From positions 62,001 to 126,000 of the forward strand of contig JAGBEG010000010.1 of NCBI GenBank assembly GCA_017937095.1: a DNA stretch of 64,000 nucleotides, read 5' to 3'. The translations under genes were made by a program, and so were the position numbers. The DNA is from Roseburia sp. (lineage in GTDB: Bacteria; Bacillota; Clostridia; Lachnospirales; Lachnospiraceae). This document shows positions 1 through 64,000 of the stretch, piece after piece. The number at the start of each line of letters is the position of its first letter. The stretch's first letter is position 1. Under the pieces are notes generated by a model. It had not been told where the DNA came from, ran no database searches, and was given only the letters and a program-made list of their open reading frames with translations.

Positions 1-41
1 GGTTGGAAGCGGTGTCCGAAAGCGGGCACAGGAAACCGGAT

Positions 42-1418
42 ATGCATGACATTACACTTGTAGGAATCGGAATGGGAAATCCCGGGCTGCTGACCGGGGA
101 GGCGCGGAGCGCCATTGCGGAGGCGGATTATCTGTTCGGGGCGAAACGTCTTCTTGAGGCGGTCGCGGAACTGAAAAAGCCGGATGCAGTGCAGAAAGCG
201 GCGTATCTGCCCGGGCAGATTCTGCCGGAGCTTAAGGACATACAGGAAAAACAGCGCCCGGCGAAGGCGGCGCTTTTGTTTTCCGGCGATACGGGCTTCT
301 ACAGCGGCGCCGCCGCAATGCATGAGGCGCTGAAAGATGCGCTTGCCGCGGGGGAACTTGCGGGAAAGCTTAAAATCTGTCCGGGAATTTCCTCGCTGTC
401 GTATCTTGCGGCGCGTGCCGGAATGAGCTGGCAGGACGCAAGGATTGTGAGCACGCATGGGAAGGAGACGGACGTGGCAGGCGTCGTCCGCAAGGAGAAG
501 AAGGTATTCCTTATTGTATCCGGTGCAGAGGATATGAGAAAACTTGCGGGAGAACTGACAGCGTCCGGTCTTGACAGCGTGCGTCTTACCGTGGGATATC
601 AGATGTCATACCCGAACGAGTGGATCTTTGAGGCGACGCCAAAAGAGTGCGAAGGGCTCTGTGAGGAAGGTCTTTACGCCTGCATGATAGAGAATCCGGC
701 GGTCAGGCTGCCGGATTGCGGGAAGGACGGGTGCATGGCTTTGCCGGAGCTTTCGGCGTGTGTGCAGACGGATGCCGCGCCTTATAACGGACCTTTGACG
801 CCGGGGCTGCCCGATTCCTATTTCATCCGCGGGGAGGTCCCGATGACGAAGGAGGAGGTGCGGCAGGTTTCCCTGTGTAAACTTGGGCTGACGGAGCACG
901 CGGTACTCTATGATATCGGAAGCGGAACGGGATCGATTGCAGTCGAGGCGGCGCGTCTGTCAGAGAATCTGACCGTGTACGCCATCGAACACAAAGAAAA
1001 GGCGCAGGAGCTGATTTTGAAAAATGCCGCTAAGGCAGGGCTGACAAATCTTAAACTGGTGGCAGGCGAGGCGCCGGAATGCCTTGCCGCGCTGCCCGCG
1101 CCGACGCACGCTTTTATTGGCGGAAGCGGCGGCAGGCTTGGGGAGATTCTTGGCTGTCTGTATGAAAAGAATCCGAATGTCCGCGTCGTGTTAAATGCGA
1201 TATCACTTGAGACGGTGGCGGAGGTGACAGGTCTGATCCAAAAGCTTCCAATCTGTGAGGAGAAAATCGTACAACTGTCGGTGGAACGTGCCAGACGTGC
1301 CGGAGGCTATCATCTGATGCAGGCGGAGAATCCGGTCTACATTTTCTCGTTTACATTTTCAGAATCCATGCGCCAAACGGAGGGTGAGGAAGAGAAGGGA
1401 GCGGAAAATGCGCGTTAA
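42..1418 (+). CDS. cbiET: Fused cobalt-precorrin-7 C5-methyltransferase / cobalt-precorrin-6B C15-methyltransferase
   Basis: This enzyme performs the late ring methylations (C5 and C15) and C12 acetate decarboxylation of anaerobic cobalamin synthesis in the cytoplasm. The first about 200 residues are a CbiE-type tetrapyrrole methylase, with the SAM-binding start LVGIGMGNPGLLT near residue 5, SGDTGFYSG in the middle, then CPGISSLSYLAAR. From about residue 259 (FIRGEVPMTKEEVR) a CbiT Rossmann methylase follows, with motif LYDIGSGTGSIAVEAA. The total of 458 aa fits a CbiE plus CbiT fusion (CobL-like). I chose the ATG at 42 because it gives the canonical CbiE N-terminus. The frame stays open to the window edge (TTG at 3), so an upstream start or a longer protein cannot be excluded. 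It overlaps cobB by 11 bp, which supports one operon. Confidence 0.9.
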   Translation: MHDITLVGIGMGNPGLLTGEARSAIAEADYLFGAKRLLEAVAELKKPDAVQKAAYLPGQILPELKDIQEKQRPAKAALLFSGDTGFYSGAAAMHEALKDALAAGELAGKLKICPGISSLSYLAARAGMSWQDARIVSTHGKETDVAGVVRKEKKVFLIVSGAEDMRKLAGELTASGLDSVRLTVGYQMSYPNEWIFEATPKECEGLCEEGLYACMIENPAVRLPDCGKDGCMALPELSACVQTDAAPYNGPLTPGLPDSYFIRGEVPMTKEEVRQVSLCKLGLTEHAVLYDIGSGTGSIAVEAARLSENLTVYAIEHKEKAQELILKNAAKAGLTNLKLVAGEAPECLAALPAPTHAFIGGSGGRLGEILGCLYEKNPNVRVVLNAISLETVAEVTGLIQKLPICEEKIVQLSVERARRAGGYHLMQAENPVYIFSFTFSESMRQTEGEEEKGAENAR

Positions 1419-2913
1419 GATACCGAGACTGATGATTGCGGCAACGGGCAGCGGCAGCGGAAAGACCGTGCTTACCTGTGCGCTGATCGCACTCTTAAAA
1501 GAGGAAAAAAAGAAGGTTGCCGCAGTCAAATGCGGACCGGACTATATTGACCCGATGTTCCATCAGAAGTTCCTCGGGGTACCGTCCAGAAATCTTGACA
1601 CCTTTTTTACCGGAGAAGATCTTACGAGAAGCCTGTTTGTACGCGCGGGCAGGGATGCCGATATCGTGGTGATGGAGGGGGTCATGGGGCTGTATGACGG
1701 CGTTGCCGGAATCAGGAAGGAAGGCTCGTCCTACCATCTGGCGGAGGTGACGAAGACACCTGTCATTCTGGTCGTGAATGCACATGGGATGGGGAAATCC
1801 ATTCTTCCGGTGATTCGCGGCTTTCTGGATTACGATACGGACGGGCGGATTGCAGGCGTGATTTTAAACCGGACGTCCAGACAATTCTTTGAGGTCATAC
1901 GACCGGAAATCGAGCGCGGGCTAAAGCTTCCGGTGCTAGGCTTTTTGCCAAAGCAAAAGGAGCTTCACATAGAGAGCAGGCACTTAGGGCTTGTGCTGCC
2001 GCAGGAAACAGAGGATATCAAGGCACAGATTGCGTCGGTCGCGGAAGTCCTTAAAGAGACATTAGACCTTGCCAAGCTTCTCGCGGTTGCGGAGGAAGCA
2101 GAGGAACTTCCTGCGGATGAACCCAGAAAGACAGAGGAGTATTCTGCGGACAGGCATAAGGAAGCAGAGGAACTTCCGGCGGATGAACCTGCAAATGCGC
2201 CGGAGAAAACCTGCGGGAGAAAACCTGCGGCAGCAATGGAACGCCGCAAAAGCCGCGTGAAAATCGGCGTGGCGCGCGACGAGGCGTTCTGTTTTTACTA
2301 CGAGGACAACTTAAGACTTCTTTCTGAGGCGGGAGCAGAGATTGTGTACTTTTCGCCGCTTCATGAGAAAACGCTGCCGGAGGGAATTTCCGGGCTTTTG
2401 CTCGGCGGCGGCTACCCGGAGCTTTACGCGGGGGAACTGAGCGGCAATGTGACGATGAGAGAGGGCATCGCAGCGTGCATTCGCGGCGGGATGCCCGTGG
2501 TCGCGGAGTGCGGCGGGTTTCTCTATCTGCATGAGACGATGGAGGATATGCAGGGACGGGAGTTTCCGATGGCGGGCGTAATCCCGGGGAAATGCTATTA
2601 CACCGGAAAGCTGGTGCGCTTCGGATATGTGACGCTGGAAGAAAAACACGCCGATTTTCTGCCGGAAGGGGAGACGATTGCGGGGCATGAATTTCACTAT
2701 TATGACAGCACGGCAAACGGCGCGGACGCGATTGCTGTAAAGCCGGTATCCGAAAAGCGTTGGGAGTGTGTTCACAAGCGCGAAAATGCATGGATGGGCT
2801 TTGCACATCTGTATTACTACTCCAATCCGGCATTTGCGGAGACGTTTGTGAGAAAGGCGGCTTCCTATGCCGACAGGAAAACGGCTGTAACAGGCGAGAA
2901 GGAGAACACATGA
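1408..2913 (+). CDS. cbiA: Cobyrinate a,c-diamide synthase
   Basis: The enzyme amidates the a and c carboxylates of cobyrinate using ATP and glutamine (CbiA in the anaerobic route, CobB in the aerobic one). The N-terminal half is a dethiobiotin-synthetase-like ATPase with P-loop ATGSGSGKT at residues 12-20. The C-terminal half is a class I glutamine amidotransferase with nucleophile motif VVAECGG near residue 367 and a later histidine in GHEFHYYDS. The ATG at 1408 was chosen because AAGGGAG lies 6-12 bases upstream; a GTG at 1384 has worse spacing. The hinge between the domains (about residues 220-284) is unusually long and low-complexity, rich in E, A and P, and holds a duplicated EAEELPADEP segment. 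It overlaps cbiET upstream and the cbiK-cbiL start by ATGA downstream. Confidence 0.92.
   Translation: MRVKIPRLMIAATGSGSGKTVLTCALIALLKEEKKKVAAVKCGPDYIDPMFHQKFLGVPSRNLDTFFTGEDLTRSLFVRAGRDADIVVMEGVMGLYDGVAGIRKEGSSYHLAEVTKTPVILVVNAHGMGKSILPVIRGFLDYDTDGRIAGVILNRTSRQFFEVIRPEIERGLKLPVLGFLPKQKELHIESRHLGLVLPQETEDIKAQIASVAEVLKETLDLAKLLAVAEEAEELPADEPRKTEEYSADRHKEAEELPADEPANAPEKTCGRKPAAAMERRKSRVKIGVARDEAFCFYYEDNLRLLSEAGAEIVYFSPLHEKTLPEGISGLLLGGGYPELYAGELSGNVTMREGIAACIRGGMPVVAECGGFLYLHETMEDMQGREFPMAGVIPGKCYYTGKLVRFGYVTLEEKHADFLPEGETIAGHEFHYYDSTANGADAIAVKPVSEKRWECVHKRENAWMGFAHLYYYSNPAFAETFVRKAASYADRKTAVTGEKENT
2095..2190 (+). repeat. Duplicated 30-bp segment in the cbiA interdomain linker
   Basis: A 30-bp segment beginning GAAGCAGAGGAACTTCC occurs at 2095-2124 and again at 2161-2190, 66 bp apart, with 2 mismatches. 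Both copies are in frame and encode EAEELPADEP. The 66-bp period is a multiple of three, so the duplication lengthens the linker without breaking the reading frame. Confidence 0.9.
2203..2230 (+). repeat. Perfect 14-bp tandem duplication in the cbiA linker
   Basis: GAGAAAACCTGCGG at 2203-2216 is repeated exactly and directly at 2217-2230. Because 14 is not a multiple of three, the two copies are read in different frames. It sits right after the 30-bp duplication, in the same non-conserved linker. Confidence 0.88.
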
Positions 2914-4391
2914 AAAAGGGGATTCTGGTGGTCAGCTTTGGAACCACCTATCGCGAGACAAGAGAAAAAAATATCGGAAGAATCACACAGATGGTCCGGG
3001 AAACTTATCCCGGGTATCTGGTGGCGGAAGCATTTTCCAGCGCGGTCGTGCGCAGAGTATTAAAGGAACGGGACGGCATAGCCGTCCCCGATGTAAGAGA
3101 GGCGCTGAAAGCAATGCATGAGGCGGGAGTGGAAAGCGTCGTCGTATTTCCGACCCACATCATCGACGGAATCGAAAACAACAGAATGAAACAGGACGTA
3201 AAAGCGTGTCTTACATATTTCGATGAGATAAAGACAGCGGATGTACTGCTTGCGACGGAAGCGGATTACGATAAGATGGCAGAGGCGCTGTGGAAATCGG
3301 TGGCGGATGCTGCGGGGGATTCCCCGGTGATTTTCATGGGACACGGGTCGGAGCATACGGCTGACGCGTGCTACGCGCGGTTCGAGGAAGCGTTAAAACG
3401 TCATGCGCCCAATTCCGTATATGTGGCGACCGTGGAGGGAAGCGTGAGCATTGACGATGTGCTGCGCAGACTTACCGCCTCCGGGCGAAAGAGCGGGCGG
3501 GTACTGCTCGCGCCCTTTATGCTTGTGGCGGGCGATCACGCCAATAACGATATGGCGGGGGAGGAGGATTCCTTTGCAGAGAAGTTAAGGGATGCGGGTT
3601 ATGAGCCGGAATGTATTTTAAAGGGAATCGGGGAGTACCCGAAGATCAGGGAATGCTATCTGGAGCATTTAAGGCGCTGCATCGGGGAAAAGCAGGGTAT
3701 CTTATACGGAATCGGTGTTGGACCGGGAGATCCGGAGCTTATGACCTTAAAGGCGCTGCGCTGCATCCGGGAGAGTGAGGTCGTCATTCTTCCGGCGGCG
3801 ACGAAAGAGACATGCCATGCCTACCGCATTGCGGCGCAGGTATGCCCGGAAATTGACACAAAGGAGCTTTGCTGCCTGCCGTTTCCGATGACGAAGGATG
3901 CGGCGGTCTTAGATGCGGCGCATCAGGAAATCTATGAGCGCATCACGGCGTATCTGGATGCAGGGCGCACCGTGGCGTTTCTCACAATTGGAGATCCGGC
4001 GGTCTACTCGACCTACGGCTATATTCACCGCAGGGTGAAGGAGGGCGGCGGACGCGCAAAGATGATTAGCGGCGTGCCGTCATTTTGTGCGGCGGCGGGC
4101 GCGCTTGGGATTTCGCTCGGGGATAACCGGGATGAGATACATATTATTCCCGGCTCTTACGATATCGAGGCTTCGCTTGCGCTGTCCGGGACGAGAGTTT
4201 ACATGAAGTCCGGCAGAACCTTCGATAAGCTAAAGCACGCCTTGGAGGAACAGCAGAAGGAAAAGGAGATTTCTGTTTACTGCGTAGAGAACTGCGGAAT
4301 GCAGGATGAGCGGAAGTGCTGCGGATTGGAGAATATGGATGCGCCGGGAAGTTATCTTACGACGCTGATTGTCAAAGAAGAGAAAATGTAG
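2910..4391 (+). CDS. Fused sirohydrochlorin cobaltochelatase (CbiK) and cobalt-precorrin-2 C20-methyltransferase (CbiL)
   Basis: One polypeptide of 493 aa combines two consecutive early steps of anaerobic cobalamin synthesis. Residues 1 to about 260 match CbiK: a start of VVSFGTTYRETREKNIG, metal-binding histidines in MGHGSEH and in APFMLVAGDHANNDM. From about residue 262 (GILYGIGVGPGDPEL) a CbiL-type SAM methylase follows, with FLTIGDPAVYSTYGYI typical of C20 methylases. The ATG at 2910 overlaps the cbiA stop (ATGA) and follows GAGAAGGAG, so I prefer it to an earlier in-frame ATG at 2760, which lies inside cbiA. The fusion would channel cobalt-sirohydrochlorin from chelation to methylation; the channelling is inference. 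The next gene starts about 100 bp later. Confidence 0.9.
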   Translation: MKKGILVVSFGTTYRETREKNIGRITQMVRETYPGYLVAEAFSSAVVRRVLKERDGIAVPDVREALKAMHEAGVESVVVFPTHIIDGIENNRMKQDVKACLTYFDEIKTADVLLATEADYDKMAEALWKSVADAAGDSPVIFMGHGSEHTADACYARFEEALKRHAPNSVYVATVEGSVSIDDVLRRLTASGRKSGRVLLAPFMLVAGDHANNDMAGEEDSFAEKLRDAGYEPECILKGIGEYPKIRECYLEHLRRCIGEKQGILYGIGVGPGDPELMTLKALRCIRESEVVILPAATKETCHAYRIAAQVCPEIDTKELCCLPFPMTKDAAVLDAAHQEIYERITAYLDAGRTVAFLTIGDPAVYSTYGYIHRRVKEGGGRAKMISGVPSFCAAAGALGISLGDNRDEIHIIPGSYDIEASLALSGTRVYMKSGRTFDKLKHALEEQQKEKEISVYCVENCGMQDERKCCGLENMDAPGSYLTTLIVKEEKM

Positions 4392-4489
4392 TAAGATTGT
4401 AGGCGGTCACGAAAGCGGCCGCCTGCGGTCGTAAAAGAGACTGCCTGCGGCGTTTTCAAATATCAACGGATTTGCACATGGAGTAAAGT

Positions 4490-5641
4490 ATGGAAGCATC
4501 CTATCGCTTTTTTGCAAATAAAGCATGTAAATATTATCCCTGTCATGAGGGAGTGGAGGAGCTTAATTGTCTGTTCTGCTACTGCCCGCTGTATGAGCGT
4601 GAGCACTGTCCGGGAAAGCCTGAGTATCTCCTGAAAAAAGAGACTGGAAAAGACGGACGGGAATATACGCGGCAGATCAAATCCTGCATGAACTGCACGT
4701 TTCCGCATGAGGCGAAGAATTATGATGTCATGATGCAGTTCTTAAAAAATGCGGGCGGGCGAAAGAAGGAGAAACAGGAGCTTTGCGTCGCGGTCATGGC
4801 GGATATCCATAACAATCATGCGGCGCTTGAAGCGTGCGTGGAATGCGCCCTGCAAAAAGGGGCGCAGAAATTCATTTTCCTTGGGGATTATGTGAGTGAT
4901 TGTCCGTATCCGCAGAAGACGATGAAGCTGCTCTATGAATTAAACGAAACCTATGATTGTAAGTTTATTCGCGGAAACCGTGAGGAATATATGCTCGATT
5001 ACGAGAAGAGCAGCGAAAAGAACTGGAAACCCGGTTCTGCCTCCGGGTCGCTTTTGTATAATTATGAGAATCTGACCAGACGGGATCTGGATTTTTTTGC
5101 ATCTCTTAAGAATCATGGAGCCGTGGAGTATGAGGGATGCCCGAAGCTTGCCATCTGCCACGGCTCGCCAAAGAGCGCAAAGGAGCTTTTATTCGAGGGG
5201 GAAGAAAATACAAAGCGTATTTTATCCGGTTTAGAGACAGACTATCTCTTGAGCGCACATACGCACATTCAGTTTGCATGGGAATATGAGGGAAAGCAGC
5301 TCATCAATCCGGGATCGGTCGGCGAGCCATGGTATTACGGCGGCAAGGCGCAGTTCGCGCTTCTGCACTGTGACGGTGCGGCATGGCGGGCGGAATTGCT
5401 GCGGGTCGGTTATGATGTAGAGAAGGTGCTGCGCGAGTTTAAAGAGAGCGGACTGGATGCGTTTGCGCCGTCGTGGGCGCGCATGTCGCGCGAGACGATT
5501 TGCACGGGGGTGGACAAGTCTACGCCCGTGTTAAAGCGGACACAGGAACTTTGCGCAGACAGCTATGAATGGCCGGATTATCCCGAGGAAATATGGGAGC
5601 AGGCGATACAGGAGGTCTGGCCGGAAATGCAGCAGGAGTAA
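4490..5641 (+). CDS. Cysteine-rich small domain fused to calcineurin-like metallophosphoesterase
   Basis: The N-terminal about 80 residues carry many cysteines (CKYYPC, LNCLFCYC, EHC, SCMNC), matching the cysteine-rich small domain thought to bind metal and often found beside cobalamin genes. From about residue 97 a YfcE/MJ0936-like phosphoesterase follows, with the metal-ligand series ADIHNN, GDYVSD, GNREEY, CHGSPK and SAHTHI. A C-terminal tail of about 80 residues ends in acidic and tryptophan-rich sequence with no recognised domain. The total is 383 aa. The ATG at 4490 has GGAG 9 bases upstream. It follows the cobalamin genes by 98 bp in the same direction, so a role as a cobalamin-pathway or cofactor-salvage phosphatase is possible, but the substrate is unknown. 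Confidence 0.8.
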   Translation: MEASYRFFANKACKYYPCHEGVEELNCLFCYCPLYEREHCPGKPEYLLKKETGKDGREYTRQIKSCMNCTFPHEAKNYDVMMQFLKNAGGRKKEKQELCVAVMADIHNNHAALEACVECALQKGAQKFIFLGDYVSDCPYPQKTMKLLYELNETYDCKFIRGNREEYMLDYEKSSEKNWKPGSASGSLLYNYENLTRRDLDFFASLKNHGAVEYEGCPKLAICHGSPKSAKELLFEGEENTKRILSGLETDYLLSAHTHIQFAWEYEGKQLINPGSVGEPWYYGGKAQFALLHCDGAAWRAELLRVGYDVEKVLREFKESGLDAFAPSWARMSRETICTGVDKSTPVLKRTQELCADSYEWPDYPEEIWEQAIQEVWPEMQQE

Positions 5642-5703
5642 TGGATGCAGGGGACGCAGGCGCGTGCAGGAAGCATATGTGACGGAAAGGTACGGTTATT
5701 GAT

Positions 5704-6639
5704 ATGATATTATTACAGCAGATGCTGGCGCTTTTTGTGCTGATAATCATCGGCTATTTTTGCGGAAGAGCAGGAATCTTAGACCGCGTGACGACGAAAA
5801 ATATATCGTGGCTTGTCGTAAATGTGGCGAATGTCGCCATGATATTGCAGGCAGGGCTTGACAATCAGAATGGAATCCCAAGGGAAAAACTGATATTTGT
5901 CGGTGGAATCGCCATCGCCATGTATGCAGTCCTGGTACTCCTTGCAATGTTTCTTCCGCGGCTGCTTTTTGTGAAAAAAGAGGACGTCGGAAGCTACCGG
6001 ACGATGCTTATTTTCTCAAATATCGGGTTTATGGGGATTCCGCTTCTCGCGGCGACGGTCGGCGGCGAGGCTGTGCTCTATACGGCGCTGTTTCAGTTTT
6101 TGTTTAATATCCTGATCTATACCTACGGAATTGCGGCAATGCGCAGGCCGGAGACGGCGCGGGAACAGGAAAAACCGTCTGCGGCGGCGCGCTTTAGGAA
6201 GCTTTTGAATGCGGGTGTGATTTCCTGCATAGCGGCGCTCGTGATGTATTTCGGAAAGGCCGATCTGCCGGATTTTGCAGATACGGTTCTTAAGAATCTT
6301 GCCAATCTGACAGCGCCTTTGAGTATGCTTGTCATCGGGCAGTCCTTTACGGAATTTAAGATAAGGGAACTTTTTACGGATGTAAGGCTGCTTGCCTTTG
6401 CGGGGATCAAGCTTCTCGTGCTTCCGGTCATCGGGCTTTTTGTGCTAAAACTTTTTGTCTCTGATCCGGTCATCTTAAAGGTATGTCTTGTGATGCTCGC
6501 CACGCCGGTCGCAAGCATGACCGCAATGTTAGCGCAGCAGTACGACGGGAATTATGAGCTTGCCTCGCGCGGCGTGGCGCTTACAACGATCTTATCCGTC
6601 GCAACGATTCCGCTCGTGTCTTTGATTACAGGGGTATAA
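5704..6639 (+). CDS. AEC (auxin efflux carrier) family transporter
   Basis: A 311-aa integral membrane protein with about ten hydrophobic segments in two halves, separated by a charged cytoplasmic loop near residues 140-165 (RRPETAREQEKPSAAARF). The AEC signature is seen in NIGFMGIPLLAATVGG in the first half and in LVMLATPVASMTAMLAQQY near the end. The family moves small organic anions or acids such as malate or malonate; the substrate here is not evident. The ATG at 5704 follows GAAAGG with long spacing. The gene lies alone between the phosphoesterase gene and deoB and shows no context link to either. Confidence 0.82.
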   Translation: MILLQQMLALFVLIIIGYFCGRAGILDRVTTKNISWLVVNVANVAMILQAGLDNQNGIPREKLIFVGGIAIAMYAVLVLLAMFLPRLLFVKKEDVGSYRTMLIFSNIGFMGIPLLAATVGGEAVLYTALFQFLFNILIYTYGIAAMRRPETAREQEKPSAAARFRKLLNAGVISCIAALVMYFGKADLPDFADTVLKNLANLTAPLSMLVIGQSFTEFKIRELFTDVRLLAFAGIKLLVLPVIGLFVLKLFVSDPVILKVCLVMLATPVASMTAMLAQQYDGNYELASRGVALTTILSVATIPLVSLITGV

Positions 6640-6689
6640 TGCCTGTGCTTGCGGGGCGGCAGAATGTGACTGCGGAGCGACAGAAATAC

Positions 6690-6718
6690 TTGATTTTATT
6701 GGGATTACAGTTTATTCT
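6690..6718 (+). promoter_or_regulatory. Sigma-A type promoter upstream of deoB
   Basis: TTGATT at 6690 and TATTCT at 6713 are separated by 17 bp, in the gap before deoB. It is a sequence match only. Confidence 0.5.
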
Positions 6719-6757
6719 AGTAAGAAGGTGCAGTATATAGAAAGTGAGATGGATGGG

Positions 6758-7921
6758 ATGAAGAGAGTATTCCTGATTGTATTAGACAGTGTCGGCATCG
6801 GCGAGATGCCGGATGCGGCGGCGTATGGAGACGCGGGGAGCAACACGATAAAGGCGGCTTCCATGAGCCCGTATTTTTCCATGCCGAATATGAGAAAGCT
6901 TGGATTTTTTAACATTGACGGTGTAGACATCGGAGAGAAGGAGAAGCATCCGGCCGGTTCCGTTGCGCGGATGACGGAGGTATCGAAGGGCAAGGATACG
7001 ACGATCGGTCACTGGGAGATCGCGGGCGTGATTTCCGAAAGCCCGCTGCCGACTTACCCGAACGGCTTTCCGAAGGAAATCATTGACGGGTTTGCGGCAA
7101 AGACAGGGCGGGGCGTGCTCTGCAACAAGCCGTATTCCGGTACAGATGTCATCCGGGACTACGGAGAGGAGCATATGAAGACGGGCGATCTGATCGTGTA
7201 TACCTCTGCGGATTCCGTATTTCAGGTGGCGGCGCACGAGGATATCGTTCCGGTCGAGAAGTTGTATGAGTACTGCCAGACCGCGCGTGAGATGCTGCAG
7301 GGAGAGCACGGCGTCGGGCGTGTGATCGCAAGACCGTTTACCGGAACGCCGGGGAATTTCACCCGCACGACGCGCAGGCATGATTTTTCCTTACAGCCGC
7401 CGCAGACGACAATGTTGGACCAGTTAAGCGGCGCGGGATTTGACGTGCTTTCCGTCGGAAAAATTATTGATATTTTTGCGGAGAAGGGCATTACCGAATA
7501 CGTCCGCACGACGGGCAATGAGGACGGCATCAACAAGACGCTGGAATACATGAAGGAGGACTTTCACGGACTTTGTTTTACGAATCTGGTGGACTACGAT
7601 ATGCTCTACGGACACCGGAACGATGTGGAGGGCTATGCGAAGGCGCTCACTTATTTTGACGGGCGTCTGCCGGAGCTTCTCGCCGCGCTAAGAGATGAGG
7701 ACGTACTCATGATTACGGCGGATCACGGCTGCGATCCGAGCACGCCGTCCACGGATCATTCCAGAGAGTATACACCGCTTGTGATGTACGGCAGACCGAT
7801 CCGTTCCGGTGAGAACTTCGGGACGCGGGAGAGCTTTGCGGATATCGCGGCTACGATTCTTGCATACTTCGGACTGAAACCGGAGTGCGCGGGTAAGGCG
7901 ATTCCGCTTTATAAAGATTAG
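6758..7921 (+). CDS. deoB: Phosphopentomutase
   Basis: Interconverts (deoxy)ribose 1-phosphate and 5-phosphate, linking nucleoside salvage to pentose metabolism in the cytoplasm. It is a member of the alkaline-phosphatase superfamily: the N-terminal metal site is in VFLIVLDSVGIGEMPDAA, the phospho-acceptor threonine is in KDTTIGHWEIAGV near residue 85, and the C-terminal metal ligands are in ADHGCDPSTPSTDHSREY. Length 387 aa is normal for the family. Three in-frame starts lie close together (GTG 6728, ATG 6749, ATG 6758). I use 6758 because MKRVFLIVLDS is the usual family start, but 6749 with AGAAAGTGAG upstream is also plausible. No other nucleoside genes are adjacent. Confidence 0.93.
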   Translation: MKRVFLIVLDSVGIGEMPDAAAYGDAGSNTIKAASMSPYFSMPNMRKLGFFNIDGVDIGEKEKHPAGSVARMTEVSKGKDTTIGHWEIAGVISESPLPTYPNGFPKEIIDGFAAKTGRGVLCNKPYSGTDVIRDYGEEHMKTGDLIVYTSADSVFQVAAHEDIVPVEKLYEYCQTAREMLQGEHGVGRVIARPFTGTPGNFTRTTRRHDFSLQPPQTTMLDQLSGAGFDVLSVGKIIDIFAEKGITEYVRTTGNEDGINKTLEYMKEDFHGLCFTNLVDYDMLYGHRNDVEGYAKALTYFDGRLPELLAALRDEDVLMITADHGCDPSTPSTDHSREYTPLVMYGRPIRSGENFGTRESFADIAATILAYFGLKPECAGKAIPLYKD

Positions 7922-7942
7922 GTTTTGGAGGAACATATCATT

Positions 7943-9532
7943 TTGGCTGATTTGAGAAAAGAGATAGAAAAGAGACGTACTTTTGCGATTATTTCCCACC
8001 CGGATGCAGGTAAGACGACGCTGACGGAGAAGTTCTTACTCTACGGAGGGGCGATCAATCTGGCAGGATCGGTAAAGGGAAAGGCGACGGCACGCCATGC
8101 TGTGTCTGACTGGATGGAGATTGAGAAGGAGAGAGGTATCTCCGTTACTTCCTCGGTGCTACAGTTCAATTACGGCGGTTACTGTATCAACATTCTGGAC
8201 ACACCGGGACATCAGGATTTCTCGGAGGACACATACCGTACCTTAATGGCGGCGGATTCCGCGGTCATGGTCATCGACGGCTCGAAGGGCGTCGAGGCGC
8301 AGACGAGAAAGCTGTTTAAGGTCTGCGTCATGCGCCACATTCCGATTTTTACGTTTATCAATAAGATGGACCGCGACGCGAACGATACGTTTGATCTTCT
8401 TGACGAGATCGAGAAGGAGCTTGGCATCGCGACCTGTCCCGTCAACTGGCCGATCGGGTCGGGAAAGGGCTTTAAGGGCGTTTACGACCGTAATACGAAG
8501 GAAATCATGACATTTTCCGATACGTTAAAGGGAACGAAGGAGGGAAATGAGACGCATATTTCCGTGGACGACCCGGCGCTCATTGATGAGATCGGGCAGG
8601 ATGCATACGACAAGCTGATGGAGGAGATCGAATTGCTCGACGGTGCGAGCGCAGAGTTCGATCAGGAGCTTGTGACGAAGGGAGAACTGTCTCCGGTATT
8701 TTTCGGTTCTGCGCTGACGAACTTCGGCGTGGAGACTTTTTTGCAGCATTTCCTTCAGATGACCTATTCGCCGCTGCCAAGAAAGGCGGATATCGGAATG
8801 ATCGACCCGTTCTCGGAGGATTTCTCCGCGTTTGTATTCAAGATTCAGGCGAACATGAACAAGGCGCACCGCGACCGTATCGCGTTCATGCGGATCTGCT
8901 CGGGAAAGTTTGACGCGGGCATGGAGGTCACGCATGTGCAGGGCGGCAATAAGAAAATCAAGCTTTCCCAGCCGCAGCAGATGATGGCGCAGGAACGCCA
9001 TATCGTGGATGAGGCGTATGCGGGGGATATTATCGGCGTGTTCGATCCGGGAATTTTTTCCATCGGCGATACGATCACGACGGCGAAGCCGTTTAGGTTC
9101 GAGGGAATCCCGACGTTCGCACCGGAGCATTTCGCGAGAGTGCGTCAGGTCGACACGATGAAGCGCAAGCAGTTCATGAAGGGGATGCAGCAGATCGCGC
9201 AGGAGGGCGCCATCCAGATTTTCCAGGAGTACAATATGGGAATGGAGGAGGTCATCGTCGGCGTTGTCGGCGTCTTACAGTTCGACGTCTTAAAGTACCG
9301 TCTCGAGAACGAGTATAACGTCGAAATCCGCATGGATACGCTTCCGTACGAGCATATCCGCTGGATCGAGAATGCGGATATCGACATGGATAAGCTGGTC
9401 GGCACTTCTGATATGAAGAAGATTCAGGACTTAAAGGGCAGACCGCTGCTTTTATTTGTCAACGCATGGAGCGTCGGCATGGTCTTAGACCGCAACGAGG
9501 GATTGGTTCTCTCAGAGTTCGGACGGGAGTAA
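7943..9532 (+). CDS. prfC: Peptide chain release factor 3 (RF3 GTPase)
   Basis: A translational GTPase that recycles RF1 and RF2 from the ribosome after peptide release. It shows all GTPase boxes: ISHPDAGKTTLTEK (G1), the threonine-containing switch I after KEKGERGISVTSSV-like residues 60-70, DTPGHQDF (G3) and NKMDRD (G4). The domain III and C-terminal sequence fits RF3 rather than EF-G. Length from the chosen start is 529 aa, equal to the E. coli protein. The start is a TTG at 7943, preceded by GGAGGA at optimal distance; another TTG at 7925 overlaps that ribosome binding site and is less likely. It follows deoB by 21 bp and may be co-transcribed. Confidence 0.93.
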   Translation: MADLRKEIEKRRTFAIISHPDAGKTTLTEKFLLYGGAINLAGSVKGKATARHAVSDWMEIEKERGISVTSSVLQFNYGGYCINILDTPGHQDFSEDTYRTLMAADSAVMVIDGSKGVEAQTRKLFKVCVMRHIPIFTFINKMDRDANDTFDLLDEIEKELGIATCPVNWPIGSGKGFKGVYDRNTKEIMTFSDTLKGTKEGNETHISVDDPALIDEIGQDAYDKLMEEIELLDGASAEFDQELVTKGELSPVFFGSALTNFGVETFLQHFLQMTYSPLPRKADIGMIDPFSEDFSAFVFKIQANMNKAHRDRIAFMRICSGKFDAGMEVTHVQGGNKKIKLSQPQQMMAQERHIVDEAYAGDIIGVFDPGIFSIGDTITTAKPFRFEGIPTFAPEHFARVRQVDTMKRKQFMKGMQQIAQEGAIQIFQEYNMGMEEVIVGVVGVLQFDVLKYRLENEYNVEIRMDTLPYEHIRWIENADIDMDKLVGTSDMKKIQDLKGRPLLLFVNAWSVGMVLDRNEGLVLSEFGRE

Positions 9533-9622
9533 GCGAGAGCGCGGGGTCATGGGATGAAACAGAATCCGTGGAATGCGAACGGACGCGTGCAGAAGTGTAA
9601 ACAGATATCAGGAGGTAAAAAT

Positions 9623-9952
9623 ATGGCAGTCATTACAGTCACAAACGATAATTTCGAACAGGAGGTACTTGCGGCGAAGCTTCCGGTCATTCTGGATTTC
9701 TGGGCGGACTGGTGCGGTCCCTGCAAGATGCAGGCTCCGGTGTTTGATGCGCTTGCGGAGGAATTGGAAGGCAAGGTCATTTTCGGCAAGGTCAACGTGG
9801 ACGAGGAGGCTGCGCTGGCGCTCAAATATCAGGTCATGAACATTCCCACGCTTATTGTGATGCAGTATGGAATCTTTCAGACGAAGGCAATCGGCGTGCA
9901 GACGAGAGAAGCGATTTTAGAGATGCTTAAGAGCTGCGGGGAAGAAGAATAA
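9623..9952 (+). CDS. trxA: Thioredoxin
   Basis: A small cytoplasmic disulfide reductase of 109 aa. The active site WADWCGPCKM carries the standard CGPC pair, followed by the cis-proline motif NIPTLIVMQYG. The ATG at 9623 is preceded by a perfect AGGAGG 7 bases upstream, so the longer open frame from 9554 is not used. The C-terminal ending with a short acidic tail (SCGEEE) is unremarkable. It follows prfC by 90 bp and ends just before a strong terminator, so it may be the last gene of the deoB-prfC-trxA run. No thioredoxin reductase is adjacent. Confidence 0.93.
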   Translation: MAVITVTNDNFEQEVLAAKLPVILDFWADWCGPCKMQAPVFDALAEELEGKVIFGKVNVDEEAALALKYQVMNIPTLIVMQYGIFQTKAIGVQTREAILEMLKSCGEEE

Positions 9953-9995
9953 GACCATGCAAAGTTTTAGGTGAATACGAAATGCAGATGATTTG

Positions 9996-10034
9996 AGCGG
10001 TCAGCACGTAGAGAAAACGTGCTGACCGCTTTTT
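9996..10034 (+). terminator. Rho-independent terminator after trxA
   Basis: A perfect 13-bp stem (AGCGGTCAGCACG, its complement at 10018-10030) with a 9-base loop is followed by a run of T. It closes the trxA transcript before the c-di-GMP locus. Confidence 0.9.
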
Positions 10035-10088
10035 GTGTACATTGTACAATTTTGCAATATTTATTTCGTGGATATTTGCTGAAAGGTT

Positions 10089-10118
10089 TTGATTGATTTT
10101 GGCGAATTTTGGTAATAT
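10089..10118 (+). promoter_or_regulatory. Possible promoter of the c-di-GMP/exopolysaccharide locus
   Basis: TTGATT at 10089 and TAATAT at 10113 are 18 bp apart in an AT-rich gap. The nonamer CGAATTTTG occurs twice around it, about 30 bp apart (near 10104 and 10134), which could be a regulator site. No GEMM c-di-GMP riboswitch was recognised here. Weak assignment. Confidence 0.35.
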
Positions 10119-10195
10119 CATATTAGCATGAACGAATTTTGCTGAAATTGACCGAAAATGACGACTAATTTCGTCAAACCAACAAGGAGGAAGGT

Positions 10196-10360
10196 ATGGA
10201 AAGAAAGAGGAGAGTGTACTGGCAGGGGGAGACTGGGAGAAACAGGGCAATAATATTGACACCGCCGCGCAAAAAGGTTATGATTCAATCGGTGCATGTA
10301 TGGGGTCCTTTTGAGGAAGTGGATGCATCAAACGTAAAGGAATATATGGATGGGAAATAA
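10196..10360 (+). CDS. Small 54-aa protein of unknown function leading the c-di-GMP locus
   Basis: An open frame of 54 codons begins at an ATG preceded by AAGGAGGAAGGT, one of the best ribosome binding sites in the window. It ends at the TAA at 10358-10360, overlapping the diguanylate cyclase start by 11 bp in another frame, so the two are probably translationally coupled. The protein is basic at the start (MERKRRVYWQGETGR), has a short non-polar stretch AIILTPP, and ends DASNVKEYMDGK. No signal peptide, membrane segment or known domain was recognised. It could be a regulator, a membrane-peripheral partner of the cyclase, or simply a leader that sets cyclase expression. Confidence 0.65.
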   Translation: MERKRRVYWQGETGRNRAIILTPPRKKVMIQSVHVWGPFEEVDASNVKEYMDGK

Positions 10361-11921
10361 AGAGAAGGGGAAGGATAGAAGACTTCTTTGGACAAATTTG
10401 TGGATTTGTCTCATTATCGGGATTGGCTTTTTGGTTATGACACTATTCTGGGGACAATACAGCTACGGACAGTCGGAGGAGAATGTCAGGAGCGTGTCAG
10501 ACCTCATATCTGAAAATATCTTTTATCAGATTTCCGGGGAGTTCGTAGAACCGGTGGAGGTGTCGCTTGCAATGGCAAACGACCCTCTGTTGCGGGAACT
10601 TCTGGAACAGGAGGCGGAATATCTCGATGACAAAGCGTACATAAATCAAATCAGCAGCTATCTGGCGGTCTATCATGAAAAATATCAGTTTGATTCGGTA
10701 TTTTTGGTGTCTGCGGTCACGGGAAGATACTACAATTTCAGTGGGATTGACCGGATCATAGAAGAGGAAAACCCTGAAAACGCATGGTATTATCAGGCGC
10801 TTGCTTCTGAGAAAGAGTATATCCTGGATGTGGACAATGACGAAGCGGGACAGGCAGGGAATGAGATCACGATTTTCGTGGATTGTAAGATCAGGAATGA
10901 AGCGGGAGAGGTGATTGCGATTGCCGGAGTAGGAGTAAAGGTTCGTAAGTTTCAGGAAATAATCAGGGATTATGAAGAACGATTCAGGGTAAATGCGGTA
11001 CTGGTCGATAAAGAGGGGGCAATACAGGTATCGACAGAGCACAGCGGTTATGAAAATGTCAGCTTGTTTTTGGAGTATGGACTGGAGGACAAAAAGGAAG
11101 AAATAGTTTCATGTAAGGCAGACGGCAAAGACAGAAGCTTCTGGGTATCTTCGGAACGTGGAGGCGGGGGAAAAAGCTATGTGGTCGTACGCTATATACC
11201 GGATTTGGACTGGTACCTGATTGTAATGCAGAGTGCCAATCAATATGCAAAGAGAATTCAAGTTCAATTTTTAAAGAATCTGTGCATTGCAATAGGAATC
11301 GGAGTGGTGATTATGTTTGGTGTTTCTGTCATGGTGAAGGGATTTCATAATCAGATTGTCGGTTTTCTGCAGCAAAGAATTGATAAAGAAAAAGAAGCAA
11401 AGCTCCAGTATGTGAAAAAGGCACAGACTGATCAGATGACAGGAATATATAATAAGACGGCTACAAGATATTATGTGTCACAGATGCTCACGACATATCC
11501 GGATAAGAATTTTGCATTTCTTATTTTTGATATAGATAATTTTAAACAGGCAAATGACCGGTTTGGACATGCGTTCGGAGACGGAGTAATTATGGAGTTT
11601 GTACAGACCGTACAATACTATCTGGGACCGGGATGTATATTTGGAAGAATCGGCGGTGATGAGTTTGCCGTACTGATTCCTTTGCCGACAGTCACAACAG
11701 AAGAATGGGCGGAGGAAATCGCAGAGGAACTGTTAGGGGCGCTGAAGAAAACCTATACGGAAGGGAACAATAGCTGGAACATGTCCGCGAGCATTGGAAT
11801 AGCATTAGCGCCGCGGGATGGGAAAGTGTTCGATGAATTATACAAAAATGCGGATGAGGCGCTTTATGTGACCAAACGAAGCGGAAAAGACGGTTACGCG
11901 AAAGCGGAGACTATCGATTAA
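10350..11921 (+). CDS. Membrane-bound diguanylate cyclase with extracellular Cache-like sensor
   Basis: Makes cyclic-di-GMP from two GTP. Residues about 14-36 form a transmembrane helix, residues about 40-305 an extracellular sensor of the dCache type (VFLVSAVTGRYYNFSG, WYYQALASEKEYILD), and residues about 312-333 a second helix. A short linker leads to the GGDEF domain with intact active site GRIGGDEFAVL and the metal/GTP region DIDNFKQANDRFGHAFGD. The RxxD inhibitory site normally five residues before GGDEF is absent (GPGC there), so product feedback at that site is unlikely. The 523-aa protein starts at an ATG inside the end of the small upstream gene. The next gene carries a PilZ domain, so it is the likely source of the signal that drives polysaccharide synthesis. 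Confidence 0.88.
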   Translation: MGNKEKGKDRRLLWTNLWICLIIGIGFLVMTLFWGQYSYGQSEENVRSVSDLISENIFYQISGEFVEPVEVSLAMANDPLLRELLEQEAEYLDDKAYINQISSYLAVYHEKYQFDSVFLVSAVTGRYYNFSGIDRIIEEENPENAWYYQALASEKEYILDVDNDEAGQAGNEITIFVDCKIRNEAGEVIAIAGVGVKVRKFQEIIRDYEERFRVNAVLVDKEGAIQVSTEHSGYENVSLFLEYGLEDKKEEIVSCKADGKDRSFWVSSERGGGGKSYVVVRYIPDLDWYLIVMQSANQYAKRIQVQFLKNLCIAIGIGVVIMFGVSVMVKGFHNQIVGFLQQRIDKEKEAKLQYVKKAQTDQMTGIYNKTATRYYVSQMLTTYPDKNFAFLIFDIDNFKQANDRFGHAFGDGVIMEFVQTVQYYLGPGCIFGRIGGDEFAVLIPLPTVTTEEWAEEIAEELLGALKKTYTEGNNSWNMSASIGIALAPRDGKVFDELYKNADEALYVTKRSGKDGYAKAETID

Positions 11922-11933
11922 AGGGTGATGACA

Positions 11934-14267
11934 TTGAAAAAACGAAGAAGAGAATACTCCGGGAAATGGGGAGAATGGAAGAACCGGGCATGGCTGTATT
12001 TTAATATCGGATGGACGATCCTGTATCTGTTCTGGCGAACGTTTTGTACGGTTCCGTTGGGGTACGGCATCCTGCCGGCAGTGGCAGGCATTTCACTTCT
12101 TGTCGTGGAGATCATCGGTATGCTGGAGGCGTTTGTGCACTATTTCAATATGTACCGGATCGAAAACCATGAGGTGCCGGAGGCTCCTTTGGAAGAGTTC
12201 CCGGATGTGGATGTATTTATCGCAACATATAATGAGCCGGTGGAACTGCTGTACAAGACGGTCAACGGCTGCGTACATATGAAATATCCCGATAAGAAGA
12301 AAGTACACATCTATCTGTGCGACGACGGCAAACGCGCGGAAGTGCGGGAACTGGCAGAGCAGATGGGCGTCGGCTATATCGACAGGGAGGATCACGAGGG
12401 CGCGAAGGCGGGAAATTTGAATCATGCAATGTCGGTGACAAGCTCGCCGTTAATTGCCACCTTTGACGCGGACATGATTCCGAAGAATAATTTCCTGATG
12501 GTCATGGTGTCCTATTTTGTGGCGCAGGAAATAAAAAACAGGGAACTGGAAGAGAAGGACCGGATCAAAATCGGGTTTATCCAGTCGCCGCAGAGCTTCT
12601 ACAACCCGGATCTGTTCCAGTTCAATTTGTTTTCCGAGGGAAGAATCCCCAACGAGCAGGATTACTTTTACAAGGATGTGCAGGTCACGCGAAATAAGAG
12701 CAACAGCGTTATCTATGGCGGCTCCAACACGCTGATTTCCAGAGAGGCGCTCAATGAAGTGGGCGGCTTTTACACGAAAAGTATCACCGAGGATTTTGCG
12801 ACGGGAATCCTGATTCAGAAAAAGGGCTATCAGTGCTATGCCATCAATACGGTGCTGGCGTCCGGGCTTTCCCCGACTACCTTACAAAGCCTGATCAACC
12901 AGCGTGTGCGCTGGGCGAGAGGCTGTATTCAGACGGGAAGAAAGATGCATCTGATTTTGTCGCGCAATATGACCTTTTCGCAGAAAGCAAATTATCTGGC
13001 GTCCATCTGGTACTGGTATGCCCCATGGAAGCGGCTGATTTATATCATGTCGCCGATTCTGTTCGCCACCTTTGGGGTTGTCGTGGTAAAGTGTACGCTG
13101 GTTGAGGTCCTTATTTTCTGGCTGCCGATGTATATCAGCAGTAATGTCTGTCTGAAAATGATGAGCCGCAATATAAGAACCACGAAGTGGACGAATCTTT
13201 ATGAGACAGTCATATTTCCGTTTATGCTGATTCCGGTGCTTCTGGAAACGTTAGGCATCAGCTTAAAGAAGTTCAAGGTTACGAAAAAGAGCGGGAATAA
13301 GGAGGACGGCAGGCATCTCCTCTATGCAATTCCGCATGCAGTGCTGATTTTACTGTCGGTCATCGGAATCGCAAACTGTATTCGCTGGACCTTTGACACT
13401 GGAAGAATCGATTACTTTGTGATCCTGTTCTGGCTTGTTCTGAATCTGTATAATCTGGTGATGTCCTTATTCTTTATTCTGGGAAGAAAGGCGGTCAGAG
13501 AGGCGGAGCGGCAGAGCGTAGCCATGGAGTGCCGCGTGAAGACGGAGTACGAAGAGGAAACGGGAACGACCATAGATATTTCAGAGAGCGGAATCTCCGT
13601 GCTGCTGGATCATACGATGGATATTGATGAAACGGAGCCGGTAGAACTGACGTTGGACGACGGCAGATATCATGCCAAAATTGCCGGAAAAATCGTCCTG
13701 GTGCAGAATAAGGGAAAAAAGTGGCGGTATGTATTTCTCGTGCAGGATATGAAAGAGAGCAAGGCGGAGTTTATGCAGCTTATCTATGACAGAGATCCGT
13801 CGCTTCCGACCAATCTGGACGAATCTGTAAGCAGCTTCGACGATCTGCGCATTAATGTGAGCAAGCGTTTGTATACGCAGAATTTCCAGAACCGGAGACG
13901 GGCGAGAATCCCGATTAACAGCGATTATCCGACGGATATGGAGTGCGATGTGCATATCATTGACTATAACTATGAGTATGTGCTTCTGGAGTCTGACAAG
14001 AAGCTCTCGGCGGTATTTTCTGTTTTGCTGGGGGACGGACTGGTGCTTGATTGCGTGCTGGACAAAAGGCTTGAAGACGGAAAAAGGCTCTATCGGGTAA
14101 GCAATTACCAGAAGCTGCATGACGACGCGGTACTGCATGAAAAGCTGAAAGCATGGCTGTGCACCCATATGCATGAGAAGCCCAAAGAGGCGGACGCGCC
14201 GCGGGTAAGCTTAAAACGGCAGCGTATGCAGGCGGAAGATGAATTTTCAGAGATGAAATATTTATAA
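11934..14267 (+). CDS. BcsA-like processive family 2 glycosyltransferase with PilZ domain
   Basis: Polymerises and exports a beta-glucan-like polysaccharide across the membrane; cellulose is the best guess, not proved. The cytoplasmic GT2 domain has the ordered motifs VFIATYNEP, LCDDGK, TFDADMIP, a TED acid (KSITEDFATG) and QRVRW, the signature of processive synthases. N-terminal helices flank it and at least five further helices follow (about residues 355-530). A PilZ region with TTIDISESGISVL lies near residue 545, and a further RRRARIP segment near 650 suggests a second, degenerate PilZ-like fold. The TTG at 11934 is chosen because AAGGGTGATG matches the anti-Shine-Dalgarno ideally; ATG 11928 or GTG 11925 are alternatives. 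It follows the cyclase by 12 bp. Confidence 0.87.
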   Translation: MKKRRREYSGKWGEWKNRAWLYFNIGWTILYLFWRTFCTVPLGYGILPAVAGISLLVVEIIGMLEAFVHYFNMYRIENHEVPEAPLEEFPDVDVFIATYNEPVELLYKTVNGCVHMKYPDKKKVHIYLCDDGKRAEVRELAEQMGVGYIDREDHEGAKAGNLNHAMSVTSSPLIATFDADMIPKNNFLMVMVSYFVAQEIKNRELEEKDRIKIGFIQSPQSFYNPDLFQFNLFSEGRIPNEQDYFYKDVQVTRNKSNSVIYGGSNTLISREALNEVGGFYTKSITEDFATGILIQKKGYQCYAINTVLASGLSPTTLQSLINQRVRWARGCIQTGRKMHLILSRNMTFSQKANYLASIWYWYAPWKRLIYIMSPILFATFGVVVVKCTLVEVLIFWLPMYISSNVCLKMMSRNIRTTKWTNLYETVIFPFMLIPVLLETLGISLKKFKVTKKSGNKEDGRHLLYAIPHAVLILLSVIGIANCIRWTFDTGRIDYFVILFWLVLNLYNLVMSLFFILGRKAVREAERQSVAMECRVKTEYEEETGTTIDISESGISVLLDHTMDIDETEPVELTLDDGRYHAKIAGKIVLVQNKGKKWRYVFLVQDMKESKAEFMQLIYDRDPSLPTNLDESVSSFDDLRINVSKRLYTQNFQNRRRARIPINSDYPTDMECDVHIIDYNYEYVLLESDKKLSAVFSVLLGDGLVLDCVLDKRLEDGKRLYRVSNYQKLHDDAVLHEKLKAWLCTHMHEKPKEADAPRVSLKRQRMQAEDEFSEMKYL

Positions 14268-14296
14268 GCGGTACGAGAACAAAAACAGAGGAAAAT

Positions 14297-15415
14297 ATGA
14301 AGGGTTTGAAAAAGAAAAGCCTGATGCTTGCGGCGCTTTTGTGCATGGTGGGCGTGGGAATCGGAAGCGTAAGCGTCGAGGCGGCGAAGAAGGACAAAGC
14401 GGATTTTTCAGATTTCATTGGCAGTGAAGAGGATATGGCAGGCGGGACGGTAGCGCCCGGGCTGACCTACGAAAAAGAGGAAGATACCTTAAATCTATCC
14501 TTTGATACAAACGGGTATCAGGAGCGCTATTATACCGCCACTGCCTTTAAGAATCTGAAATTAAATCTAAATGAGTCGGCGGGAATTTCATTTGGGGTCT
14601 CCAACAATACCGATACGCCGGTGCGGATGAATTTTGCCCTGTTTGATGCGGATGGCAGGACGATGGATGTAGGAGCCGGGTTCTACGTAAGATTGCAGGG
14701 GGAAGACATTTCCTATGCAAAGGTGGAGTATGGCTGTTTTACGCTTCCGGCAGGATTTGCGGGAACGGTGGAGATTCCCTTCGATGTTCTGGCGTTCCAG
14801 GATACCGGGGAAAGAGCCGGAGAAATCACGCAGATATGGGGATATGGCATCATCTGTGTCGCCGAGCAGGGAGAAACCTATGATGTGACGTTTTCGAATC
14901 TTGCGTTTCTTACAAAAGAGGAGACGGTAAGCGCCGCAGAGCCCTGCGAGCTTGAGATAGAAGGGGATGAGCGGGCGTTCCGTCCGAAGGTGGGCGAGAG
15001 CGATACGCCATATCATGCTGTGATCTATAACATGCTGGGGGAGAGCAGTCCCGCGGAGGCTGTTTTCTCGCTGGACACTGATTATGAGCAGGCGTCAGTC
15101 TCCGAGGACGGCGTTCTTACGCTGGGCTGTAAATTCCCGGAGGAGACGATTGAAATCAGAGCGAAGACACCGGACGGCTTAGAGGCGGTCCGCGAGATAC
15201 AGATTTACGATTCCTGGACGAACAGTGTCAGTACGGATAACGGGTATGATGCGTCGCTGGCAGACCCTTCGGAGATCGAGCCGATTGTAAGGTGGGCGGA
15301 TGATATGCGAAGTCCGCATACGTTGTGGCTGATCCGGGGCGCAGCGTTGGCCGGAGGCGTCATTTTCCTGGGGTATTATCTGGCAGTAAGAAGAAAAAGC
15401 AGGGGCGGTAAGTAA
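14297..15415 (+). CDS. Exported, C-terminally membrane-anchored protein of the polysaccharide locus
   Basis: A 372-aa protein with an N-terminal signal peptide (basic MKGLKKK, hydrophobic core, cleavage near SVEAA), a beta-rich extracellular body, and a C-terminal helix LIRGAALAGGVIFLGYYLAV followed by basic residues. The layout of export signal plus C-terminal anchor next to a BcsA-like synthase is reminiscent of BcsB, the periplasmic partner of cellulose synthase, but it is half the length and I see no clear sequence signature. It may be a carbohydrate-binding partner that guides the nascent chain. The ATG at 14297 has AGAGGAAAA upstream. It ends one base before the acyltransferase gene starts. 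Confidence 0.6.
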   Translation: MKGLKKKSLMLAALLCMVGVGIGSVSVEAAKKDKADFSDFIGSEEDMAGGTVAPGLTYEKEEDTLNLSFDTNGYQERYYTATAFKNLKLNLNESAGISFGVSNNTDTPVRMNFALFDADGRTMDVGAGFYVRLQGEDISYAKVEYGCFTLPAGFAGTVEIPFDVLAFQDTGERAGEITQIWGYGIICVAEQGETYDVTFSNLAFLTKEETVSAAEPCELEIEGDERAFRPKVGESDTPYHAVIYNMLGESSPAEAVFSLDTDYEQASVSEDGVLTLGCKFPEETIEIRAKTPDGLEAVREIQIYDSWTNSVSTDNGYDASLADPSEIEPIVRWADDMRSPHTLWLIRGAALAGGVIFLGYYLAVRRKSRGGK

Positions 15416-15416
15416 T

Positions 15417-16835
15417 ATGTTATTTTCAAGCATTGTGTTTTTATTCTATTTCCTTCCGGTGGTTCTGGTGCTGTATTATCTGTTCCGACGATGGACGCCG
15501 GTGAAAAATGCGGTTCTTCTGGCGGCAAGCCTGTTCTTTTACGCATGGGGAGAACCATGGTTCGTACTGATCATGCTGGCATCGATCCTGATCAATTATG
15601 TGCTGGCGCTATTCGTGGACCGCTACAGGAAGAAACCCATCGTGAAGCTTTTTCTGGTGCTGACTGTGATTTTAAATATCGGACTTCTGTTCGTCTTTAA
15701 ATATCTGGATTTCTTTTTGCGCAATATCGGACAGGCGCTCAACCGCGACCTGCCGCTTACGAATCTGACTTTGCCGATTGGAATTTCCTTTTTTACGTTT
15801 CAGGCGCTCTCCTATGTGGTGGATGTTTACCGGGAGAACGGAAAGGTGCAGAAGAATCCGTTTTACGTGGCGCTGTATATCGCGTTTTTCCCGCAGCTTA
15901 TTGCGGGACCGATTGTGCAGTATGCAACGATCGATGAACAGATCATACACAGGAAAGAGAGCTGGGACAAGTTTTCCGTAGGGACCTGCCGTTTTATTGC
16001 GGGGCTCGGAAAGAAGGTCCTGCTCTCCAATAATTTCGCAATCGTGGCAGACCGGATTTTTGACAGCTATCAGATGGGCGGAATGCCGGTGACGCTTGCG
16101 TGGCTGGGATCGATTGCCTATACGCTTCAGATTCTGTTTGATTTTTCCGGCTATTCGGATATGGCGATCGGTCTGGGTCTTATGTTCGGATTTAAATTTG
16201 AGGAGAACTTCAATTATCCGTATATTTCCCGTTCCATCGGGGAATTTTGGCGCAGATGGCACATTTCGCTGGGAAAGTGGTTCAAGGAATATGTGTACTT
16301 CCCGCTGGGCGGTTCGAAGGTGAAGAACATGGATATCGTAATCCGCAATATGCTGGTGGTATGGCTGTGTACGGGGCTATGGCACGGGGCGGAATGGACG
16401 TTTATCGTGTGGGGACTGATCAATTTCGTATTTCTGGTGCTGGAGCGTTTTATTGATCTGGAAAACAGACCGGGACACGGAATCTTGAAATGGTGTTATA
16501 CGATGTTTGTCGTGAATCTCGGCTGGGTAATTTTCCGCGCGGAAAATCTGGTATATGCCGGGAATTACATAAAGTGTATGTTCGGTCTGGACGGAAGCGG
16601 ATTTTTCAGCGACTACGCGTGGATGTACTTAAGGGAATACGGAATATTTTTCCTGCTGGGAGCGGTTTTCTGCGTACCGATCGGGAAGAGATGCAATTAC
16701 CTGATTGTCAATGGGAAGGTGCGCACCGCGGTCATAGACGTGATCTATCCGGTGCTTATGATGGGAATCTTCCTGATCTGTGTGACGTATCTGGTCAAGG
16801 GAAGCTACAATCCGTTTATCTATTTTAACTTTTAA
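15417..16835 (+). CDS. MBOAT family O-acyltransferase (AlgI/DltB-like)
   Basis: A polytopic membrane protein of 472 aa that moves acyl groups across the membrane to an extracellular acceptor, as AlgI does for alginate and DltB for teichoic acids. Family motifs are FFTFQALSYVVDVYRE, the region SIGEFWRRWHISLGKWFKEY and the catalytic histidine in CTGLWHGAEWTFIVWG. The start ATG is one base after the previous stop, so translation is coupled. With the downstream DHHW protein it forms the usual pair for polysaccharide O-acetylation. The donor is presumably acetyl-CoA and the acceptor the product of the PilZ synthase; both are inferences from context. Confidence 0.9.
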   Translation: MLFSSIVFLFYFLPVVLVLYYLFRRWTPVKNAVLLAASLFFYAWGEPWFVLIMLASILINYVLALFVDRYRKKPIVKLFLVLTVILNIGLLFVFKYLDFFLRNIGQALNRDLPLTNLTLPIGISFFTFQALSYVVDVYRENGKVQKNPFYVALYIAFFPQLIAGPIVQYATIDEQIIHRKESWDKFSVGTCRFIAGLGKKVLLSNNFAIVADRIFDSYQMGGMPVTLAWLGSIAYTLQILFDFSGYSDMAIGLGLMFGFKFEENFNYPYISRSIGEFWRRWHISLGKWFKEYVYFPLGGSKVKNMDIVIRNMLVVWLCTGLWHGAEWTFIVWGLINFVFLVLERFIDLENRPGHGILKWCYTMFVVNLGWVIFRAENLVYAGNYIKCMFGLDGSGFFSDYAWMYLREYGIFFLLGAVFCVPIGKRCNYLIVNGKVRTAVIDVIYPVLMMGIFLICVTYLVKGSYNPFIYFNF

Positions 16836-16867
16836 CAGCGGCAGAAAGAAACAAAAGGGTGAGACAG

Positions 16868-18064
16868 ATGGAACGATTATTGGGGAAAAAGAAAATAACG
16901 ACGTTGTTGTTTCTTGCATTTCTATTTGGATACGCGATTCTGAATGCCAGAAAGGAAATCCCGGTTTTAAAGGAAACGATAGCGGGCTGGTATGAGAGCG
17001 ACGGGACGCCGACCGAACTGGTGTCGCAGGTAAATGCTGCGATTGATGAAAACGTAGTGGAAAAATATGCGTTTATCGACGCCTACGGGTATATGCAGCT
17101 TCTTTTAGGCAAAGAGGAAGAGTCCAATTTCGAGGTGGTAAAGGATCACGCGGGAAAGCTCTACTACACTTATTTTACAACGGAAATCAACGACGTTTCT
17201 TCTGAGGCAGAGAAGACGAAAAAGCTGGCGGATGCAGTGTGCGACGAAGATACGAGACTTCTTTACGTGATGCCTCCGGCAAAATACATCCATGGGTTTA
17301 CCGAGTTCTCGACGGGAATCCCTTATAACATGGCGAACGAGACGGCGGATGATTTCTTAAGACGGCTGGACGAGTATGGCGTGGACTATATCGATCTGCG
17401 GGATTATCTCGATGAGAGCGGCATCCCGATGTCTGAGGTGTTTTATAATACGGATCACCACTGGAAGATTCAGACGGCGTTCTGGGCGGCTTCGCAGTTC
17501 TGCGACGTCTTGGAGGAGCGCTACGGGGAGACGCTGGACCCGGACGATTACTACAAGGATAAGGACAATTATAACTTTATCACCTATGACGACATTTTCC
17601 TCGGATCGATGGGGAGAAAGACCGGGCGTTTCTATACGGAGGTGGATGATTTTACACTGATCTATCCGAAGTTTGCGACCGATTATACCTATGAGAACAG
17701 CATTTCCGGCGATCTGCAGTTTACGGGCAGATTCGAGGAGGCGCTGCTTGCGACCCCGGTCATCCGGCAGAGTAATCAGCCGTTCGATACGGATATGTAT
17801 GGAATCTATCTGTATGGAAATCCGGCGTTTACGCATATCGAAAATATGGATCATCCGGACGGGCTGCGCATCTGTGTCATTAAGGATTCCTTTGCCGTGC
17901 CGTTCTCGGCGTTTACGTCCTTAAGATGCAATACGGTGGATCTGATCGATCCGCGATTTTATGAGGAGGATTATTACGAGACGATCAAAGCGGGAGATTA
18001 TGATTATGTCATACTGATGTTTTCCCCGGAAAATATCGTGGAGGAGTTCTTCCCGTGGGAATAG
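16868..18064 (+). CDS. DHHW (AlgJ/AlgX-like) SGNH-type acetylation protein
   Basis: A 398-aa membrane-anchored extracytoplasmic protein that probably completes acetyl transfer to the polysaccharide. A single N-terminal helix (TTLLFLAFLFGYAIL) anchors it. The family motif NTDHHWK is at about residues 195-201 and the serine motif KDSFAVPFSAF near residue 340 is the likely nucleophile segment of the SGNH-like fold. The ATG at 16868 follows AAAGGGTGAG. It lies 32 bp after the MBOAT gene and completes a set like AlgI-AlgJ or WssH-WssI. No cleavable signal is obvious, so it probably stays membrane-tethered. Confidence 0.85.
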   Translation: MERLLGKKKITTLLFLAFLFGYAILNARKEIPVLKETIAGWYESDGTPTELVSQVNAAIDENVVEKYAFIDAYGYMQLLLGKEEESNFEVVKDHAGKLYYTYFTTEINDVSSEAEKTKKLADAVCDEDTRLLYVMPPAKYIHGFTEFSTGIPYNMANETADDFLRRLDEYGVDYIDLRDYLDESGIPMSEVFYNTDHHWKIQTAFWAASQFCDVLEERYGETLDPDDYYKDKDNYNFITYDDIFLGSMGRKTGRFYTEVDDFTLIYPKFATDYTYENSISGDLQFTGRFEEALLATPVIRQSNQPFDTDMYGIYLYGNPAFTHIENMDHPDGLRICVIKDSFAVPFSAFTSLRCNTVDLIDPRFYEEDYYETIKAGDYDYVILMFSPENIVEEFFPWE

Positions 18065-18114
18065 GAAGCAGCGTTCTTCCCGGGAAATGTGGCGGCTTCG
18101 GAAGGGAGCGTATC

Positions 18115-19335
18115 ATGTATAAAATTAAAGAGACAGAAGATCGCGAAAAATATATTCTCTTACTTCCGGCAATGTTAGACGCACATTTTCCGCTTCTTAA
18201 GTACGCCTTTTATTCCCGCAATTATCATCCGGTCATTCTGGAAAATGAGGAGGGCATCACCGATACGGGGCTTCGCTATGTGAATCACGATATGTGCTAT
18301 CCTGCAATCTTAAATGTCGGTCAGATGGTGGCGGCGTTAAAGAGCGGTGCGTTTGATACAGAACGCACCGTTCTCTTGATGCCGCAGGCGGGGGATGCGT
18401 GCCGCGGCTCTAATTATATCAGTGTCTTAAGAAGGGCGGTCGCTGCGGCAGGATTTCCGGAGGTAAGGGCGCTCTCTTTGAATGCGAAGGGCTTGGAGAA
18501 GGAGAATCGGGTAAAGCTTGACGCCGGGATGGTCTGGCGGGCGTTTTTTGGTCTGTTCTACAGCGATATCCTGATGCTCTTAAAGAATCAGGTAGAACCC
18601 TATGAAAAGGAATCCGGCGCGGCAGCGGAATGTCACAGAAGATGGCAGAATTTACTCGCAGAGGATTTAAAGAGGGGAAGACATCTGACCTGCGGCGCGA
18701 TGCGCAGGAATTTCCTTCGGATGGCGGAGGAGTTCTCGGCGATTCCAAGAACACATGCGGTGAAACAGAAGATCGGAATCGTCGGCGAGCTGTATGTGAA
18801 ATACTGTCATCTGGGGAATTGGAATCTCGAGAAGTTCCTGCGGGAAGAGGATTGTGAATATTATATCAATGGTCTGTCGTGGTATGTGCTCTACTATATC
18901 GACACGCATCTTGCGGCGGAGGGCGGTGCGGCGCGGCTGCTCTATGGGATCGGGCAGCGCTTTTTAGAGCACTATCAGAAGAAAATGATTAAAGCGCTGC
19001 GAGATCACGGCTTCTACAGTGCGGATGCGTTCACGGAGTTCAAGAGAGCGGCGGAGGGCTATGTCAGTTTTCACTGCACGACCGGAGACGGATGGCTGAT
19101 CGGGGCGGAGGCTGTGGCGCATATCCGCGGAGGCTACCGCAAGGTCATTGCGGCGCAGCCCTTTGACTGTATGCCGAATCATGTCTGCGGAAGAGGACTT
19201 TATCCTTCGCTGCAAAGAAAGCTGCCCGAGGGGCAGCTTGTGAGCGTCAATGTGGATGCGAGCGGGTCAAAGCTCAACTACTATAACCGGATCAAGATGT
19301 TGATTGATGCGCCGGAGCATGTAAAGAGGGGCTGA
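18115..19335 (+). CDS. 2-hydroxyacyl-CoA dehydratase-like protein, stand-alone
   Basis: The 406-aa sequence resembles the iron-sulfur part of the 2-hydroxyacyl-CoA dehydratase/activase superfamily, including the long CoA-activase proteins common in Clostridia. Supporting segments are NHDMCYPAILNVGQMV, MPQAGDACRGSNYI and the late CMPNHVCGRGLYPSL, which hold the conserved cysteines that would bind a 4Fe-4S cluster. No activase (ASKHA ATPase) domain or partner subunit is nearby. The ATG at 18115 has GAAGGGAG 7-14 bases upstream. It starts 50 bp after the DHHW gene and may share its transcript, but a role in the polysaccharide pathway is not evident; it may be an unrelated passenger. Confidence 0.72.
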   Translation: MYKIKETEDREKYILLLPAMLDAHFPLLKYAFYSRNYHPVILENEEGITDTGLRYVNHDMCYPAILNVGQMVAALKSGAFDTERTVLLMPQAGDACRGSNYISVLRRAVAAAGFPEVRALSLNAKGLEKENRVKLDAGMVWRAFFGLFYSDILMLLKNQVEPYEKESGAAAECHRRWQNLLAEDLKRGRHLTCGAMRRNFLRMAEEFSAIPRTHAVKQKIGIVGELYVKYCHLGNWNLEKFLREEDCEYYINGLSWYVLYYIDTHLAAEGGAARLLYGIGQRFLEHYQKKMIKALRDHGFYSADAFTEFKRAAEGYVSFHCTTGDGWLIGAEAVAHIRGGYRKVIAAQPFDCMPNHVCGRGLYPSLQRKLPEGQLVSVNVDASGSKLNYYNRIKMLIDAPEHVKRG

Positions 19336-19360
19336 CGCATGAATGGTTGCTTTTGATAGG

Positions 19361-19890
19361 CATAATTCTCATTATGAGGGCATAAATACGCAGTGTTCCA
19401 AAACGAGAACGGCGGCCGTAACTTTCGTTGGAACAAAATCCCCGAATTTCTTCGCGTCCGATTCGAGCATCTAATTCCGTGTCTCTTGCACTGCTTCGAC
19501 AAGCCGCCGGATGTGTTTCGACAAGCGAAAGACAATTAGGGCGAACTTCCTGCCAGCACTAGGCAGGTTTCTTCACAAAATCACGATAAAACCGCGCAGC
19601 TCGAAACTCGACGCCGTCTGCTATTAAGACCCGTGGCAGAAGGCGTCTCAAACATCTTGCTGCGCGGTTACGCTTTGTTCAGAAGCCTGCCAAGTGCTGC
19701 ACGAAAGTTCTTAATATTGTCTTTCTGCTTGCGAACACATTCAGGCGGATTGCTCGAACATTGGAAAGACACGGATTATCACAGATGCGAGAACGGACGC
19801 GTTAGAAATTGTGGATTTTGCGACCGAAATTGCGGCAGCCGTTCTCATTTGGAATACCAGCATTTTTCACGACTCATAATGAGAATTATA
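19361..19890. repeat. Giant imperfect palindrome (about 530 bp) with conserved ends
   Basis: The 18-base left end CATAATTCTCATTATGAG (19361-19378) reappears as its reverse complement at 19873-19890 with one mismatch. The two arms keep pairing all the way inward, with roughly two thirds to three quarters of positions identical by eye. Shared blocks include GAGAACGGC, CGCGTCCG, CCGTGTCT, GAAAGACAAT and CCGCGCAG. The centre is itself a hairpin: GACGCC/GGCGTC and CTGC/GCAG around the loop at 19622-19635. It fills the gap between two convergent genes. No convincing protein is encoded; it could be a fold-back mobile element, a structured RNA, or two inverted copies of a dispersed repeat. Confidence 0.85.
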
Positions 19891-19925
19891 CGTAAACAAT
19901 CATGGGCGTTAGTGCGTCATCCTGC

Positions 19926-20396
19926 TTAACGCCCGTTCTGCGCATAAGCAGCTTTCTCCCGCTGCATTTCAAGCATCAGGCGGGGAAGCGTCCATCCTGC
20001 ATTGGTCGGCGTGAGAACTGCCTTATAGGAAAGCGCTACGTCTGCCCTGCGCAGTTCAAAGAGCAGCTTGTCCATGCGCTTGTCGGAAAGGTGGCACATC
20101 ACAAGAAGGCTCTCGGAGAGCACGGGGGAGGAGGCAGCCTGTCCGTGGCTTCCGGAAGAGGCGGGCGCGCCGGAGGATGGGCGACCGGAAACTGCGGGTG
20201 CGCCGCAGGATGGGCTTCCGGAAGCGGCGGGCGCGCCGGAGGCACTGGAATTATGGCTTCCGGAAGCGATTTCCCCGAGCGTCAGGTGGTAACAGGCGGG
20301 ATCGACCCGCTCTAAGCGCAGCTTTAAGCGGGATGCAATCTGATTTACCTTTTGAAATTCGGCGTCGTCTGCGCCGAAGAGTAATAGTTTTTCCAT
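19926..20396 (-). CDS. DUF3783 family protein with an inserted 11-residue repeat
   Basis: A 156-aa cytoplasmic protein. The start KLLLFGADDAEFQKVNQIAS and the end MDKLLFELRRADVALSYK followed by AVLTPTNAGWTLPRLML match the DUF3783 pattern, whose function is unknown. Between them, residues about 50-90 are a Gly/Ala/Ser/Pro linker made of three 11-residue units of the form SxGAPAxSGxP. The ATG at 20396 follows ATAAGGAGAT. The stop lies in a GGGCGTTA/TAACGCCC hairpin (19904-19935), just outside the giant palindrome. It is transcribed toward the polysaccharide locus and is not part of it. Confidence 0.75.
   Translation of the reverse strand: MEKLLLFGADDAEFQKVNQIASRLKLRLERVDPACYHLTLGEIASGSHNSSASGAPAASGSPSCGAPAVSGRPSSGAPASSGSHGQAASSPVLSESLLVMCHLSDKRMDKLLFELRRADVALSYKAVLTPTNAGWTLPRLMLEMQREKAAYAQNGR
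20147..20245 (-). repeat. Three 33-bp tandem repeats inside the DUF3783 gene
   Basis: Units start at 20147, 20180 and 20213 (on the + strand GGCTTCCGGAAG for the first and third, GGCGACCGGAAA for the second). A partial fourth GGCTTCCGGAAGCG begins at 20255. The 33-bp length keeps the frame and gives the 11-residue protein repeat. Confidence 0.88.
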
Positions 20397-20607
20397 ACGA
20401 ATCTCCTTATAGATATAAAATTCTTATGTCTTATTCTACATCAAATCGTTGTCATATAAAAAGAAAAATTATAGAAAATTTTTGACACTTTGGTGTCCGA
20501 ATGGTGACCGTATTTCTTAAGAGGATATAGAACGATACAGGCAAATGTAAGAAAATATCATAATGATCGGGAGCGAATGGCTATGCTATGTATCGGAGGG
20601 TAGAAAA

Positions 20608-20637
20608 TTTACAATTTGATGGTAAAATGTATATAAT
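20608..20637 (+). promoter_or_regulatory. Promoter of the CPBP protease gene
   Basis: TTTACA at 20608 and TATAAT at 20632 are 18 bp apart in an AT-rich stretch. The rest of the 20397-20689 gap holds a short GACAC-TTTG-GTGTC hairpin near 20485 and nothing else recognised. Confidence 0.55.
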
Positions 20638-20689
20638 ATAGAAAACGACAAATTGGGATTTGACGAGGTAAGAATTTAAAGGTGCAGAA

Positions 20690-21502
20690 ATGATTAAAAA
20701 ATTTTACGATAAATATCCGATTCTATATGGGATATTATACGGACAAGGATTATTCATATTCTTTGTACTATTGGAGTATTTTCTTATAAGTATGGAGATA
20801 TCCGAGTGTGGCGTAGTAACCGATTCTTTTATTAGAATAATGTTTGGTATATTTGCACTTATCTTGATGAAAAAAATTCACCAAGATAAGTTTCGTGAAC
20901 AGTTTATAGTGGAAATTCCAAAAAGTACTTGGTTATTCGCTATTCCGTTCTTTATATATCTAGGATTACAGTTTTTGTATTTGCCGATAGCAGAAAGCTT
21001 ATCTACAGCATATAGTTCTGTTTTTATTTTATCCTGTGGTCAACAGTTGGCAACAGGATTTTTTGAAGAACTCGCATCAAAAGGGCTTGTTATGAGTGGT
21101 ATGCTATCGAAATGGAAACATACTGTTCATGGACGAATATGTATGGTATTTATTTCGGGTATACTTTTCGGAACATTACATATTTTAAATGTTCTTTTCA
21201 ACGGAGATATTATTGCTTGCTTATGGCAAGCTCTATATGCTAGTGCATTCGGAGTATTTTTGGCGGCAATTTACTTACATTCAAATAGTATTGTATTGTG
21301 TATGACATTTCATGCAATATGGGATATTATTATTAGAGTACCAAGTCATTTTTGTAAGAATATTCAAGAAGGAATTATATTGGATTTTATTTATTTAGCA
21401 CAAGATATTCTGGAATTGGGAGTGTTTCCACTTGTGGCTATCTTAATTTGCTTAAAATATAAGAGAGTGATGAAGTGTTCTATTTATTCCCGAAGGTGTT
21501 AA
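20690..21502 (+). CDS. CPBP (CAAX-like) intramembrane metalloprotease
   Basis: A 270-aa polytopic membrane protein. The family motifs are present in order: the glutamate pair in TGFFEELASKGLV (a lysine replaces the usual arginine of EExxxR), FGTLHILN (FxxxH), and MTFHAIWDI (HxxxD/N). Such proteins cleave prenylated or other membrane substrates or serve as bacteriocin immunity proteins. The base composition is clearly AT-richer than the neighbours and codon use shifts to A/T endings, which suggests transfer. The C-terminus (KCSIYSRRC) looks improvised, since the frame runs into the remnant of a GNAT gene and stops there. No bacteriocin gene is visible beside it. Confidence 0.78.
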   Translation: MIKKFYDKYPILYGILYGQGLFIFFVLLEYFLISMEISECGVVTDSFIRIMFGIFALILMKKIHQDKFREQFIVEIPKSTWLFAIPFFIYLGLQFLYLPIAESLSTAYSSVFILSCGQQLATGFFEELASKGLVMSGMLSKWKHTVHGRICMVFISGILFGTLHILNVLFNGDIIACLWQALYASAFGVFLAAIYLHSNSIVLCMTFHAIWDIIIRVPSHFCKNIQEGIILDFIYLAQDILELGVFPLVAILICLKYKRVMKCSIYSRRC

Positions 21503-21884
21503 AGCGCCTCCAAAAGATATTATTAATAAGCCCGAATTACAGGTATATATATCAGATTTTGGAAAACACAAGGGAGATTACTGTCTTGTTGCAGAGTCTG
21601 ACAAAAAAATAGTTGGTGCAGTATGGGTTCGCATTATGAATGATTATGGTCATGTTGATAATGAAACTCCATCTTTGGCAATATCATTATTTCCTGAGTA
21701 CAGAAATCATGGAATAGGAACGACTTTGATGAAATCAATGATTGAACTACTAAAGACAGAAAAATATAAACAGGTATCACTTGCCGTTCAAAAAGCAAAC
21801 TATGCAGTTAATATGTACAAGAATGTTGGATTTAAAATAGTTGACGAAAACGAAGAAGAATACATTATGCTATGTAAGCTTTAA
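21474..21884 (+). pseudogene. GNAT acetyltransferase remnant, 5' end missing
   Basis: The frame reads LFIPEGVKAPPKDIINKPEL from its very beginning, through IVGAVWVRI, to YRNHGIGTTLMKSMIELL (the acetyl-CoA pyrophosphate loop) and ends YIMLCKL. In this family about 25-30 residues normally precede FIPEG. Here an in-frame stop at 21471 lies just upstream and no ATG, GTG or TTG exists before the ATG at 21636, which is deep inside the domain. The frame overlaps the CPBP end, indicating a deletion or recombination joint at about 21474-21480. A rare ATT start at 21486 could still give a short product. Confidence 0.75.
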
Positions 21885-21892
21885 TCATACAA

Positions 21893-22159
21893 ATCCATAT
21901 TTTCGGAGAGGGCAATACAAGAACGACGGCGGTATTCTTTATCAAATACTTAAGAACGCCCGGTTTTTCAGTGACCAATGATGTTTTTGCAGAGAATGCG
22001 TGGTATTTCAGAAATGCGCTTGTCCGTGCGAATGATACGAACCTGCAAAAAGGTCTTCATGGAACAACGGAGTACCTTGAATTATTCCTGAAAAATCTGC
22101 TTTTAAACGAGAAAAATGAGCTGCACAATCGAAATCTTCATATAAGCGGACTTTCGTGA
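21893..22159 (+). pseudogene. Fic-domain protein remnant, 5' end missing
   Basis: The translation begins at IHIFGEGNTRTTAVFFIKYL, the Fic core motif (HxFxxGNxRTT, here HIFGEGNTRTT), and continues through SVTNDVFAENAWYFRNAL to a normal C-terminal end LHNRNLHISGLS. Everything before the motif (usually 100 or more residues) is absent: the frame abuts the GNAT stop nine bases upstream. The motif retains the catalytic histidine, but without the N-terminal part it should not be functional. A GTG at 21971 would give only a 62-residue tail. It is a second truncated remnant in the same AT-rich island. Confidence 0.78.
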
Positions 22160-22175
22160 GATGAAAAAATGACAA

Positions 22176-22204
22176 TGGACATTATTTGTAAAAAAGTGTA
22201 TGAT
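22176..22204 (+). promoter_or_regulatory. Promoter of the EAL phosphodiesterase gene
   Basis: TGGACA at 22176 and TATGAT at 22199 are 17 bp apart, about 50-90 bp before the candidate starts. Confidence 0.5.
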
Positions 22205-22290
22205 GAAAAAAGGAATAAGTGATGCTTTTTTAGCAGATAGGATGTGATTTTATTTATTCGAAAGCAAAGTCTACAAGTAGAAAAATCATA

Positions 22291-25158
22291 TTGGCAGGCA
22301 GCGTCCTGGTAGGGATGCTGTGTTTATTTTGTGCATTTTTTGAAAGCGACATTTACGCGGCCCAGAAACGGCTGGTAAAGGTCGCTTTTTTTCCGATGGA
22401 CGGATACCATATCACGAATGCGGACGGAAGCTATGGCGGTATGGACGTCGCGTACTTAAACGCGCTGTGTGATTATGCGGACTGGGAAATCGAGTATGTA
22501 AGCTGCGGCAGTTGGGAAGAAGCGCTGCAGATGCTTACGGATAAGCAGGTGGATCTGGTCGGTTCGGCGCAATATTCCACAGAGCGGGCGCAGATTTATC
22601 AGTATGCGGATCTTTCCAGCGGGTATACGTTCGGGGTGATTGCCGCAAATCCTGACAGCGCCGTCGCTTATGAGGATTTTGCGGCGATGCAGGATATCAC
22701 CTTCGGCATGGTCGAGAATTATGTACGGAAGGATGATTTTTTGCAATATCTGCGTGATAACGGAATTGAGAGTCCGGTCATCGTAGAGTATGCCTCGACA
22801 GCAGAGTTGCAGAATGCGCTTTCGGCGGGGGAGATCGACGCGCTGGTTCACACGTTTACGGAGGTGAGGGAAGGGCAGCGCCTGCTCGGGCGTTTTGCGC
22901 CCAGACCGTTTTATTATATTACATATAAGGGAAATGACGACGTGATGCGCGAGCTGAACCAGGCGGCGGCTGATCTTAAGATGAACCGTCCGGAGCTGGA
23001 AGCGGAACTGATGAACGAGTTCTATTACAGCAGATTCGATAAAACGGCGTTGCTTACAACCGCGGAAACTGCGTACATTGCAGAGACCGGGAAGGTTATA
23101 GTAGGCTACCTCGACGGATTTTATCCGTTCTCTTATGAGAAGGATGGGGAATTTAAAGGCCTTACCAGAGAACTTTTGGAGAGCAGTCTGCGCGATACCG
23201 GATTGGAACTCGAATACCGTAAAATGGCGGACCGCAAATCGGCGCAGGCGATGCTTGGAAACGGCGAGATCGATATTCTGGCGTATTGCACGGAAACGGA
23301 AGCGGCGCTGGAGGAATATCAGTTGACGGCTGCCTGCGAGTATGCGGAGGTGCCTTTGGTTCTGGTAACGGAGAAGAACCGGAATATCAATGAAATCGGA
23401 ACTCTGGCAACGGTTTCTTTCCTTCTGGATGAGACAGGCGCCGCAGTGCAGACAGGGGAGACAAAGATCGTCACCTATGAAACGCAGCAGGAGTGTATTG
23501 ACGCGGTAAGCGAAGATATGGCAGACGCAGTGCTCTGTGACGGATATCTGGCGGAATATCTGATGCGCACCGAATTTCGGTATGAAAATTTACAGATAAA
23601 AAATGTATTTAACGGCGGACATGCTATTTCCATGGCAGTCAGGGAAGAAGACGAACTGCTTTCCGATATTCTCGAAAAAACGGTTTCTGAAATTGATTCG
23701 AAAAGCGTCAATGCATATATGCTCAAAGAAAATACCTATCCGCTGATAAGTGTGATTGATTTCGTGCGCAATAACAGTCTTTGGATTATCGGTATTCTGC
23801 TTGCCATCATCATTCTGATCATACTGCTGGCTGCGCACACCATAGGCGACAGCAGGAAGATTCAGAAGCTGATGTACAAAGATACCAAAATGGATATCTG
23901 GAATCTGAATTACCTGATTTTCTGGGGAGAACACAAGCTGCTCCCGGAGCGCAGGGCGCAGTATGCCGTCGTCTATGTGAATCTGGCGCAGTTCCGCCGC
24001 TACAACATTATCTACGGCTGGAATGCGGGGGAACGCCTGCTGGAAAAGGTTGCTGACATTCTGGTGAAAAATGTGGACTCCAAAACAGAAGTCTGCGCAA
24101 GAGATCAGGGGGATCATTTTGTAATGCTTCTGAACTATTCGGACAGGGAAGCATTTATGGAACGGATTCAGGCAATCAGGGACGAGGTCGAAAAATGGAT
24201 CGTAAGCGATACGGACAATCATATGTCGCTGCAGATGGGAATTTATGATATCCCGCAGGACGAAAGCGATTTGCGTCTGGCGATCAATTATGCAAATCAG
24301 GCGCTTGATTTTGCAGGAAATAACAAGGGGGACGAAGTAAGGACTTATGATGCGGGGCTGGAAACACTGATTAAGGAACGCCACGAGCGTGAAACATTAT
24401 TGGAGTCTGTAGATGTCAATAAGGATTTCGTGGCATATTACCAGCCGAAGGTGGATATCCGGGACGGAAAGATCATCGGCGCTGAGGCGCTGGTGCGTTT
24501 CCTCGATCCGACGCAGGGTGGAGCGGTGAGAGCACCGGGATTTTTCGTGCCGTACTATGAGCAGACAGGGAAGATTACGGAGATTGATTTTTTTGTATTT
24601 GAGTCGGTCTGCAAAATGCTGCGCAGGCGTCTGGACGCCGGATTGCCGGTAGTTGCGGTTTCCTGTAACTTTTCGAGAACGCACTTTATCAAACCGGGCT
24701 TCCCGGAGCATTTTGTTGAAATTCTTGACCGTTATCAGATTTCAAAAGATCTGATCGAGGTAGAAATTACGGAGACACTTGTCGTAGAAGAACTCCAGCA
24801 GCATATGGTAAAAAAGACGTTGGATGCGCTGAAAAAAGAGGGCATCCGGCTCTCAATCGATGATTTTGGCGCAGGCTATTCCTCGCTTGGTGTGTTTGAG
24901 CAGATTCCGGCCTCGGTCATCAAGCTGGACCGCTCTTTCCTGCTCAACAAAGAGGATCATGACCGTCAGGTAAAAATCATGCGCGGTATCGTGAAGCTCG
25001 GGAAAGAACTGGAAGCGCAGATCGTGTGCGAGGGGGTAGAGACGGAAACGGATATCAATTTGATGAAAGAAATCGGAGCTTACGTAGCGCAGGGCTATTT
25101 CTATTCTAAACCTGTGCCGGAAGCGGAGTTCGAGGAAAAGCTCTCGGCGCAGGGATAA
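22291..25158 (+). CDS. Two-sensor membrane c-di-GMP phosphodiesterase (degenerate GGDEF plus EAL)
   Basis: Probably degrades cyclic-di-GMP in response to small solutes outside the cell. After a signal segment come two solute-binding-protein-type (SBP_bac_3) domains (about residues 25-245 and 260-480), a transmembrane helix near 497-517 (SLWIIGILLAIIILIILL), a GGDEF-like domain with the degenerate motif QGDHF, and an EAL domain from about residue 690 with intact GAEALVRF and DDFGAGYSSL. So it should be a phosphodiesterase, not a cyclase. The TTG at 22291 leaves only a fragment of a signal peptide. The frame is open upstream to 22234 and an ATT at 22252 would restore a basic n-region (YSKAKSTSRK) and sits 8 bases after AGGATG, so the true start may be there. 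Confidence 0.86.
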   Translation: MAGSVLVGMLCLFCAFFESDIYAAQKRLVKVAFFPMDGYHITNADGSYGGMDVAYLNALCDYADWEIEYVSCGSWEEALQMLTDKQVDLVGSAQYSTERAQIYQYADLSSGYTFGVIAANPDSAVAYEDFAAMQDITFGMVENYVRKDDFLQYLRDNGIESPVIVEYASTAELQNALSAGEIDALVHTFTEVREGQRLLGRFAPRPFYYITYKGNDDVMRELNQAAADLKMNRPELEAELMNEFYYSRFDKTALLTTAETAYIAETGKVIVGYLDGFYPFSYEKDGEFKGLTRELLESSLRDTGLELEYRKMADRKSAQAMLGNGEIDILAYCTETEAALEEYQLTAACEYAEVPLVLVTEKNRNINEIGTLATVSFLLDETGAAVQTGETKIVTYETQQECIDAVSEDMADAVLCDGYLAEYLMRTEFRYENLQIKNVFNGGHAISMAVREEDELLSDILEKTVSEIDSKSVNAYMLKENTYPLISVIDFVRNNSLWIIGILLAIIILIILLAAHTIGDSRKIQKLMYKDTKMDIWNLNYLIFWGEHKLLPERRAQYAVVYVNLAQFRRYNIIYGWNAGERLLEKVADILVKNVDSKTEVCARDQGDHFVMLLNYSDREAFMERIQAIRDEVEKWIVSDTDNHMSLQMGIYDIPQDESDLRLAINYANQALDFAGNNKGDEVRTYDAGLETLIKERHERETLLESVDVNKDFVAYYQPKVDIRDGKIIGAEALVRFLDPTQGGAVRAPGFFVPYYEQTGKITEIDFFVFESVCKMLRRRLDAGLPVVAVSCNFSRTHFIKPGFPEHFVEILDRYQISKDLIEVEITETLVVEELQQHMVKKTLDALKKEGIRLSIDDFGAGYSSLGVFEQIPASVIKLDRSFLLNKEDHDRQVKIMRGIVKLGKELEAQIVCEGVETETDINLMKEIGAYVAQGYFYSKPVPEAEFEEKLSAQG

Positions 25159-25162
25159 ATAA

Positions 25163-25208
25163 AAGGGGGGGACATTTCTGCTCAGGAAATTGATATCCCC
25201 CTCTTTTT
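25163..25208 (+). terminator. Terminator after the EAL gene
   Basis: A G-run at 25165-25171 pairs with the CCCCC at 25197-25201 (extended by flanking bases) and is followed by CTCTTTTTCTC. A separate hairpin GTGTCAG/CTGACAC lies at 25284-25316; nothing else is seen before the recA promoter. Confidence 0.75.
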
Positions 25209-25393
25209 CTCATAATTTTAGAAAACAGTTGTCATTTCGGAGCAGTTATGCTACGATACATGCAGACTTCTTATCAAATATCTGTGTCAGACAGGGCGTT
25301 TGCATTTGCCTGACACTTCAGAAACATTCTAAGGTTTCTCCGGCGGTTTCCGCCAGTTATCAGAGCACTACAAATTATTTTCAAGTTTTATAG

Positions 25394-25422
25394 TTGACAT
25401 TTGTGTGGAATTATAATACTAT
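25394..25422 (+). promoter_or_regulatory. recA promoter
   Basis: Consensus TTGACA at 25394, 17-bp spacer, TACTAT at 25417, placed about 60 bp before recA and directly before the LexA box. Confidence 0.75.
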
Positions 25423-25435
25423 TAGAACAGAAAAA

Positions 25436-25449
25436 CGAACATAAGTTCG
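25436..25449. promoter_or_regulatory. LexA (SOS) operator of recA
   Basis: CGAACATAAGTTCG matches the Gram-positive LexA box CGAAC-N4-GTTCG exactly. It lies just downstream of the recA -10, where LexA would block transcription. Confidence 0.88.
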
Positions 25450-25480
25450 CAATCGGACTTGTTCGCATGGAGGAGAAGAA

Positions 25481-26617
25481 ATGGCAAAAGACGATAAAGT
25501 AATGAATGAAAGACCTACTACGCAGGAAGAGAAGTTAAAAGCGCTTGACGCGGCGATTTCACATATTGAGAAGCAGTACGGCAAGGGATCGGTCATGAAG
25601 CTCGGGGATAACTCGGCGCATATGAACGTTGAGGGCGTTCCGACCGGATCGTTAAGCCTTGACCTTGCGCTCGGCATCGGAGGTCTTCCGAAGGGAAGAA
25701 TTATTGAGATCTACGGACCGGAGTCCAGCGGTAAGACGACCGTTGCGCTTCATGCGGTAGCGGAGGTGCAGAAGCGCGGCGGCATCGCGGGCTTTATAGA
25801 TGCAGAGCACGCACTCGATCCGGTCTATGCGAAGAACATCGGCGTAGATATCGACAATCTCTACATATCACAGCCGGACTGCGGCGAGCAGGCGCTTGAG
25901 ATTGCAGAGACGATGGTGCGTTCCGGCGCGATTGATATCGTGATCGTGGACTCTGTTGCGGCGCTCGTGCCCAAAGCGGAGATCGACGGCGATATGGGAG
26001 ATTCCCATGTGGGTCTGCAGGCGCGTCTGATGAGCCAGGCGCTGCGCAAATTGACTTCGATTGTCAGCAAGTCAAACTGTATCGTCATCTTTATCAACCA
26101 GCTCCGCGAGAAGATCGGCGTGATGTTCGGTAATCCGGAGACGACGACCGGAGGACGCGCATTAAAGTTCTATTCGTCGGTGCGTCTGGACGTCAGAAGA
26201 GTTGAGGCGTTAAAACAGGGCGGAGAGGTCGTCGGCAACCACACGAGAGTAAAGGTCGTTAAGAATAAGGTGGCGCCGCCGTTTAAGGAGGCGGAGTTTG
26301 ATATCATGTTCGGTCAGGGTATCTCGAAGGAAGGGGATATTCTCGATCTTGCGGCTGAGGCAGGTATCATCAATAAGTCCGGCGCATGGTATGCGTACAA
26401 CGGTGAGAAGATCGGACAGGGACGTGAGAACGCCAAGACATACCTGAAGGAGAATCCGCTGATCTGTGAGGAAGTGGAGGCGAAGGTCAGGGCGAAGTAC
26501 AGCCAGGAGGAGTCTGAGGAAGAACCGAAGGATGACGCTAAGGAAGCTGCCCGTCCCGCAGCAGCGAAGAAGACGGCAGACGCGGACAGAAAGCCGGAGG
26601 AGCTTAAGGCAGAGTAA
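25481..26617 (+). CDS. recA: Recombinase A
   Basis: The strand-exchange ATPase of homologous recombination and co-protease for LexA in the SOS response. Walker A is GPESSGKTT near residue 75, the Walker B strand is [12 protein letters not shown], and loop L2 is [18 protein letters not shown]-like around residues 205-225. The 378-aa protein ends in an acidic/alanine tail ([20 protein letters not shown]) that is longer than in E. coli but common in Firmicutes. The ATG at 25481 follows GGAGGAGAAG. A LexA box in the promoter shows SOS control. recX follows 17 bp later. Confidence 0.97.
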
Positions 26618-26634
26618 GATGGAGGCAGAAGACG

Positions 26635-27282
26635 ATGGAGGATGTGCAGATAAGAGAGGTAAGGCGCGGGGAGAAGGGGCGTGTTCATATCAGCTTTGAG
26701 ACGGGAATCACAGTTTCGCTCTACCGCAGCGAGATCCGCAGCCTTTCCCTGCAGGAACAGAGGATTCTGCTCACGGAGGAAGCATATCTTCCGTGGACGG
26801 TGTATCAGAAGATCCTTACCGAGATCGTCGGACTGCGTGCGAAGAAGCGTGCAATGTTTCTGTTGGAGAAGATGGACCGCACGGAGAAGCAGCTTTACGA
26901 CAAGCTAATGCAGAACGGTTATCCCGAGGAGTGCGTCGCAGCAGCCGTTGATTATGTGAAGCAGTATCACTATATTGACGATCTGCGCTATGCGAAACAG
27001 TATGTCCGGTATCAGCAGCAGAAGAAGAGCAGGCAGAGGCTTAAGATGGATCTGATGCAGAAGGGCGTCGCAAAGGACGTCATCGAGCAGGCGTTAGAGG
27101 AAGAGTTCGCCTCCGACGAGAGAGCGAAGATAGAGGAGCTTTTGAAGAAGCGGCATTACGATTATGCCTGCACAGACCGCAGGGAACAGCAGAGAACATA
27201 CCAGTTTCTGATGCGCCGCGGTTATCGGAGCGGCGATATACTGGCGGTTCTTAAGGCGGGAGAGACTTTTGCAGAAGAATAA
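26635..27282 (+). CDS. recX: RecA regulatory protein RecX
   Basis: RecX binds RecA filaments and modulates their activity. The 215-aa protein shows the three-helix repeats typical of RecX: MDRTEKQLYDKLMQNGYP, VDYVKQYHYIDDLRYAKQYV and the last repeat RREQQRTYQFLMRRGY. A beta-type N-terminal extension of about 65 residues (EVRRGEKGRVHISFETGITV) is the form common in Clostridia. The ATG at 26635 has GGAGG about 10 bases upstream. It is in an operon with recA and thus probably induced with it. Confidence 0.92.
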   Translation: MEDVQIREVRRGEKGRVHISFETGITVSLYRSEIRSLSLQEQRILLTEEAYLPWTVYQKILTEIVGLRAKKRAMFLLEKMDRTEKQLYDKLMQNGYPEECVAAAVDYVKQYHYIDDLRYAKQYVRYQQQKKSRQRLKMDLMQKGVAKDVIEQALEEEFASDERAKIEELLKKRHYDYACTDRREQQRTYQFLMRRGYRSGDILAVLKAGETFAEE

Positions 27283-27300
27283 GGGATTATGGGATTTTTA

Positions 27301-27354
27301 GTACAATATCTTGTATTGCGGCAAAAAGAGAATGCAATATTATGCATATTGTAC
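27301..27354. repeat. Inverted repeat between recX and rny
   Basis: GTACAATAT at 27301-27309 is matched by ATATTGTAC at 27346-27354, and inside it ATTGC/GCAAT pair as well. It is not followed by a T-run, so it is more likely an operator or an mRNA end structure than an intrinsic terminator. It lies directly upstream of the rny promoter. Confidence 0.55.
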
Positions 27355-27364
27355 AGTAATTCAC

Positions 27365-27393
27365 TTGACATAATGCATAAAATAGAATAAAAT
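27365..27393 (+). promoter_or_regulatory. rny promoter
   Basis: TTGACA at 27365, 17-bp spacer, TAAAAT at 27388. Confidence 0.75.
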
Positions 27394-27475
27394 TTATATG
27401 TTGTAAATTATGACAGATAACGCTTATGTTTTTATGTTATATGTACAATGAAAATTTCATAAAGGAGGTGCTCCT

Positions 27476-29020
27476 GTGGAGACAGTGATTGCTGTTGTTG
27501 TAGCCATCGCAGTTACTGCTATCGTGGTTTACTTCATTACGACTGCTTACCATAAGAAGGTGACGGAAGCCAAGATTGGAAATGCAGAAGAGAAGGCGCG
27601 AGAGATTATTGACGAGGCAGTAAAGACAGCGGAGACCAAGAAGCGCGAGGCAATGCTTGAGGCGAAGGAAGAGTCCATCCGTGTGAAGAACGAACTGGAC
27701 AAGGAAGTAAAAGAACGCCGGGCGGAGATCGGGCGAAGCGAACGCCGTATTGTGCAGAAGGAAGAGAATCTGGACAGAAAGCTCGAGTCCATCGAGAAGC
27801 GTGAAGCAGGGTTTGCTGCGAAGGAAGAGGAAATCAACAAACAGAAAGTGCAGGTCGCAAGGCTCAATGAAGAGCGTTTACAGGAACTGGAAAGAATCTC
27901 CGGATTAACCTCCGAACAGGCAAAGGAATACCTCTTAAAAACCGTTGAAGAAGATGTTAAGCTTGATACTGCAAAATTAATCAAAGAAATGGAACACAAA
28001 GCGAAGGAAGAGGCGGACAAGAAAGCGAAGGATTATGTGGTCACAGCGATTCAGAAATGTGCCGCAGATCATGTCGCAGAGACGACGATTTCGGTTGTCC
28101 AGCTTCCGAATGACGAGATGAAGGGAAGAATCATCGGACGTGAAGGACGTAACATCCGCACACTGGAGAATATGACAGGTGTGGAGCTGATTATTGACGA
28201 TACACCGGAAGCGGTGATTCTGTCAGGATTTGATCCGATTCGAAGAGAAGTCGCTCGTATCGCTTTGGAGAAATTAATTGTAGATGGACGTATTCATCCA
28301 GCTAGAATTGAAGAAATGGTAGAGAAAGCACAGAAAGAAGTGGAGACAATGATCCGCGAGGAAGGTGAGGCAGCGACTCTTGAGGTCGGTGTTCACGGAA
28401 TCCATCCGGAGCTTGTCCGCTTGCTTGGTAGAATGAAGTTCCGGACAAGTTATGGTCAGAACGCACTCAAGCATTCTATCGAGGTCGCTCAGTTGTCAGG
28501 TTTGCTGGCAGCAGAGATTGGCGTGGATGTAAGAACCGCAAAGCGTGCCGGATTACTTCACGACATTGGTAAATCAGTGGATCATGATATGGAAGGATCT
28601 CATATTCAGATTGGTGTGGATCTTTGTAGAAAATACAAGGAGTCAGCCATTGTTATCAATGCAGTGGAAGCGCACCACGGCGATGTAGAGCCGGAGTCTC
28701 TGATCGCTTGTATCGTACAGGCTGCAGATACGATCAGTGCAGCAAGACCGGGTGCAAGAAGAGAGACATTAGAGACATATTCAAACAGATTAAAACAGTT
28801 AGAGGACATTTCAAACGGATTTAAGGGCGTAGACAAATCCTATGCTATTCAGGCAGGCAGGGAGATTCGAGTAATGGTTGTTCCGGAACAGGTCAGCGAT
28901 GCCGATATGGTATTGATGGCGCGTGATATTTCCAAGAAGATTGAATCGGAAATGGAATACCCGGGACAGATTAAGGTAAATGTAATTCGTGAATCGAGAG
29001 TAACAGACTACGCGAAATAA
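27476..29020 (+). CDS. rny: Ribonuclease Y
   Basis: A membrane-anchored endoribonuclease that starts mRNA decay in Firmicutes. The layout is standard for the family at 514 aa: an N-terminal helix ([19 protein letters not shown]), a long charged coiled coil to about residue 200, a KH domain with [15 protein letters not shown], and a HD domain with [18 protein letters not shown] (catalytic HD pair) and the C-terminal RNase Y tail. The start is GTG at 27476, preceded by AAAGGAGGTG; no ATG fits as well. It has its own consensus promoter and terminator, so it is expressed independently of recA-recX. Confidence 0.97.
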
Positions 29021-29044
29021 TTTTAAGACAATTTTTAAGAGCAG

Positions 29045-29088
29045 AGCGAACCGTTGTATTTTGAAAATATAGCGGTTCGCTTTTTTTG
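29045..29088 (+). terminator. Terminator after rny
   Basis: AGCGAACCG pairs with CGGTTCGCT across an 18-base loop, followed by TTTTTTT. A second hairpin GCAATAGGA/TCCTATTGC follows at 29090-29114 and could serve the convergent araC-type gene. Confidence 0.88.
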
Positions 29089-29154
29089 TGCAATAGGAAA
29101 TTGCGTCCTATTGCATAAAAGCACTGCGTGCGAAGCACACTTTGTTCTTATGGT

Positions 29155-30231
29155 TCAAGGCGCAGATTCCCCGGCGTCTGCTTCTGTCCTGTGGGCGTCC
29201 CGGTATTCTTTGGGCGTCATCCCGTATTTGTTTTTAAAGACCTGATAGAAATAGGTCCGGTTGCTGAATTGTAAGCGGGAGCCTATCTCTGCAACGGAAG
29301 CGTCGGTGGAGAGCAGTTCATCGGCAGCCTTCTGAATGGCGAAATCCATACTGTAATCGTGCAGGCACATACCGGTATATTTGTGGACGATCCGGTTAAT
29401 ATAGTCGCCGCTGTAATTCAGCCGCTTGCTCAGTTCCTGTCTGGACAGCCGCCCGTTTTCGTCCTCTAACAGATGGCTGATGCGCTGGAATAACAGATGA
29501 TCGCTGTCATTGCTTACTTCCACTGTGGTACAGTGGAAATTTCTTTTATCCGCAAGAATAGAGAGAATATTGCACAGCGCACCGTTGATCTGGTAGGTTG
29601 CCCCGAATTTGGGGAAAAGCATGGCGTCAATCAGAAGCCTGATGTTCTGACACTTCTGTAAGTTCCTGATTACATTGTCGTTGACGGGCAGAAAGTCCAG
29701 ATAAACTTTTTTGCCCGGATTTTTCATGTCGTCAATAATAAATTTATACAGTTCACTGTTCTTAATCGCCCGTTCTTCCGGAAAACTGGCGTTGTCCGCC
29801 GAGTGGAGAAGCTCCGCGATAAAACGGGCGGAGAAGCCGAAAAAGCATATCTTACTTTCTTTTTTGAAGGTTTCCTTGTGCAGGATATTTCTGTTGATCA
29901 GGCAACAGGAGCCGGCGGGATAGAGATAATTCTTTCCTTCGATCTGATGGATAAGCATACCCTCCAGCACCAGTAAAAATTCATAATGGTCGTGAAAATG
30001 CGCCGCCCTTCCGTTGAACAGACTGTTGTGTGTTTTCATGGATTCCTGCATATAGAAAGGTTCATTCTCCGACAGGGTTATAATATTCAGATAGTCGTCA
30101 TCTAAAATCCCGCTGCAATATTCATAGGTCATCTGGAATGGCGTCGGCAGCCTGAAAAACAGGCTTACTTTACTGTTTACATTGTAGATATCAATGGAAT
30201 TATTGTCGTAAGCGTTTTTGTCCTGTTGCAT
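29155..30231 (-). CDS. AraC family transcriptional regulator
   Basis: Probably controls the divergent galactan-utilisation operon. The N-terminal part (about residues 30-180) looks like a cupin sensor (HFHDHYEFLLVLEGMLIHQI), and the C-terminal about 100 residues are two HTH motifs: LSRQELSKRLNYSGDYINRI and ASVAEIGSRLQFSNRTYFYQ, ending FKNKYGMTPKEYR. The ATG at 30231 was chosen because AAGGAGGA lies 6 bases upstream; the frame could extend to 30300 but without a ribosome site. Length is 358 aa. It is transcribed away from the GH53 gene across a 153-bp AT-rich region. Confidence 0.9.
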   Translation of the reverse strand: MQQDKNAYDNNSIDIYNVNSKVSLFFRLPTPFQMTYEYCSGILDDDYLNIITLSENEPFYMQESMKTHNSLFNGRAAHFHDHYEFLLVLEGMLIHQIEGKNYLYPAGSCCLINRNILHKETFKKESKICFFGFSARFIAELLHSADNASFPEERAIKNSELYKFIIDDMKNPGKKVYLDFLPVNDNVIRNLQKCQNIRLLIDAMLFPKFGATYQINGALCNILSILADKRNFHCTTVEVSNDSDHLLFQRISHLLEDENGRLSRQELSKRLNYSGDYINRIVHKYTGMCLHDYSMDFAIQKAADELLSTDASVAEIGSRLQFSNRTYFYQVFKNKYGMTPKEYRDAHRTEADAGESAP

Positions 30232-30300
30232 GGCATCCTCCTTATCAATCCCATATTTGATACAAATCGAATGAATCGTTGCTACATATGACATTGTCAC

Positions 30301-30362
30301 TTTATTATAAAATAGCTAAAATTTACTTATAAATCAATAGGGTTTTGTGAATTTATAATAAA
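30301..30362. promoter_or_regulatory. Divergent control region of the araC-type and GH53 genes
   Basis: TTTATTATAAA at 30301 and its exact reverse complement TTTATAATAAA at 30352 flank about 40 bp. Each holds a TATAAT-like -10, one for each direction, while good -35 boxes are missing. This is what an activator-dependent AraC-type promoter pair would look like; the regulator site itself is not defined. Confidence 0.5.
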
Positions 30363-30384
30363 TCAACAAAATGGAGAAGTAAAA

Positions 30385-31395
30385 ATGATACAAAAAATGG
30401 CTTTCGGAGTAGATTTGGGATGGATGACGCAACTGGAGGATATGGGAATACGCTGGGTAGATGAAGCGGGGAATGAGACGGACCTTTTAGACGCGGTCAT
30501 AGAGAAAGGAGCCGATGCCGTCAGGCTGCGGGTGTTCGTAAATCCGCCAGAAGATGCGTACTGGCAGAAAGCAAAAGATACGAGATGCATGTTAGGCTAC
30601 TGTGATCCAAAGAGCGTGCTGTCGGCGGCTAAGAGAGTCAAGGAGAAAGGCTTAAGGCTGATGATCGATTTCCATTACAGCGACCATTTCGCAGATGCGC
30701 AGATTCAGGATATGCCGGAGGCGTGGCAGGCGGACAGCGACGACGAGCTGGTCGCCCATGTCTATGAACATACGAAAGACGTTCTGACGCTTTTAGGGCA
30801 GGAGGACATCTGTCCGGAGTGGGTACAGGTAGGGAATGAGATAAATCCCGGGCTGTTGCTTCCGAGGGGAGGACTTTCCGGGAACCCGCAGCTTATGGTG
30901 CGGCTCTTAAACAGCGGTTATGATGCAGTGAAGGCCTGTCTGCCGGAGTGTCAGGTCATCACCCATCTTGCAGGCGTAACTTCGGAAATAGGCTGCGATC
31001 CCTTTTTAGATACGTTCTTTTCCTTAGGGGGCAAAACAGACATATTGGGATTTTCCTATTATCCATATTGGGATAAGCTTACAGACAGCGATGAGCCGGC
31101 ACGTTTTTACAATCCGCTGATAACCTACGCAGAGCGCTTTGGAAAACCGGTGATGATCTGCGAGGTGGGGGAGGATGCCACGAAGGAGAAGTGTTCAGCG
31201 AAGGTGATTGCGAATACGATAAAAGCCGTGATGCAGGTGCCGGACCACCGGGGACTCGGCGTCTTCTACTGGGAGCCTGAGGTCAGCGGGGACATGCTGC
31301 CGGATGGCTATCCGCTGGGGGCAGCCAGACTGGTGAAAGAAAAGACGCTGCAGCTTACGGACGCGATTTCGGTATACAAAACCTTCCGGGAGTAA
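30385..31395 (+). CDS. GH53 endo-beta-1,4-galactanase, cytoplasmic
   Basis: Cleaves beta-1,4-galactan or galacto-oligosaccharides. The 336-aa TIM-barrel sequence has the GH53 features FGVDLGWMTQLEDMG, VRLRVFVNPP, DFHYSDHFADAQIQDMP, the acid/base glutamate in VQVGNEINPGLL and the nucleophile glutamate in MICEVGE, then VFYWEPE. There is no signal peptide; the catalytic domain begins at residue 5. With importer genes right behind it, it probably acts on oligosaccharides after uptake. The ATG at 30385 follows ATGGAGAAG. It starts the operon. Confidence 0.9.
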   Translation: MIQKMAFGVDLGWMTQLEDMGIRWVDEAGNETDLLDAVIEKGADAVRLRVFVNPPEDAYWQKAKDTRCMLGYCDPKSVLSAAKRVKEKGLRLMIDFHYSDHFADAQIQDMPEAWQADSDDELVAHVYEHTKDVLTLLGQEDICPEWVQVGNEINPGLLLPRGGLSGNPQLMVRLLNSGYDAVKACLPECQVITHLAGVTSEIGCDPFLDTFFSLGGKTDILGFSYYPYWDKLTDSDEPARFYNPLITYAERFGKPVMICEVGEDATKEKCSAKVIANTIKAVMQVPDHRGLGVFYWEPEVSGDMLPDGYPLGAARLVKEKTLQLTDAISVYKTFRE

Positions 31396-31439
31396 AGCAA
31401 AAGATGAGGCTGCCGCGGGAAGAAAGAAAGGAGAAGTGT

Positions 31440-32393
31440 GTGAAAATGAAGAAGATCAAGGAAAAGAAGAAGGGAAGATCCCCGTCGCCGCTAAGGGTGA
31501 TTCAGAAACACTGGATGCTTCTTTTGATGCTGGCGCCTGCAGTCATCTATGTGCTGGTTTTCAGCTACGCACCTATGACGGGCATCGTGCTTGCGTTTAA
31601 GAAGTATCAGTATGCGGGCGGGATTTACGGTTCCCCGTGGAACGGGCTGGACAATTTTAAAGCGCTTTTGATTTCCGGCAAATTGGGGCAGGTGACAAGG
31701 AACACCGTACTCTACAATGCGGCGTTTATTGTTCTCGGCGTGATTTGCGAGATGGGAAGCGCAATCCTGATTAACGAGCTCGGCAATAAGTTTTTCAAAA
31801 AAGGGGCGCAGACTTTGATGTTTTTGCCTTATTTCATAAGCTGGGTAGTTGCGGGAGCCATCATGTACAATATCTTCAACTACGAGAAGGGCGTATTTAA
31901 CCATATTCTGAGCTTTTTTGGAGCGGCGTCTTTTGATCTGTACAACACGCCGGAGGCGTGGCCGTTCGTGCTGATTTTCCTGAAAGTGTGGAAGGGCACG
32001 GGGTACGGCTCGGTGGTATATTTGGCGGCGATTACGGGGATGGATCAGGAAATGTTCGAGGCGGCTTCCATAGACGGCGCGAACGCATGGCAGAAAATCC
32101 GGTATCTGACGATTCCGTCTTTGATTCCGACGATGATGGTGCTGGTACTGCTGGCAATCGGAAATATTTTCCGCGGCGATTTCGGACTGTTCTATCAGAC
32201 GGTCAAGAGCAGTGCACTGTTACAGCCGATGACGGATGTAATTGATACGTATGTGTTCCGGCTGCTGATCGATACCGGAGATATCGGCGTATCCGCGGCG
32301 GCGGGACTATACCAGTCGGTACTGTGCTTTATAACGATTACGGTCTGCAACAAGCTGGTGAAAAAAGTGAACCCGGATTACGCATTGTATTAA
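31440..32393 (+). CDS. Sugar ABC transporter permease, first subunit (LplB/MalF type)
   Basis: One of two inner-membrane subunits of the importer for galactan-derived oligosaccharides (substrate inferred from context). It has six predicted membrane segments starting at WMLLLMLAPAVIYVLVF, and the EAA loop EAASIDGANAWQKIRYLTIP that contacts the ATPase. The start GTG at 31440 follows AAAGGAGAAG with ideal spacing; ATG 31446 is the alternative, and the ATG-like start at 31404 has no site. The protein is 317 aa. No ATPase gene is in this operon, so it presumably uses a shared MsmX-type ATPase. Confidence 0.88.
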   Translation: MKMKKIKEKKKGRSPSPLRVIQKHWMLLLMLAPAVIYVLVFSYAPMTGIVLAFKKYQYAGGIYGSPWNGLDNFKALLISGKLGQVTRNTVLYNAAFIVLGVICEMGSAILINELGNKFFKKGAQTLMFLPYFISWVVAGAIMYNIFNYEKGVFNHILSFFGAASFDLYNTPEAWPFVLIFLKVWKGTGYGSVVYLAAITGMDQEMFEAASIDGANAWQKIRYLTIPSLIPTMMVLVLLAIGNIFRGDFGLFYQTVKSSALLQPMTDVIDTYVFRLLIDTGDIGVSAAAGLYQSVLCFITITVCNKLVKKVNPDYALY

Positions 32394-32435
32394 GAAAGGT
32401 AGAGCGCACAAAAGCGTGTGCATATGGAGGTAAGT

Positions 32436-33353
32436 ATGAAAGCAGAAGCTTATCAAACACCAAAAGTGAAAAAGGGGAAGGATGTTATCATCATAAATCT
32501 TGTAGGATATGTTGTGATCGGACTGTTTGCCCTGATTTGTCTGGCGCCGTTTTATCTGATCGTCATTGCATCCTTTACGGATGAGGCAGCCCTGATCCGG
32601 AGCGGTTATCCGATTTTGCCGCAGCTTAAGGATTTCAGCATACAGGCGTACCAGTTGTGCCTGAAGAATCCCACGGCGATCTTACATGCCTATGGAACCA
32701 CAATATGCGTCACGGTCATCGGCACATTTCTGTCGGTGCTGATGGCGACCATGACCGGGTATGTGTTATCCCGCAAGGATTTTCCATGGAGAAACCAGTT
32801 TTCGTTTTTCTTTTTCTTTACCACATTGTTCAACGGAGGACTGGTTCCCTGGTATCTGCTCTGCATCCGGTATCTGCATTTTAAAAATAGCTGGCTGGGC
32901 CTGATACTGCCGTTAATGTTCTCGGTCTGGAATATGATCATTGCCAAATCCTTCATGAGCGGCATTCCGGCGGAGATTTCGGAGTCTGCCAAGTTGGACG
33001 GGGCAAATGACATGGTCATCTTTATGCGGCTGATTTTGCCGGTCAGCAAACCGTTGATCGCCACGCTCGGACTGTTTGCAGCGTTAGCGTATTGGAATGA
33101 CTGGTATAACTGTATGCTCTTTGAGACGGAGGAGAGTATGTTTACCCTGCAGTATTACCTGCAAAGAGTCTTAGGCAGCGCGGAGGCGATGCGGATTGTT
33201 GCGGAGAAATCAGGTATGCCGCTTCCCTCCGTACCGTTAGAGAGTATGAAAATGGCAATGACCATTATCGCTACCGGACCGATCGTGCTTCTCTATCCTT
33301 TCGTACAGCGCTATTTTGTAAAAGGTCTGACCATCGGAGCTGTGAAAGGATAA
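32436..33353 (+). CDS. Sugar ABC transporter permease, second subunit (LplC/MalG type)
   Basis: Partner permease of 305 aa with six membrane segments, beginning IIINLVGYVVIGLFALICLA. The EAA loop ESAKLDGANDMVIFMRLILP is the ATPase contact. It resembles the YtcP/LplC class that works with large lipoprotein binding proteins. The ATG at 32436 follows GGAGG, replacing an earlier in-frame ATG at 32418 that lies before that site. It lies 42 bp after the first permease gene and ends about 80 bp before the binding-protein gene. Confidence 0.9.
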   Translation: MKAEAYQTPKVKKGKDVIIINLVGYVVIGLFALICLAPFYLIVIASFTDEAALIRSGYPILPQLKDFSIQAYQLCLKNPTAILHAYGTTICVTVIGTFLSVLMATMTGYVLSRKDFPWRNQFSFFFFFTTLFNGGLVPWYLLCIRYLHFKNSWLGLILPLMFSVWNMIIAKSFMSGIPAEISESAKLDGANDMVIFMRLILPVSKPLIATLGLFAALAYWNDWYNCMLFETEESMFTLQYYLQRVLGSAEAMRIVAEKSGMPLPSVPLESMKMAMTIIATGPIVLLYPFVQRYFVKGLTIGAVKG

Positions 33354-33436
33354 TACAGTCGTATGAAGGCCGCAGGCTTTCCATAGAACCATAAAAGAAT
33401 GATAAGAACATCATTTTTTAGAAAAGGAGAATTTTT

Positions 33437-35077
33437 ATGAAAAAGAAGAACGTAATTTCCATGTTGTTAGTTGGGGCGATGACCGCTTCACTTTTCGCCG
33501 GATGCGGCAGCGATTCCTCCGGCGCGGCAGCTTCCGCAGGCGGTACGGAATCCGCCGGTACGGCAGGCGATACAGCGGATTCGGGCGCTGCGCTTGCAGA
33601 GCTGCCCGCAGCCATCGGCGAGGGAACCATTGTCGCCACACCTGAGATGTATGCGAATACGGATCTTAGCAAAGAGGAAACCATCAATATGTATCTGATT
33701 GGCGATACGCCAAATGACTGGGAGGAAGTGCTGGGGCTGGTCAACGAATATTTAGAGCCTTTTAACACGGAGCTGGCAGTGACCTTTATGAGCTGGAGCG
33801 ACTATTCGACAATGTACTCTCTGGTGCTGGCAGGCGGAGAGGATGTTGACATTATCTTTACGGCTCCATGGTGCTACATGTACACGGAGGCGTCTAAGGG
33901 TTCGTTCTATGAGCTGACCGAGGATTTCAGGGCTTCTTATATGCCTCTGACCAATAAATATCAGGCGGAGGAAAGCTGGGATGAGACGACGATAGCAGGA
34001 AAAACAATCGCCGTTCCATCGAATGTGGCGTCTGCGGCAGGCAAAATTGTGGCGATCCGTCAGGATATTGCGGACAAATACGGAATTGAATCTCTGGACA
34101 ACTGGGAGGATTACAAGAATTTCTGTCTGACAGTGGCCGAGAAAGAGACGCCGGAGAGCGGTATCTATGCGCTGGCGGCTTCGGTTGACAACAACGAACT
34201 GTGGGATGTCTACCGTCAGCAGTACGATACATTCCTGGCGTTGGACAGCGATTATATGGATTTGATCTTTAAAGACAACGGCGGCATTCCTACCATGGAT
34301 GAGATTTCGCTTGTATATGAGACGGACGAATTTCGCCAATTTGCATACGATATGAAAGAACTGGCGGATGCAGGCGCATGGAGCCGTTCGGCGCTTACGA
34401 ACACCATAACGGATGATGATGCGTTCGGTGCTCTGCAGGGCGCTTCCATTGCATGGAATACCTCTGTATTTACCTATATCGAGCAGGCGGAGCAGACAGA
34501 GGGGGTTGTGGGAGCAGCCTATGATCTTACAAAGGATCATTTTGTGGGATGCGAGGCATATTCCAACAATGATATGGCAATCACGGCAAGCTGCAAGGAT
34601 CCGGAGAGAGCGGCGATGGTGCTTGATCTGATTAAGATGGATACCTATCTGAACAGACTTTTAATTCTCGGTGTGGAAGGTAAGCATTATACCATTGATG
34701 ACGAGGGCAAATATACGGAATTAGACGCTGCAGGCGATTATGCCGCATATGCAATTTCCGCTTCATGGGCAATCAAGAACGGAGATATCGGAGAGACAGG
34801 GGCAGACCCGAGAGAACTGGCTGTCACAGATTCCTGGGAGGAGCGTGTCAAGAGCAATCCGACCATCACCTTCGTTTTTGACGACAGCAGCGTAGAGTCC
34901 TATAAATCAGCGGTCAATGCGGTATTGAACAATTATGTCCCGATGATTGAGCTTGGTCTTGTAGATGATGTGGACGCCACATTGGACGAGATGATTTCGG
35001 AATGCTATAATGCAGGACTGCAGGAGGTATTGGATGAATTTGGCAGGCAGTATGAGGAATGGTATGCTACCAGATAA
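33437..35077 (+). CDS. Lipoprotein solute-binding protein of the galactan ABC importer
   Basis: A 546-aa extracellular binding protein. The signal peptide ends in the lipobox SLFAGC, so Cys22 becomes lipidated, followed by a flexible Ser/Ala/Gly linker. The mature domain (TINMYLIGDTPNDWEEVLG, then WSDYSTMYSLVLAGGEDVD) fits the LplA/YtcQ class of about 500-550 aa binding proteins. The ATG at 33437 has AAAAGGAGAA upstream. As the last gene of the operon it is followed by a strong terminator. The ligand is inferred from the GH53 neighbour. Confidence 0.9.
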   Translation: MKKKNVISMLLVGAMTASLFAGCGSDSSGAAASAGGTESAGTAGDTADSGAALAELPAAIGEGTIVATPEMYANTDLSKEETINMYLIGDTPNDWEEVLGLVNEYLEPFNTELAVTFMSWSDYSTMYSLVLAGGEDVDIIFTAPWCYMYTEASKGSFYELTEDFRASYMPLTNKYQAEESWDETTIAGKTIAVPSNVASAAGKIVAIRQDIADKYGIESLDNWEDYKNFCLTVAEKETPESGIYALAASVDNNELWDVYRQQYDTFLALDSDYMDLIFKDNGGIPTMDEISLVYETDEFRQFAYDMKELADAGAWSRSALTNTITDDDAFGALQGASIAWNTSVFTYIEQAEQTEGVVGAAYDLTKDHFVGCEAYSNNDMAITASCKDPERAAMVLDLIKMDTYLNRLLILGVEGKHYTIDDEGKYTELDAAGDYAAYAISASWAIKNGDIGETGADPRELAVTDSWEERVKSNPTITFVFDDSSVESYKSAVNAVLNNYVPMIELGLVDDVDATLDEMISECYNAGLQEVLDEFGRQYEEWYATR

Positions 35078-35124
35078 GATATCCCCAAAAAGAAGTACCA
35101 TGGTGTTTTGAAAATAAGAAAGAA

Positions 35125-35169
35125 AATAACGGCAGATGTCTCTTTTGGAGGCGCTGCCGTTATTTTTTT
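35125..35169 (+). terminator. Terminator of the galactan operon
   Basis: AATAACGGCAG pairs with CTGCCGTTATT and is followed by TTTTT. Confidence 0.9.
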
Positions 35170-35198
35170 GTCTGGTAGGAAGTATAGGGGAATTTATT

Positions 35199-35227
35199 TT
35201 GACGGAACGCACAGGGAATGATAAGAT
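35199..35227 (+). promoter_or_regulatory. Promoter of the NUDIX gene
   Basis: TTGACG at 35199, 17-bp spacer, TAAGAT at 35222. Confidence 0.6.
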
Positions 35228-35283
35228 GTCTTTAAGAATGTGATTGCGGAGAAAGGATTCCGCAGGAAAGGAAGAGAGATAAG

Positions 35284-35829
35284 ATGGACGGACAGGTAAA
35301 AAGGGTAAAGAGAGAACTGATAAGAAGAGGCGCGATCCTTGACATTTATACAGATACGATGGAGCTTCCCGATGGAAAGCAGGAGGAGTGGGATTTTATT
35401 TCGCACAGGAAGGGGGCGGCTGCGGTCGTTCCCGTGCGCGGGGACGGCAAGATTCTGATGGTGCGCCAGTACCGCAATGCGATCGACCGTATGACGCTTG
35501 AAATACCGGCGGGCTCGCGTGACAGTGTGACGGAGGACACCAGAGTGTGTGCGGCGAGAGAGCTTGAGGAGGAGACAGGATATAAGAGCGATGATTTATC
35601 GTTCCTGATTTCCTTAAAGACGACCGTTGCATTCTGCGACGAGTTCATCGACGTATATCTGGCGAAAAACTTAAAGCCGGGAAAGCAGCATCTGGACGAA
35701 GGCGAATTTATCGATGTGGAAGCGTTCGGGATTGACGAGCTGTGCGAGATGATTTACGCGGGGAAGCTTCAGGATGCCAAGACCGTTTCCGCGCTGCTCG
35801 CATATAAAAATTTGGTGAATCAGAAATAA
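35284..35829 (+). CDS. NUDIX hydrolase, ADP-ribose pyrophosphatase type
   Basis: Hydrolyses ADP-ribose or a similar nucleoside diphosphate derivative in the cytoplasm. The 181-aa protein has the NudF-like start KRELIRRGAILDIYTDTMEL, a substrate loop MVRQYRNAIDRMTLEIPAG, and the NUDIX box ending AARELEEETGYKSDDL. The box carries one extra residue between its first glycine and the first glutamate (GSRDSVTE), a small deviation. The ATG at 35284 follows AGGAAAGGAAGAG. It has its own promoter and precedes the spoIIM-like and xerD genes. Confidence 0.88.
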   Translation: MDGQVKRVKRELIRRGAILDIYTDTMELPDGKQEEWDFISHRKGAAAVVPVRGDGKILMVRQYRNAIDRMTLEIPAGSRDSVTEDTRVCAARELEEETGYKSDDLSFLISLKTTVAFCDEFIDVYLAKNLKPGKQHLDEGEFIDVEAFGIDELCEMIYAGKLQDAKTVSALLAYKNLVNQK

Positions 35830-35873
35830 AATGAAGGCATAGATATAGAGAAAGAATCGCTGTGGGGCGTGTC

Positions 35874-36425
35874 ATGAAGCGTGAATGGTGGATCATATTG
35901 CTTGCATTCCTTGGCGGAATTGCCCTGACGAATCTTCTGGGGAGCGAGCTGCTTACGACATACGGCATTCTGAATGAGTATTTTCTGCGGCAGTATTCGT
36001 ATCAGACGGTCGATGAAAACCGTCTGTTCTGTCATGTCGCAGTCGAAAGAATGCAGGCGGCGTTCTTTTTCTATATCCTTGGGAGAGCCATGGACGGCAG
36101 GATATTTGCGCTTCTGGTAAAAGGGCTTGCGGCGGCAATGTTCGGGTTCTTGAGCGTGGCGGCGATCGTGAATCTGGGCGCCCGGGGAATTGTTGTCGTG
36201 CTCTGCGGACTGTTCCCGCAATGGCTCTGTTATCTTGCGGCGCTTTTTTTGTACGCGAACTGGCGCAGCAGGCAGGGAGAGAACAGGCGGTACGATACAG
36301 GAGCAGGCGGACTTGGGGCGGCTGTGACGTTGGGAGGCATACTTGCAGTCTGTATTCTCGCCGGGATTCTTGCGGAGAGCTGGATCAACCCGATGCTGCT
36401 TGCATGGGTGCAGAAAATATTTTGA
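35874..36425 (+). CDS. SpoIIM-like (DUF95) membrane protein
   Basis: A 183-aa membrane protein with about five hydrophobic segments (IILLAFLGGIALTNLL at the start; VVVLCGLFPQWLCYLAALFL in the middle). The ending AGILAESWINPMLLAW is like the C-terminus of SpoIIM, a subunit of the peptidoglycan-degrading machine of sporulation engulfment, and the position just before xerD matches a common clostridial order. The similarity is read by eye, so a sporulation role is probable but unproved. The start is uncertain: ATG 35874 has no strong site, GTG 35862 has AGAAAG upstream. Confidence 0.6.
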   Translation: MKREWWIILLAFLGGIALTNLLGSELLTTYGILNEYFLRQYSYQTVDENRLFCHVAVERMQAAFFFYILGRAMDGRIFALLVKGLAAAMFGFLSVAAIVNLGARGIVVVLCGLFPQWLCYLAALFLYANWRSRQGENRRYDTGAGGLGAAVTLGGILAVCILAGILAESWINPMLLAWVQKIF

Positions 36426-36560
36426 AAAATTTTACCAAAAATAACAAGATGTGGTACAGCGCAAAATGTGATTCCGATATGTTGTATTATCCCGCAAAAC
36501 GCCCTGTTTTCAAGGAAAAATACCGATTGCTTTTCTTTTTACTTGTTATTATAATAAATG

Positions 36561-36588
36561 ATGTATCTCGTTTGGAGATACATTTTTT
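36561..36588 (+). terminator. Terminator between the spoIIM-like gene and xerD
   Basis: ATGTATCTC and GAGATACAT enclose a 5-base loop and are followed by TTTTT. It lies only 30 bp before xerD, so xerD must start from a promoter close by or by read-through. Confidence 0.8.
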
Positions 36589-36618
36589 CAACAAATGATC
36601 GTTGGGGCAGGTACGAAT

Positions 36619-37503
36619 ATGACACAGGATATACAGAATTTCATCCAATATCTTCATCAGGTAAAAAAGACGTCTGAGAATACAGAGGTCTCCTATGCGC
36701 GTGATCTAAAGAAGATGAATGAGTATCTTATGGCGCAGGGTATTCATGATGCGAGCGAGGTTACGGCTACGAGTCTGAATTCCTATATTCTGTTTCTGGA
36801 GAAAGAAGGCAGGAAGCCTGCGACGATTTCGAGAAGTATTGCGTCGATGAAGGCGTTTTATCACTATATGGAGAAGGAGCGCAGAGTGTCGGTGGATCCA
36901 TCGGAGCGTTTGAAGGCGCCCAGGATTGAGAAGAAGATGCCGACGATCCTGACGCCGGAGGAAGTGACGCGTCTTTTGGAACAGCCGGGAGGAACGTCGC
37001 CCAAGGAACTGCGGGATAAGGCGATGTTAGAGCTTCTCTATGCGACAGGAATCCGTGTGTCGGAGCTGATTTCACTCAAGGTGTCGGACGTGAATCTGGC
37101 GATGGAATATCTGACCTGTTCGGATTCGCATAAGGAGCGTATCATTCCCTTTGGCAGCATTGCAAAGGAAGCGCTCAGCCGCTATCTGGAGCTTGGCAGA
37201 CCAAAGCTGGTCGGAGACGAGAAGGAGGAATGGCTCTTTACGAATTGTTCGGGGCAGCAGATGAGCAGACAGGGCTTCTGGAAGCTGATCAAGTCCTATG
37301 GAAAGAAAGCGGGCATTGAGGCGGAGATAACACCGCATATGTTAAGGCATTCCTTTGCCGCGCATATGGTCGGGAACGGAGCGGATTTAAAGTCCGTGCA
37401 GGAGATGCTTGGACATTCCGATATTTCCACGACGCAGGTATACGCGCAGATGGGACAGAGAAGAATGCGTGAGGTCTATGTCAAGGCGCATCCGAGGGGA
37501 TAG
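36619..37503 (+). CDS. xerD: Tyrosine recombinase XerD
   Basis: Resolves chromosome dimers at dif with XerC or as a single Xer protein. The 294-aa length and the SAM-like N-terminal domain (QNFIQYLHQVKKTSENTEV) are typical. Catalytic residues are visible: arginine in ATGIRVSELISL, lysine in DSHKERIIPF, HxxR in HMLRHSFAAHM, histidine in LGHSDIS and the tyrosine in TTQVYAQ. The ATG at 36619 follows GGGGCAGG; an upstream in-frame ATG at 36595 has no site. It ends at the window's clearest bidirectional terminator. Confidence 0.9.
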   Translation: MTQDIQNFIQYLHQVKKTSENTEVSYARDLKKMNEYLMAQGIHDASEVTATSLNSYILFLEKEGRKPATISRSIASMKAFYHYMEKERRVSVDPSERLKAPRIEKKMPTILTPEEVTRLLEQPGGTSPKELRDKAMLELLYATGIRVSELISLKVSDVNLAMEYLTCSDSHKERIIPFGSIAKEALSRYLELGRPKLVGDEKEEWLFTNCSGQQMSRQGFWKLIKSYGKKAGIEAEITPHMLRHSFAAHMVGNGADLKSVQEMLGHSDISTTQVYAQMGQRRMREVYVKAHPRG

Positions 37504-37506
37504 TGC

Positions 37507-37541
37507 AAACGGCAGGCGGTAAATTTACCGCCTGCCGTTTT
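37507..37541. terminator. Bidirectional terminator between xerD and aroF
   Basis: A perfect palindrome of two 17-base arms (AAACGGCAGGCGGTAAA and its complement) with A-run on one side and T-run on the other serves both convergent genes. Confidence 0.93.
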
Positions 37542-37556
37542 TAAGATACATAAAAA

Positions 37557-38585
37557 TCAGCACATATCAGCAATATCGTAAATCAGTTTTTTGGAATCCT
37601 CCCAGCCAAGGCATGGGTCAGTGATGGATTTTCCGTAGATGTGATCGCCGATCTTCTGGGAGCCTTCCTCAATGTAGCTTTCGATCATGACGCCCTTTAC
37701 CATGCGGCGGATATCCGGGGATACCTGACGGTTGTGCATCACTTCTTTTACAATTCGAATCTGCTCTTTGAAGCGCTTGCCGGAATTGGAATGATTGACG
37801 TCCACAACGGCGGCTGGATTCATTAAATCCATTTTCTCATACATTTCGCAGAGACGGATGAGATCCTCGTAATGGTAGTTCTGTGTGCTGTTGCCGTGTT
37901 TGCTGACCGCGCCGCGGAGTACGACGTGTGTAAGCGGATTGCCGGAAGTCTCGACCTCGTATCCGCGGTAGACAAAATGATGCGGATGCTGGGCGGCATA
38001 AACCGAATTGAGCATGACGGAGAAATCGCCGCTGGTCGGGTTCTTCATACCGGAGGCAACGTCAAAGCCGCTGACAGTGAGGCGGTGCTGCTGATCCTCG
38101 ACGGAGCGTGCGCCGATGGCGACGTAGGAGAGCAGATCCTCCACATAGCCCCAGTTCTCCGGGTAGAGCATCTCGTCCGCGCAGGTCAGACCGCTTTCTG
38201 CGACGGCGCGGATGTGCATTTTGCGCATGGCAATGAGACCCTCCACCATATCCGGCGCCTTCTCGGGGTCCGGCTGGGAGGCGATGCCCTTGTAGCCCTC
38301 GCCTGTGGTGCGCGGCTTGTTGGTATAGACACGCGGAATCAGAATCAGCTTGTCGGCAACGTCCTCCTGAATGGCGGTGAGACGGCTGACGTAATCGCAG
38401 ACAGAATCCTCGTTATCCGCGGAGCACGGACCGATGATGACGAGAAAACGGTCGTCTGCTCCGGTGATGACATTGCTGATTGCCGTATCGCGCTCTTTCT
38501 TTAAGGCGGCAAGATTCGCCGGGAAGGGATAATCCCGTTTGATTTCCGCAGGCGTTGGTAATTGGTTCAAAAAAGTAAAACTCAT
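37557..38585 (-). CDS. aroF: 3-deoxy-7-phosphoheptulonate synthase (DAHP synthase, class I)
   Basis: First step of the shikimate pathway: condenses phosphoenolpyruvate and erythrose 4-phosphate. Class I (AroFGH) features are VIIGPCSADNEDS, LIPRVYTNKPRTTGEGYKG, LTVSGFDVASGMKNPTSGD, VVLRGAVSKHGNS and VDVNHSNSGK with the metal ligands. Length from the chosen start is 342 aa. I chose the ATG at 38585 because MSFTFLNQLPTPAEIK is the usual N-terminus; ATG 38597 is 12 bases further up. aroD is divergent from it, so two shikimate enzymes share one control region. Confidence 0.94.
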   Translation of the reverse strand: MSFTFLNQLPTPAEIKRDYPFPANLAALKKERDTAISNVITGADDRFLVIIGPCSADNEDSVCDYVSRLTAIQEDVADKLILIPRVYTNKPRTTGEGYKGIASQPDPEKAPDMVEGLIAMRKMHIRAVAESGLTCADEMLYPENWGYVEDLLSYVAIGARSVEDQQHRLTVSGFDVASGMKNPTSGDFSVMLNSVYAAQHPHHFVYRGYEVETSGNPLTHVVLRGAVSKHGNSTQNYHYEDLIRLCEMYEKMDLMNPAAVVDVNHSNSGKRFKEQIRIVKEVMHNRQVSPDIRRMVKGVMIESYIEEGSQKIGDHIYGKSITDPCLGWEDSKKLIYDIADMC

Positions 38586-38592
38586 ATGTCCC

Positions 38593-38620
38593 TGCATGCA
38601 TATTCATTTTTATGCATGCA
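38593..38620. promoter_or_regulatory. Perfect inverted repeat in the aroF leader
   Basis: TGCATGCATA and TATGCATGCA (8-base spacer) would fold into a stem in the aroF mRNA. A GAAAGGAG site lies just on one side (38621-38628) and the aroF start seven bases from the other side, so folding would bring them to ideal distance. An 11-codon frame (MHKNEYACRDI, 38617 to 38582) starts inside and its stop overlaps the aroF ATG. Confidence 0.6.
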
Positions 38621-38640
38621 CTCCTTTCTTACGCATAATC

Positions 38641-38694
38641 TGTATTTGAATAAAATACAAGGATTATCTTAAAGGATAATAGAATAGATGTCAA
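38641..38694 (-). promoter_or_regulatory. aroF promoter with palindromic operator candidates
   Basis: Reading the minus strand, TTGACA (38694-38689), 17-bp spacer and TAAGAT (38671-38666) form a strong promoter. ATTATC-N6-GATAAT (38663-38680) overlaps its -10, and TGTATTT-N5-AAATACA (38641-38659) lies at the start site. Both could bind a repressor. Confidence 0.65.
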
Positions 38695-38813
38695 ATATTT
38701 GCATATTTATCAGGGATAGAGTAAACTGTTTTCAGAAAGTATGCATGGCAGGCGAAAGAGGGGGCTGCCTGTGCGATGGGTACGGGAGAGAAAAGGAAGG
38801 GAAGAATAATAAG

Positions 38814-39578
38814 ATGAAGACATTGCAGATCAAAAACAGGACGATTGGCGAGGGAAAGCCGCTTATCTGTGTTCCGGTCATGGAGGCGGATGCGGCGGAT
38901 GTCATCCGGGAGATTACTTATTTGAGCCAGAGCGCGGCGGAGGTCATCGAATGGCGCGTGGATGCATTTGCGGCATTCCGTGATTACAACGCGGTGCGCA
39001 GCGTATTCGAGGCGGTGGCGCCGGTGCTTTCGGATAAGCTGTTTTTGTATACATTCCGTACAAAGCGGCAGGGCGGCGAGGCGGCTGTGGATGCGGAGAC
39101 GCTGAATGATCTGCACGATCTGGCGGCAGAATCCGGCTGCGTCGATCTGGTGGATCTGGAATATTTCGAGGAAGAAAAGCCGATGCGAAAGATACGGAGC
39201 TTAAAGGAGCGGGGGACGCATGTCGTGGCTTCACACCATGATTTTGAAGGTACGCCGTCGCCCGAGGTGATGCGCATGCTGCTTGAGAAAATGTGCGTGG
39301 GCGGCGCGGATATCGTGAAGCTTGCAGTTATGCCGAAGACGCCGGAGGATGTGCTTGCCCTCCTTGCGGTGACGTCGGAATTTCACGCCGGGAATCCCGA
39401 TACGCCGATTATCACGATGTCGATGGGGAAACTCGGGAATATCAGCCGTCTATGCGGGGAGACGTTCGGCTCCTGCATGACGTTCGGAGCGCATGAGAAG
39501 CCGAGCGCGCCGGGACAGTACGGGATGGGCGAATTGAAAATGATTCTGGATGCGATCCATGGGAGCAATGAGCGCTAG
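38814..39578 (+). CDS. aroD: 3-dehydroquinate dehydratase, type I
   Basis: Third step of the shikimate pathway, by a Schiff-base mechanism. The 254-aa sequence has EWRVDAF, the catalytic histidine segment ASHHDFEGTPS and the Schiff-base lysine in ADIVKLAVMPK, followed by MSMGKLGNISR and the C-terminal GSCMTFG. The ATG at 38814 has GGAAGGGAAG at good spacing; the frame is open further upstream to 38688, but that part has no family similarity. It is divergent from aroF. Confidence 0.94.
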   Translation: MKTLQIKNRTIGEGKPLICVPVMEADAADVIREITYLSQSAAEVIEWRVDAFAAFRDYNAVRSVFEAVAPVLSDKLFLYTFRTKRQGGEAAVDAETLNDLHDLAAESGCVDLVDLEYFEEEKPMRKIRSLKERGTHVVASHHDFEGTPSPEVMRMLLEKMCVGGADIVKLAVMPKTPEDVLALLAVTSEFHAGNPDTPIITMSMGKLGNISRLCGETFGSCMTFGAHEKPSAPGQYGMGELKMILDAIHGSNER

Positions 39579-39633
39579 GATATTAAGAAAATCGGAAACA
39601 AATGTGAAATAATTATAAACACAGGGAGATTGC

Positions 39634-39662
39634 TTGACGGAGCGGTTTCCCTGTGTTAATAT
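39634..39662 (+). promoter_or_regulatory. Promoter of the marR-ABC exporter operon
   Basis: TTGACG at 39634, 17-bp spacer, TAATAT at 39657. The -10 lies inside the first palindromic operator. Confidence 0.78.
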
Positions 39663-39699
39663 TAACCCTCGAAAAAACATAACAATGTTAATAATTAAC
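39655..39699. promoter_or_regulatory. Two MarR-type operators
   Basis: GTTAATATTAAC at 39655-39666 is a perfect palindrome and GTTAATAATTAAC at 39687-39699 repeats it with one extra central base. The centres are about 32 bp (three helical turns) apart; the first covers the -10 and the second lies just upstream of the marR ribosome site. This fits autorepression. Confidence 0.75.
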
Positions 39700-39714
39700 A
39701 AGGTGGTGGAAATA

Positions 39715-40221
39715 GTGAATGAATCATACGCCGAACTGTTTACGGCGGTGAATCAGTTTCACAAGCTGAGAATCGGAGATATGTTTCCGGACATGGCAAA
39801 TAGCGACTGCATGCTTTTGATGGCAATTGCCAGGCTGGGCGCCCAAAAGGAAGGCATCGTGACGGTATCGGAGCTGGCGGAGAAGGTGCATGCACAGAAC
39901 TCGGCAGTGTCAAGAAGCCTGCGGAATCTGGAAGTACAGGGGCTGATCGAGCGCACTGTGAACCGGGCGGACCGGCGCAACACCTGCGTGACCCTGACAG
40001 AAAAGGGAAAGAAAAAGCAGGAGGAGATTGCGGCTACGCTGGGAGAATTTGGCAGGTCAGTGGTCTCACAGATGAGTGATGAGGACGTCAGCAGGCTTAC
40101 GGCGTGTCTGAAGGAAATGTATCAGATTGCAAGGCAGGAAATTGAGAAAAGAAGCTGGAAAAAGAAACCGGAGAAAGAAAATATAACGGAGAAAGGAACG
40201 GAATATGGGAAAGATATTTAA
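39715..40221 (+). CDS. MarR family transcriptional regulator
   Basis: Likely autorepressor of the following exporter genes. The 168-aa protein has a winged-helix core: TVSELAEKVHAQNSAVSRSL (helix-turn-helix), LEVQGLIERTVNRADRRNT (wing) and LTEKGKKKQEEI. The GTG at 39715 follows AAGGTGGTGG; the frame is open upstream (ATG 39685), but those codons lie over the second operator. The C-terminal tail is lysine- and glutamate-rich. It overlaps the first exporter gene by 17 bp. Confidence 0.88.
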   Translation: MNESYAELFTAVNQFHKLRIGDMFPDMANSDCMLLMAIARLGAQKEGIVTVSELAEKVHAQNSAVSRSLRNLEVQGLIERTVNRADRRNTCVTLTEKGKKKQEEIAATLGEFGRSVVSQMSDEDVSRLTACLKEMYQIARQEIEKRSWKKKPEKENITEKGTEYGKDI

Positions 40222-42526
40222 AAATATGATTCCATATTGGAGACAGCTCATTCTGGTGCTGCTCCTGTTGTTCGTGCAGGCATGGTGCGATCTGTCACTG
40301 CCTGCTTATACATCGGATATCATCGATGTGGGAATACAGAATCATGGAATTGAGCATGTGCTCCCGGAGGCTGTGACAGCAGAGGAATTTGAAACGGCAA
40401 AGCTTTTGATGACGGAAGAGGAAAGAGCGGTATGGGAAGAAAGCTACGAAAAGGATGGGGATGTCTATACCTGCAGTGTTACCGATGAGGAGCGTTTAGA
40501 TGAACTGGACGATACCTTTTTGCTTCCGCTGCTTATGAATTATCAGATGTCGGCAATCGACGAGGCATCCTTTAAGAGCATATTGGCGGAGCAGACAGGG
40601 CTTGATGAATCCCGCTTCGCGAATGCGACTGTCGGGGAAATCGGTACGCTCATGGGCGTGGAGCTTAACACCTTTGAGAAGGAGACGGAGGACGAGGACG
40701 GCAATACCACGGTTGTCACCTGTGTGGATATGCGGCAGCTTCTGGCAGCGATGCGGCAGGCAGGAACGATTGGGGAAGAGGAACTGCTTTCAATGCGCGC
40801 CGAGATGGAATCTACAATTGATGCGATGGGAAGCTCTCTGGTGAAATCCATGGGCGTTGCGTATGCGGCGGATATGGATACCGCGGCAGGCGTTGATGTG
40901 GACGCGATACAGACGGGTTACCTCTGGAGGGCAGGACTTAAGATGGTCGGAATGGCGCTTCTTATGGGAATTGCGACGGTGCTGGTCGGCTTCTTGGGGG
41001 CACGCATCGGCGCGGGAATCGGGCGCGATCTGCGCGGCAGGATCTTTGCGCGCGTGGTGAGCTTCTCCAACACAGAGATGGATCATTTCTCCACAGCGTC
41101 GCTGATTACGCGAAGCACCAATGATATCCAGCAGATTCAGATGGTGTGTGCGGTGCTGATCCGAATGGTCGCATATGCGCCGATTCTGGGCATCGGCGGT
41201 ATCTTAAAGGTGCTAAAGACCGGAGCGGGAATGAGCTGGATCATTGTTCTGGCGGTACTCCTGATACTCGGCTACGTGATGGTGCTGATGGCAGTTGCCA
41301 TGCCGCGTTTTAAGCTGATGCAGCAATTGGTTGACAGAATCAATCTTGTGGCGCGTGAGATCCTGACCGGACTTTCGGTCATCCGCGCATTCGGAAGAGA
41401 GAAGAAGGAAGAGGAACGCTTTGACGACGCGAACCGGAAGCTCACAAAGACGATGCTGTTTACGAACCGTGTCATGACATTTATGATGCCGGGCATGATG
41501 ATGATTATGAATCTGCTCACGGTCGGCATCGTGTGGTTCGGAGCGCACCGGATTGATGAGGGAACGATGCAGGTCGGCGCGATGACGGCGTTTATCACAT
41601 ATTCCATGATGATCGTCATGGCGTTTCTGATGCTTGCGGCGATGTCTATCATGCTTCCGCGTGCTGCGGTAGCTGCGGAGCGTATCGACGAGGTGCTTAG
41701 GACCGAACCGACGATTACGGATTCCAAAGAGCCGGAAAAGCTCACAGAACACAAGGGCGTTATCCGGTTTTCACATGTGAATTTCCGCTACCCGAACGCC
41801 AGGGAAGATGTCCTTTCGGACATTGATTTTGTGGCGGAGCCGGGGAAGACGACAGCGATCATCGGCAGCACCGGATGTGGAAAATCAACGCTTGTCCAGC
41901 TCATACCGCGTCTTTACGATGTGACGGGCGGAAGTATTACGTTGGACGGAAAGGATATCCGCCGGATTACAATGGCAGACCTGCGGGCGGAAATCGGTTT
42001 CGTACCGCAGAAGGGCGTACTGTTTTCCGGCACGATCGCATCCAATCTGCGGTTCGGCAGGGATGAGGCGACGGAGGAAGAAATCCGTGAGGCGGCAGAA
42101 ATCGCGCAGGCGACAGATTTTATCGAAGAGAAGAAGGACGGTTATGAGAGCGCGATTGCGCAGGGCGGAAGCAATGTTTCCGGCGGACAGAAGCAGCGTC
42201 TTGCGATTGCGCGTGCGATTGCCAAAGCGCCGCAGATCTTCATCTTTGACGACAGCTTTTCCGCGCTGGATTTAAAGACTGACGCCGCATTGCGCAAAGC
42301 GCTGGCGAAGAAGGTTGCCGATAAGACCGTCATTATCGTGGCGCAGCGTATCAGCACGATTCTGCATGCAGATCAGATTCTTGTGTTGAACGACGGAAGG
42401 ATTGTCGGAAAGGGAACGCATGAAGAACTGCTTTTGAACTGTGAGACGTATCGGGAAATAGCGAAATCCCAGATGTCTGCGAAGGAGCTGGGACTTGAGG
42501 AAAGCGAGGTGCCTTTGGATGAGTAA
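40205..42526 (+). CDS. ABC exporter half-transporter A with large extracytoplasmic insert
   Basis: One half of a heterodimeric multidrug-type exporter. The 773-aa protein has an ABC membrane domain and a C-terminal ATPase: Walker A GSTGCGKST, signature VSGGQKQRL and Walker B IFIFDDSFSALD. The catalytic glutamate after Walker B is replaced by aspartate (DD instead of DE), marking the degenerate site. Between the first helix (to about residue 34) and the second (from about 240), some 200 acidic residues form an extracytoplasmic loop, far longer than the usual 20-40. It is the first exporter gene after marR and is translationally coupled to the next. Confidence 0.9.
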   Translation: MGKIFKNMIPYWRQLILVLLLLFVQAWCDLSLPAYTSDIIDVGIQNHGIEHVLPEAVTAEEFETAKLLMTEEERAVWEESYEKDGDVYTCSVTDEERLDELDDTFLLPLLMNYQMSAIDEASFKSILAEQTGLDESRFANATVGEIGTLMGVELNTFEKETEDEDGNTTVVTCVDMRQLLAAMRQAGTIGEEELLSMRAEMESTIDAMGSSLVKSMGVAYAADMDTAAGVDVDAIQTGYLWRAGLKMVGMALLMGIATVLVGFLGARIGAGIGRDLRGRIFARVVSFSNTEMDHFSTASLITRSTNDIQQIQMVCAVLIRMVAYAPILGIGGILKVLKTGAGMSWIIVLAVLLILGYVMVLMAVAMPRFKLMQQLVDRINLVAREILTGLSVIRAFGREKKEEERFDDANRKLTKTMLFTNRVMTFMMPGMMMIMNLLTVGIVWFGAHRIDEGTMQVGAMTAFITYSMMIVMAFLMLAAMSIMLPRAAVAAERIDEVLRTEPTITDSKEPEKLTEHKGVIRFSHVNFRYPNAREDVLSDIDFVAEPGKTTAIIGSTGCGKSTLVQLIPRLYDVTGGSITLDGKDIRRITMADLRAEIGFVPQKGVLFSGTIASNLRFGRDEATEEEIREAAEIAQATDFIEEKKDGYESAIAQGGSNVSGGQKQRLAIARAIAKAPQIFIFDDSFSALDLKTDAALRKALAKKVADKTVIIVAQRISTILHADQILVLNDGRIVGKGTHEELLLNCETYREIAKSQMSAKELGLEESEVPLDE

Positions 42527-44372
42527 CGGAAATGAGACGGCAAGGGGAGCAGGCAGACGGCGCGGACCGATGGGACGTGGAACGGGCTCGGGAGAAAAGC
42601 CGAGGGATCTGAAAGGCTCCATAGGAAAGCTTGCGGTATATATTGGTGATTTTAAGCTTGCAATTATCGTTGTCATACTTTTTGCAGCATGTTCCACGGT
42701 GTTCAGCGTCATCGGACCAAAGATTTTAGGAAAGGCGACGACGGCGCTCTCGGAAGGGCTGATGGCGAAGATTCGCGGAACCGGAGGAATCGACTTTAGC
42801 TATATCGGACAGATCTTATTGTTCGTATTGGCGCTGTATCTTCTCAGCGCGTTGTTTTCCTTTGTGCAGGGCTGGATTATGACCGGAGTTACCCAGAAGG
42901 TCTGCTATCGTCTGCGCAAGGAGATTTCAGAGAAAATCAACCGTATGCCGATGAAGTATTTTGAGAGCAGAACCTATGGAGAGGTGCTCTCGCGGATCAC
43001 GAACGATGTGGATACGTTAGGACAGGGATTAAATCAGAGCATCACGACGATTATCACGTCTGTAGCGACGATGATCGGCGTGCTGATCATGATGCTCAGT
43101 ATTTCGCCGCTTATGACATTGATCGCGATCGTGATTCTGCCGATTTCGGCGGGGCTTGTATCTTTTGTTGTGAAGAAATCGCAGGGGTATTTTAAGACGC
43201 AGCAGGAGTATCTGGGACATATCAACGGGCAGGTCGAGGAGGTCTATAGCGGTCATCTCGTCATTAAGGCATTCAACCGGGAAAAAGATACGATTGAGGA
43301 ATTTAACAGGACGAATGAGACGCTCTACGATTCCGCATGGAAATCACAGTTCCTCTCCGGCATGATGCATCCGATCATGGTGTTCGTCGGAAACTTAGGA
43401 TATGCGTCGGTGGCGTTGACAGGCGGTCTTCTCGCCATTCGCGGCAGTATTACGATCGGTGATATTCAGGCGTTCATACAGTACGTGAAGAATTTTACGC
43501 AGCCGATCCAGCAGATTGCGCAGGTCATCAATCAGGTGCAGTCGATGGCCGCGGCGTCCGAGCGTGTATTTGAGTTCTTAAGCGAGGAAGAGGAGGAGCA
43601 GACCGTAGAGCACCCGTGTGATGTGACGAAGGTGACCGGAGCGGTTTCCTTTGAACATGTGCGCTTTGGATATCGCCCGGATCAGACGATCATCCATGAT
43701 TTCAGCGTCGAGGTAAAGCCGGGACAGAAGGTGGCGATCGTCGGACCTACCGGAGCGGGAAAGACGACGATGGTGAAACTTCTGATGCGGTTTTACGATG
43801 TGAATGACGGAGCAATCTGTCTGGACGGACACAACGTGAAGGAGTTTAACCGCAGGGAGCTGCGCGACGCCTTCGGCATGGTACTTCAGGACACATGGCT
43901 CTTTCAGGGAACGATCATGGAAAACATCCGTTACGGAAGGCTGGATGCGACCGACGAGGAGGTCATCGCGGCGGCGAAGGCTGCACATGCGGATCACTTT
44001 ATCCGGACGCTTCCGGGCGGCTATCAGATGGAGCTGAATGAGGATGCGAGCAATGTCTCGCAGGGACAGAAGCAGCTTCTGACGATCGCGCGGGCGATCC
44101 TTGCGGATAATAAGATTCTGATTCTCGATGAAGCGACCTCCTCGGTAGATACGCGCACCGAGGTAGTGATTCAGAAGGCGATGGATAACCTGATGAAGGG
44201 GCGCACAAGCTTTATCATCGCGCATCGTCTGTCCACGATCCGTGACGCGGATGTGATTCTGGTCATGAAGGACGGCGATATCGTAGAGCAGGGAAATCAT
44301 GAGGAACTGCTTGCGGCAAACGGATTTTATGCAAATCTTTACAGTTCGCAGTTTGAGGAAACTGTTGCATAG
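42519..44372 (+). CDS. ABC exporter half-transporter B (catalytically complete)
   Basis: Partner half-transporter of 617 aa. Its first about 35 residues are a Gly/Arg-rich cytoplasmic extension (RGAGRRRGPMGRGTGSG). Six helices follow, then an ATPase domain with Walker A GPTGAGKTT, signature VSQGQKQLL and Walker B ILILDEATSSVD, which keeps the glutamate missing in its partner. The signature is VSQGQ rather than LSGGQ. The ATG at 42519 overlaps the previous stop by 8 bp. The pair resembles the TM287/288 and BmrCD type; the substrate is unknown. Confidence 0.92.
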   Translation: MSNGNETARGAGRRRGPMGRGTGSGEKPRDLKGSIGKLAVYIGDFKLAIIVVILFAACSTVFSVIGPKILGKATTALSEGLMAKIRGTGGIDFSYIGQILLFVLALYLLSALFSFVQGWIMTGVTQKVCYRLRKEISEKINRMPMKYFESRTYGEVLSRITNDVDTLGQGLNQSITTIITSVATMIGVLIMMLSISPLMTLIAIVILPISAGLVSFVVKKSQGYFKTQQEYLGHINGQVEEVYSGHLVIKAFNREKDTIEEFNRTNETLYDSAWKSQFLSGMMHPIMVFVGNLGYASVALTGGLLAIRGSITIGDIQAFIQYVKNFTQPIQQIAQVINQVQSMAAASERVFEFLSEEEEEQTVEHPCDVTKVTGAVSFEHVRFGYRPDQTIIHDFSVEVKPGQKVAIVGPTGAGKTTMVKLLMRFYDVNDGAICLDGHNVKEFNRRELRDAFGMVLQDTWLFQGTIMENIRYGRLDATDEEVIAAAKAAHADHFIRTLPGGYQMELNEDASNVSQGQKQLLTIARAILADNKILILDEATSSVDTRTEVVIQKAMDNLMKGRTSFIIAHRLSTIRDADVILVMKDGDIVEQGNHEELLAANGFYANLYSSQFEETVA

Positions 44373-44381
44373 GAGAAGAAA

Positions 44382-44428
44382 AAAACAGGCAGGCACAGGA
44401 TGCGCGGCATCTTGTGCCTGCCTGTTTT
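44382..44428 (+). terminator. Terminator of the marR-ABC operon
   Basis: AAAACAGGCAGGCACA pairs with TGTGCCTGCCTGTTTT around a GC-rich loop. Confidence 0.9.
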
Positions 44429-44499
44429 GCGCTATAGGAATTGTATATTTTTCACAAAAATGGAGCATGATTTTTGTGACTGGAAATGACGGAAAATGA

Positions 44500-44528
44500 T
44501 TGACTGTGACGGAATGTGATTCTATAAT
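44500..44528 (+). promoter_or_regulatory. Promoter of the fructose operon
   Basis: TTGACT at 44500, 17-bp spacer, TATAAT at 44523. Around it are repeated elements of the form TGACNGNAAATGA (before) and GAATGAAAATGAATGAAAG (44550-44575), which may be FruR operators. Confidence 0.7.
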
Positions 44529-44583
44529 AAGATTATCAAAGATGAACGAAATTGAATGAAAATGAATGAAAGTGAGTGAGGTT

Positions 44584-45330
44584 ATGCTGACGGAAGAGAG
44601 ATTTTCAAAAATATGCGCCATACTGGAACGAAACGGTAGCGTCACCGTACAGCAGTTGATGACGGAACTGGACGCATCCGAATCGACCATCCGAAGGGAT
44701 CTGACGGCGCTGGATGCAGGCGGTCAGTTGACAAAGGTGCACGGAGGAGCGGTATTAAAGGGAAATGCGTACAGCACAAAGGATGAAAAGGTCATAAATC
44801 GTAAAGAATTAAATAAGGAGGCAAAGATCAAAATCGCAAAGTACGCAGCGGGTCTGATCGAGGCAGGTGATTTTGTTTATCTCGATGCGGGAACGACCAC
44901 GGAGCGGATGATAGACTATATTACCAACAAGCAGGCGATATTTGTGACCAACGCGATCACCCATGCGAAGCGGCTGGCGGAAAACGGATTTACCGTATAT
45001 CTGCTGGGAGGAGAATTTAAGGCGGTCACCGAGGCGATTGTCGGAGAGGAGGCGGTTGCCACCCTGGACAAGTACAATTTTACAAAGGGCTTCTGGGGAG
45101 CGAACGGCGTCAGCATCCAGAAAGGCTTTTCTACACCGGAGGTCAAGGAGGCGCTGGTCAAGAAGCGGGCGATGGAAAACTGCAGGGAATGTTATATCCT
45201 TGCGGACAACAGCAAATTCGGTCAGATTTCAAGCGTGACCTTTGCATCGTTTGAGAGCGCCGATGTTATCACAGACGGACCGCTGCAGCCGCCGTATCAG
45301 AACTGCGCGAATGTGATGGAAGTATTGTAA
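44584..45330 (+). CDS. fruR: DeoR family regulator of fructose utilisation
   Basis: A repressor of 248 aa that probably releases DNA when a phosphorylated fructose binds. The N-terminal helix-turn-helix is VTVQQLMTELDASESTIRRD with LTKVHGGAV, and the C-terminal sugar-phosphate domain shows YLDAGTTTERM and KGFWGANGVSIQKGFSTPE. The ATG at 44584 follows GAGG; an in-frame ATG at 44566 is less well placed. It is the first gene of the operon with fruK and fruA, which supports autoregulation. Confidence 0.88.
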   Translation: MLTEERFSKICAILERNGSVTVQQLMTELDASESTIRRDLTALDAGGQLTKVHGGAVLKGNAYSTKDEKVINRKELNKEAKIKIAKYAAGLIEAGDFVYLDAGTTTERMIDYITNKQAIFVTNAITHAKRLAENGFTVYLLGGEFKAVTEAIVGEEAVATLDKYNFTKGFWGANGVSIQKGFSTPEVKEALVKKRAMENCRECYILADNSKFGQISSVTFASFESADVITDGPLQPPYQNCANVMEVL

Positions 45331-45350
45331 GAAATGAGAGGAGGATGGGA

Positions 45351-46271
45351 ATGATTTACACAGTGACTTTTAATCCGTCGTTGGATTATATCGTAACAGT
45401 AGAACATTTCCGGTGCGGTATTGTAAACCGGACACAAAACGAGATCATTTACCCGGGCGGAAAGGGAATCAACGTATCTATGGTGCTTAAGAATCTCGGA
45501 CATGAAAATACAGCCCTTGGATTTCTGGCGGGATTTACCGGAGATAAAATAGAACAGCTTTTAAAGGAAAAGGGAATCTCCACGGATTTCATAAAGGTAG
45601 AGAACGGACTTTCCCGTATCAATGTCAAGCTCCGCTCCGATGAAGAGACGGAAATCAACGGGCAGGGTCCCGCCATTGCGGCATCGGATATCGACGCGCT
45701 TTACCGCAGACTGGATGCGCTTAAGGACGATGATGTTCTTGTCCTGGCGGGCAGCATCCCGGACGTCATGCCGAGTTCGATGTATATGGATATTATGACG
45801 CATCTTAAGGAGAAAAACTTAAAGATCGTTGTGGACGCCACGAGAGATTTGTTAGTCAATGTACTTTGCCACCGACCGTTTCTGGTAAAGCCGAACAATC
45901 ATGAGCTGGGCGAGATTTTCGGAGTGACGCTGCACGATAAGGCGGAGGTCGTCGCTTACGGCAGAAAGCTGCAGGAGATGGGAGCTAAGAATGTCCTTGT
46001 TTCCATGGCGGGAGACGGAGCGGTGCTGATTGCAGAAGACGGAAATGTTTTTATGGCAGAAGCGCCGAAGGGAGAACTTAAAAATTCCGTCGGAGCGGGA
46101 GATTCTATGGTAGCCGGATTCCTGGCAGGCTATTTAGAGAGCGGAAGCTACGGGCGCGCATTTCAGATGGGAGTGTGCAGCGGAAGCGCTTCGGCATTTT
46201 CAGAGGAACTGGCAACACGGGCGGAGGTGCTTGCCCTGTTGGATAAAAACAAAGGACTCTTTGAGAAGTAG
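45351..46271 (+). CDS. fruK: 1-phosphofructokinase
   Basis: Phosphorylates fructose 1-phosphate, the PTS product, to fructose 1,6-bisphosphate. A PfkB-family protein of 306 aa with the start MIYTVTFNPSLDYIVTV, YPGGKGINVSMVLKNLG, and the anion-hole/base motif NSVGAGDSMVAGF near residue 250. The ATG at 45351 follows GAGAGGAGG at ideal distance; the ATG six bases earlier lies too close to that site. It lies between fruR and fruA. Confidence 0.95.
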   Translation: MIYTVTFNPSLDYIVTVEHFRCGIVNRTQNEIIYPGGKGINVSMVLKNLGHENTALGFLAGFTGDKIEQLLKEKGISTDFIKVENGLSRINVKLRSDEETEINGQGPAIAASDIDALYRRLDALKDDDVLVLAGSIPDVMPSSMYMDIMTHLKEKNLKIVVDATRDLLVNVLCHRPFLVKPNNHELGEIFGVTLHDKAEVVAYGRKLQEMGAKNVLVSMAGDGAVLIAEDGNVFMAEAPKGELKNSVGAGDSMVAGFLAGYLESGSYGRAFQMGVCSGSASAFSEELATRAEVLALLDKNKGLFEK

Positions 46272-46294
46272 CAGAGAGAAAAGGAGGAAAAGGT

Positions 46295-48235
46295 ATGAGA
46301 ATCAAAGAATTACTGGCCGTAGAGAGCATATCGCTAAACGGGACATGCGGCAGTAAAAAAGAAGCGCTTGATACTATGGTAGAGCTGATGGCAAAAAGTG
46401 GGAAAATTGCAGATGTGGAGACCTATCGCAAGGGAGTTTACGCGCGGGAGGAGGAGAGCACGACAGGAATCGGAGAGGGAATTGCAATCCCGCACTGTAA
46501 GTCCGATGCAGTAATAGCACCGGGACTTGCAGCCATGGTCGTAAAGGACGGCGTCGATTTCGACGCGCTTGACGGGGAAAAGGTACACTTGATTTTCCTG
46601 ATCGCTGCGCCAGATACCAAGGACAATGTACATCTGGATGTACTTAGCAAGCTGTCGGTTCTTCTGATGGACGAGGATTTTACAACAAAACTGAAAAATG
46701 CGAAGACGGTCGATGAGTTCCTTGGAATCATTGACGACGCGGAGACGAAAAAGGATGCGGCAGAGAACGGGGAACTTTCCGCAGAGACAAAGAAAGAAGA
46801 GAATCCGGCGAACGCACAGGCAGGAAAGCTTATCCTTGCGGTGACCGGATGTCCGACAGGAATCGCGCACACCTATATGGCGGCAGAGGCATTGGAGAAA
46901 AAGGCGAAAGAGCTCGGCTGCCGTATAAAAGTCGAGACGAGAGGCTCGGGCGGCGCGAAGAACGTGCTTACGAAAGCGGAGATCGCGGAGGCGGAATGCA
47001 TCATTGTGGCTGCCGATACGCAGGTCCCGATGGATCGTTTCGCGGGCAAGCCTGTGATCCAGTGCAAGGTTGCGGACGGAATCAGCAAATCAGAGGAATT
47101 GTTAAACCGGGCGCTCTCGGGGCATGTGTCTGTTTATCAGGCGGCAGGAGGCAGCCATACTGTAGATGAAGAAGAAGGAAAAGACAGCATCGGACATCAG
47201 ATTTACAAGCATCTGATGAATGGCGTTTCCCATATGCTTCCGTTCGTGGTGGGCGGCGGTATTCTGATTGCGCTGGCATTCCTGATCGATGGACTTGCGG
47301 TTGATTTAAATGCACTTCCACTGGAGGAGCGCGCGAACTTCGGTACGATTACACCGCTTGCGGCGCTGCTTAAGAGCGGTATCGGCGGCGTGGCGTTCGG
47401 CTTCATGCTTCCGATCCTTGCGGGGTACATTGCAATGAGTATTGCGGACCGTCCGGGACTCGCTGTCGGCTTCGTCGGCGGAGCGATCGCGGCAAACGGA
47501 ACTTCCGGTTTCCTTGGCGCGTTGATCGCAGGATTTGCGGCAGGCTACATTGTACTGGGATTAAAGAAGCTGTTCGAAAAGCTGCCGAAGAGTTTAGACG
47601 GTATCAAACCGGTGCTGCTCTATCCGCTGTTTGGAATCTTATTGATCGGACTGGCGATGATTTACATTGTAGAACCCCCGATCGGCGCATTGAACACGGC
47701 AATCAACAATGGACTTAACAGCTTAAACGGTGCAAGCGCTATCATTCTGGGAGCGCTGCTCGGCGGAATGATGTCGGTGGATATGGGAGGCCCGGTCAAC
47801 AAGGCGGCTTATGTATTCGGAACGGCATCGATTGCAGCAGGCAACTATAACATCATGGCGGCAGTCATGATCGGCGGTATGGTTCCTCCGCTTGCCATCG
47901 CGCTTGCGACCATATTCTTTAAGAATAAATTTACCGCAGAAGAGCGCAAGGCAGGCCCTACGAACTTTATCATGGGATTATCCTTTATCTCAGAGGGAGC
48001 AATTCCGTTCGCGGCATCCGACCCGCTGCACGTACTGCCGTCCTGTATCGTCGGCTCGGCGGTGGCAGGAGCGCTTTCCATGGCGTTCGGCTGTACATTG
48101 ATGGCGCCGCACGGCGGAATCTTCGTATTCCCGACGGTCGGCAATCCGCTTTTATATCTGCTGGCGCTTGCAGTCGGCTCTGCCGTAGGCTGCGTACTGC
48201 TCGGCATACTGAAGAAGGATGTTAAAAAGTCGTGA
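46295..48235 (+). CDS. fruA: PTS fructose transporter EIIABC
   Basis: Imports and phosphorylates fructose to fructose 1-phosphate. The 646-aa protein contains, in order, EIIA (phospho-histidine in GIAIPHCKSD, near residue 66), EIIB (phospho-cysteine in LAVTGCPTGIAHTYMAA, near residue 190) and a membrane EIIC from about residue 305 (HMLPFVVGGGILIALAFLI to the end). A linker rich in glutamate and lysine joins A and B. The ATG at 46295 follows AAGGAGGAAAAGG. It precedes the ptsH and ptsI genes. Confidence 0.95.
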   Translation: MRIKELLAVESISLNGTCGSKKEALDTMVELMAKSGKIADVETYRKGVYAREEESTTGIGEGIAIPHCKSDAVIAPGLAAMVVKDGVDFDALDGEKVHLIFLIAAPDTKDNVHLDVLSKLSVLLMDEDFTTKLKNAKTVDEFLGIIDDAETKKDAAENGELSAETKKEENPANAQAGKLILAVTGCPTGIAHTYMAAEALEKKAKELGCRIKVETRGSGGAKNVLTKAEIAEAECIIVAADTQVPMDRFAGKPVIQCKVADGISKSEELLNRALSGHVSVYQAAGGSHTVDEEEGKDSIGHQIYKHLMNGVSHMLPFVVGGGILIALAFLIDGLAVDLNALPLEERANFGTITPLAALLKSGIGGVAFGFMLPILAGYIAMSIADRPGLAVGFVGGAIAANGTSGFLGALIAGFAAGYIVLGLKKLFEKLPKSLDGIKPVLLYPLFGILLIGLAMIYIVEPPIGALNTAINNGLNSLNGASAIILGALLGGMMSVDMGGPVNKAAYVFGTASIAAGNYNIMAAVMIGGMVPPLAIALATIFFKNKFTAEERKAGPTNFIMGLSFISEGAIPFAASDPLHVLPSCIVGSAVAGALSMAFGCTLMAPHGGIFVFPTVGNPLLYLLALAVGSAVGCVLLGILKKDVKKS

Positions 48236-48241
48236 AGAGAA

Positions 48242-48377
48242 AGCGATGAGAAGAGAAGATTGTAAAGAGAGCAATGAGAAGAGAAAATCGCAAAGAAAGC
48301 AATGTATGGGGAATTTTGAAAAGAAGGCAATGCAGTGAAAGTCTTGAAAAGCGATTGCCTGTGAAATATCAGAAAGA
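48242..48377 (+). repeat. Five degenerate 28-bp tandem repeats between fruA and ptsH
   Basis: Units starting AGCGATG or AGCAATG begin at 48242, 48270, 48298, 48326 (GGCAATG, shorter, 24 bp) and 48350. The first two are nearly the same (AGCRATGAGAAGAGAARAT); the later ones diverge. The period is not a multiple of three and no frame is preserved, so the array is non-coding. It fills nearly all of the 154-bp gap. Confidence 0.75.
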
Positions 48378-48389
48378 GAGGTAAGGAAC

Positions 48390-48647
48390 ATGAAAGAATT
48401 TAAATATGTTATCAAGGATGAGCAGGGGATTCATGCCCGCCCCGCAGGATTATTTATCAAAGAGGCAGCGGCATTTCCGTGCAGCATCACCATTGCAAAG
48501 AACGGAAAAGAAGTCGATGCAAAGAGAATCTTCGGTGTTATGGGGCTTGGCGTAAAGTGCGGCGAGGAAATCGTGTTAAAAGCGGACGGAGAGCGTGAGG
48601 AAGAAGCAATCGAAAAGCTTAGCGCATTCCTGGAAGCGAATCTGTAA
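48390..48647 (+). CDS. ptsH: Phosphocarrier protein HPr lacking the regulatory Ser46
   Basis: Carries phosphate from enzyme I to the PTS permeases. The 85-aa protein has the active histidine in GIHARPAG. At the place of the regulatory serine (KSIMGVMSLG in Bacillus) this protein reads AKRIFGVMGLG, so Ser46 is arginine and it cannot be phosphorylated there by HPr kinase. It may thus be a fructose-dedicated HPr. The ATG at 48390 follows AGAGAGGTAAGG. It is flanked by fruA and ptsI. Confidence 0.93.
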   Translation: MKEFKYVIKDEQGIHARPAGLFIKEAAAFPCSITIAKNGKEVDAKRIFGVMGLGVKCGEEIVLKADGEREEEAIEKLSAFLEANL

Positions 48648-48720
48648 ATATCGGGGAAGAACGGGATGGTGCAGACCGGGCAATGCCTGTGCCGTCCCGT
48701 AAAGGGAATGGAGGTATGAC

Positions 48721-50337
48721 ATGTTACTGGAAGGCAAAAGTGTATTTGGAGGAATCGCAATCGGACGTTTGTCCGTATATAACAAAAAGGAGCATCAGGT
48801 AAAGCGCAGCAAAGTAGCTGATGCCGCAGCCGAGATAGCACGTTTTACCACAGCAAGGGAGACGGCGAAGGAGCAACTGGCAGGTCTGTACGAAAAGGCG
48901 GTAAAAGAAGTCGGTGAGGCAGGCGCCATGATCTTTGAAGTACATCAGATGATGCTCGATGATCTGGACTACGTGGAATCAGTCACAAATATGATCGGGA
49001 CGCAGCAGGTCAATGCGGAGTTTGCCGTGGCGACGACGGGGGATAATTTTTCTTCCATGTTTGCGGCGATGGACGACGATTATATGAGAGAGCGTGCAGC
49101 CGACGTCAAGGATATCAGCAACCGTGTCATCTCCATTCTGCTGGGCGCAGAGAGCGGCGCTCTTAGCGGTGAAGAACCTGTCATCCTGCTGGCGGATGAT
49201 CTGGCGCCGAGCGAAACGGTGCAGCTTGACAAGAGCAGGGTACTTTCCTTTGTAACACGTCTGGGCTCGACAAATTCCCATACCGCGATTCTTGCGAGAA
49301 CTATGAATATTCCGGCGCTGATAGGAATTGATTTCGCAGAGGATGTGGACGGAAAGCTTGGCATTGTGGATGGCTATACGGGAACACTGATCGTGGAACC
49401 GGATGAGACTACACTCGCAGATTATCGGGAGAAAAAGGCGGCGGAGGAAGAGAAAAAGCGTCTTTTGCAGGAACTGAAGGGAAAAGAAAATATTACGCTG
49501 GATGGCAAAAAAATCAATCTGTACGCCAATATCGGCGGCGTGGCGGATGTTGCGGGCGCGCTTGCCAATGATGCGGGCGGAATCGGACTGTTCCGCAGTG
49601 AATTTCTTTATCTCGAATCGAATGACTATCCGACCGAAGAGGCGCAGTTTGCAGCCTATAAGACAGTTGCGGAAAATATGGCGGGGAAAAAGGTCATTAT
49701 CCGCACGCTGGATATCGGGGCGGATAAACAGGTGGATTATTTCGGCATGGAGAAGGAGGAAAATCCGGCAATGGGCTACCGCGCCATCCGTATCTGCCTC
49801 GATCGGACAGAAATCTTTAAGACGCAGCTCCGCGCGATCTACCGCGCCAGCTATTACGGAACAATATCAATTATGTTCCCGATGATAATCTCTGTGGCGG
49901 AGGTAAAGCGGATCAAAGAAATTATTGCAGAGGTAAAGGCGGAACTTTCTAAGCAGGGGATTCCTTATAAGGACTGTGAAATCGGAATTATGATCGAAAC
50001 TCCGGCGGCAGTGATGATCTCGGATCTTCTGGCGAAGGAGGTAGACTTCTTCTCTGTGGGAACCAACGACCTCACACAGTACACGCTTGCAATCGACCGC
50101 CAGAATCCAAAGCTGGACGCAATCTACGATTCGCATCATGAAGCGATCCTTCGGATGCTTCGCCTCGTCGTAGAGAACGGACATAAAGAGAACTGCTGGG
50201 TCGGCATCTGCGGTGAACTGGGCGCAGATACCTCCCTGACGGAGACATTCTTACAGATGGGTGTGGATGAACTCTCCGTCGCACCGTCCATGATCCTAAA
50301 GGTGCGGGAAGCAATCCGAAATTCCAGGGCAGAATAA
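48721..50337 (+). CDS. ptsI: PTS enzyme I
   Basis: Takes phosphate from phosphoenolpyruvate and passes it to HPr. The 538-aa protein has the phospho-histidine motif GSTNSHTAILARTMNIPA near residue 187, the PEP-binding segments GGIGLFRSEFLYLE and ALDIGADKQVDYF-like residues 340-350, and the C-terminal VGICGELGADTSLT with the catalytic cysteine. The ATG at 48721 follows GGAGGTATGAC. It ends the fructose operon; the convergent dinB stop is only 9 bp away and no terminator hairpin was seen there. Confidence 0.96.
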   Translation: MLLEGKSVFGGIAIGRLSVYNKKEHQVKRSKVADAAAEIARFTTARETAKEQLAGLYEKAVKEVGEAGAMIFEVHQMMLDDLDYVESVTNMIGTQQVNAEFAVATTGDNFSSMFAAMDDDYMRERAADVKDISNRVISILLGAESGALSGEEPVILLADDLAPSETVQLDKSRVLSFVTRLGSTNSHTAILARTMNIPALIGIDFAEDVDGKLGIVDGYTGTLIVEPDETTLADYREKKAAEEEKKRLLQELKGKENITLDGKKINLYANIGGVADVAGALANDAGGIGLFRSEFLYLESNDYPTEEAQFAAYKTVAENMAGKKVIIRTLDIGADKQVDYFGMEKEENPAMGYRAIRICLDRTEIFKTQLRAIYRASYYGTISIMFPMIISVAEVKRIKEIIAEVKAELSKQGIPYKDCEIGIMIETPAAVMISDLLAKEVDFFSVGTNDLTQYTLAIDRQNPKLDAIYDSHHEAILRMLRLVVENGHKENCWVGICGELGADTSLTETFLQMGVDELSVAPSMILKVREAIRNSRAE

Positions 50338-50346
50338 AAGGCGCTT

Positions 50347-51603
50347 CTAGTCCTCGTCCGGAATCTCGTGGCTTCTGCCGCGTCTGATGTGGGAGATACC
50401 GGCACTCCTGGCGGCGGGGTCCATGAAACAGGCGCGCTTGATGGACTCCTCCCCATAGCGCGTGCGGATCGAGTCCACCGCCTGATTGAGCTTAGAAAGC
50501 TTCTCTGTGCGCTCCGTGTCGAACAGATTGTACTGCTCATAGCTCTCTGTGGTCGCCTTGCTTGTGGAGACGCCTAACAGACGGATCGGGCTGTGATCCC
50601 AGAGGGCGTCGAACAGTTCGCAGGCGCATTCGTAAATGCGCTCCGTGACATTCGTGGAGGACGGGAGCGTCATCTGGCGTGAGGAGTGTCGAAATTCACT
50701 GTCCACGATCTGTACCTGCACCACGCTGACATAGGCTTTCGCGGAGCGGATTCTTGCGCCGACAGTCTCACAGAGCGAGAGAAGCACGTGTCTGGCAGTA
50801 TCGGAATCCGTCACATCGTAGGAAAGCGTCAGGGAATTGCCGTAGCCCTTGTTGGCGGGCGAATCATGCGTCAGCTCGGCGGATTCGATACCGTTGGCGT
50901 AATGCCAGATCGTGTCGCCGTGCGACTTGAGCATGGAGACGATCATATCGTGGTCGGAACGCGCAAGCTCACCGATCGTCGTGATTCCAAGTGTGCGAAG
51001 CCGTCTGGCGGAGGACTTTCCGACAAAGAAGAGATCCTCGATTGGGAGCGGCCAGAGCTTGTCTGCGATCTCATCCGGAAAGAGGGTGTGCACCTTATCG
51101 GGCTTTTCGAAATCGGACGCCATCTTGGCGAGCAGCCGGTTCGACGAGATCCCGATATTGACGGTAAAGCCAAGCTCCGTGCGGATGGTATCCTTTAACG
51201 TGTGTGCGAAGGCTACGGGATTGCCGTAGAGCAGCGTCGTTCCCGTCATGTCACAGAAGGCTTCGTCGATGCTGTACGCTTCCACAGACGGCGCATAGCG
51301 GCGCAGCAGCTCCATGAACTGTTCAGAGCGTCTTGCATAAACAGAATAATGAGGCGGATAGATCTTAAGACCGGGGCATTTGCGCCTTGCATGGGCAAGG
51401 GGCTCCCCGGTCTTTATGCCGTACTTTCGGGCGGAGACAGACTTCGCGAGGACAATGCCGTGCCGTCTGGATTCATCGCCGCCGATGACGGAGGGAAAGG
51501 TGCGGATGTCGGGAGCGCCCGGGTCCTCGCGCAGCAGCTCGGCGGCCTCCCAGCTTAAGAAAGCAGAATTGACATCAATATGAAAGATCAGTGGTTCCGG
51601 CAT
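50347..51603 (-). CDS. dinB: DNA polymerase IV (Y family)
   Basis: Translesion DNA polymerase of 418 aa. The palm motifs are FHIDVNSAFLSWEAA at the start and YSIDEAFCDMTG near residue 105, with the thumb at LWPLPIEDLFFVGKSSARRL. A C-terminal little-finger region follows, ending in DEDYE-like acidic residues rather than a clear beta-clamp motif. The ATG at 51603 has AGGAGGTG upstream. A LexA-type box and a consensus promoter precede it, consistent with SOS induction. It is convergent with ptsI. Confidence 0.92.
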   Translation of the reverse strand: MPEPLIFHIDVNSAFLSWEAAELLREDPGAPDIRTFPSVIGGDESRRHGIVLAKSVSARKYGIKTGEPLAHARRKCPGLKIYPPHYSVYARRSEQFMELLRRYAPSVEAYSIDEAFCDMTGTTLLYGNPVAFAHTLKDTIRTELGFTVNIGISSNRLLAKMASDFEKPDKVHTLFPDEIADKLWPLPIEDLFFVGKSSARRLRTLGITTIGELARSDHDMIVSMLKSHGDTIWHYANGIESAELTHDSPANKGYGNSLTLSYDVTDSDTARHVLLSLCETVGARIRSAKAYVSVVQVQIVDSEFRHSSRQMTLPSSTNVTERIYECACELFDALWDHSPIRLLGVSTSKATTESYEQYNLFDTERTEKLSKLNQAVDSIRTRYGEESIKRACFMDPAARSAGISHIRRGRSHEIPDED

Positions 51604-51614
51604 GACGCACCTCC

Positions 51615-51643
51615 TTGCTCTTGCACGTTCGTTTTGCTATAAT
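51615..51643 (+). promoter_or_regulatory. Candidate promoter of the DUF4422 gene
   Basis: TTGCTC at 51615, 17-bp spacer, TATAAT at 51638. It lies in the dinB leader and points toward the dinB promoter. Confidence 0.5.
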
Positions 51644-51667
51644 ATGCCATGGATATTTATGACTTAC

Positions 51668-51696
51668 ATTATAGCAAAAGAGGGAACGATTGTAAA
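51668..51696 (-). promoter_or_regulatory. dinB promoter
   Basis: On the minus strand TTTACA (51696-51691), 17-bp spacer and TATAAT (51673-51668). Its -10 region is an exact mirror (TTTTGCTATAAT) of the one at 51632-51643. Confidence 0.7.
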
Positions 51697-51704
51697 GAAA
51701 AAAT

Positions 51705-51718
51705 CGAACAAACGTTCT
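51705..51718. promoter_or_regulatory. Probable LexA operator between dinB and the DUF4422 gene
   Basis: CGAACAAACGTTCT fits the LexA box CGAAC-N4-GTTCG except for the last base. It sits just upstream of the dinB -35 and in the leader of the DUF4422 gene. Confidence 0.7.
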
Positions 51719-51737
51719 TTAATTTCCGGAGGAAAAG

Positions 51738-52871
51738 ATGAAGCTTCGCATCTATACGCTGACGCATAAGAAATTTGACGTGCCGCAGGATCCCATGTAC
51801 CAGCCGCTGCATGTGGGACATGCGGTGAATGACGATCTGGGTTATCCGGGCGACGATGTGGGAGAAAATATCTCCGCACTCAACTGTTATTACAGCGAGC
51901 TGACCGGGCTGTACTGGATCTGGAAGAATTGTAAGGATGTGGACTATGTCGGGACCTGCCACTACAGGCGGTATCTGATCAACGATAAGGAGCAGGTCTT
52001 TACGCAGGCGGAATATGAAGCGCTCCTGCAGAACTACGATCTGATTACCACGCGCAGAGTGAAGCTGAACAATTCCTATTATTTTGGATTTTGTGCCAAT
52101 CACAACGGAAAGGCGCTTGATGCGACAGGGGAAGTCATCCGGGAAATATATCCCGAATATTATGAGACGTTTGAACGGCTCGTGCATGGAACCGAAACTT
52201 ACTTTGGGAATATTATGGTAATGTCGAAGCCGCTCTTTGACGAATATGCAAAATGGCTGTTTACGATCTTTTTTGCAGTGGCAGAACGCATTGAACTGGA
52301 GACGGGAGAGGATGCTTACCACAAGCGGGTGTTCGGATTTATTTCTGAATTTCTGCTGTTCGTATGGGCGAGGGTACGCGGGCTTAAAGTGTGCGAGTGT
52401 AAGGTCGGGATGCTCGGTGAGAAGGCGGAGACGAGAGAATTAAAAGAGAAACTGGCGGAATATTTTGCGGAACGCGATATCGACGGCGCAAAGGCATATT
52501 TCTTAAAGCGCAGAACGGAGCGCCCCGATGTCATGATGGAGGCGTCGGATGTGACCGGGGAATTAAGACTTTGTATGCAGGTCATTGCGACGGCGGGAAA
52601 AGAGCGGCAGTTATATGGAAGCAGTATTCTTGACCGGGAGAACCGTTTTGCGGAGTTGATGCATATTTTTGCCGGAATCAACGATATTGTTTATCGCTAC
52701 CGGAATCATCTGGAATCGCATGAGGATATCCTTTTTCTGAAAAAATACCGGATTTCAAAGGTTGCGCTTGCGGTTGCTGCAAAGCTTCCGGGCGACGACG
52801 AAAAGGCGCAGGAGGAATTGCTTTTGCGCGTGGAAAAGGATTTGGGAAAAGCGGGAGCGGCGTTGAAATAG
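51738..52871 (+). CDS. DUF4422 glycosyltransferase-like protein
   Basis: Capsule/cell-surface glycan proteins of this family are predicted glycosyltransferases; the activity here is inferred. The 377-aa sequence has the family features LRIYTLTHKKFDVPQD, the conserved VGTCHYRRYL near residue 75, and NIMVMSKPLFDEYAKWLF. The C-terminal about 120 residues are helical and charged and not part of the recognised domain. The ATG at 51738 follows TCCGGAGGAAAAG. No other glycan genes are adjacent, and it sits oddly between dinB and rubrerythrin. Confidence 0.82.
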   Translation: MKLRIYTLTHKKFDVPQDPMYQPLHVGHAVNDDLGYPGDDVGENISALNCYYSELTGLYWIWKNCKDVDYVGTCHYRRYLINDKEQVFTQAEYEALLQNYDLITTRRVKLNNSYYFGFCANHNGKALDATGEVIREIYPEYYETFERLVHGTETYFGNIMVMSKPLFDEYAKWLFTIFFAVAERIELETGEDAYHKRVFGFISEFLLFVWARVRGLKVCECKVGMLGEKAETRELKEKLAEYFAERDIDGAKAYFLKRRTERPDVMMEASDVTGELRLCMQVIATAGKERQLYGSSILDRENRFAELMHIFAGINDIVYRYRNHLESHEDILFLKKYRISKVALAVAAKLPGDDEKAQEELLLRVEKDLGKAGAALK

Positions 52872-52937
52872 AAGCCGGAATATAGTACAATATTGCTACA
52901 TAAATGATCTATAAAAGAAAACAGGGAGGATGAAATC

Positions 52938-53480
52938 GTGGCGGAATTAAAAGGAACAAAGACAGAAGCAAATCTTATGGCTGCATTTGCAGGCGAGTCC
53001 CAGGCGAGAAATAAGTATTCATATTATGCGTCCAAGGCAAAGAAGGACGGATATGTGCAGATCGCAAATATTTTTGAGGAGACTGCGGCAAATGAAAAGG
53101 AGCATGCAAAAATCTGGTTCAAGCTGCTTCACGACGGTGCGGTGCCGGATACGGTGACGAACCTAAAGGATGCGGCGGACGGAGAGAACTACGAGTGGAC
53201 GGATATGTATGCACAGTTTGCGAAGGATGCAAAGGCGGAGGGCTTTGACGAGATTGCGAAGCTGTTTGAAGAGGTCGGCAGGATCGAGAAGGAGCACGAG
53301 GAGCGTTACCGCAAACTGCTTGCGAATATCGAGGGCGATCTGGTATTTTCAAGAGACGGCGACTGCATCTGGCAGTGTTCGAATTGCGGTCACATCGTCG
53401 TGGGCAAGAAAGCGCCGGAGGTCTGTCCGGTATGCAATCATCCGCAGGCTTATTTCCAGATCAAGGCGGAGAATTATTAA
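52938..53480 (+). CDS. rbr: Rubrerythrin
   Basis: A non-haem iron peroxidase protecting anaerobes against hydrogen peroxide. The N-terminal ferritin-like four-helix bundle has [17 protein letters not shown] and [12 protein letters not shown], then [13 protein letters not shown], giving the di-iron ligands. The C-terminal rubredoxin domain has the two CxxC knuckles WQCSNCGH and EVCPVCNHP. Length is 180 aa. The start is GTG at 52938 after GGGAGGATG. It is a single gene and reinforces an anaerobic host. Confidence 0.95.
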
Positions 53481-53512
53481 GAAGCTCTCCGGATATCAGG
53501 GAGAGAGTTATA

Positions 53513-53589
53513 GGAAATACCGTGTTGTTGTAAAGTGTGAAAGTACTGATTCCTATAGAGTAAAAAGCCCTGCCGGGCAGGATGCGCAC
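53513..53589. repeat. Dispersed intergenic repeat, copy 1
   Basis: This about 77-bp stretch starts GGAAATACCGTGTTGTTG and ends GCCGGGCAGGATGCGCAC. It shares most bases with 55511-55583. It lies downstream of rubrerythrin and encodes nothing on its own. Confidence 0.75.
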
Positions 53590-53634
53590 CTCGCGGAGTT
53601 GTAGATAGCCGTAAACGGCACCGCTCGGGCGCGG

Positions 53635-53663
53635 AGAATCCGGCAGAGCCGGATTCTTTTTTT
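53635..53663 (+). terminator. Terminator downstream of rubrerythrin
   Basis: AGAATCCGGC and GCCGGATTCT enclose a 3-base loop, followed by TTTTTT. Confidence 0.92.
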
Positions 53664-53683
53664 ATGAAATTTTCAGGAATGTC

Positions 53684-53712
53684 TTGAAAAAAGATTTGAT
53701 TTCTGTTACCAT
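53684..53712 (+). promoter_or_regulatory. tRNA-Arg promoter
   Basis: TTGAAA at 53684, 17-bp spacer, TACCAT at 53707; about 37 bp before the tRNA. Confidence 0.5.
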
Positions 53713-53748
53713 GAATAAGTTGTTTCTGATAGATGAAACAGAAACCAT

Positions 53749-53820
53749 GCAACCGTAGTCTAATGGATAGAACACCGGACTCCGACTCCGGCAATGCGGG
53801 TTCGATTCCCGCCGGGTGCA
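53749..53820 (+). tRNA. tRNA-Arg, anticodon CCG
   Basis: A 72-nt cloverleaf: acceptor GCAACCG with CGGGTGC, D arm GTCTAATGGATAGAAC, anticodon stem CCGGA/TCCGG with loop CTCCGAC (anticodon CCG, reading CGG), T arm GCGGG-TTCGATT-CCCGC. The 3' CCA is not encoded. The fourth acceptor pair is an A-G mismatch. The short T-run after it may end the transcript. Confidence 0.93.
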
Positions 53821-53993
53821 TTTTTATGGAGATGACAGCATGGCGGTATGCCTGTTGTCATGGAATATTGGATAAGCATTGACAGAACATGTACTGTCTG
53901 ATGGGACGTCTGCGGCGGCGGATGTGCGCGCAGGTGATGCGGGTTTGCAACAGGATGGCGGATAAGTTTTCAGAAAGGTACGGTGGATTATCG

Positions 53994-55439
53994 ATGGAAA
54001 ATTCCAAGTTAAATCATACAGAGAACCAGAATACAGAAGTTCAGAATACAGAGACTTCAAAGATAGAGAATCAGAGTAAGGGAAGCACAGCACCGAAGAG
54101 AAAGCCGGCGGGAGAGAAGGACGGCGTTGCTAAGGTGCTTGATTTTGTGAGAGAGCATATCAGATATTTTGCGGCTGGAGCACTGCTTGTCGTGCTGGTG
54201 CTGGTGCTTGCAATGTGCGCCAGGCCGGGAACAGGCGGCGGCATCGGACAGGCTTCTTCCCCTGTGGAGAGCACAGAGACAGAGGCTGCGGAGGAAGCAT
54301 ATCAGGTGGATGCCTATGAGGAAGTGAACGCGCTTATTTCGCAGTACTATACAGCGTATGCGTCAGGAGATCTCGCGACGCTGACAGCGATTGCGACTCC
54401 GGTGTCCGAGAACGAGCAGAGTTATATTGCCCTGTTCGGTCAGTATGTGGACGAGTATCAGAACATCAAGTGTTACACGAAGAGCGGACTGGATGAAAAT
54501 TCCTATCTGGTGTCCGTATCGATGGAGATTAAATTTACCGGAGTAGATACGCCGGCGCCGGGGCTTGATTTCTTCTATATAAGAACAAATGATGAGGGAA
54601 TGCTCTACATTGACAATTTATACAGCCAGTATAATCTGGCAAATCAGGAAAATGCGCTTGATACCAGTGTGCAGAGCCTGATTTATGAGTTTGAGAATGA
54701 GGCGGATGTCCTTGCGCTTCAGAGTGAGGTGCAGGAGCGCTATGATGCGGCGCTTGCGGCGGATGCGAATCTCTCGACGATGATTGAGACGACGATTCCG
54801 GGCGCAATCAAGGACTGGGTGGCGCAGGTCACAGCACAGAATGCGCAGGCGGATGCGGGACAGACAGAGGTTACAGAAAACGCAGACGGAACGAACGAGG
54901 CGCCGGGTGAGGATGCAAATAACAGCGACACCACATTCGTAGAAGAACCGCAGGAGACGGATGATGCCGGGGAGACGACGCAGACGGAGCAGCTTGCAAC
55001 GACAGACCGCGTCAATGTCCGTGCAGGAGCAGATACATCTTCTGAGAAGCTTGGAACAGTCGAGCAGGGCACGGTTGTGACGCGTATCGGCGTGGAAGGC
55101 GATTGGAGCAAGATCGACTACAACGGTACGACAGGATATATCAAGAACGAGTATCTGACCTATGACACTTCGGGAACTGCCGCAAATGCGGGAGACGAAG
55201 CTGCTGCGAATACAGATGCGGATAACGGGGCAGAGAATGCCGCAAGTCTTGCGGAGGGTACGGTCATTACACTGCAGGATTCCGTGAATGTGCGTTCGGG
55301 AATGAGCGAAGACGCGGACCGTCTTGGAACAGCATATACGGGTGAGAAGGTGACAGTAGTCATGAGTTACGCGGAAGGCTGGACGAAGGTAAAATGGAAC
55401 GGTGAGACCGGTTACATAAAGACGTCATTATTACAGTAG
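53994..55439 (+). CDS. Membrane-anchored protein with two SH3 (SH3b) domains
   Basis: A 481-aa protein, probably acting at the cell wall. A cytoplasmic about 60-residue N-terminus rich in Asn, Thr and Glu precedes one helix (FAAGALLVVLVLVLAMC, near residues 62-78). The extracellular part has an NTF2-like region (ALISQYYTAYASGDLATLTA), an acidic Thr/Glu linker, and two bacterial SH3 domains: DRVNVRAGADTSSEKLG and DSVNVRSGMSEDADRLG. These domains usually bind peptidoglycan. The ATG at 53994 follows GGTGGA; the frame is open to an ATG at 53889, but that part is basic and unconserved-looking. It has its own terminator. Confidence 0.8.
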   Translation: MENSKLNHTENQNTEVQNTETSKIENQSKGSTAPKRKPAGEKDGVAKVLDFVREHIRYFAAGALLVVLVLVLAMCARPGTGGGIGQASSPVESTETEAAEEAYQVDAYEEVNALISQYYTAYASGDLATLTAIATPVSENEQSYIALFGQYVDEYQNIKCYTKSGLDENSYLVSVSMEIKFTGVDTPAPGLDFFYIRTNDEGMLYIDNLYSQYNLANQENALDTSVQSLIYEFENEADVLALQSEVQERYDAALAADANLSTMIETTIPGAIKDWVAQVTAQNAQADAGQTEVTENADGTNEAPGEDANNSDTTFVEEPQETDDAGETTQTEQLATTDRVNVRAGADTSSEKLGTVEQGTVVTRIGVEGDWSKIDYNGTTGYIKNEYLTYDTSGTAANAGDEAAANTDADNGAENAASLAEGTVITLQDSVNVRSGMSEDADRLGTAYTGEKVTVVMSYAEGWTKVKWNGETGYIKTSLLQ

Positions 55440-55464
55440 AAAAAGCGGCGGTAAAGGCGCTTGG

Positions 55465-55500
55465 AAACGGAGACTTTTCGGAAGTGAAGTCTCCGTTTTT
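55465..55500 (+). terminator. Terminator after the SH3 protein gene
   Basis: AAACGGAGACTT and AAGTCTCCGTTT around a 10-base loop, then T-run. Confidence 0.9.
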
Positions 55501-55510
55501 CACTCTATTG

Positions 55511-55583
55511 GGAAACTGTGCTGCTGTGAAGTGCAAAAGTGGCGATTCCGACAGGGAAAAGCGATGCCGGGCAGGATGTGCAC
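55511..55583. repeat. Dispersed intergenic repeat, copy 2
   Basis: Starts GGAAACTGTGCTGCTGTG and ends GCCGGGCAGGATGTGCAC, a close relative of 53513-53589 about 2 kb away and in the same orientation. It lies between a terminator and the rluF-type gene. Confidence 0.75.
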
Positions 55584-55619
55584 AGTGCAAAGATACAGAG
55601 TAGATTCAGGGAGGTTCGG

Positions 55620-58399
<2,780 letters not shown>

Positions 58400-58462
58400 A
58401 TTTTTCCGGAATGTCCGGAAGAGCGAAGATACGGATACGATTTTGGAAAGAGGGAATTAGAA

Positions 58463-59395
58463 ATGCCAATCAGAACACAGAGTGATTTACCGGCAAAGGA
58501 AATACTGGAAAAGGAAAATATATTTGTTATGGATGAGAATCGGGCAATACATCAGGATATCCGTCCAATCGCGATTGGAATCTTAAATCTGATGCCGCTT
58601 AAGGAGGAGACGGAGCTGCAGCTATTGCGCTCCCTGTCAAACACGCCGCTGCAGGTGGACGTGACGTTTATCACGGTATCGACGCACGAATCGAAGAATA
58701 CGTCGATGAGCCACCTCAACAAGTTCTATGAGACATTCGACGACGTGAAGCGGCGGTATTTTGACGGATTGATTATCACAGGGGCGCCGCTTGAGCAGAT
58801 GGAGTATGAAGAGGTGGATTTCTGGCAGGAACTTTGCCAGATCTTTGAGTGGACGAAGAGCCATGTCACCTCTACGCTGCATCTGTGCTGGGGAGCACAG
58901 GCGGGGCTTTACTATCATTATGGTCTGAAAAAGTATATGCTTCCGAAGAAGATGTTCGGCGTGTACGAGCATCATGTGATGAACCGCAAGGTGCCGCTCG
59001 TGCGCGGCTTTGACGATAACTTTATGGCGCCGCATTCGAGACATACGGAAGTGCGGGCAGATGACATCCGTGCGGTGAAGGAACTCACGATTCTCGCGGA
59101 ATCTGAGGAGGCGGGCGTATTCCTTGCAATCGCGGACGAGGGAAGACGTATTTTTGTCATGGGGCATCCCGAGTATGACAGAATCACGCTGGACAAGGAA
59201 TACAAGCGCGATAAGGACAAAGGGCTTCCGATTGAGCTTCCGGTGAACTATTACCCGCAGGATGACGACACGAAAAAGCCGAACCTGCAGTGGCGTTCCC
59301 ACGGGAACATCCTCTACAGCAACTGGCTGAATTACTATGTGTACCAGCAGACACCGTTTGAATTTATTGATACGGCGGAGATTATAGGCAAATAA
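58463..59395 (+). CDS. metA: Homoserine O-acyltransferase, probably acetyl-CoA specific
   Basis: First committed step of methionine synthesis: acylates homoserine. The 310-aa protein has the start [20 protein letters not shown], the nucleophile Cys142 in [10 protein letters not shown], the catalytic histidine in [11 protein letters not shown] and the closing region [17 protein letters not shown]. Residue 111, which sets acyl preference, is glutamate ([12 protein letters not shown]), as in acetyl-CoA-using relatives, rather than the glycine of succinyl-CoA-using enterobacterial MetA. No S-box or T-box element lies in the 63-bp gap upstream. The ATG at 58463 follows AAAGAGGGAATTAG. Confidence 0.95.
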
Positions 59396-59440
59396 ATTTG
59401 CCGCAAGTAAAATCAGGCAAATGAGAAGAGGAGACGAAGG

Positions 59441-59848
59441 ATGGCAGAGGCAGTGAAGATAAGTTATAAGATATTTCTGGAGGCGGAGGATGTATCGCAG
59501 TCGCGGATTCTCTCCTGCGCGTCTTATATGAAGAACATACTGGCAGGGTGCGGCAATCCCTATATCAGCCGCGCGGTGCTGGATGACGAGAGTGATATGG
59601 ATGATTTTGTACTGCGTCTTTTTGTGGACGAGGAAATCGAGGAAGCGGAGTGCGGCAATGAGGAGATGGCGGAGAGCTTTATCGACGACATGGCGGGGCT
59701 TGTGACGGAGATCGCACAGGCGCACTCTTTCCTTGAAATGGATGGAAGCTTTTTCATAAGCTACAAAGGAGAGACGCTTGGCTACACATACACCTCGGCA
59801 GGCGGCGACGACGGATGCGATTTTCAGGAGATGGAGATGGCGGAATAA
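59441..59848 (+). CDS. Acidic conserved-looking protein of unknown function
   Basis: I do not recognise this 135-aa protein. It is strongly acidic, especially in the middle (DDESDMDDFVLRLFVDEEIE) and at the end, with no signal peptide or membrane segment. It begins AVKISYKIFLEAEDVSQSRI, and three cysteines are spread through it. The ATG at 59441 follows GAGGAGACGAAGG, a good site, and the codon use is like that of the neighbours. It lies 45 bp after metA in the same direction, and a T-rich stretch and the Asp23 promoter follow. Confidence 0.7.
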   Translation: MAEAVKISYKIFLEAEDVSQSRILSCASYMKNILAGCGNPYISRAVLDDESDMDDFVLRLFVDEEIEEAECGNEEMAESFIDDMAGLVTEIAQAHSFLEMDGSFFISYKGETLGYTYTSAGGDDGCDFQEMEMAE

Positions 59849-59865
59849 ATTAATACTTTTTTTGG

Positions 59866-59894
59866 TTTCCAAAACGGGAATAGTCTGTTATAAT
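59866..59894 (+). promoter_or_regulatory. Promoter of the Asp23 gene
   Basis: TTTCCA at 59866, 17-bp spacer, consensus TATAAT at 59889. Confidence 0.5.
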
Positions 59895-59927
59895 AAACGC
59901 ATAATATCACTTAGGAGGCTGTTAGCA

Positions 59928-60305
59928 ATGGGTGAGGATCGTAAAACATTTAAAATAAAGGACGGTAATTTAGGAGAAGTGAAGATTGCAGATGAAGTGG
60001 TTGCCATCATTGCAGGACTTGCCGCTACCGAGGTGGATGGTGTGGGTTCCATGGCTGGCAACATCACAAATGAACTGGTAAGTAAGCTTGGTATGAAGAA
60101 CCTTTCCAAAGGCATCCGCGTGGAGGTGCTTGAGGGCATGGTCAGTGTGGATGTCGCACTGAACATCTCTTACGGCTATTCGATTCCGGAGGTATCCGCG
60201 AAGGTGCAGGAGCGTGTGAAGAATGCGATTGAGAACATGACTGGGCTTGAAGTTTCAATCGTGAATATCCGTATCGCAAGTGTGGACATGGGCAGCAGCA
60301 AATAG
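59928..60305 (+). CDS. Asp23/Gls24 family envelope stress protein
   Basis: A 125-aa member of the Asp23 (DUF322) family, linked to cell envelope homeostasis. Features are LGEVKIADEVVAIIAGLAAT, EVDGVGSMAG, KGIRVEVLEGMVSVDVALN and QERVKNAIENMTGLEV. The ATG at 59928 follows TTAGGAGG. In Firmicutes this gene is commonly found just before nusB, xseA and xseB, as here. It ends with its own hairpin terminator. Confidence 0.93.
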   Translation: MGEDRKTFKIKDGNLGEVKIADEVVAIIAGLAATEVDGVGSMAGNITNELVSKLGMKNLSKGIRVEVLEGMVSVDVALNISYGYSIPEVSAKVQERVKNAIENMTGLEVSIVNIRIASVDMGSSK

Positions 60306-60332
60306 ACGCATCAGATTCACAGTGAATATGAT

Positions 60333-60361
60333 AAAGGGTGTCCGTTGTGGCATCCTTTTTT
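60333..60361 (+). terminator. Terminator after the Asp23 gene
   Basis: AAAGGGTG pairs with CATCCTTT (one G-T pair) around a 10-base loop and is followed by more T. Confidence 0.7.
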
Positions 60362-60367
60362 CCATGT

Positions 60368-60448
60368 GTGTCCTGTGACACACGTTTGTGTCCTGTGACA
60401 CACGTTTGTGTCCTGTTGATGCACGTTTGTGCCCTGTGGCGCATGTTT
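60368..60448 (+). repeat. Four tandem 20-bp hairpin units in the nusB leader
   Basis: Units begin at 60368, 60388, 60408 (21 bp) and 60429, each close to GTGTCCTGTGACACACGTTT. Units 1 and 2 can form GTGTC-CTGT-GACAC. Unit 4 keeps the stem with changes on both sides (GTGCC-CTGT-GGCGC). Unit 3 pairs only with a bulge. Confidence 0.85.
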
Positions 60449-60469
60449 CAAACCAGAAAGGATAAATTT

Positions 60470-60865
60470 ATGACCAGAAGAGAATTAAGAGAACAGATAT
60501 TTAAGGTGCTGTTTGGCGCGGAGTTCCACGACAGACAGGAAATGCCGGGGCAGATCGCGGTCTACGAGGAGACCGAGCAGGTCTGGGACAGTAAGGACGG
60601 CGCGTATATTACGGAGAAATGTGAGAATATCATTGCGCATCTGCCGGAGATCGACGCTGCGGTCAACGAGGTATCTGAGGGCTGGAAGACCGGAAGAATG
60701 GGCAAGGTCGATCTGACGCTGATCCGGCTTGCAGTCTATGAGATGAAGTATGATGAGGAGGTTCCGGTCGGCGTTGCGATCAATGAGGCGGTGGAACTTG
60801 CGAAGAAGTATGGAACGGATGATTCGCCATCCTTTATCAACGGCGTACTGGCGAAGCTGGCATGA
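60470..60865 (+). CDS. nusB: Transcription antitermination factor NusB
   Basis: Works with NusE (S10) at boxA RNA in rRNA antitermination. The 131-aa all-helical protein has TRRELREQIFKVLFGAEF at the start, GKVDLTLIRLAVYEM and the signature EVPVGVAINEAVELAKKYG, ending SFINGVLAKLA. The ATG at 60470 follows AGAAAGGATAA; the frame opens earlier, but those codons lie in the repeat leader. It overlaps xseA by ATGA. Confidence 0.95.
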   Translation: MTRRELREQIFKVLFGAEFHDRQEMPGQIAVYEETEQVWDSKDGAYITEKCENIIAHLPEIDAAVNEVSEGWKTGRMGKVDLTLIRLAVYEMKYDEEVPVGVAINEAVELAKKYGTDDSPSFINGVLAKLA

Positions 60866-62109
60866 GAAAGAATGTTTATTCCGTCGGACAAGTGAATACA
60901 TACATTAAGAACATGTTTGCACAGGATTTCATGCTGAACCGTATCAGTATCAAGGGAGAGGTGTCGAACTGTAAGTATCACACGTCGGGGCACATTTACT
61001 TTACGCTCAAGGATGCGTCGGGAACGCTGAATGCGATTATGTTCGCGGGGAACAGAAGAGGGCTCAACTTCCCGATGAAGGAGGGCGATAAGGTCGTTGC
61101 GACCGGTTCGGTGGAGGTCTACGAGCGGGATGGCAAGTATCAGCTCTATGCGCGGGAAATCGAACTGGACGGAGCGGGAAATCTCTATCTGAAGTTCGAG
61201 GCGCTTAAGCGGGAACTCGAAGAGATGGGGATGTTCGCCGAGGAGTACAAGAAGCCGATCCCGAAGTATGCCGCGCGCATTGGGGTTGTGACGGCGCCGA
61301 CCGGGGCGGCGGTGCAGGATATCCGCAATATCGCCGCGCGGAGAAATCCTTATGTGCAGTTGATCTTATACCCGGCGCTCGTGCAGGGCGACGGCGCTGT
61401 GGCGAGCATCGTAAACGGCATTCATGCGCTGGATGCGCTTGGCGTGGATGTGATGATCGTAGGGCGCGGCGGAGGTTCTATAGAGGATCTCTGGGCATTT
61501 AACGAGGAAGAGGTCGCAAGGGCGATTTTCGAGTGCGAGACGCCCGTGATCTCGGCAGTCGGGCATCAGACAGATACGACGATTTCTGATTTTGTGGCGG
61601 ATTTAAGAGCGCCGACTCCTTCTGCGGCAGCGGAGCTTGCGGTGTTTGACTACAGACAGGTGAAGGAGTATTTATATGCCTGCCGGAGCCAGATGAACCG
61701 GCGGATGGAGCAGCGGATGGAGACGGAGAGGATAAGGCTGTCGCATATGAGGGACAGGCTTAAGTATTTAAGTCCGGCAAATAAGCTGCGCGAGAACCGG
61801 AAGTACGCTGCGGATCTTTCGGATGCGCTTGCGGCACATATGACGCAGATCATCGGGGAGAAGCGGCATACGCTTGCGCTGCTTTCCGGGCAGTTGGAGG
61901 GAATGTCGCCGGTGCGCAAATTGAGTCAGGGTTACTCCTATGTCGCGGATGCCACGGGTAAGGCGGTCACGGATGCGGCGGATGTGAAGCCGGGAGATCT
62001 GCTGTCGGTGCACTTGTATAAGGGCACGCTTACGGCGCAGGTTACGGAGACGGAGCTGCAGAATGGGATGAATGCGGGCGGTAATTGCGGAAATGAAGCC
62101 GCAGAATAG
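60862..62109 (+). CDS. xseA: Exodeoxyribonuclease VII large subunit
   Basis: Catalytic subunit that degrades single-stranded DNA with XseB. The 415-aa protein has an OB fold (SIKGEVSNCKYHTSGHIYF), the catalytic core IGVVTAPTGAAVQDIRNI and VGRGGGSIEDLWAFNEE, a coiled region, and LSQGYSYVADATGKAV near the end. The last about 17 residues (QNGMNAGGNCGNEAAE) are made by the first unit of a 43-bp tandem repeat and the stop is in the second unit, so the natural end has been replaced. Starts by ATGA overlap with nusB. Confidence 0.95.
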   Translation: MRKNVYSVGQVNTYIKNMFAQDFMLNRISIKGEVSNCKYHTSGHIYFTLKDASGTLNAIMFAGNRRGLNFPMKEGDKVVATGSVEVYERDGKYQLYAREIELDGAGNLYLKFEALKRELEEMGMFAEEYKKPIPKYAARIGVVTAPTGAAVQDIRNIAARRNPYVQLILYPALVQGDGAVASIVNGIHALDALGVDVMIVGRGGGSIEDLWAFNEEEVARAIFECETPVISAVGHQTDTTISDFVADLRAPTPSAAAELAVFDYRQVKEYLYACRSQMNRRMEQRMETERIRLSHMRDRLKYLSPANKLRENRKYAADLSDALAAHMTQIIGEKRHTLALLSGQLEGMSPVRKLSQGYSYVADATGKAVTDAADVKPGDLLSVHLYKGTLTAQVTETELQNGMNAGGNCGNEAAE

Positions 62110-62187
62110 GATGAACGCAGATTGTAGTTGCGGAGACGAAGCCGCAGAATGGGATGAATGCGGGCGGTAATTGCGAAAATGAAGCTG
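62059..62187 (+). repeat. Three 43-bp tandem repeats at the end of xseA
   Basis: Units at 62059-62101, 62102-62144 and 62145-62187, each starting CAGAATRGGATGAAYGC. Units 1 and 3 differ at only two positions; unit 2 is more diverged. The period is not a multiple of three. The first unit is coding, the rest lie in the xseA-xseB gap. After them comes a short direct repeat TAAGCATAAGG. Confidence 0.9.
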
Positions 62188-62226
62188 TAGAATATAAGCA
62201 TAAGGTAAGCATAAGGATAGAAGCAT

Positions 62227-62442
62227 ATGAGTGAGAAGAAAGAGAAGCCGACCCTGGAGGAGAGCTTTGAAAGAATTGAATCGATTTTAGAGCAGATGGA
62301 GAACCCGGATACTTCCTTAGAGGAGGCGTTCGGTCTGTATCAGAAGGGCGTGGGAGAGCTTAAGACCTGCAACGTCATTCTGGATGAGGTCGAGAAGAAG
62401 ATGCAGATTTTAAATGCGGACGGAGAATTAGAAGAATTGTAA
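62227..62442 (+). CDS. xseB: Exodeoxyribonuclease VII small subunit
   Basis: Small helical partner of XseA, 71 aa. The family pattern is clear: LEESFERIESILEQMENPD, SLEEAFGLYQKGVGELKTCN and VEKKMQILN. The ATG at 62227 is 117 bp after xseA, a gap larger than usual because of the tandem repeats; the ribosome site AAGGATAGAAG is acceptable. ispA follows 22 bp later. Confidence 0.94.
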   Translation: MSEKKEKPTLEESFERIESILEQMENPDTSLEEAFGLYQKGVGELKTCNVILDEVEKKMQILNADGELEEL

Positions 62443-62464
62443 GTCGGCGGAAAGGATGTGCCAG

Positions 62465-63355
62465 ATGGATATTAAGACGGAGATGGCAAAGCGCGCACAG
62501 GAGATAGAGAACGTTCTTAAGGCGTATCTTCCCAAGGAAGAAGGCTATCAGAAGACAATCATGGAAGCGATGAACTACAGCGTATTAGCCGGCGGGAAGC
62601 GCCTGCGTCCTATGCTGATGCGGGAGACTTACCGTCTTTTTGGCGGCAGGTCGAAGGTGATCGAGCCGTTTATGGCAGCCATCGAGATGATCCACACCTA
62701 TTCGCTGGTGCATGACGACCTTCCGGCAATGGATAACGACGAATACCGCAGAGGGAAGAAGACGACGCATGCGGTATTCGGCGAGGCGATGGGAATCCTC
62801 GCCGGGGATGCGCTTCTTAACTATGCGTATGAGACGGCGGCGCGCGCGTTCGATATGGAGCCGGATAATCCGGGTGTCTGCCGGGCATTTCAGATTCTCG
62901 CGAAAAAAGCCGGAATCTACGGCATGGTCGGAGGTCAGACGGTGGATGTGGAGTCCGAGGGCGCTTCCGATATGACCAAGGAGAAGCTTGACTTTATCTA
63001 CCGTCTTAAGACAAGCGCGCTGCTCGAGGCGTCGATGCAGGTGGGCGCTGTGCTTGCCGGGGCGACCGCAGGAGAGCAGAAGATTATTGAGGAGGTCGCG
63101 GGAGCCGTAGGGCTTGCGTTCCAGATTCAGGACGATATCTTAGACGTCACCAGCACGCAGGAGGTTCTTGGAAAGCCGATCGGAAGTGATGAGAAGAATC
63201 ACAAGATCACCTATGTGACTTACGAGGGCTTAGATAAGGCGAGAGAGGACGTTAAGTCCATATCGGAGGGCGCGATCGCGCGGATGGATGAGCTTGTAGT
63301 AAAGAACGAATTTTTGACGGAATTGCTCAGATATTTGATTTTCCGGGAGAAATAG
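62465..63355 (+). CDS. ispA: Farnesyl/geranyl diphosphate synthase
   Basis: Makes C15 (or C20) prenyl diphosphate from isopentenyl and dimethylallyl diphosphate. The 296-aa all-helical protein has GGKRLRPMLM, the first aspartate-rich motif VHDDLPAMDND, the GQTVDVESEG region and the second motif QIQDDILDVTST. The ATG at 62465 follows GGAAAGGATG. It stands between xseB and dxs, the common Firmicute order that joins early and late isoprenoid steps. Confidence 0.94.
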   Translation: MDIKTEMAKRAQEIENVLKAYLPKEEGYQKTIMEAMNYSVLAGGKRLRPMLMRETYRLFGGRSKVIEPFMAAIEMIHTYSLVHDDLPAMDNDEYRRGKKTTHAVFGEAMGILAGDALLNYAYETAARAFDMEPDNPGVCRAFQILAKKAGIYGMVGGQTVDVESEGASDMTKEKLDFIYRLKTSALLEASMQVGAVLAGATAGEQKIIEEVAGAVGLAFQIQDDILDVTSTQEVLGKPIGSDEKNHKITYVTYEGLDKAREDVKSISEGAIARMDELVVKNEFLTELLRYLIFREK

Positions 63356-63395
63356 GCTGCGCCAGGAGTAACGGCATTCCGGTGAAATAAAGGAA

Positions 63396-63410
63396 ACAGA
63401 GGTGCTCTGT
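63396..63410 (+). promoter_or_regulatory. Hairpin covering the dxs ribosome binding site
   Basis: ACAGAG-GTG-CTCTGT is a perfect stem-loop ending on the base before the dxs ATG and containing its GAGGTG site. It could hide the site from ribosomes. Confidence 0.5.
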
Positions 63411-64000
63411 ATGATATTAGAACGAATTCAGAAGGAAAATGACATCAAGGAGCTTTCCGATGATGAACTAAAACTGCTGGCATCGGAGATACGGGAGTTC
63501 TTAATCGAGAAGATTTCCGTGACGGGGGGACATCTTGCGTCCAATCTCGGCGTCGTGGAGCTTACGATGGCGCTTCATCTTTTTCTGGATCTGCCAAAGG
63601 ATAAGCTGATCTGGGATGTGGGGCATCAGTCCTATACACACAAGCTTCTGACCGGAAGGCGGGACGGCTTTGACACGCTGCGCAAGTACGGCGGTATGAG
63701 CGGATTCCCGAAGCGCAGGGAAAGCGAGTGCGACTGCTTTGATACGGGACACAGTTCTACGTCCATATCGGCGGGGCTTGGGTATGCCCACGCGAGGGAG
63801 ATTTCCGGGGAGGACTATAAGGTGGTATCCGTGATCGGTGACGGTGCGCTGACCGGAGGCATGGCATTCGAGGCGCTCAACAATGCGGCGCAGCTTAAGT
63901 CCAATTTTATCATTGTCTTAAATGATAATAATATGTCTATTTCTGAAAATGTCGGAGGGCTTTCGAGTTATCTTGCAGGCTTTCGGACGGCAGACGCCTA
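63411..64000 (+). CDS. dxs: 1-deoxy-D-xylulose-5-phosphate synthase, 3' end outside the window
   Basis: First step of the MEP isoprenoid pathway: joins pyruvate and glyceraldehyde 3-phosphate with thiamine diphosphate. The 196 codons visible show the start [70 protein letters not shown] and the cofactor site [19 protein letters not shown] with [13 protein letters not shown]. The frame has no stop before the window ends; the full protein is usually about 620 aa. It follows ispA by 55 bp. Confidence 0.95.

Follow-up and report, generated by a model that had tools for sequence, protein, structure and literature searches.

A dispersed family of imperfect palindromes of about 530 bp at gene ends in Roseburia and other Clostridia

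The palindrome and its neighbouring genes

The analysed window is a stretch of 64,000 nt from a Roseburia genome, referred to as G000. Two convergent genes end at 19335 (+ strand) and 19926 (- strand), and between them lies an imperfect palindrome of 530 bp at 19361-19890. A first-pass annotation had described the palindrome, its location between convergent genes and a further hairpin at the apex (19610-19647), and our analysis agrees with all of this: the inverted repeat is found at this place, with ungapped arms at 19357-19433 and 19818-19894 showing 70% complementarity, and the apex hairpin is present. The RNA folding proposed in the same annotation gave far better energies for 19361-19890 than for shuffled sequences on both strands, with -267.7 kcal/mol (z -19.8) on the + strand and -266.2 kcal/mol (z -18.2) on the - strand; in each case 0 of 100 dinucleotide shuffles folded as well. 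When a slightly longer fragment (19330-19925) was folded as DNA, z-values of -16.3 (+) and -14.1 (-) were obtained. Weaker inverted symmetry extends 60 nt beyond the core and was equalled by none of 2000 mononucleotide shuffles. The length of 530 bp represents a real element boundary, since the core measures 529-531 bp in five other copies of the same genome. In the orientation of the family the left arm of the window copy is the high-coordinate side. The features are as follows:

19361-19890, - strand: core element, 530-bp imperfect palindrome (arms, folds and copy lengths; orientation from the family alignment)
19530-19722, - strand: conserved inner hairpin, covariance model R1 (match G000:C7:81530-81722:-, E 3.3e-47)
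19610-19648, - strand: apex hairpin with the adjoining conserved GATGTTTGAG / CGAGTTTCG internal loop (fold, alignment)
19692-19706, - strand: conserved left-arm motif TTTCGTGNNGCNCTT (alignment of copies)
19544-19562, - strand: its right-arm partner CTAGTGCTGGCAGGAAGTT (alignment of copies)
19662-19670, - strand: conserved left-arm TAACCGCGC (alignment of copies)
19586-19597, - strand: conserved right-arm GCGCGGTTTTAT, with extra unpaired bases (alignment of copies)
19301-19360, + strand: left flank with weak pairing to the right flank (score 27 in a local alignment, reached by none of 2000 shuffles)
19891-19950, + strand: right flank, pairing partner of 19301-19360 (same local alignment)
18055-19335, + strand: upstream convergent gene, 426 aa, outside the element (no Pfam match in the 407 aa searched)
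19926-20396, - strand: downstream convergent gene, 156 aa, DUF3783 (Pfam), outside the element

Within TTTCGTGNNGCNCTT, CGTG lies opposite a CTAG-like sequence of the other arm and CTT is located at a fixed T.T mismatch. The left flank overlaps the end of the gene at 18055-19335 and is possibly one half of a target terminator. The DUF3783 gene contains a Gly/Ala/Pro/Ser-rich stretch (window 20100-20290) and encodes 156 aa, compared to 149 aa for its orthologue in the relative G020.

The arms had also been noted to give similar translations, as expected from related copies; this follows from the inverted repeat. No protein is conserved over the family of copies described below, and none of the window ORFs that overlap the element has a Pfam match. 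Over about 480 nt the 61 copies show a mean of 4.1-5.0 stops per frame and no frame is systematically open. ATG-initiated ORFs of 119-142 aa, above the maximum of 200 simple shuffles (118), were found in 14 of the 61 copies, on one strand in 4 and on the other in 10. These copies are L004, L005, L074, L079, L114 and nine others. Among six related copies the changes by codon position amounted to 35, 35 and 51, a mild excess at the third position, with 39 synonymous and 69 non-synonymous changes. In the other species examined (12 copies) the longest ATG ORF had 96 aa. A coding function was rejected because frames are not systematically open, ORFs occur on either strand and long ones are missing in other species; the element is probably not coding.

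Copies, insertion sites and unoccupied sites

The homology search suggested in the first-pass annotation, which would have been refuted by a complete lack of homologues, returned a family of copies. G000 contains 8 copies including that of the window; the others share 76-88% identity and one of them, L008, has lost the apex. A complete 3.59-Mb genome of the same genus, G035, gave 41 matches when queried with the window copy; a G035 copy as query gave 81, with both strands included in the count. At least 55 distinct places were mapped in G035, a lower bound counted among the candidates scored. The distribution is sporadic: of 60 relatives' genomes searched only G000 and G035 matched, and R1, a covariance model of the inner ~190 nt built from the copies of these two, had matches in 2 of the 392 genomes searched at order level and in 4 of the 397 at family level, where the window genome is included in each count, filters lose weak matches and G035 is seemingly outside both sets. 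R1 also matches G378, G478 and G568, each belonging to another genus, with 4-6 matches listed apiece. A pattern scan of the GTDB 220 genome collection yielded six loci, five of Acetivibrio ethanolgignens, which agree by eye with G378, and one of a Roseburia MAG; as this strict pattern missed G035, G478 and G568, absence from the scan means little. G378 is labelled as belonging to the family of the window genome, while NCBI places A. ethanolgignens, by name, in the Acetivibrionaceae and Roseburia in the Lachnospiraceae. Altogether the element family is present in six genomes from at least four genera of Clostridia.

We considered an origin from phages or plasmids and rejected it: blastn with the element against both plasmid and phage collections gave no match, and two strict pattern scans of viral contigs gave 0 matches. 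A replication-strand bias was likewise rejected, as 27 copies are located on the plus and 28 on the minus strand of the G035 chromosome with no trend visible along it. In one G035 copy, L118 (G035:C1:2223800), the right arm breaks off inside and continues as unrelated sequence; this copy looks truncated.

Using codon-scored gene calls, we surveyed the position of the copies relative to genes at all 8 sites of G000 and at 47 of the 55 in G035, 55 sites in total. Where both neighbours were called (34 sites), 23 copies are located between convergent and 11 between tandem genes, none between divergent genes. At the other 21 sites, with one side called or fewer, 14 copies adjoin a gene end, 5 a gene start and 2 neither. 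The median distance from the palindrome to the stop codon is 7 bp (71 gene ends).

Some copies are located inside or next to an intrinsic terminator. At L031, L033, L034, L037 and in the window the 60-nt flanks pair better than all 2000 shuffles, and at L035 5 of 2000 shuffles were as good. At two of the eight G000 sites flank pairing is not significant (L032, 690 of 2000 shuffles as good; L036, 100 of 2000), so insertion into a terminator loop is not general. The clearest target site is L033: G020 carries a bidirectional terminator there, and G000 has the halves of a similar stem around the element, which pair better than any of 2000 shuffles. G020 also has a terminator at the L035 and L036 sites, and at L032 the element lies directly 3' of one. 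At L037 the left flank, stop codon included, reappears in inverted form within the right flank, a feature that G020 and G035 lack; this is either a terminator of older date or the product of fold-back copying of the flank. From these sites we infer that terminators are targets of the element.

For the search of unoccupied sites the joined flanks of six G000 copies were compared to G020, G035 and G016. G020 is without the element at all six sites; at four of them both flanks fall in one match, at a fifth (L033) a match crosses the junction by 61 nt, and at the sixth (L031) the match consists of two pieces 89 bp apart. G035 also lacks the element at L035 and L037. The site in the window itself is not clean: the 426-aa gene is missing from G020 as well, and two convergent genes end 50 bp apart there. 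At the L034 site the left gene of G020 is followed by a terminator but by a different downstream gene. The neighbours of the 426-aa gene are adjacent in G020. Since all six further sites queried are empty in a relative, the element is or was mobile, and judged from these comparisons the family is a dispersed one, once or still mobile. Several dispersed copies with common ends and without a transposase gene of their own, and sites empty in a relative, are both marks of MITEs and fold-back elements.

At some of the G020 sites a copy may once have been present and then been lost, because G020 contains at least three stray element ends without core, and because the short interval at its L035 site holds CCGCATTCCGTT, an outer-arm motif of the element. 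The solo outer ends in G020 (L176, C66:52216; L177, C80:4283; L178, C20:12226) include the arm-internal hairpin motif GCATTCCG; they may have been left by deletions or belong to a smaller element that shares these ends. The L032 and L034 sites are occupied in both G000 and G035, with copies in opposite orientation, and the G035 copies there resemble the other copies of G035 more than those of G000. This suggests independent insertion in the two genomes; flipping by recombination between the arms plus homogenisation is the alternative. In one case (L100 in G035) a copy is nested in the apex region of a second one. Seven G000 copies, which are diverged, show no evident target-site duplication, and no arm pair enclosing a gene, as expected for an autonomous parent, was found among the scored matches of G000 and G035.

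Covariation, fixed mismatches and strand symmetry

Arm-to-arm covariation among homologues, another test proposed at the outset, turned out to be very strong. In an inner alignment of 37 copies 33 of 62 pairs show double changes, and with 41 sequences from five species, fitted to the R1 structure and uncorrected for relatedness, this number rises to 40 of 62 (L136, L142 and L143 fall below the cut for keeping one orientation in this alignment). Of the cells in the inner alignment 97.1% are paired compared to 79.2% in 500 column shuffles, none of which was as high, and sliding the 3' side by 1-3 columns reduces the paired cells to 37-44%. Variable spacer stretches co-vary as well. Between close copies the differences are mostly on one side of a pair and double changes rise with distance, a pattern that fits a structure kept in moving lineages with decay of the copies afterwards. 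Part of the excess of double changes may reflect rate differences between columns. The corresponding test on the outer 70 nt was weak, with an identity of 0.734 within and 0.634 between copies and no more than 10 of the 61 copies exceeding the 95th percentile.

Within the covarying stem several mismatches are nearly fixed. Counted in 61 of 63 copies (two truncated copies were dropped), these are T.T at columns 369/537 (61 of 61), A.G at 297/611 (58), G.A at 415/524 (53), A.G at 417/523 (58), T.T at 443/492 (60) and G.G at 444/490 (59). The inner part contains four loops with facing sequences CGTG/CTAG, CTTA/TTAG, GAACAAAAC/A/T-rich bulge and GTTTGAG/CGAGTT, and all four are recognisable by eye in A. 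ethanolgignens, G568 and the Roseburia MAG, more weakly in G478. Conserved unpaired bases in a covarying stem, as known from integron attC sites, are found here too.

In two copies, L098 (G035) and L133 (G378), the apex side of one arm has been rewritten as the complement of the other, which we take as a trace of correction by template switching. Hairpins are reported to be created, maintained and restored in this way (PMC8794818). Such correction would erase mismatches, yet they survive, which suggests that the fixed mismatches are under selection.

These data bear on the possibility that the family is a long-TIR MITE moved by an ordinary double-strand transposase, whose arms stay alike by template switching or gene conversion. 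The arm-specific bases would then be transposase sites in double-stranded DNA and the folding would be inert. Mobility, dispersed copies and pairing without G.U preference (see below) all suit this explanation, as do the rewritten arms of L098 and L133 and the finding that even close copies show more double changes than expected under independence. However, copying should have erased the fixed mismatches, whereas 58-61 of 61 copies retain T.T, G.G and A.G; by eye, the loops are seen again in other genera, the variable spacers co-vary too, and the lack of an evident target-site duplication also speaks against it. We regard a conventional MITE as possible but doubtful.

The first-pass annotation had left the choice between an old fold-back element and selection for one long RNA hairpin. 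The former is supported by the dispersed fold-back family with its unoccupied sites; the latter is not favoured by the covariation of the stem as a whole, which is unlike that of an RNA. A G.U pair becomes A.C on the other strand, so a stem selected as RNA should hold far more G.U than A.C. In an alignment blind to this difference 63 copies contained 419 G.U and 550 A.C, and in columns with at least 60% Watson-Crick pairs 61 copies contained 427 and 438. With private decay removed, four subfamily consensuses, covering 38 of the 61 copies and all from G035, gave 16 G.U and 21 A.C. The other species were similar, with G.U and A.C counts of 6 and 5 in G378, 4 and 4 in G568, 5 and 5 as well as 6 and 6 in two G478 copies, and 6 and 7 in Roseburia.

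The element consensus also folds about equally on its two strands (-152.2 vs -150.7 kcal/mol). As a control we used RNase P, represented by 13 of 17 full-length matches found in relatives, in place of tRNAs, only two of which had been found; its strands differ clearly (-110.3 vs -72.3 kcal/mol). Among the pairs chosen by RNAalifold, which themselves favour G.U, the G.U:A.C ratio was 2.5 and 2.7 for the element strands and 12.4 for RNase P. Since A.C equals G.U over the whole stem and the strands fold equally, unlike RNase P, the pairing looks DNA-level. The conclusion that there is no G.U excess, hence no RNA, has to be softened for the inner ~190 nt, where G.U exceeds A.C about 2:1 by hand count (134 vs 61) and 149 to 27 among RNAalifold pairs (ratios 5.5 and 4.1), and where the consensus folds better on the oriented strand (-91.4 vs -84.3 and -93.9 vs -79.5 kcal/mol). 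In folded single-stranded DNA, G.T would be tolerated a little better than A.C, and we therefore read this lean as a preferred strand, although the inner part could have an RNA role.

A functional structured RNA family, that is a hairpin RNA from one strand with protein-binding internal loops that has spread to many 3' untranslated regions, would likewise account for fixed-sequence loops in covarying helices, the usual look of structured RNAs, for the strand lean of the inner ~190 nt and for copies lying just downstream of genes. Against it stand the whole-stem symmetry in pair counts and folding and the unbiased orientation relative to neighbouring tandem genes (5 same, 6 opposite, with only 11 informative sites). 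There is moreover no promoter-like site within 19200-20050, and Rfam had no match in the element at gathering score (with E up to 10 two weak matches appeared, the best at E 0.18), on which ground a known RNA family was rejected. Taken together we consider an RNA family rather improbable.

Possible mode of movement

Our preferred reading, held with middling confidence on the basis of sequence comparison, is that the palindrome represents a non-autonomous, terminator-associated mobile element of about 530 bp that acts as a folded DNA hairpin. A housekeeping chromosomal site (bidirectional terminator, gyrase or nucleoid-protein site), immobile and with copies selected in place, would match the strong preference for convergent gene ends, which REP/BIME elements likewise show, but is very improbable, being already weakened by the sites unoccupied in a relative and further by the sporadic distribution and the one-sided decay of near-identical copies.

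If the element acts as a folded hairpin, the recognised unit would be DNA folded on itself, either as a single strand or as a cruciform. The fixed mismatched loops could be marks read by a putative enzyme acting in trans, by analogy to integron integrases, which read extrahelical attC bases, and to RAYTs, which are thought to read REPIN hairpins. Landing sites would be other hairpins, namely terminators and in one case the apex of another copy. After insertion copies would decay, pairing being kept in those lineages that still move, and template-switch correction during replication might restore whole stretches of the stem at once. In its most specific form the proposal would be that the transposition unit is a single giant folded DNA strand: one hairpin of ~530 nt whose fixed internal loops are read, which lands in the loops of hairpins (terminators or its own kin) and which is kept paired by selection acting on this strand plus template-switch repair. 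This would be a new class of mobile DNA, and we put it forward as a tentative suggestion only.

In bacteria, long palindromes in DNA generally count as unstable. Despite this expected instability one genome holds dozens of palindromes of ~500 nt, and compensatory changes have preserved the pairing of the family across genus-level divergence. If it is true that folded DNA is selected, the family would be a record of the mismatches that an enzyme reads in a giant DNA hairpin, and gene ends together with intrinsic terminators would be an unusual target preference. The family is also a natural example on which covariation at the RNA level and at the DNA level can be told apart; judged by a covariation test alone, it would have been taken for a structured RNA.

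No description of a giant-palindrome family was recognised in the open-access literature searched (subscription journals are mostly outside its coverage). The nearest known systems in working principle are REPINs and attC sites, the nearest in kind MITEs. With 57-141 bp attC sites are far shorter, and they end gene cassettes, whereas the element has several inner loops and occurs as single dispersed copies at gene ends. An attC site is recognised as a folded single DNA strand through extrahelical bases (PMC3053210). REPINs are non-autonomous extragenic inverted repeats in many copies; they are predicted to form a hairpin as ssDNA or mRNA, and a RAYT of the Y1 type is proposed to move them (PMC3116915). 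In these properties (extragenic inverted repeats, hairpin formation, many copies, lack of autonomy) they resemble the element, but a REPIN consists of two short REPs around a spacer, while the element is one continuous imperfect stem of ~530 nt, and the Y1 transposase expected of a REPIN/RAYT system was not found in the hosts G000 and G568. Bacterial MITEs such as MITEAba12 are described as non-autonomous, with inverted repeats and ~50 to 600 bp in length (PMC6382973). The element differs from them in that the whole of it forms one stem with compensatory evolution, and in that no parent transposon and no target-site duplication was found. Group IIC introns target intrinsic terminators. They are also reported to be linked with integrons, with attC hairpins as targets (PMC7923331). 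Group IIC introns are ribozymes with a reverse transcriptase, whereas PF00078 is absent from G000, G568 and G478, and no intron family in Rfam matched the element.

With respect to a mobilising enzyme, the Y1 transposase (PF01797) is absent from G000 (94.6% complete) and G568 (76% complete) and present in G035, G378 and G478 as well as in 4 of 5 comparison genomes without full copies. The three genomes lacking PF00078 are among the five element-bearing genomes tested. Neither an IS200/RAYT transposase nor a reverse transcriptase was accepted as the common mobiliser, enzyme presence being uncorrelated with element presence. When Y1 and reverse transcriptase loci were blasted against the extracted copies, three short matches were obtained, all to L088. 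Absence of an enzyme from G000 does not exclude one elsewhere, because the G000 copies are diverged and may be relics.

Two observations were made on the enzyme families themselves. G035 has seven Y1 transposase matches, four of which are 164-aa frames with nearly equal scores. In G016, a member of the genus without the palindrome, eleven matches to reverse transcriptase were obtained (L229, L232-L234 and others), which have a 466-aa frame and score almost alike; this set looks like a recently expanded element.
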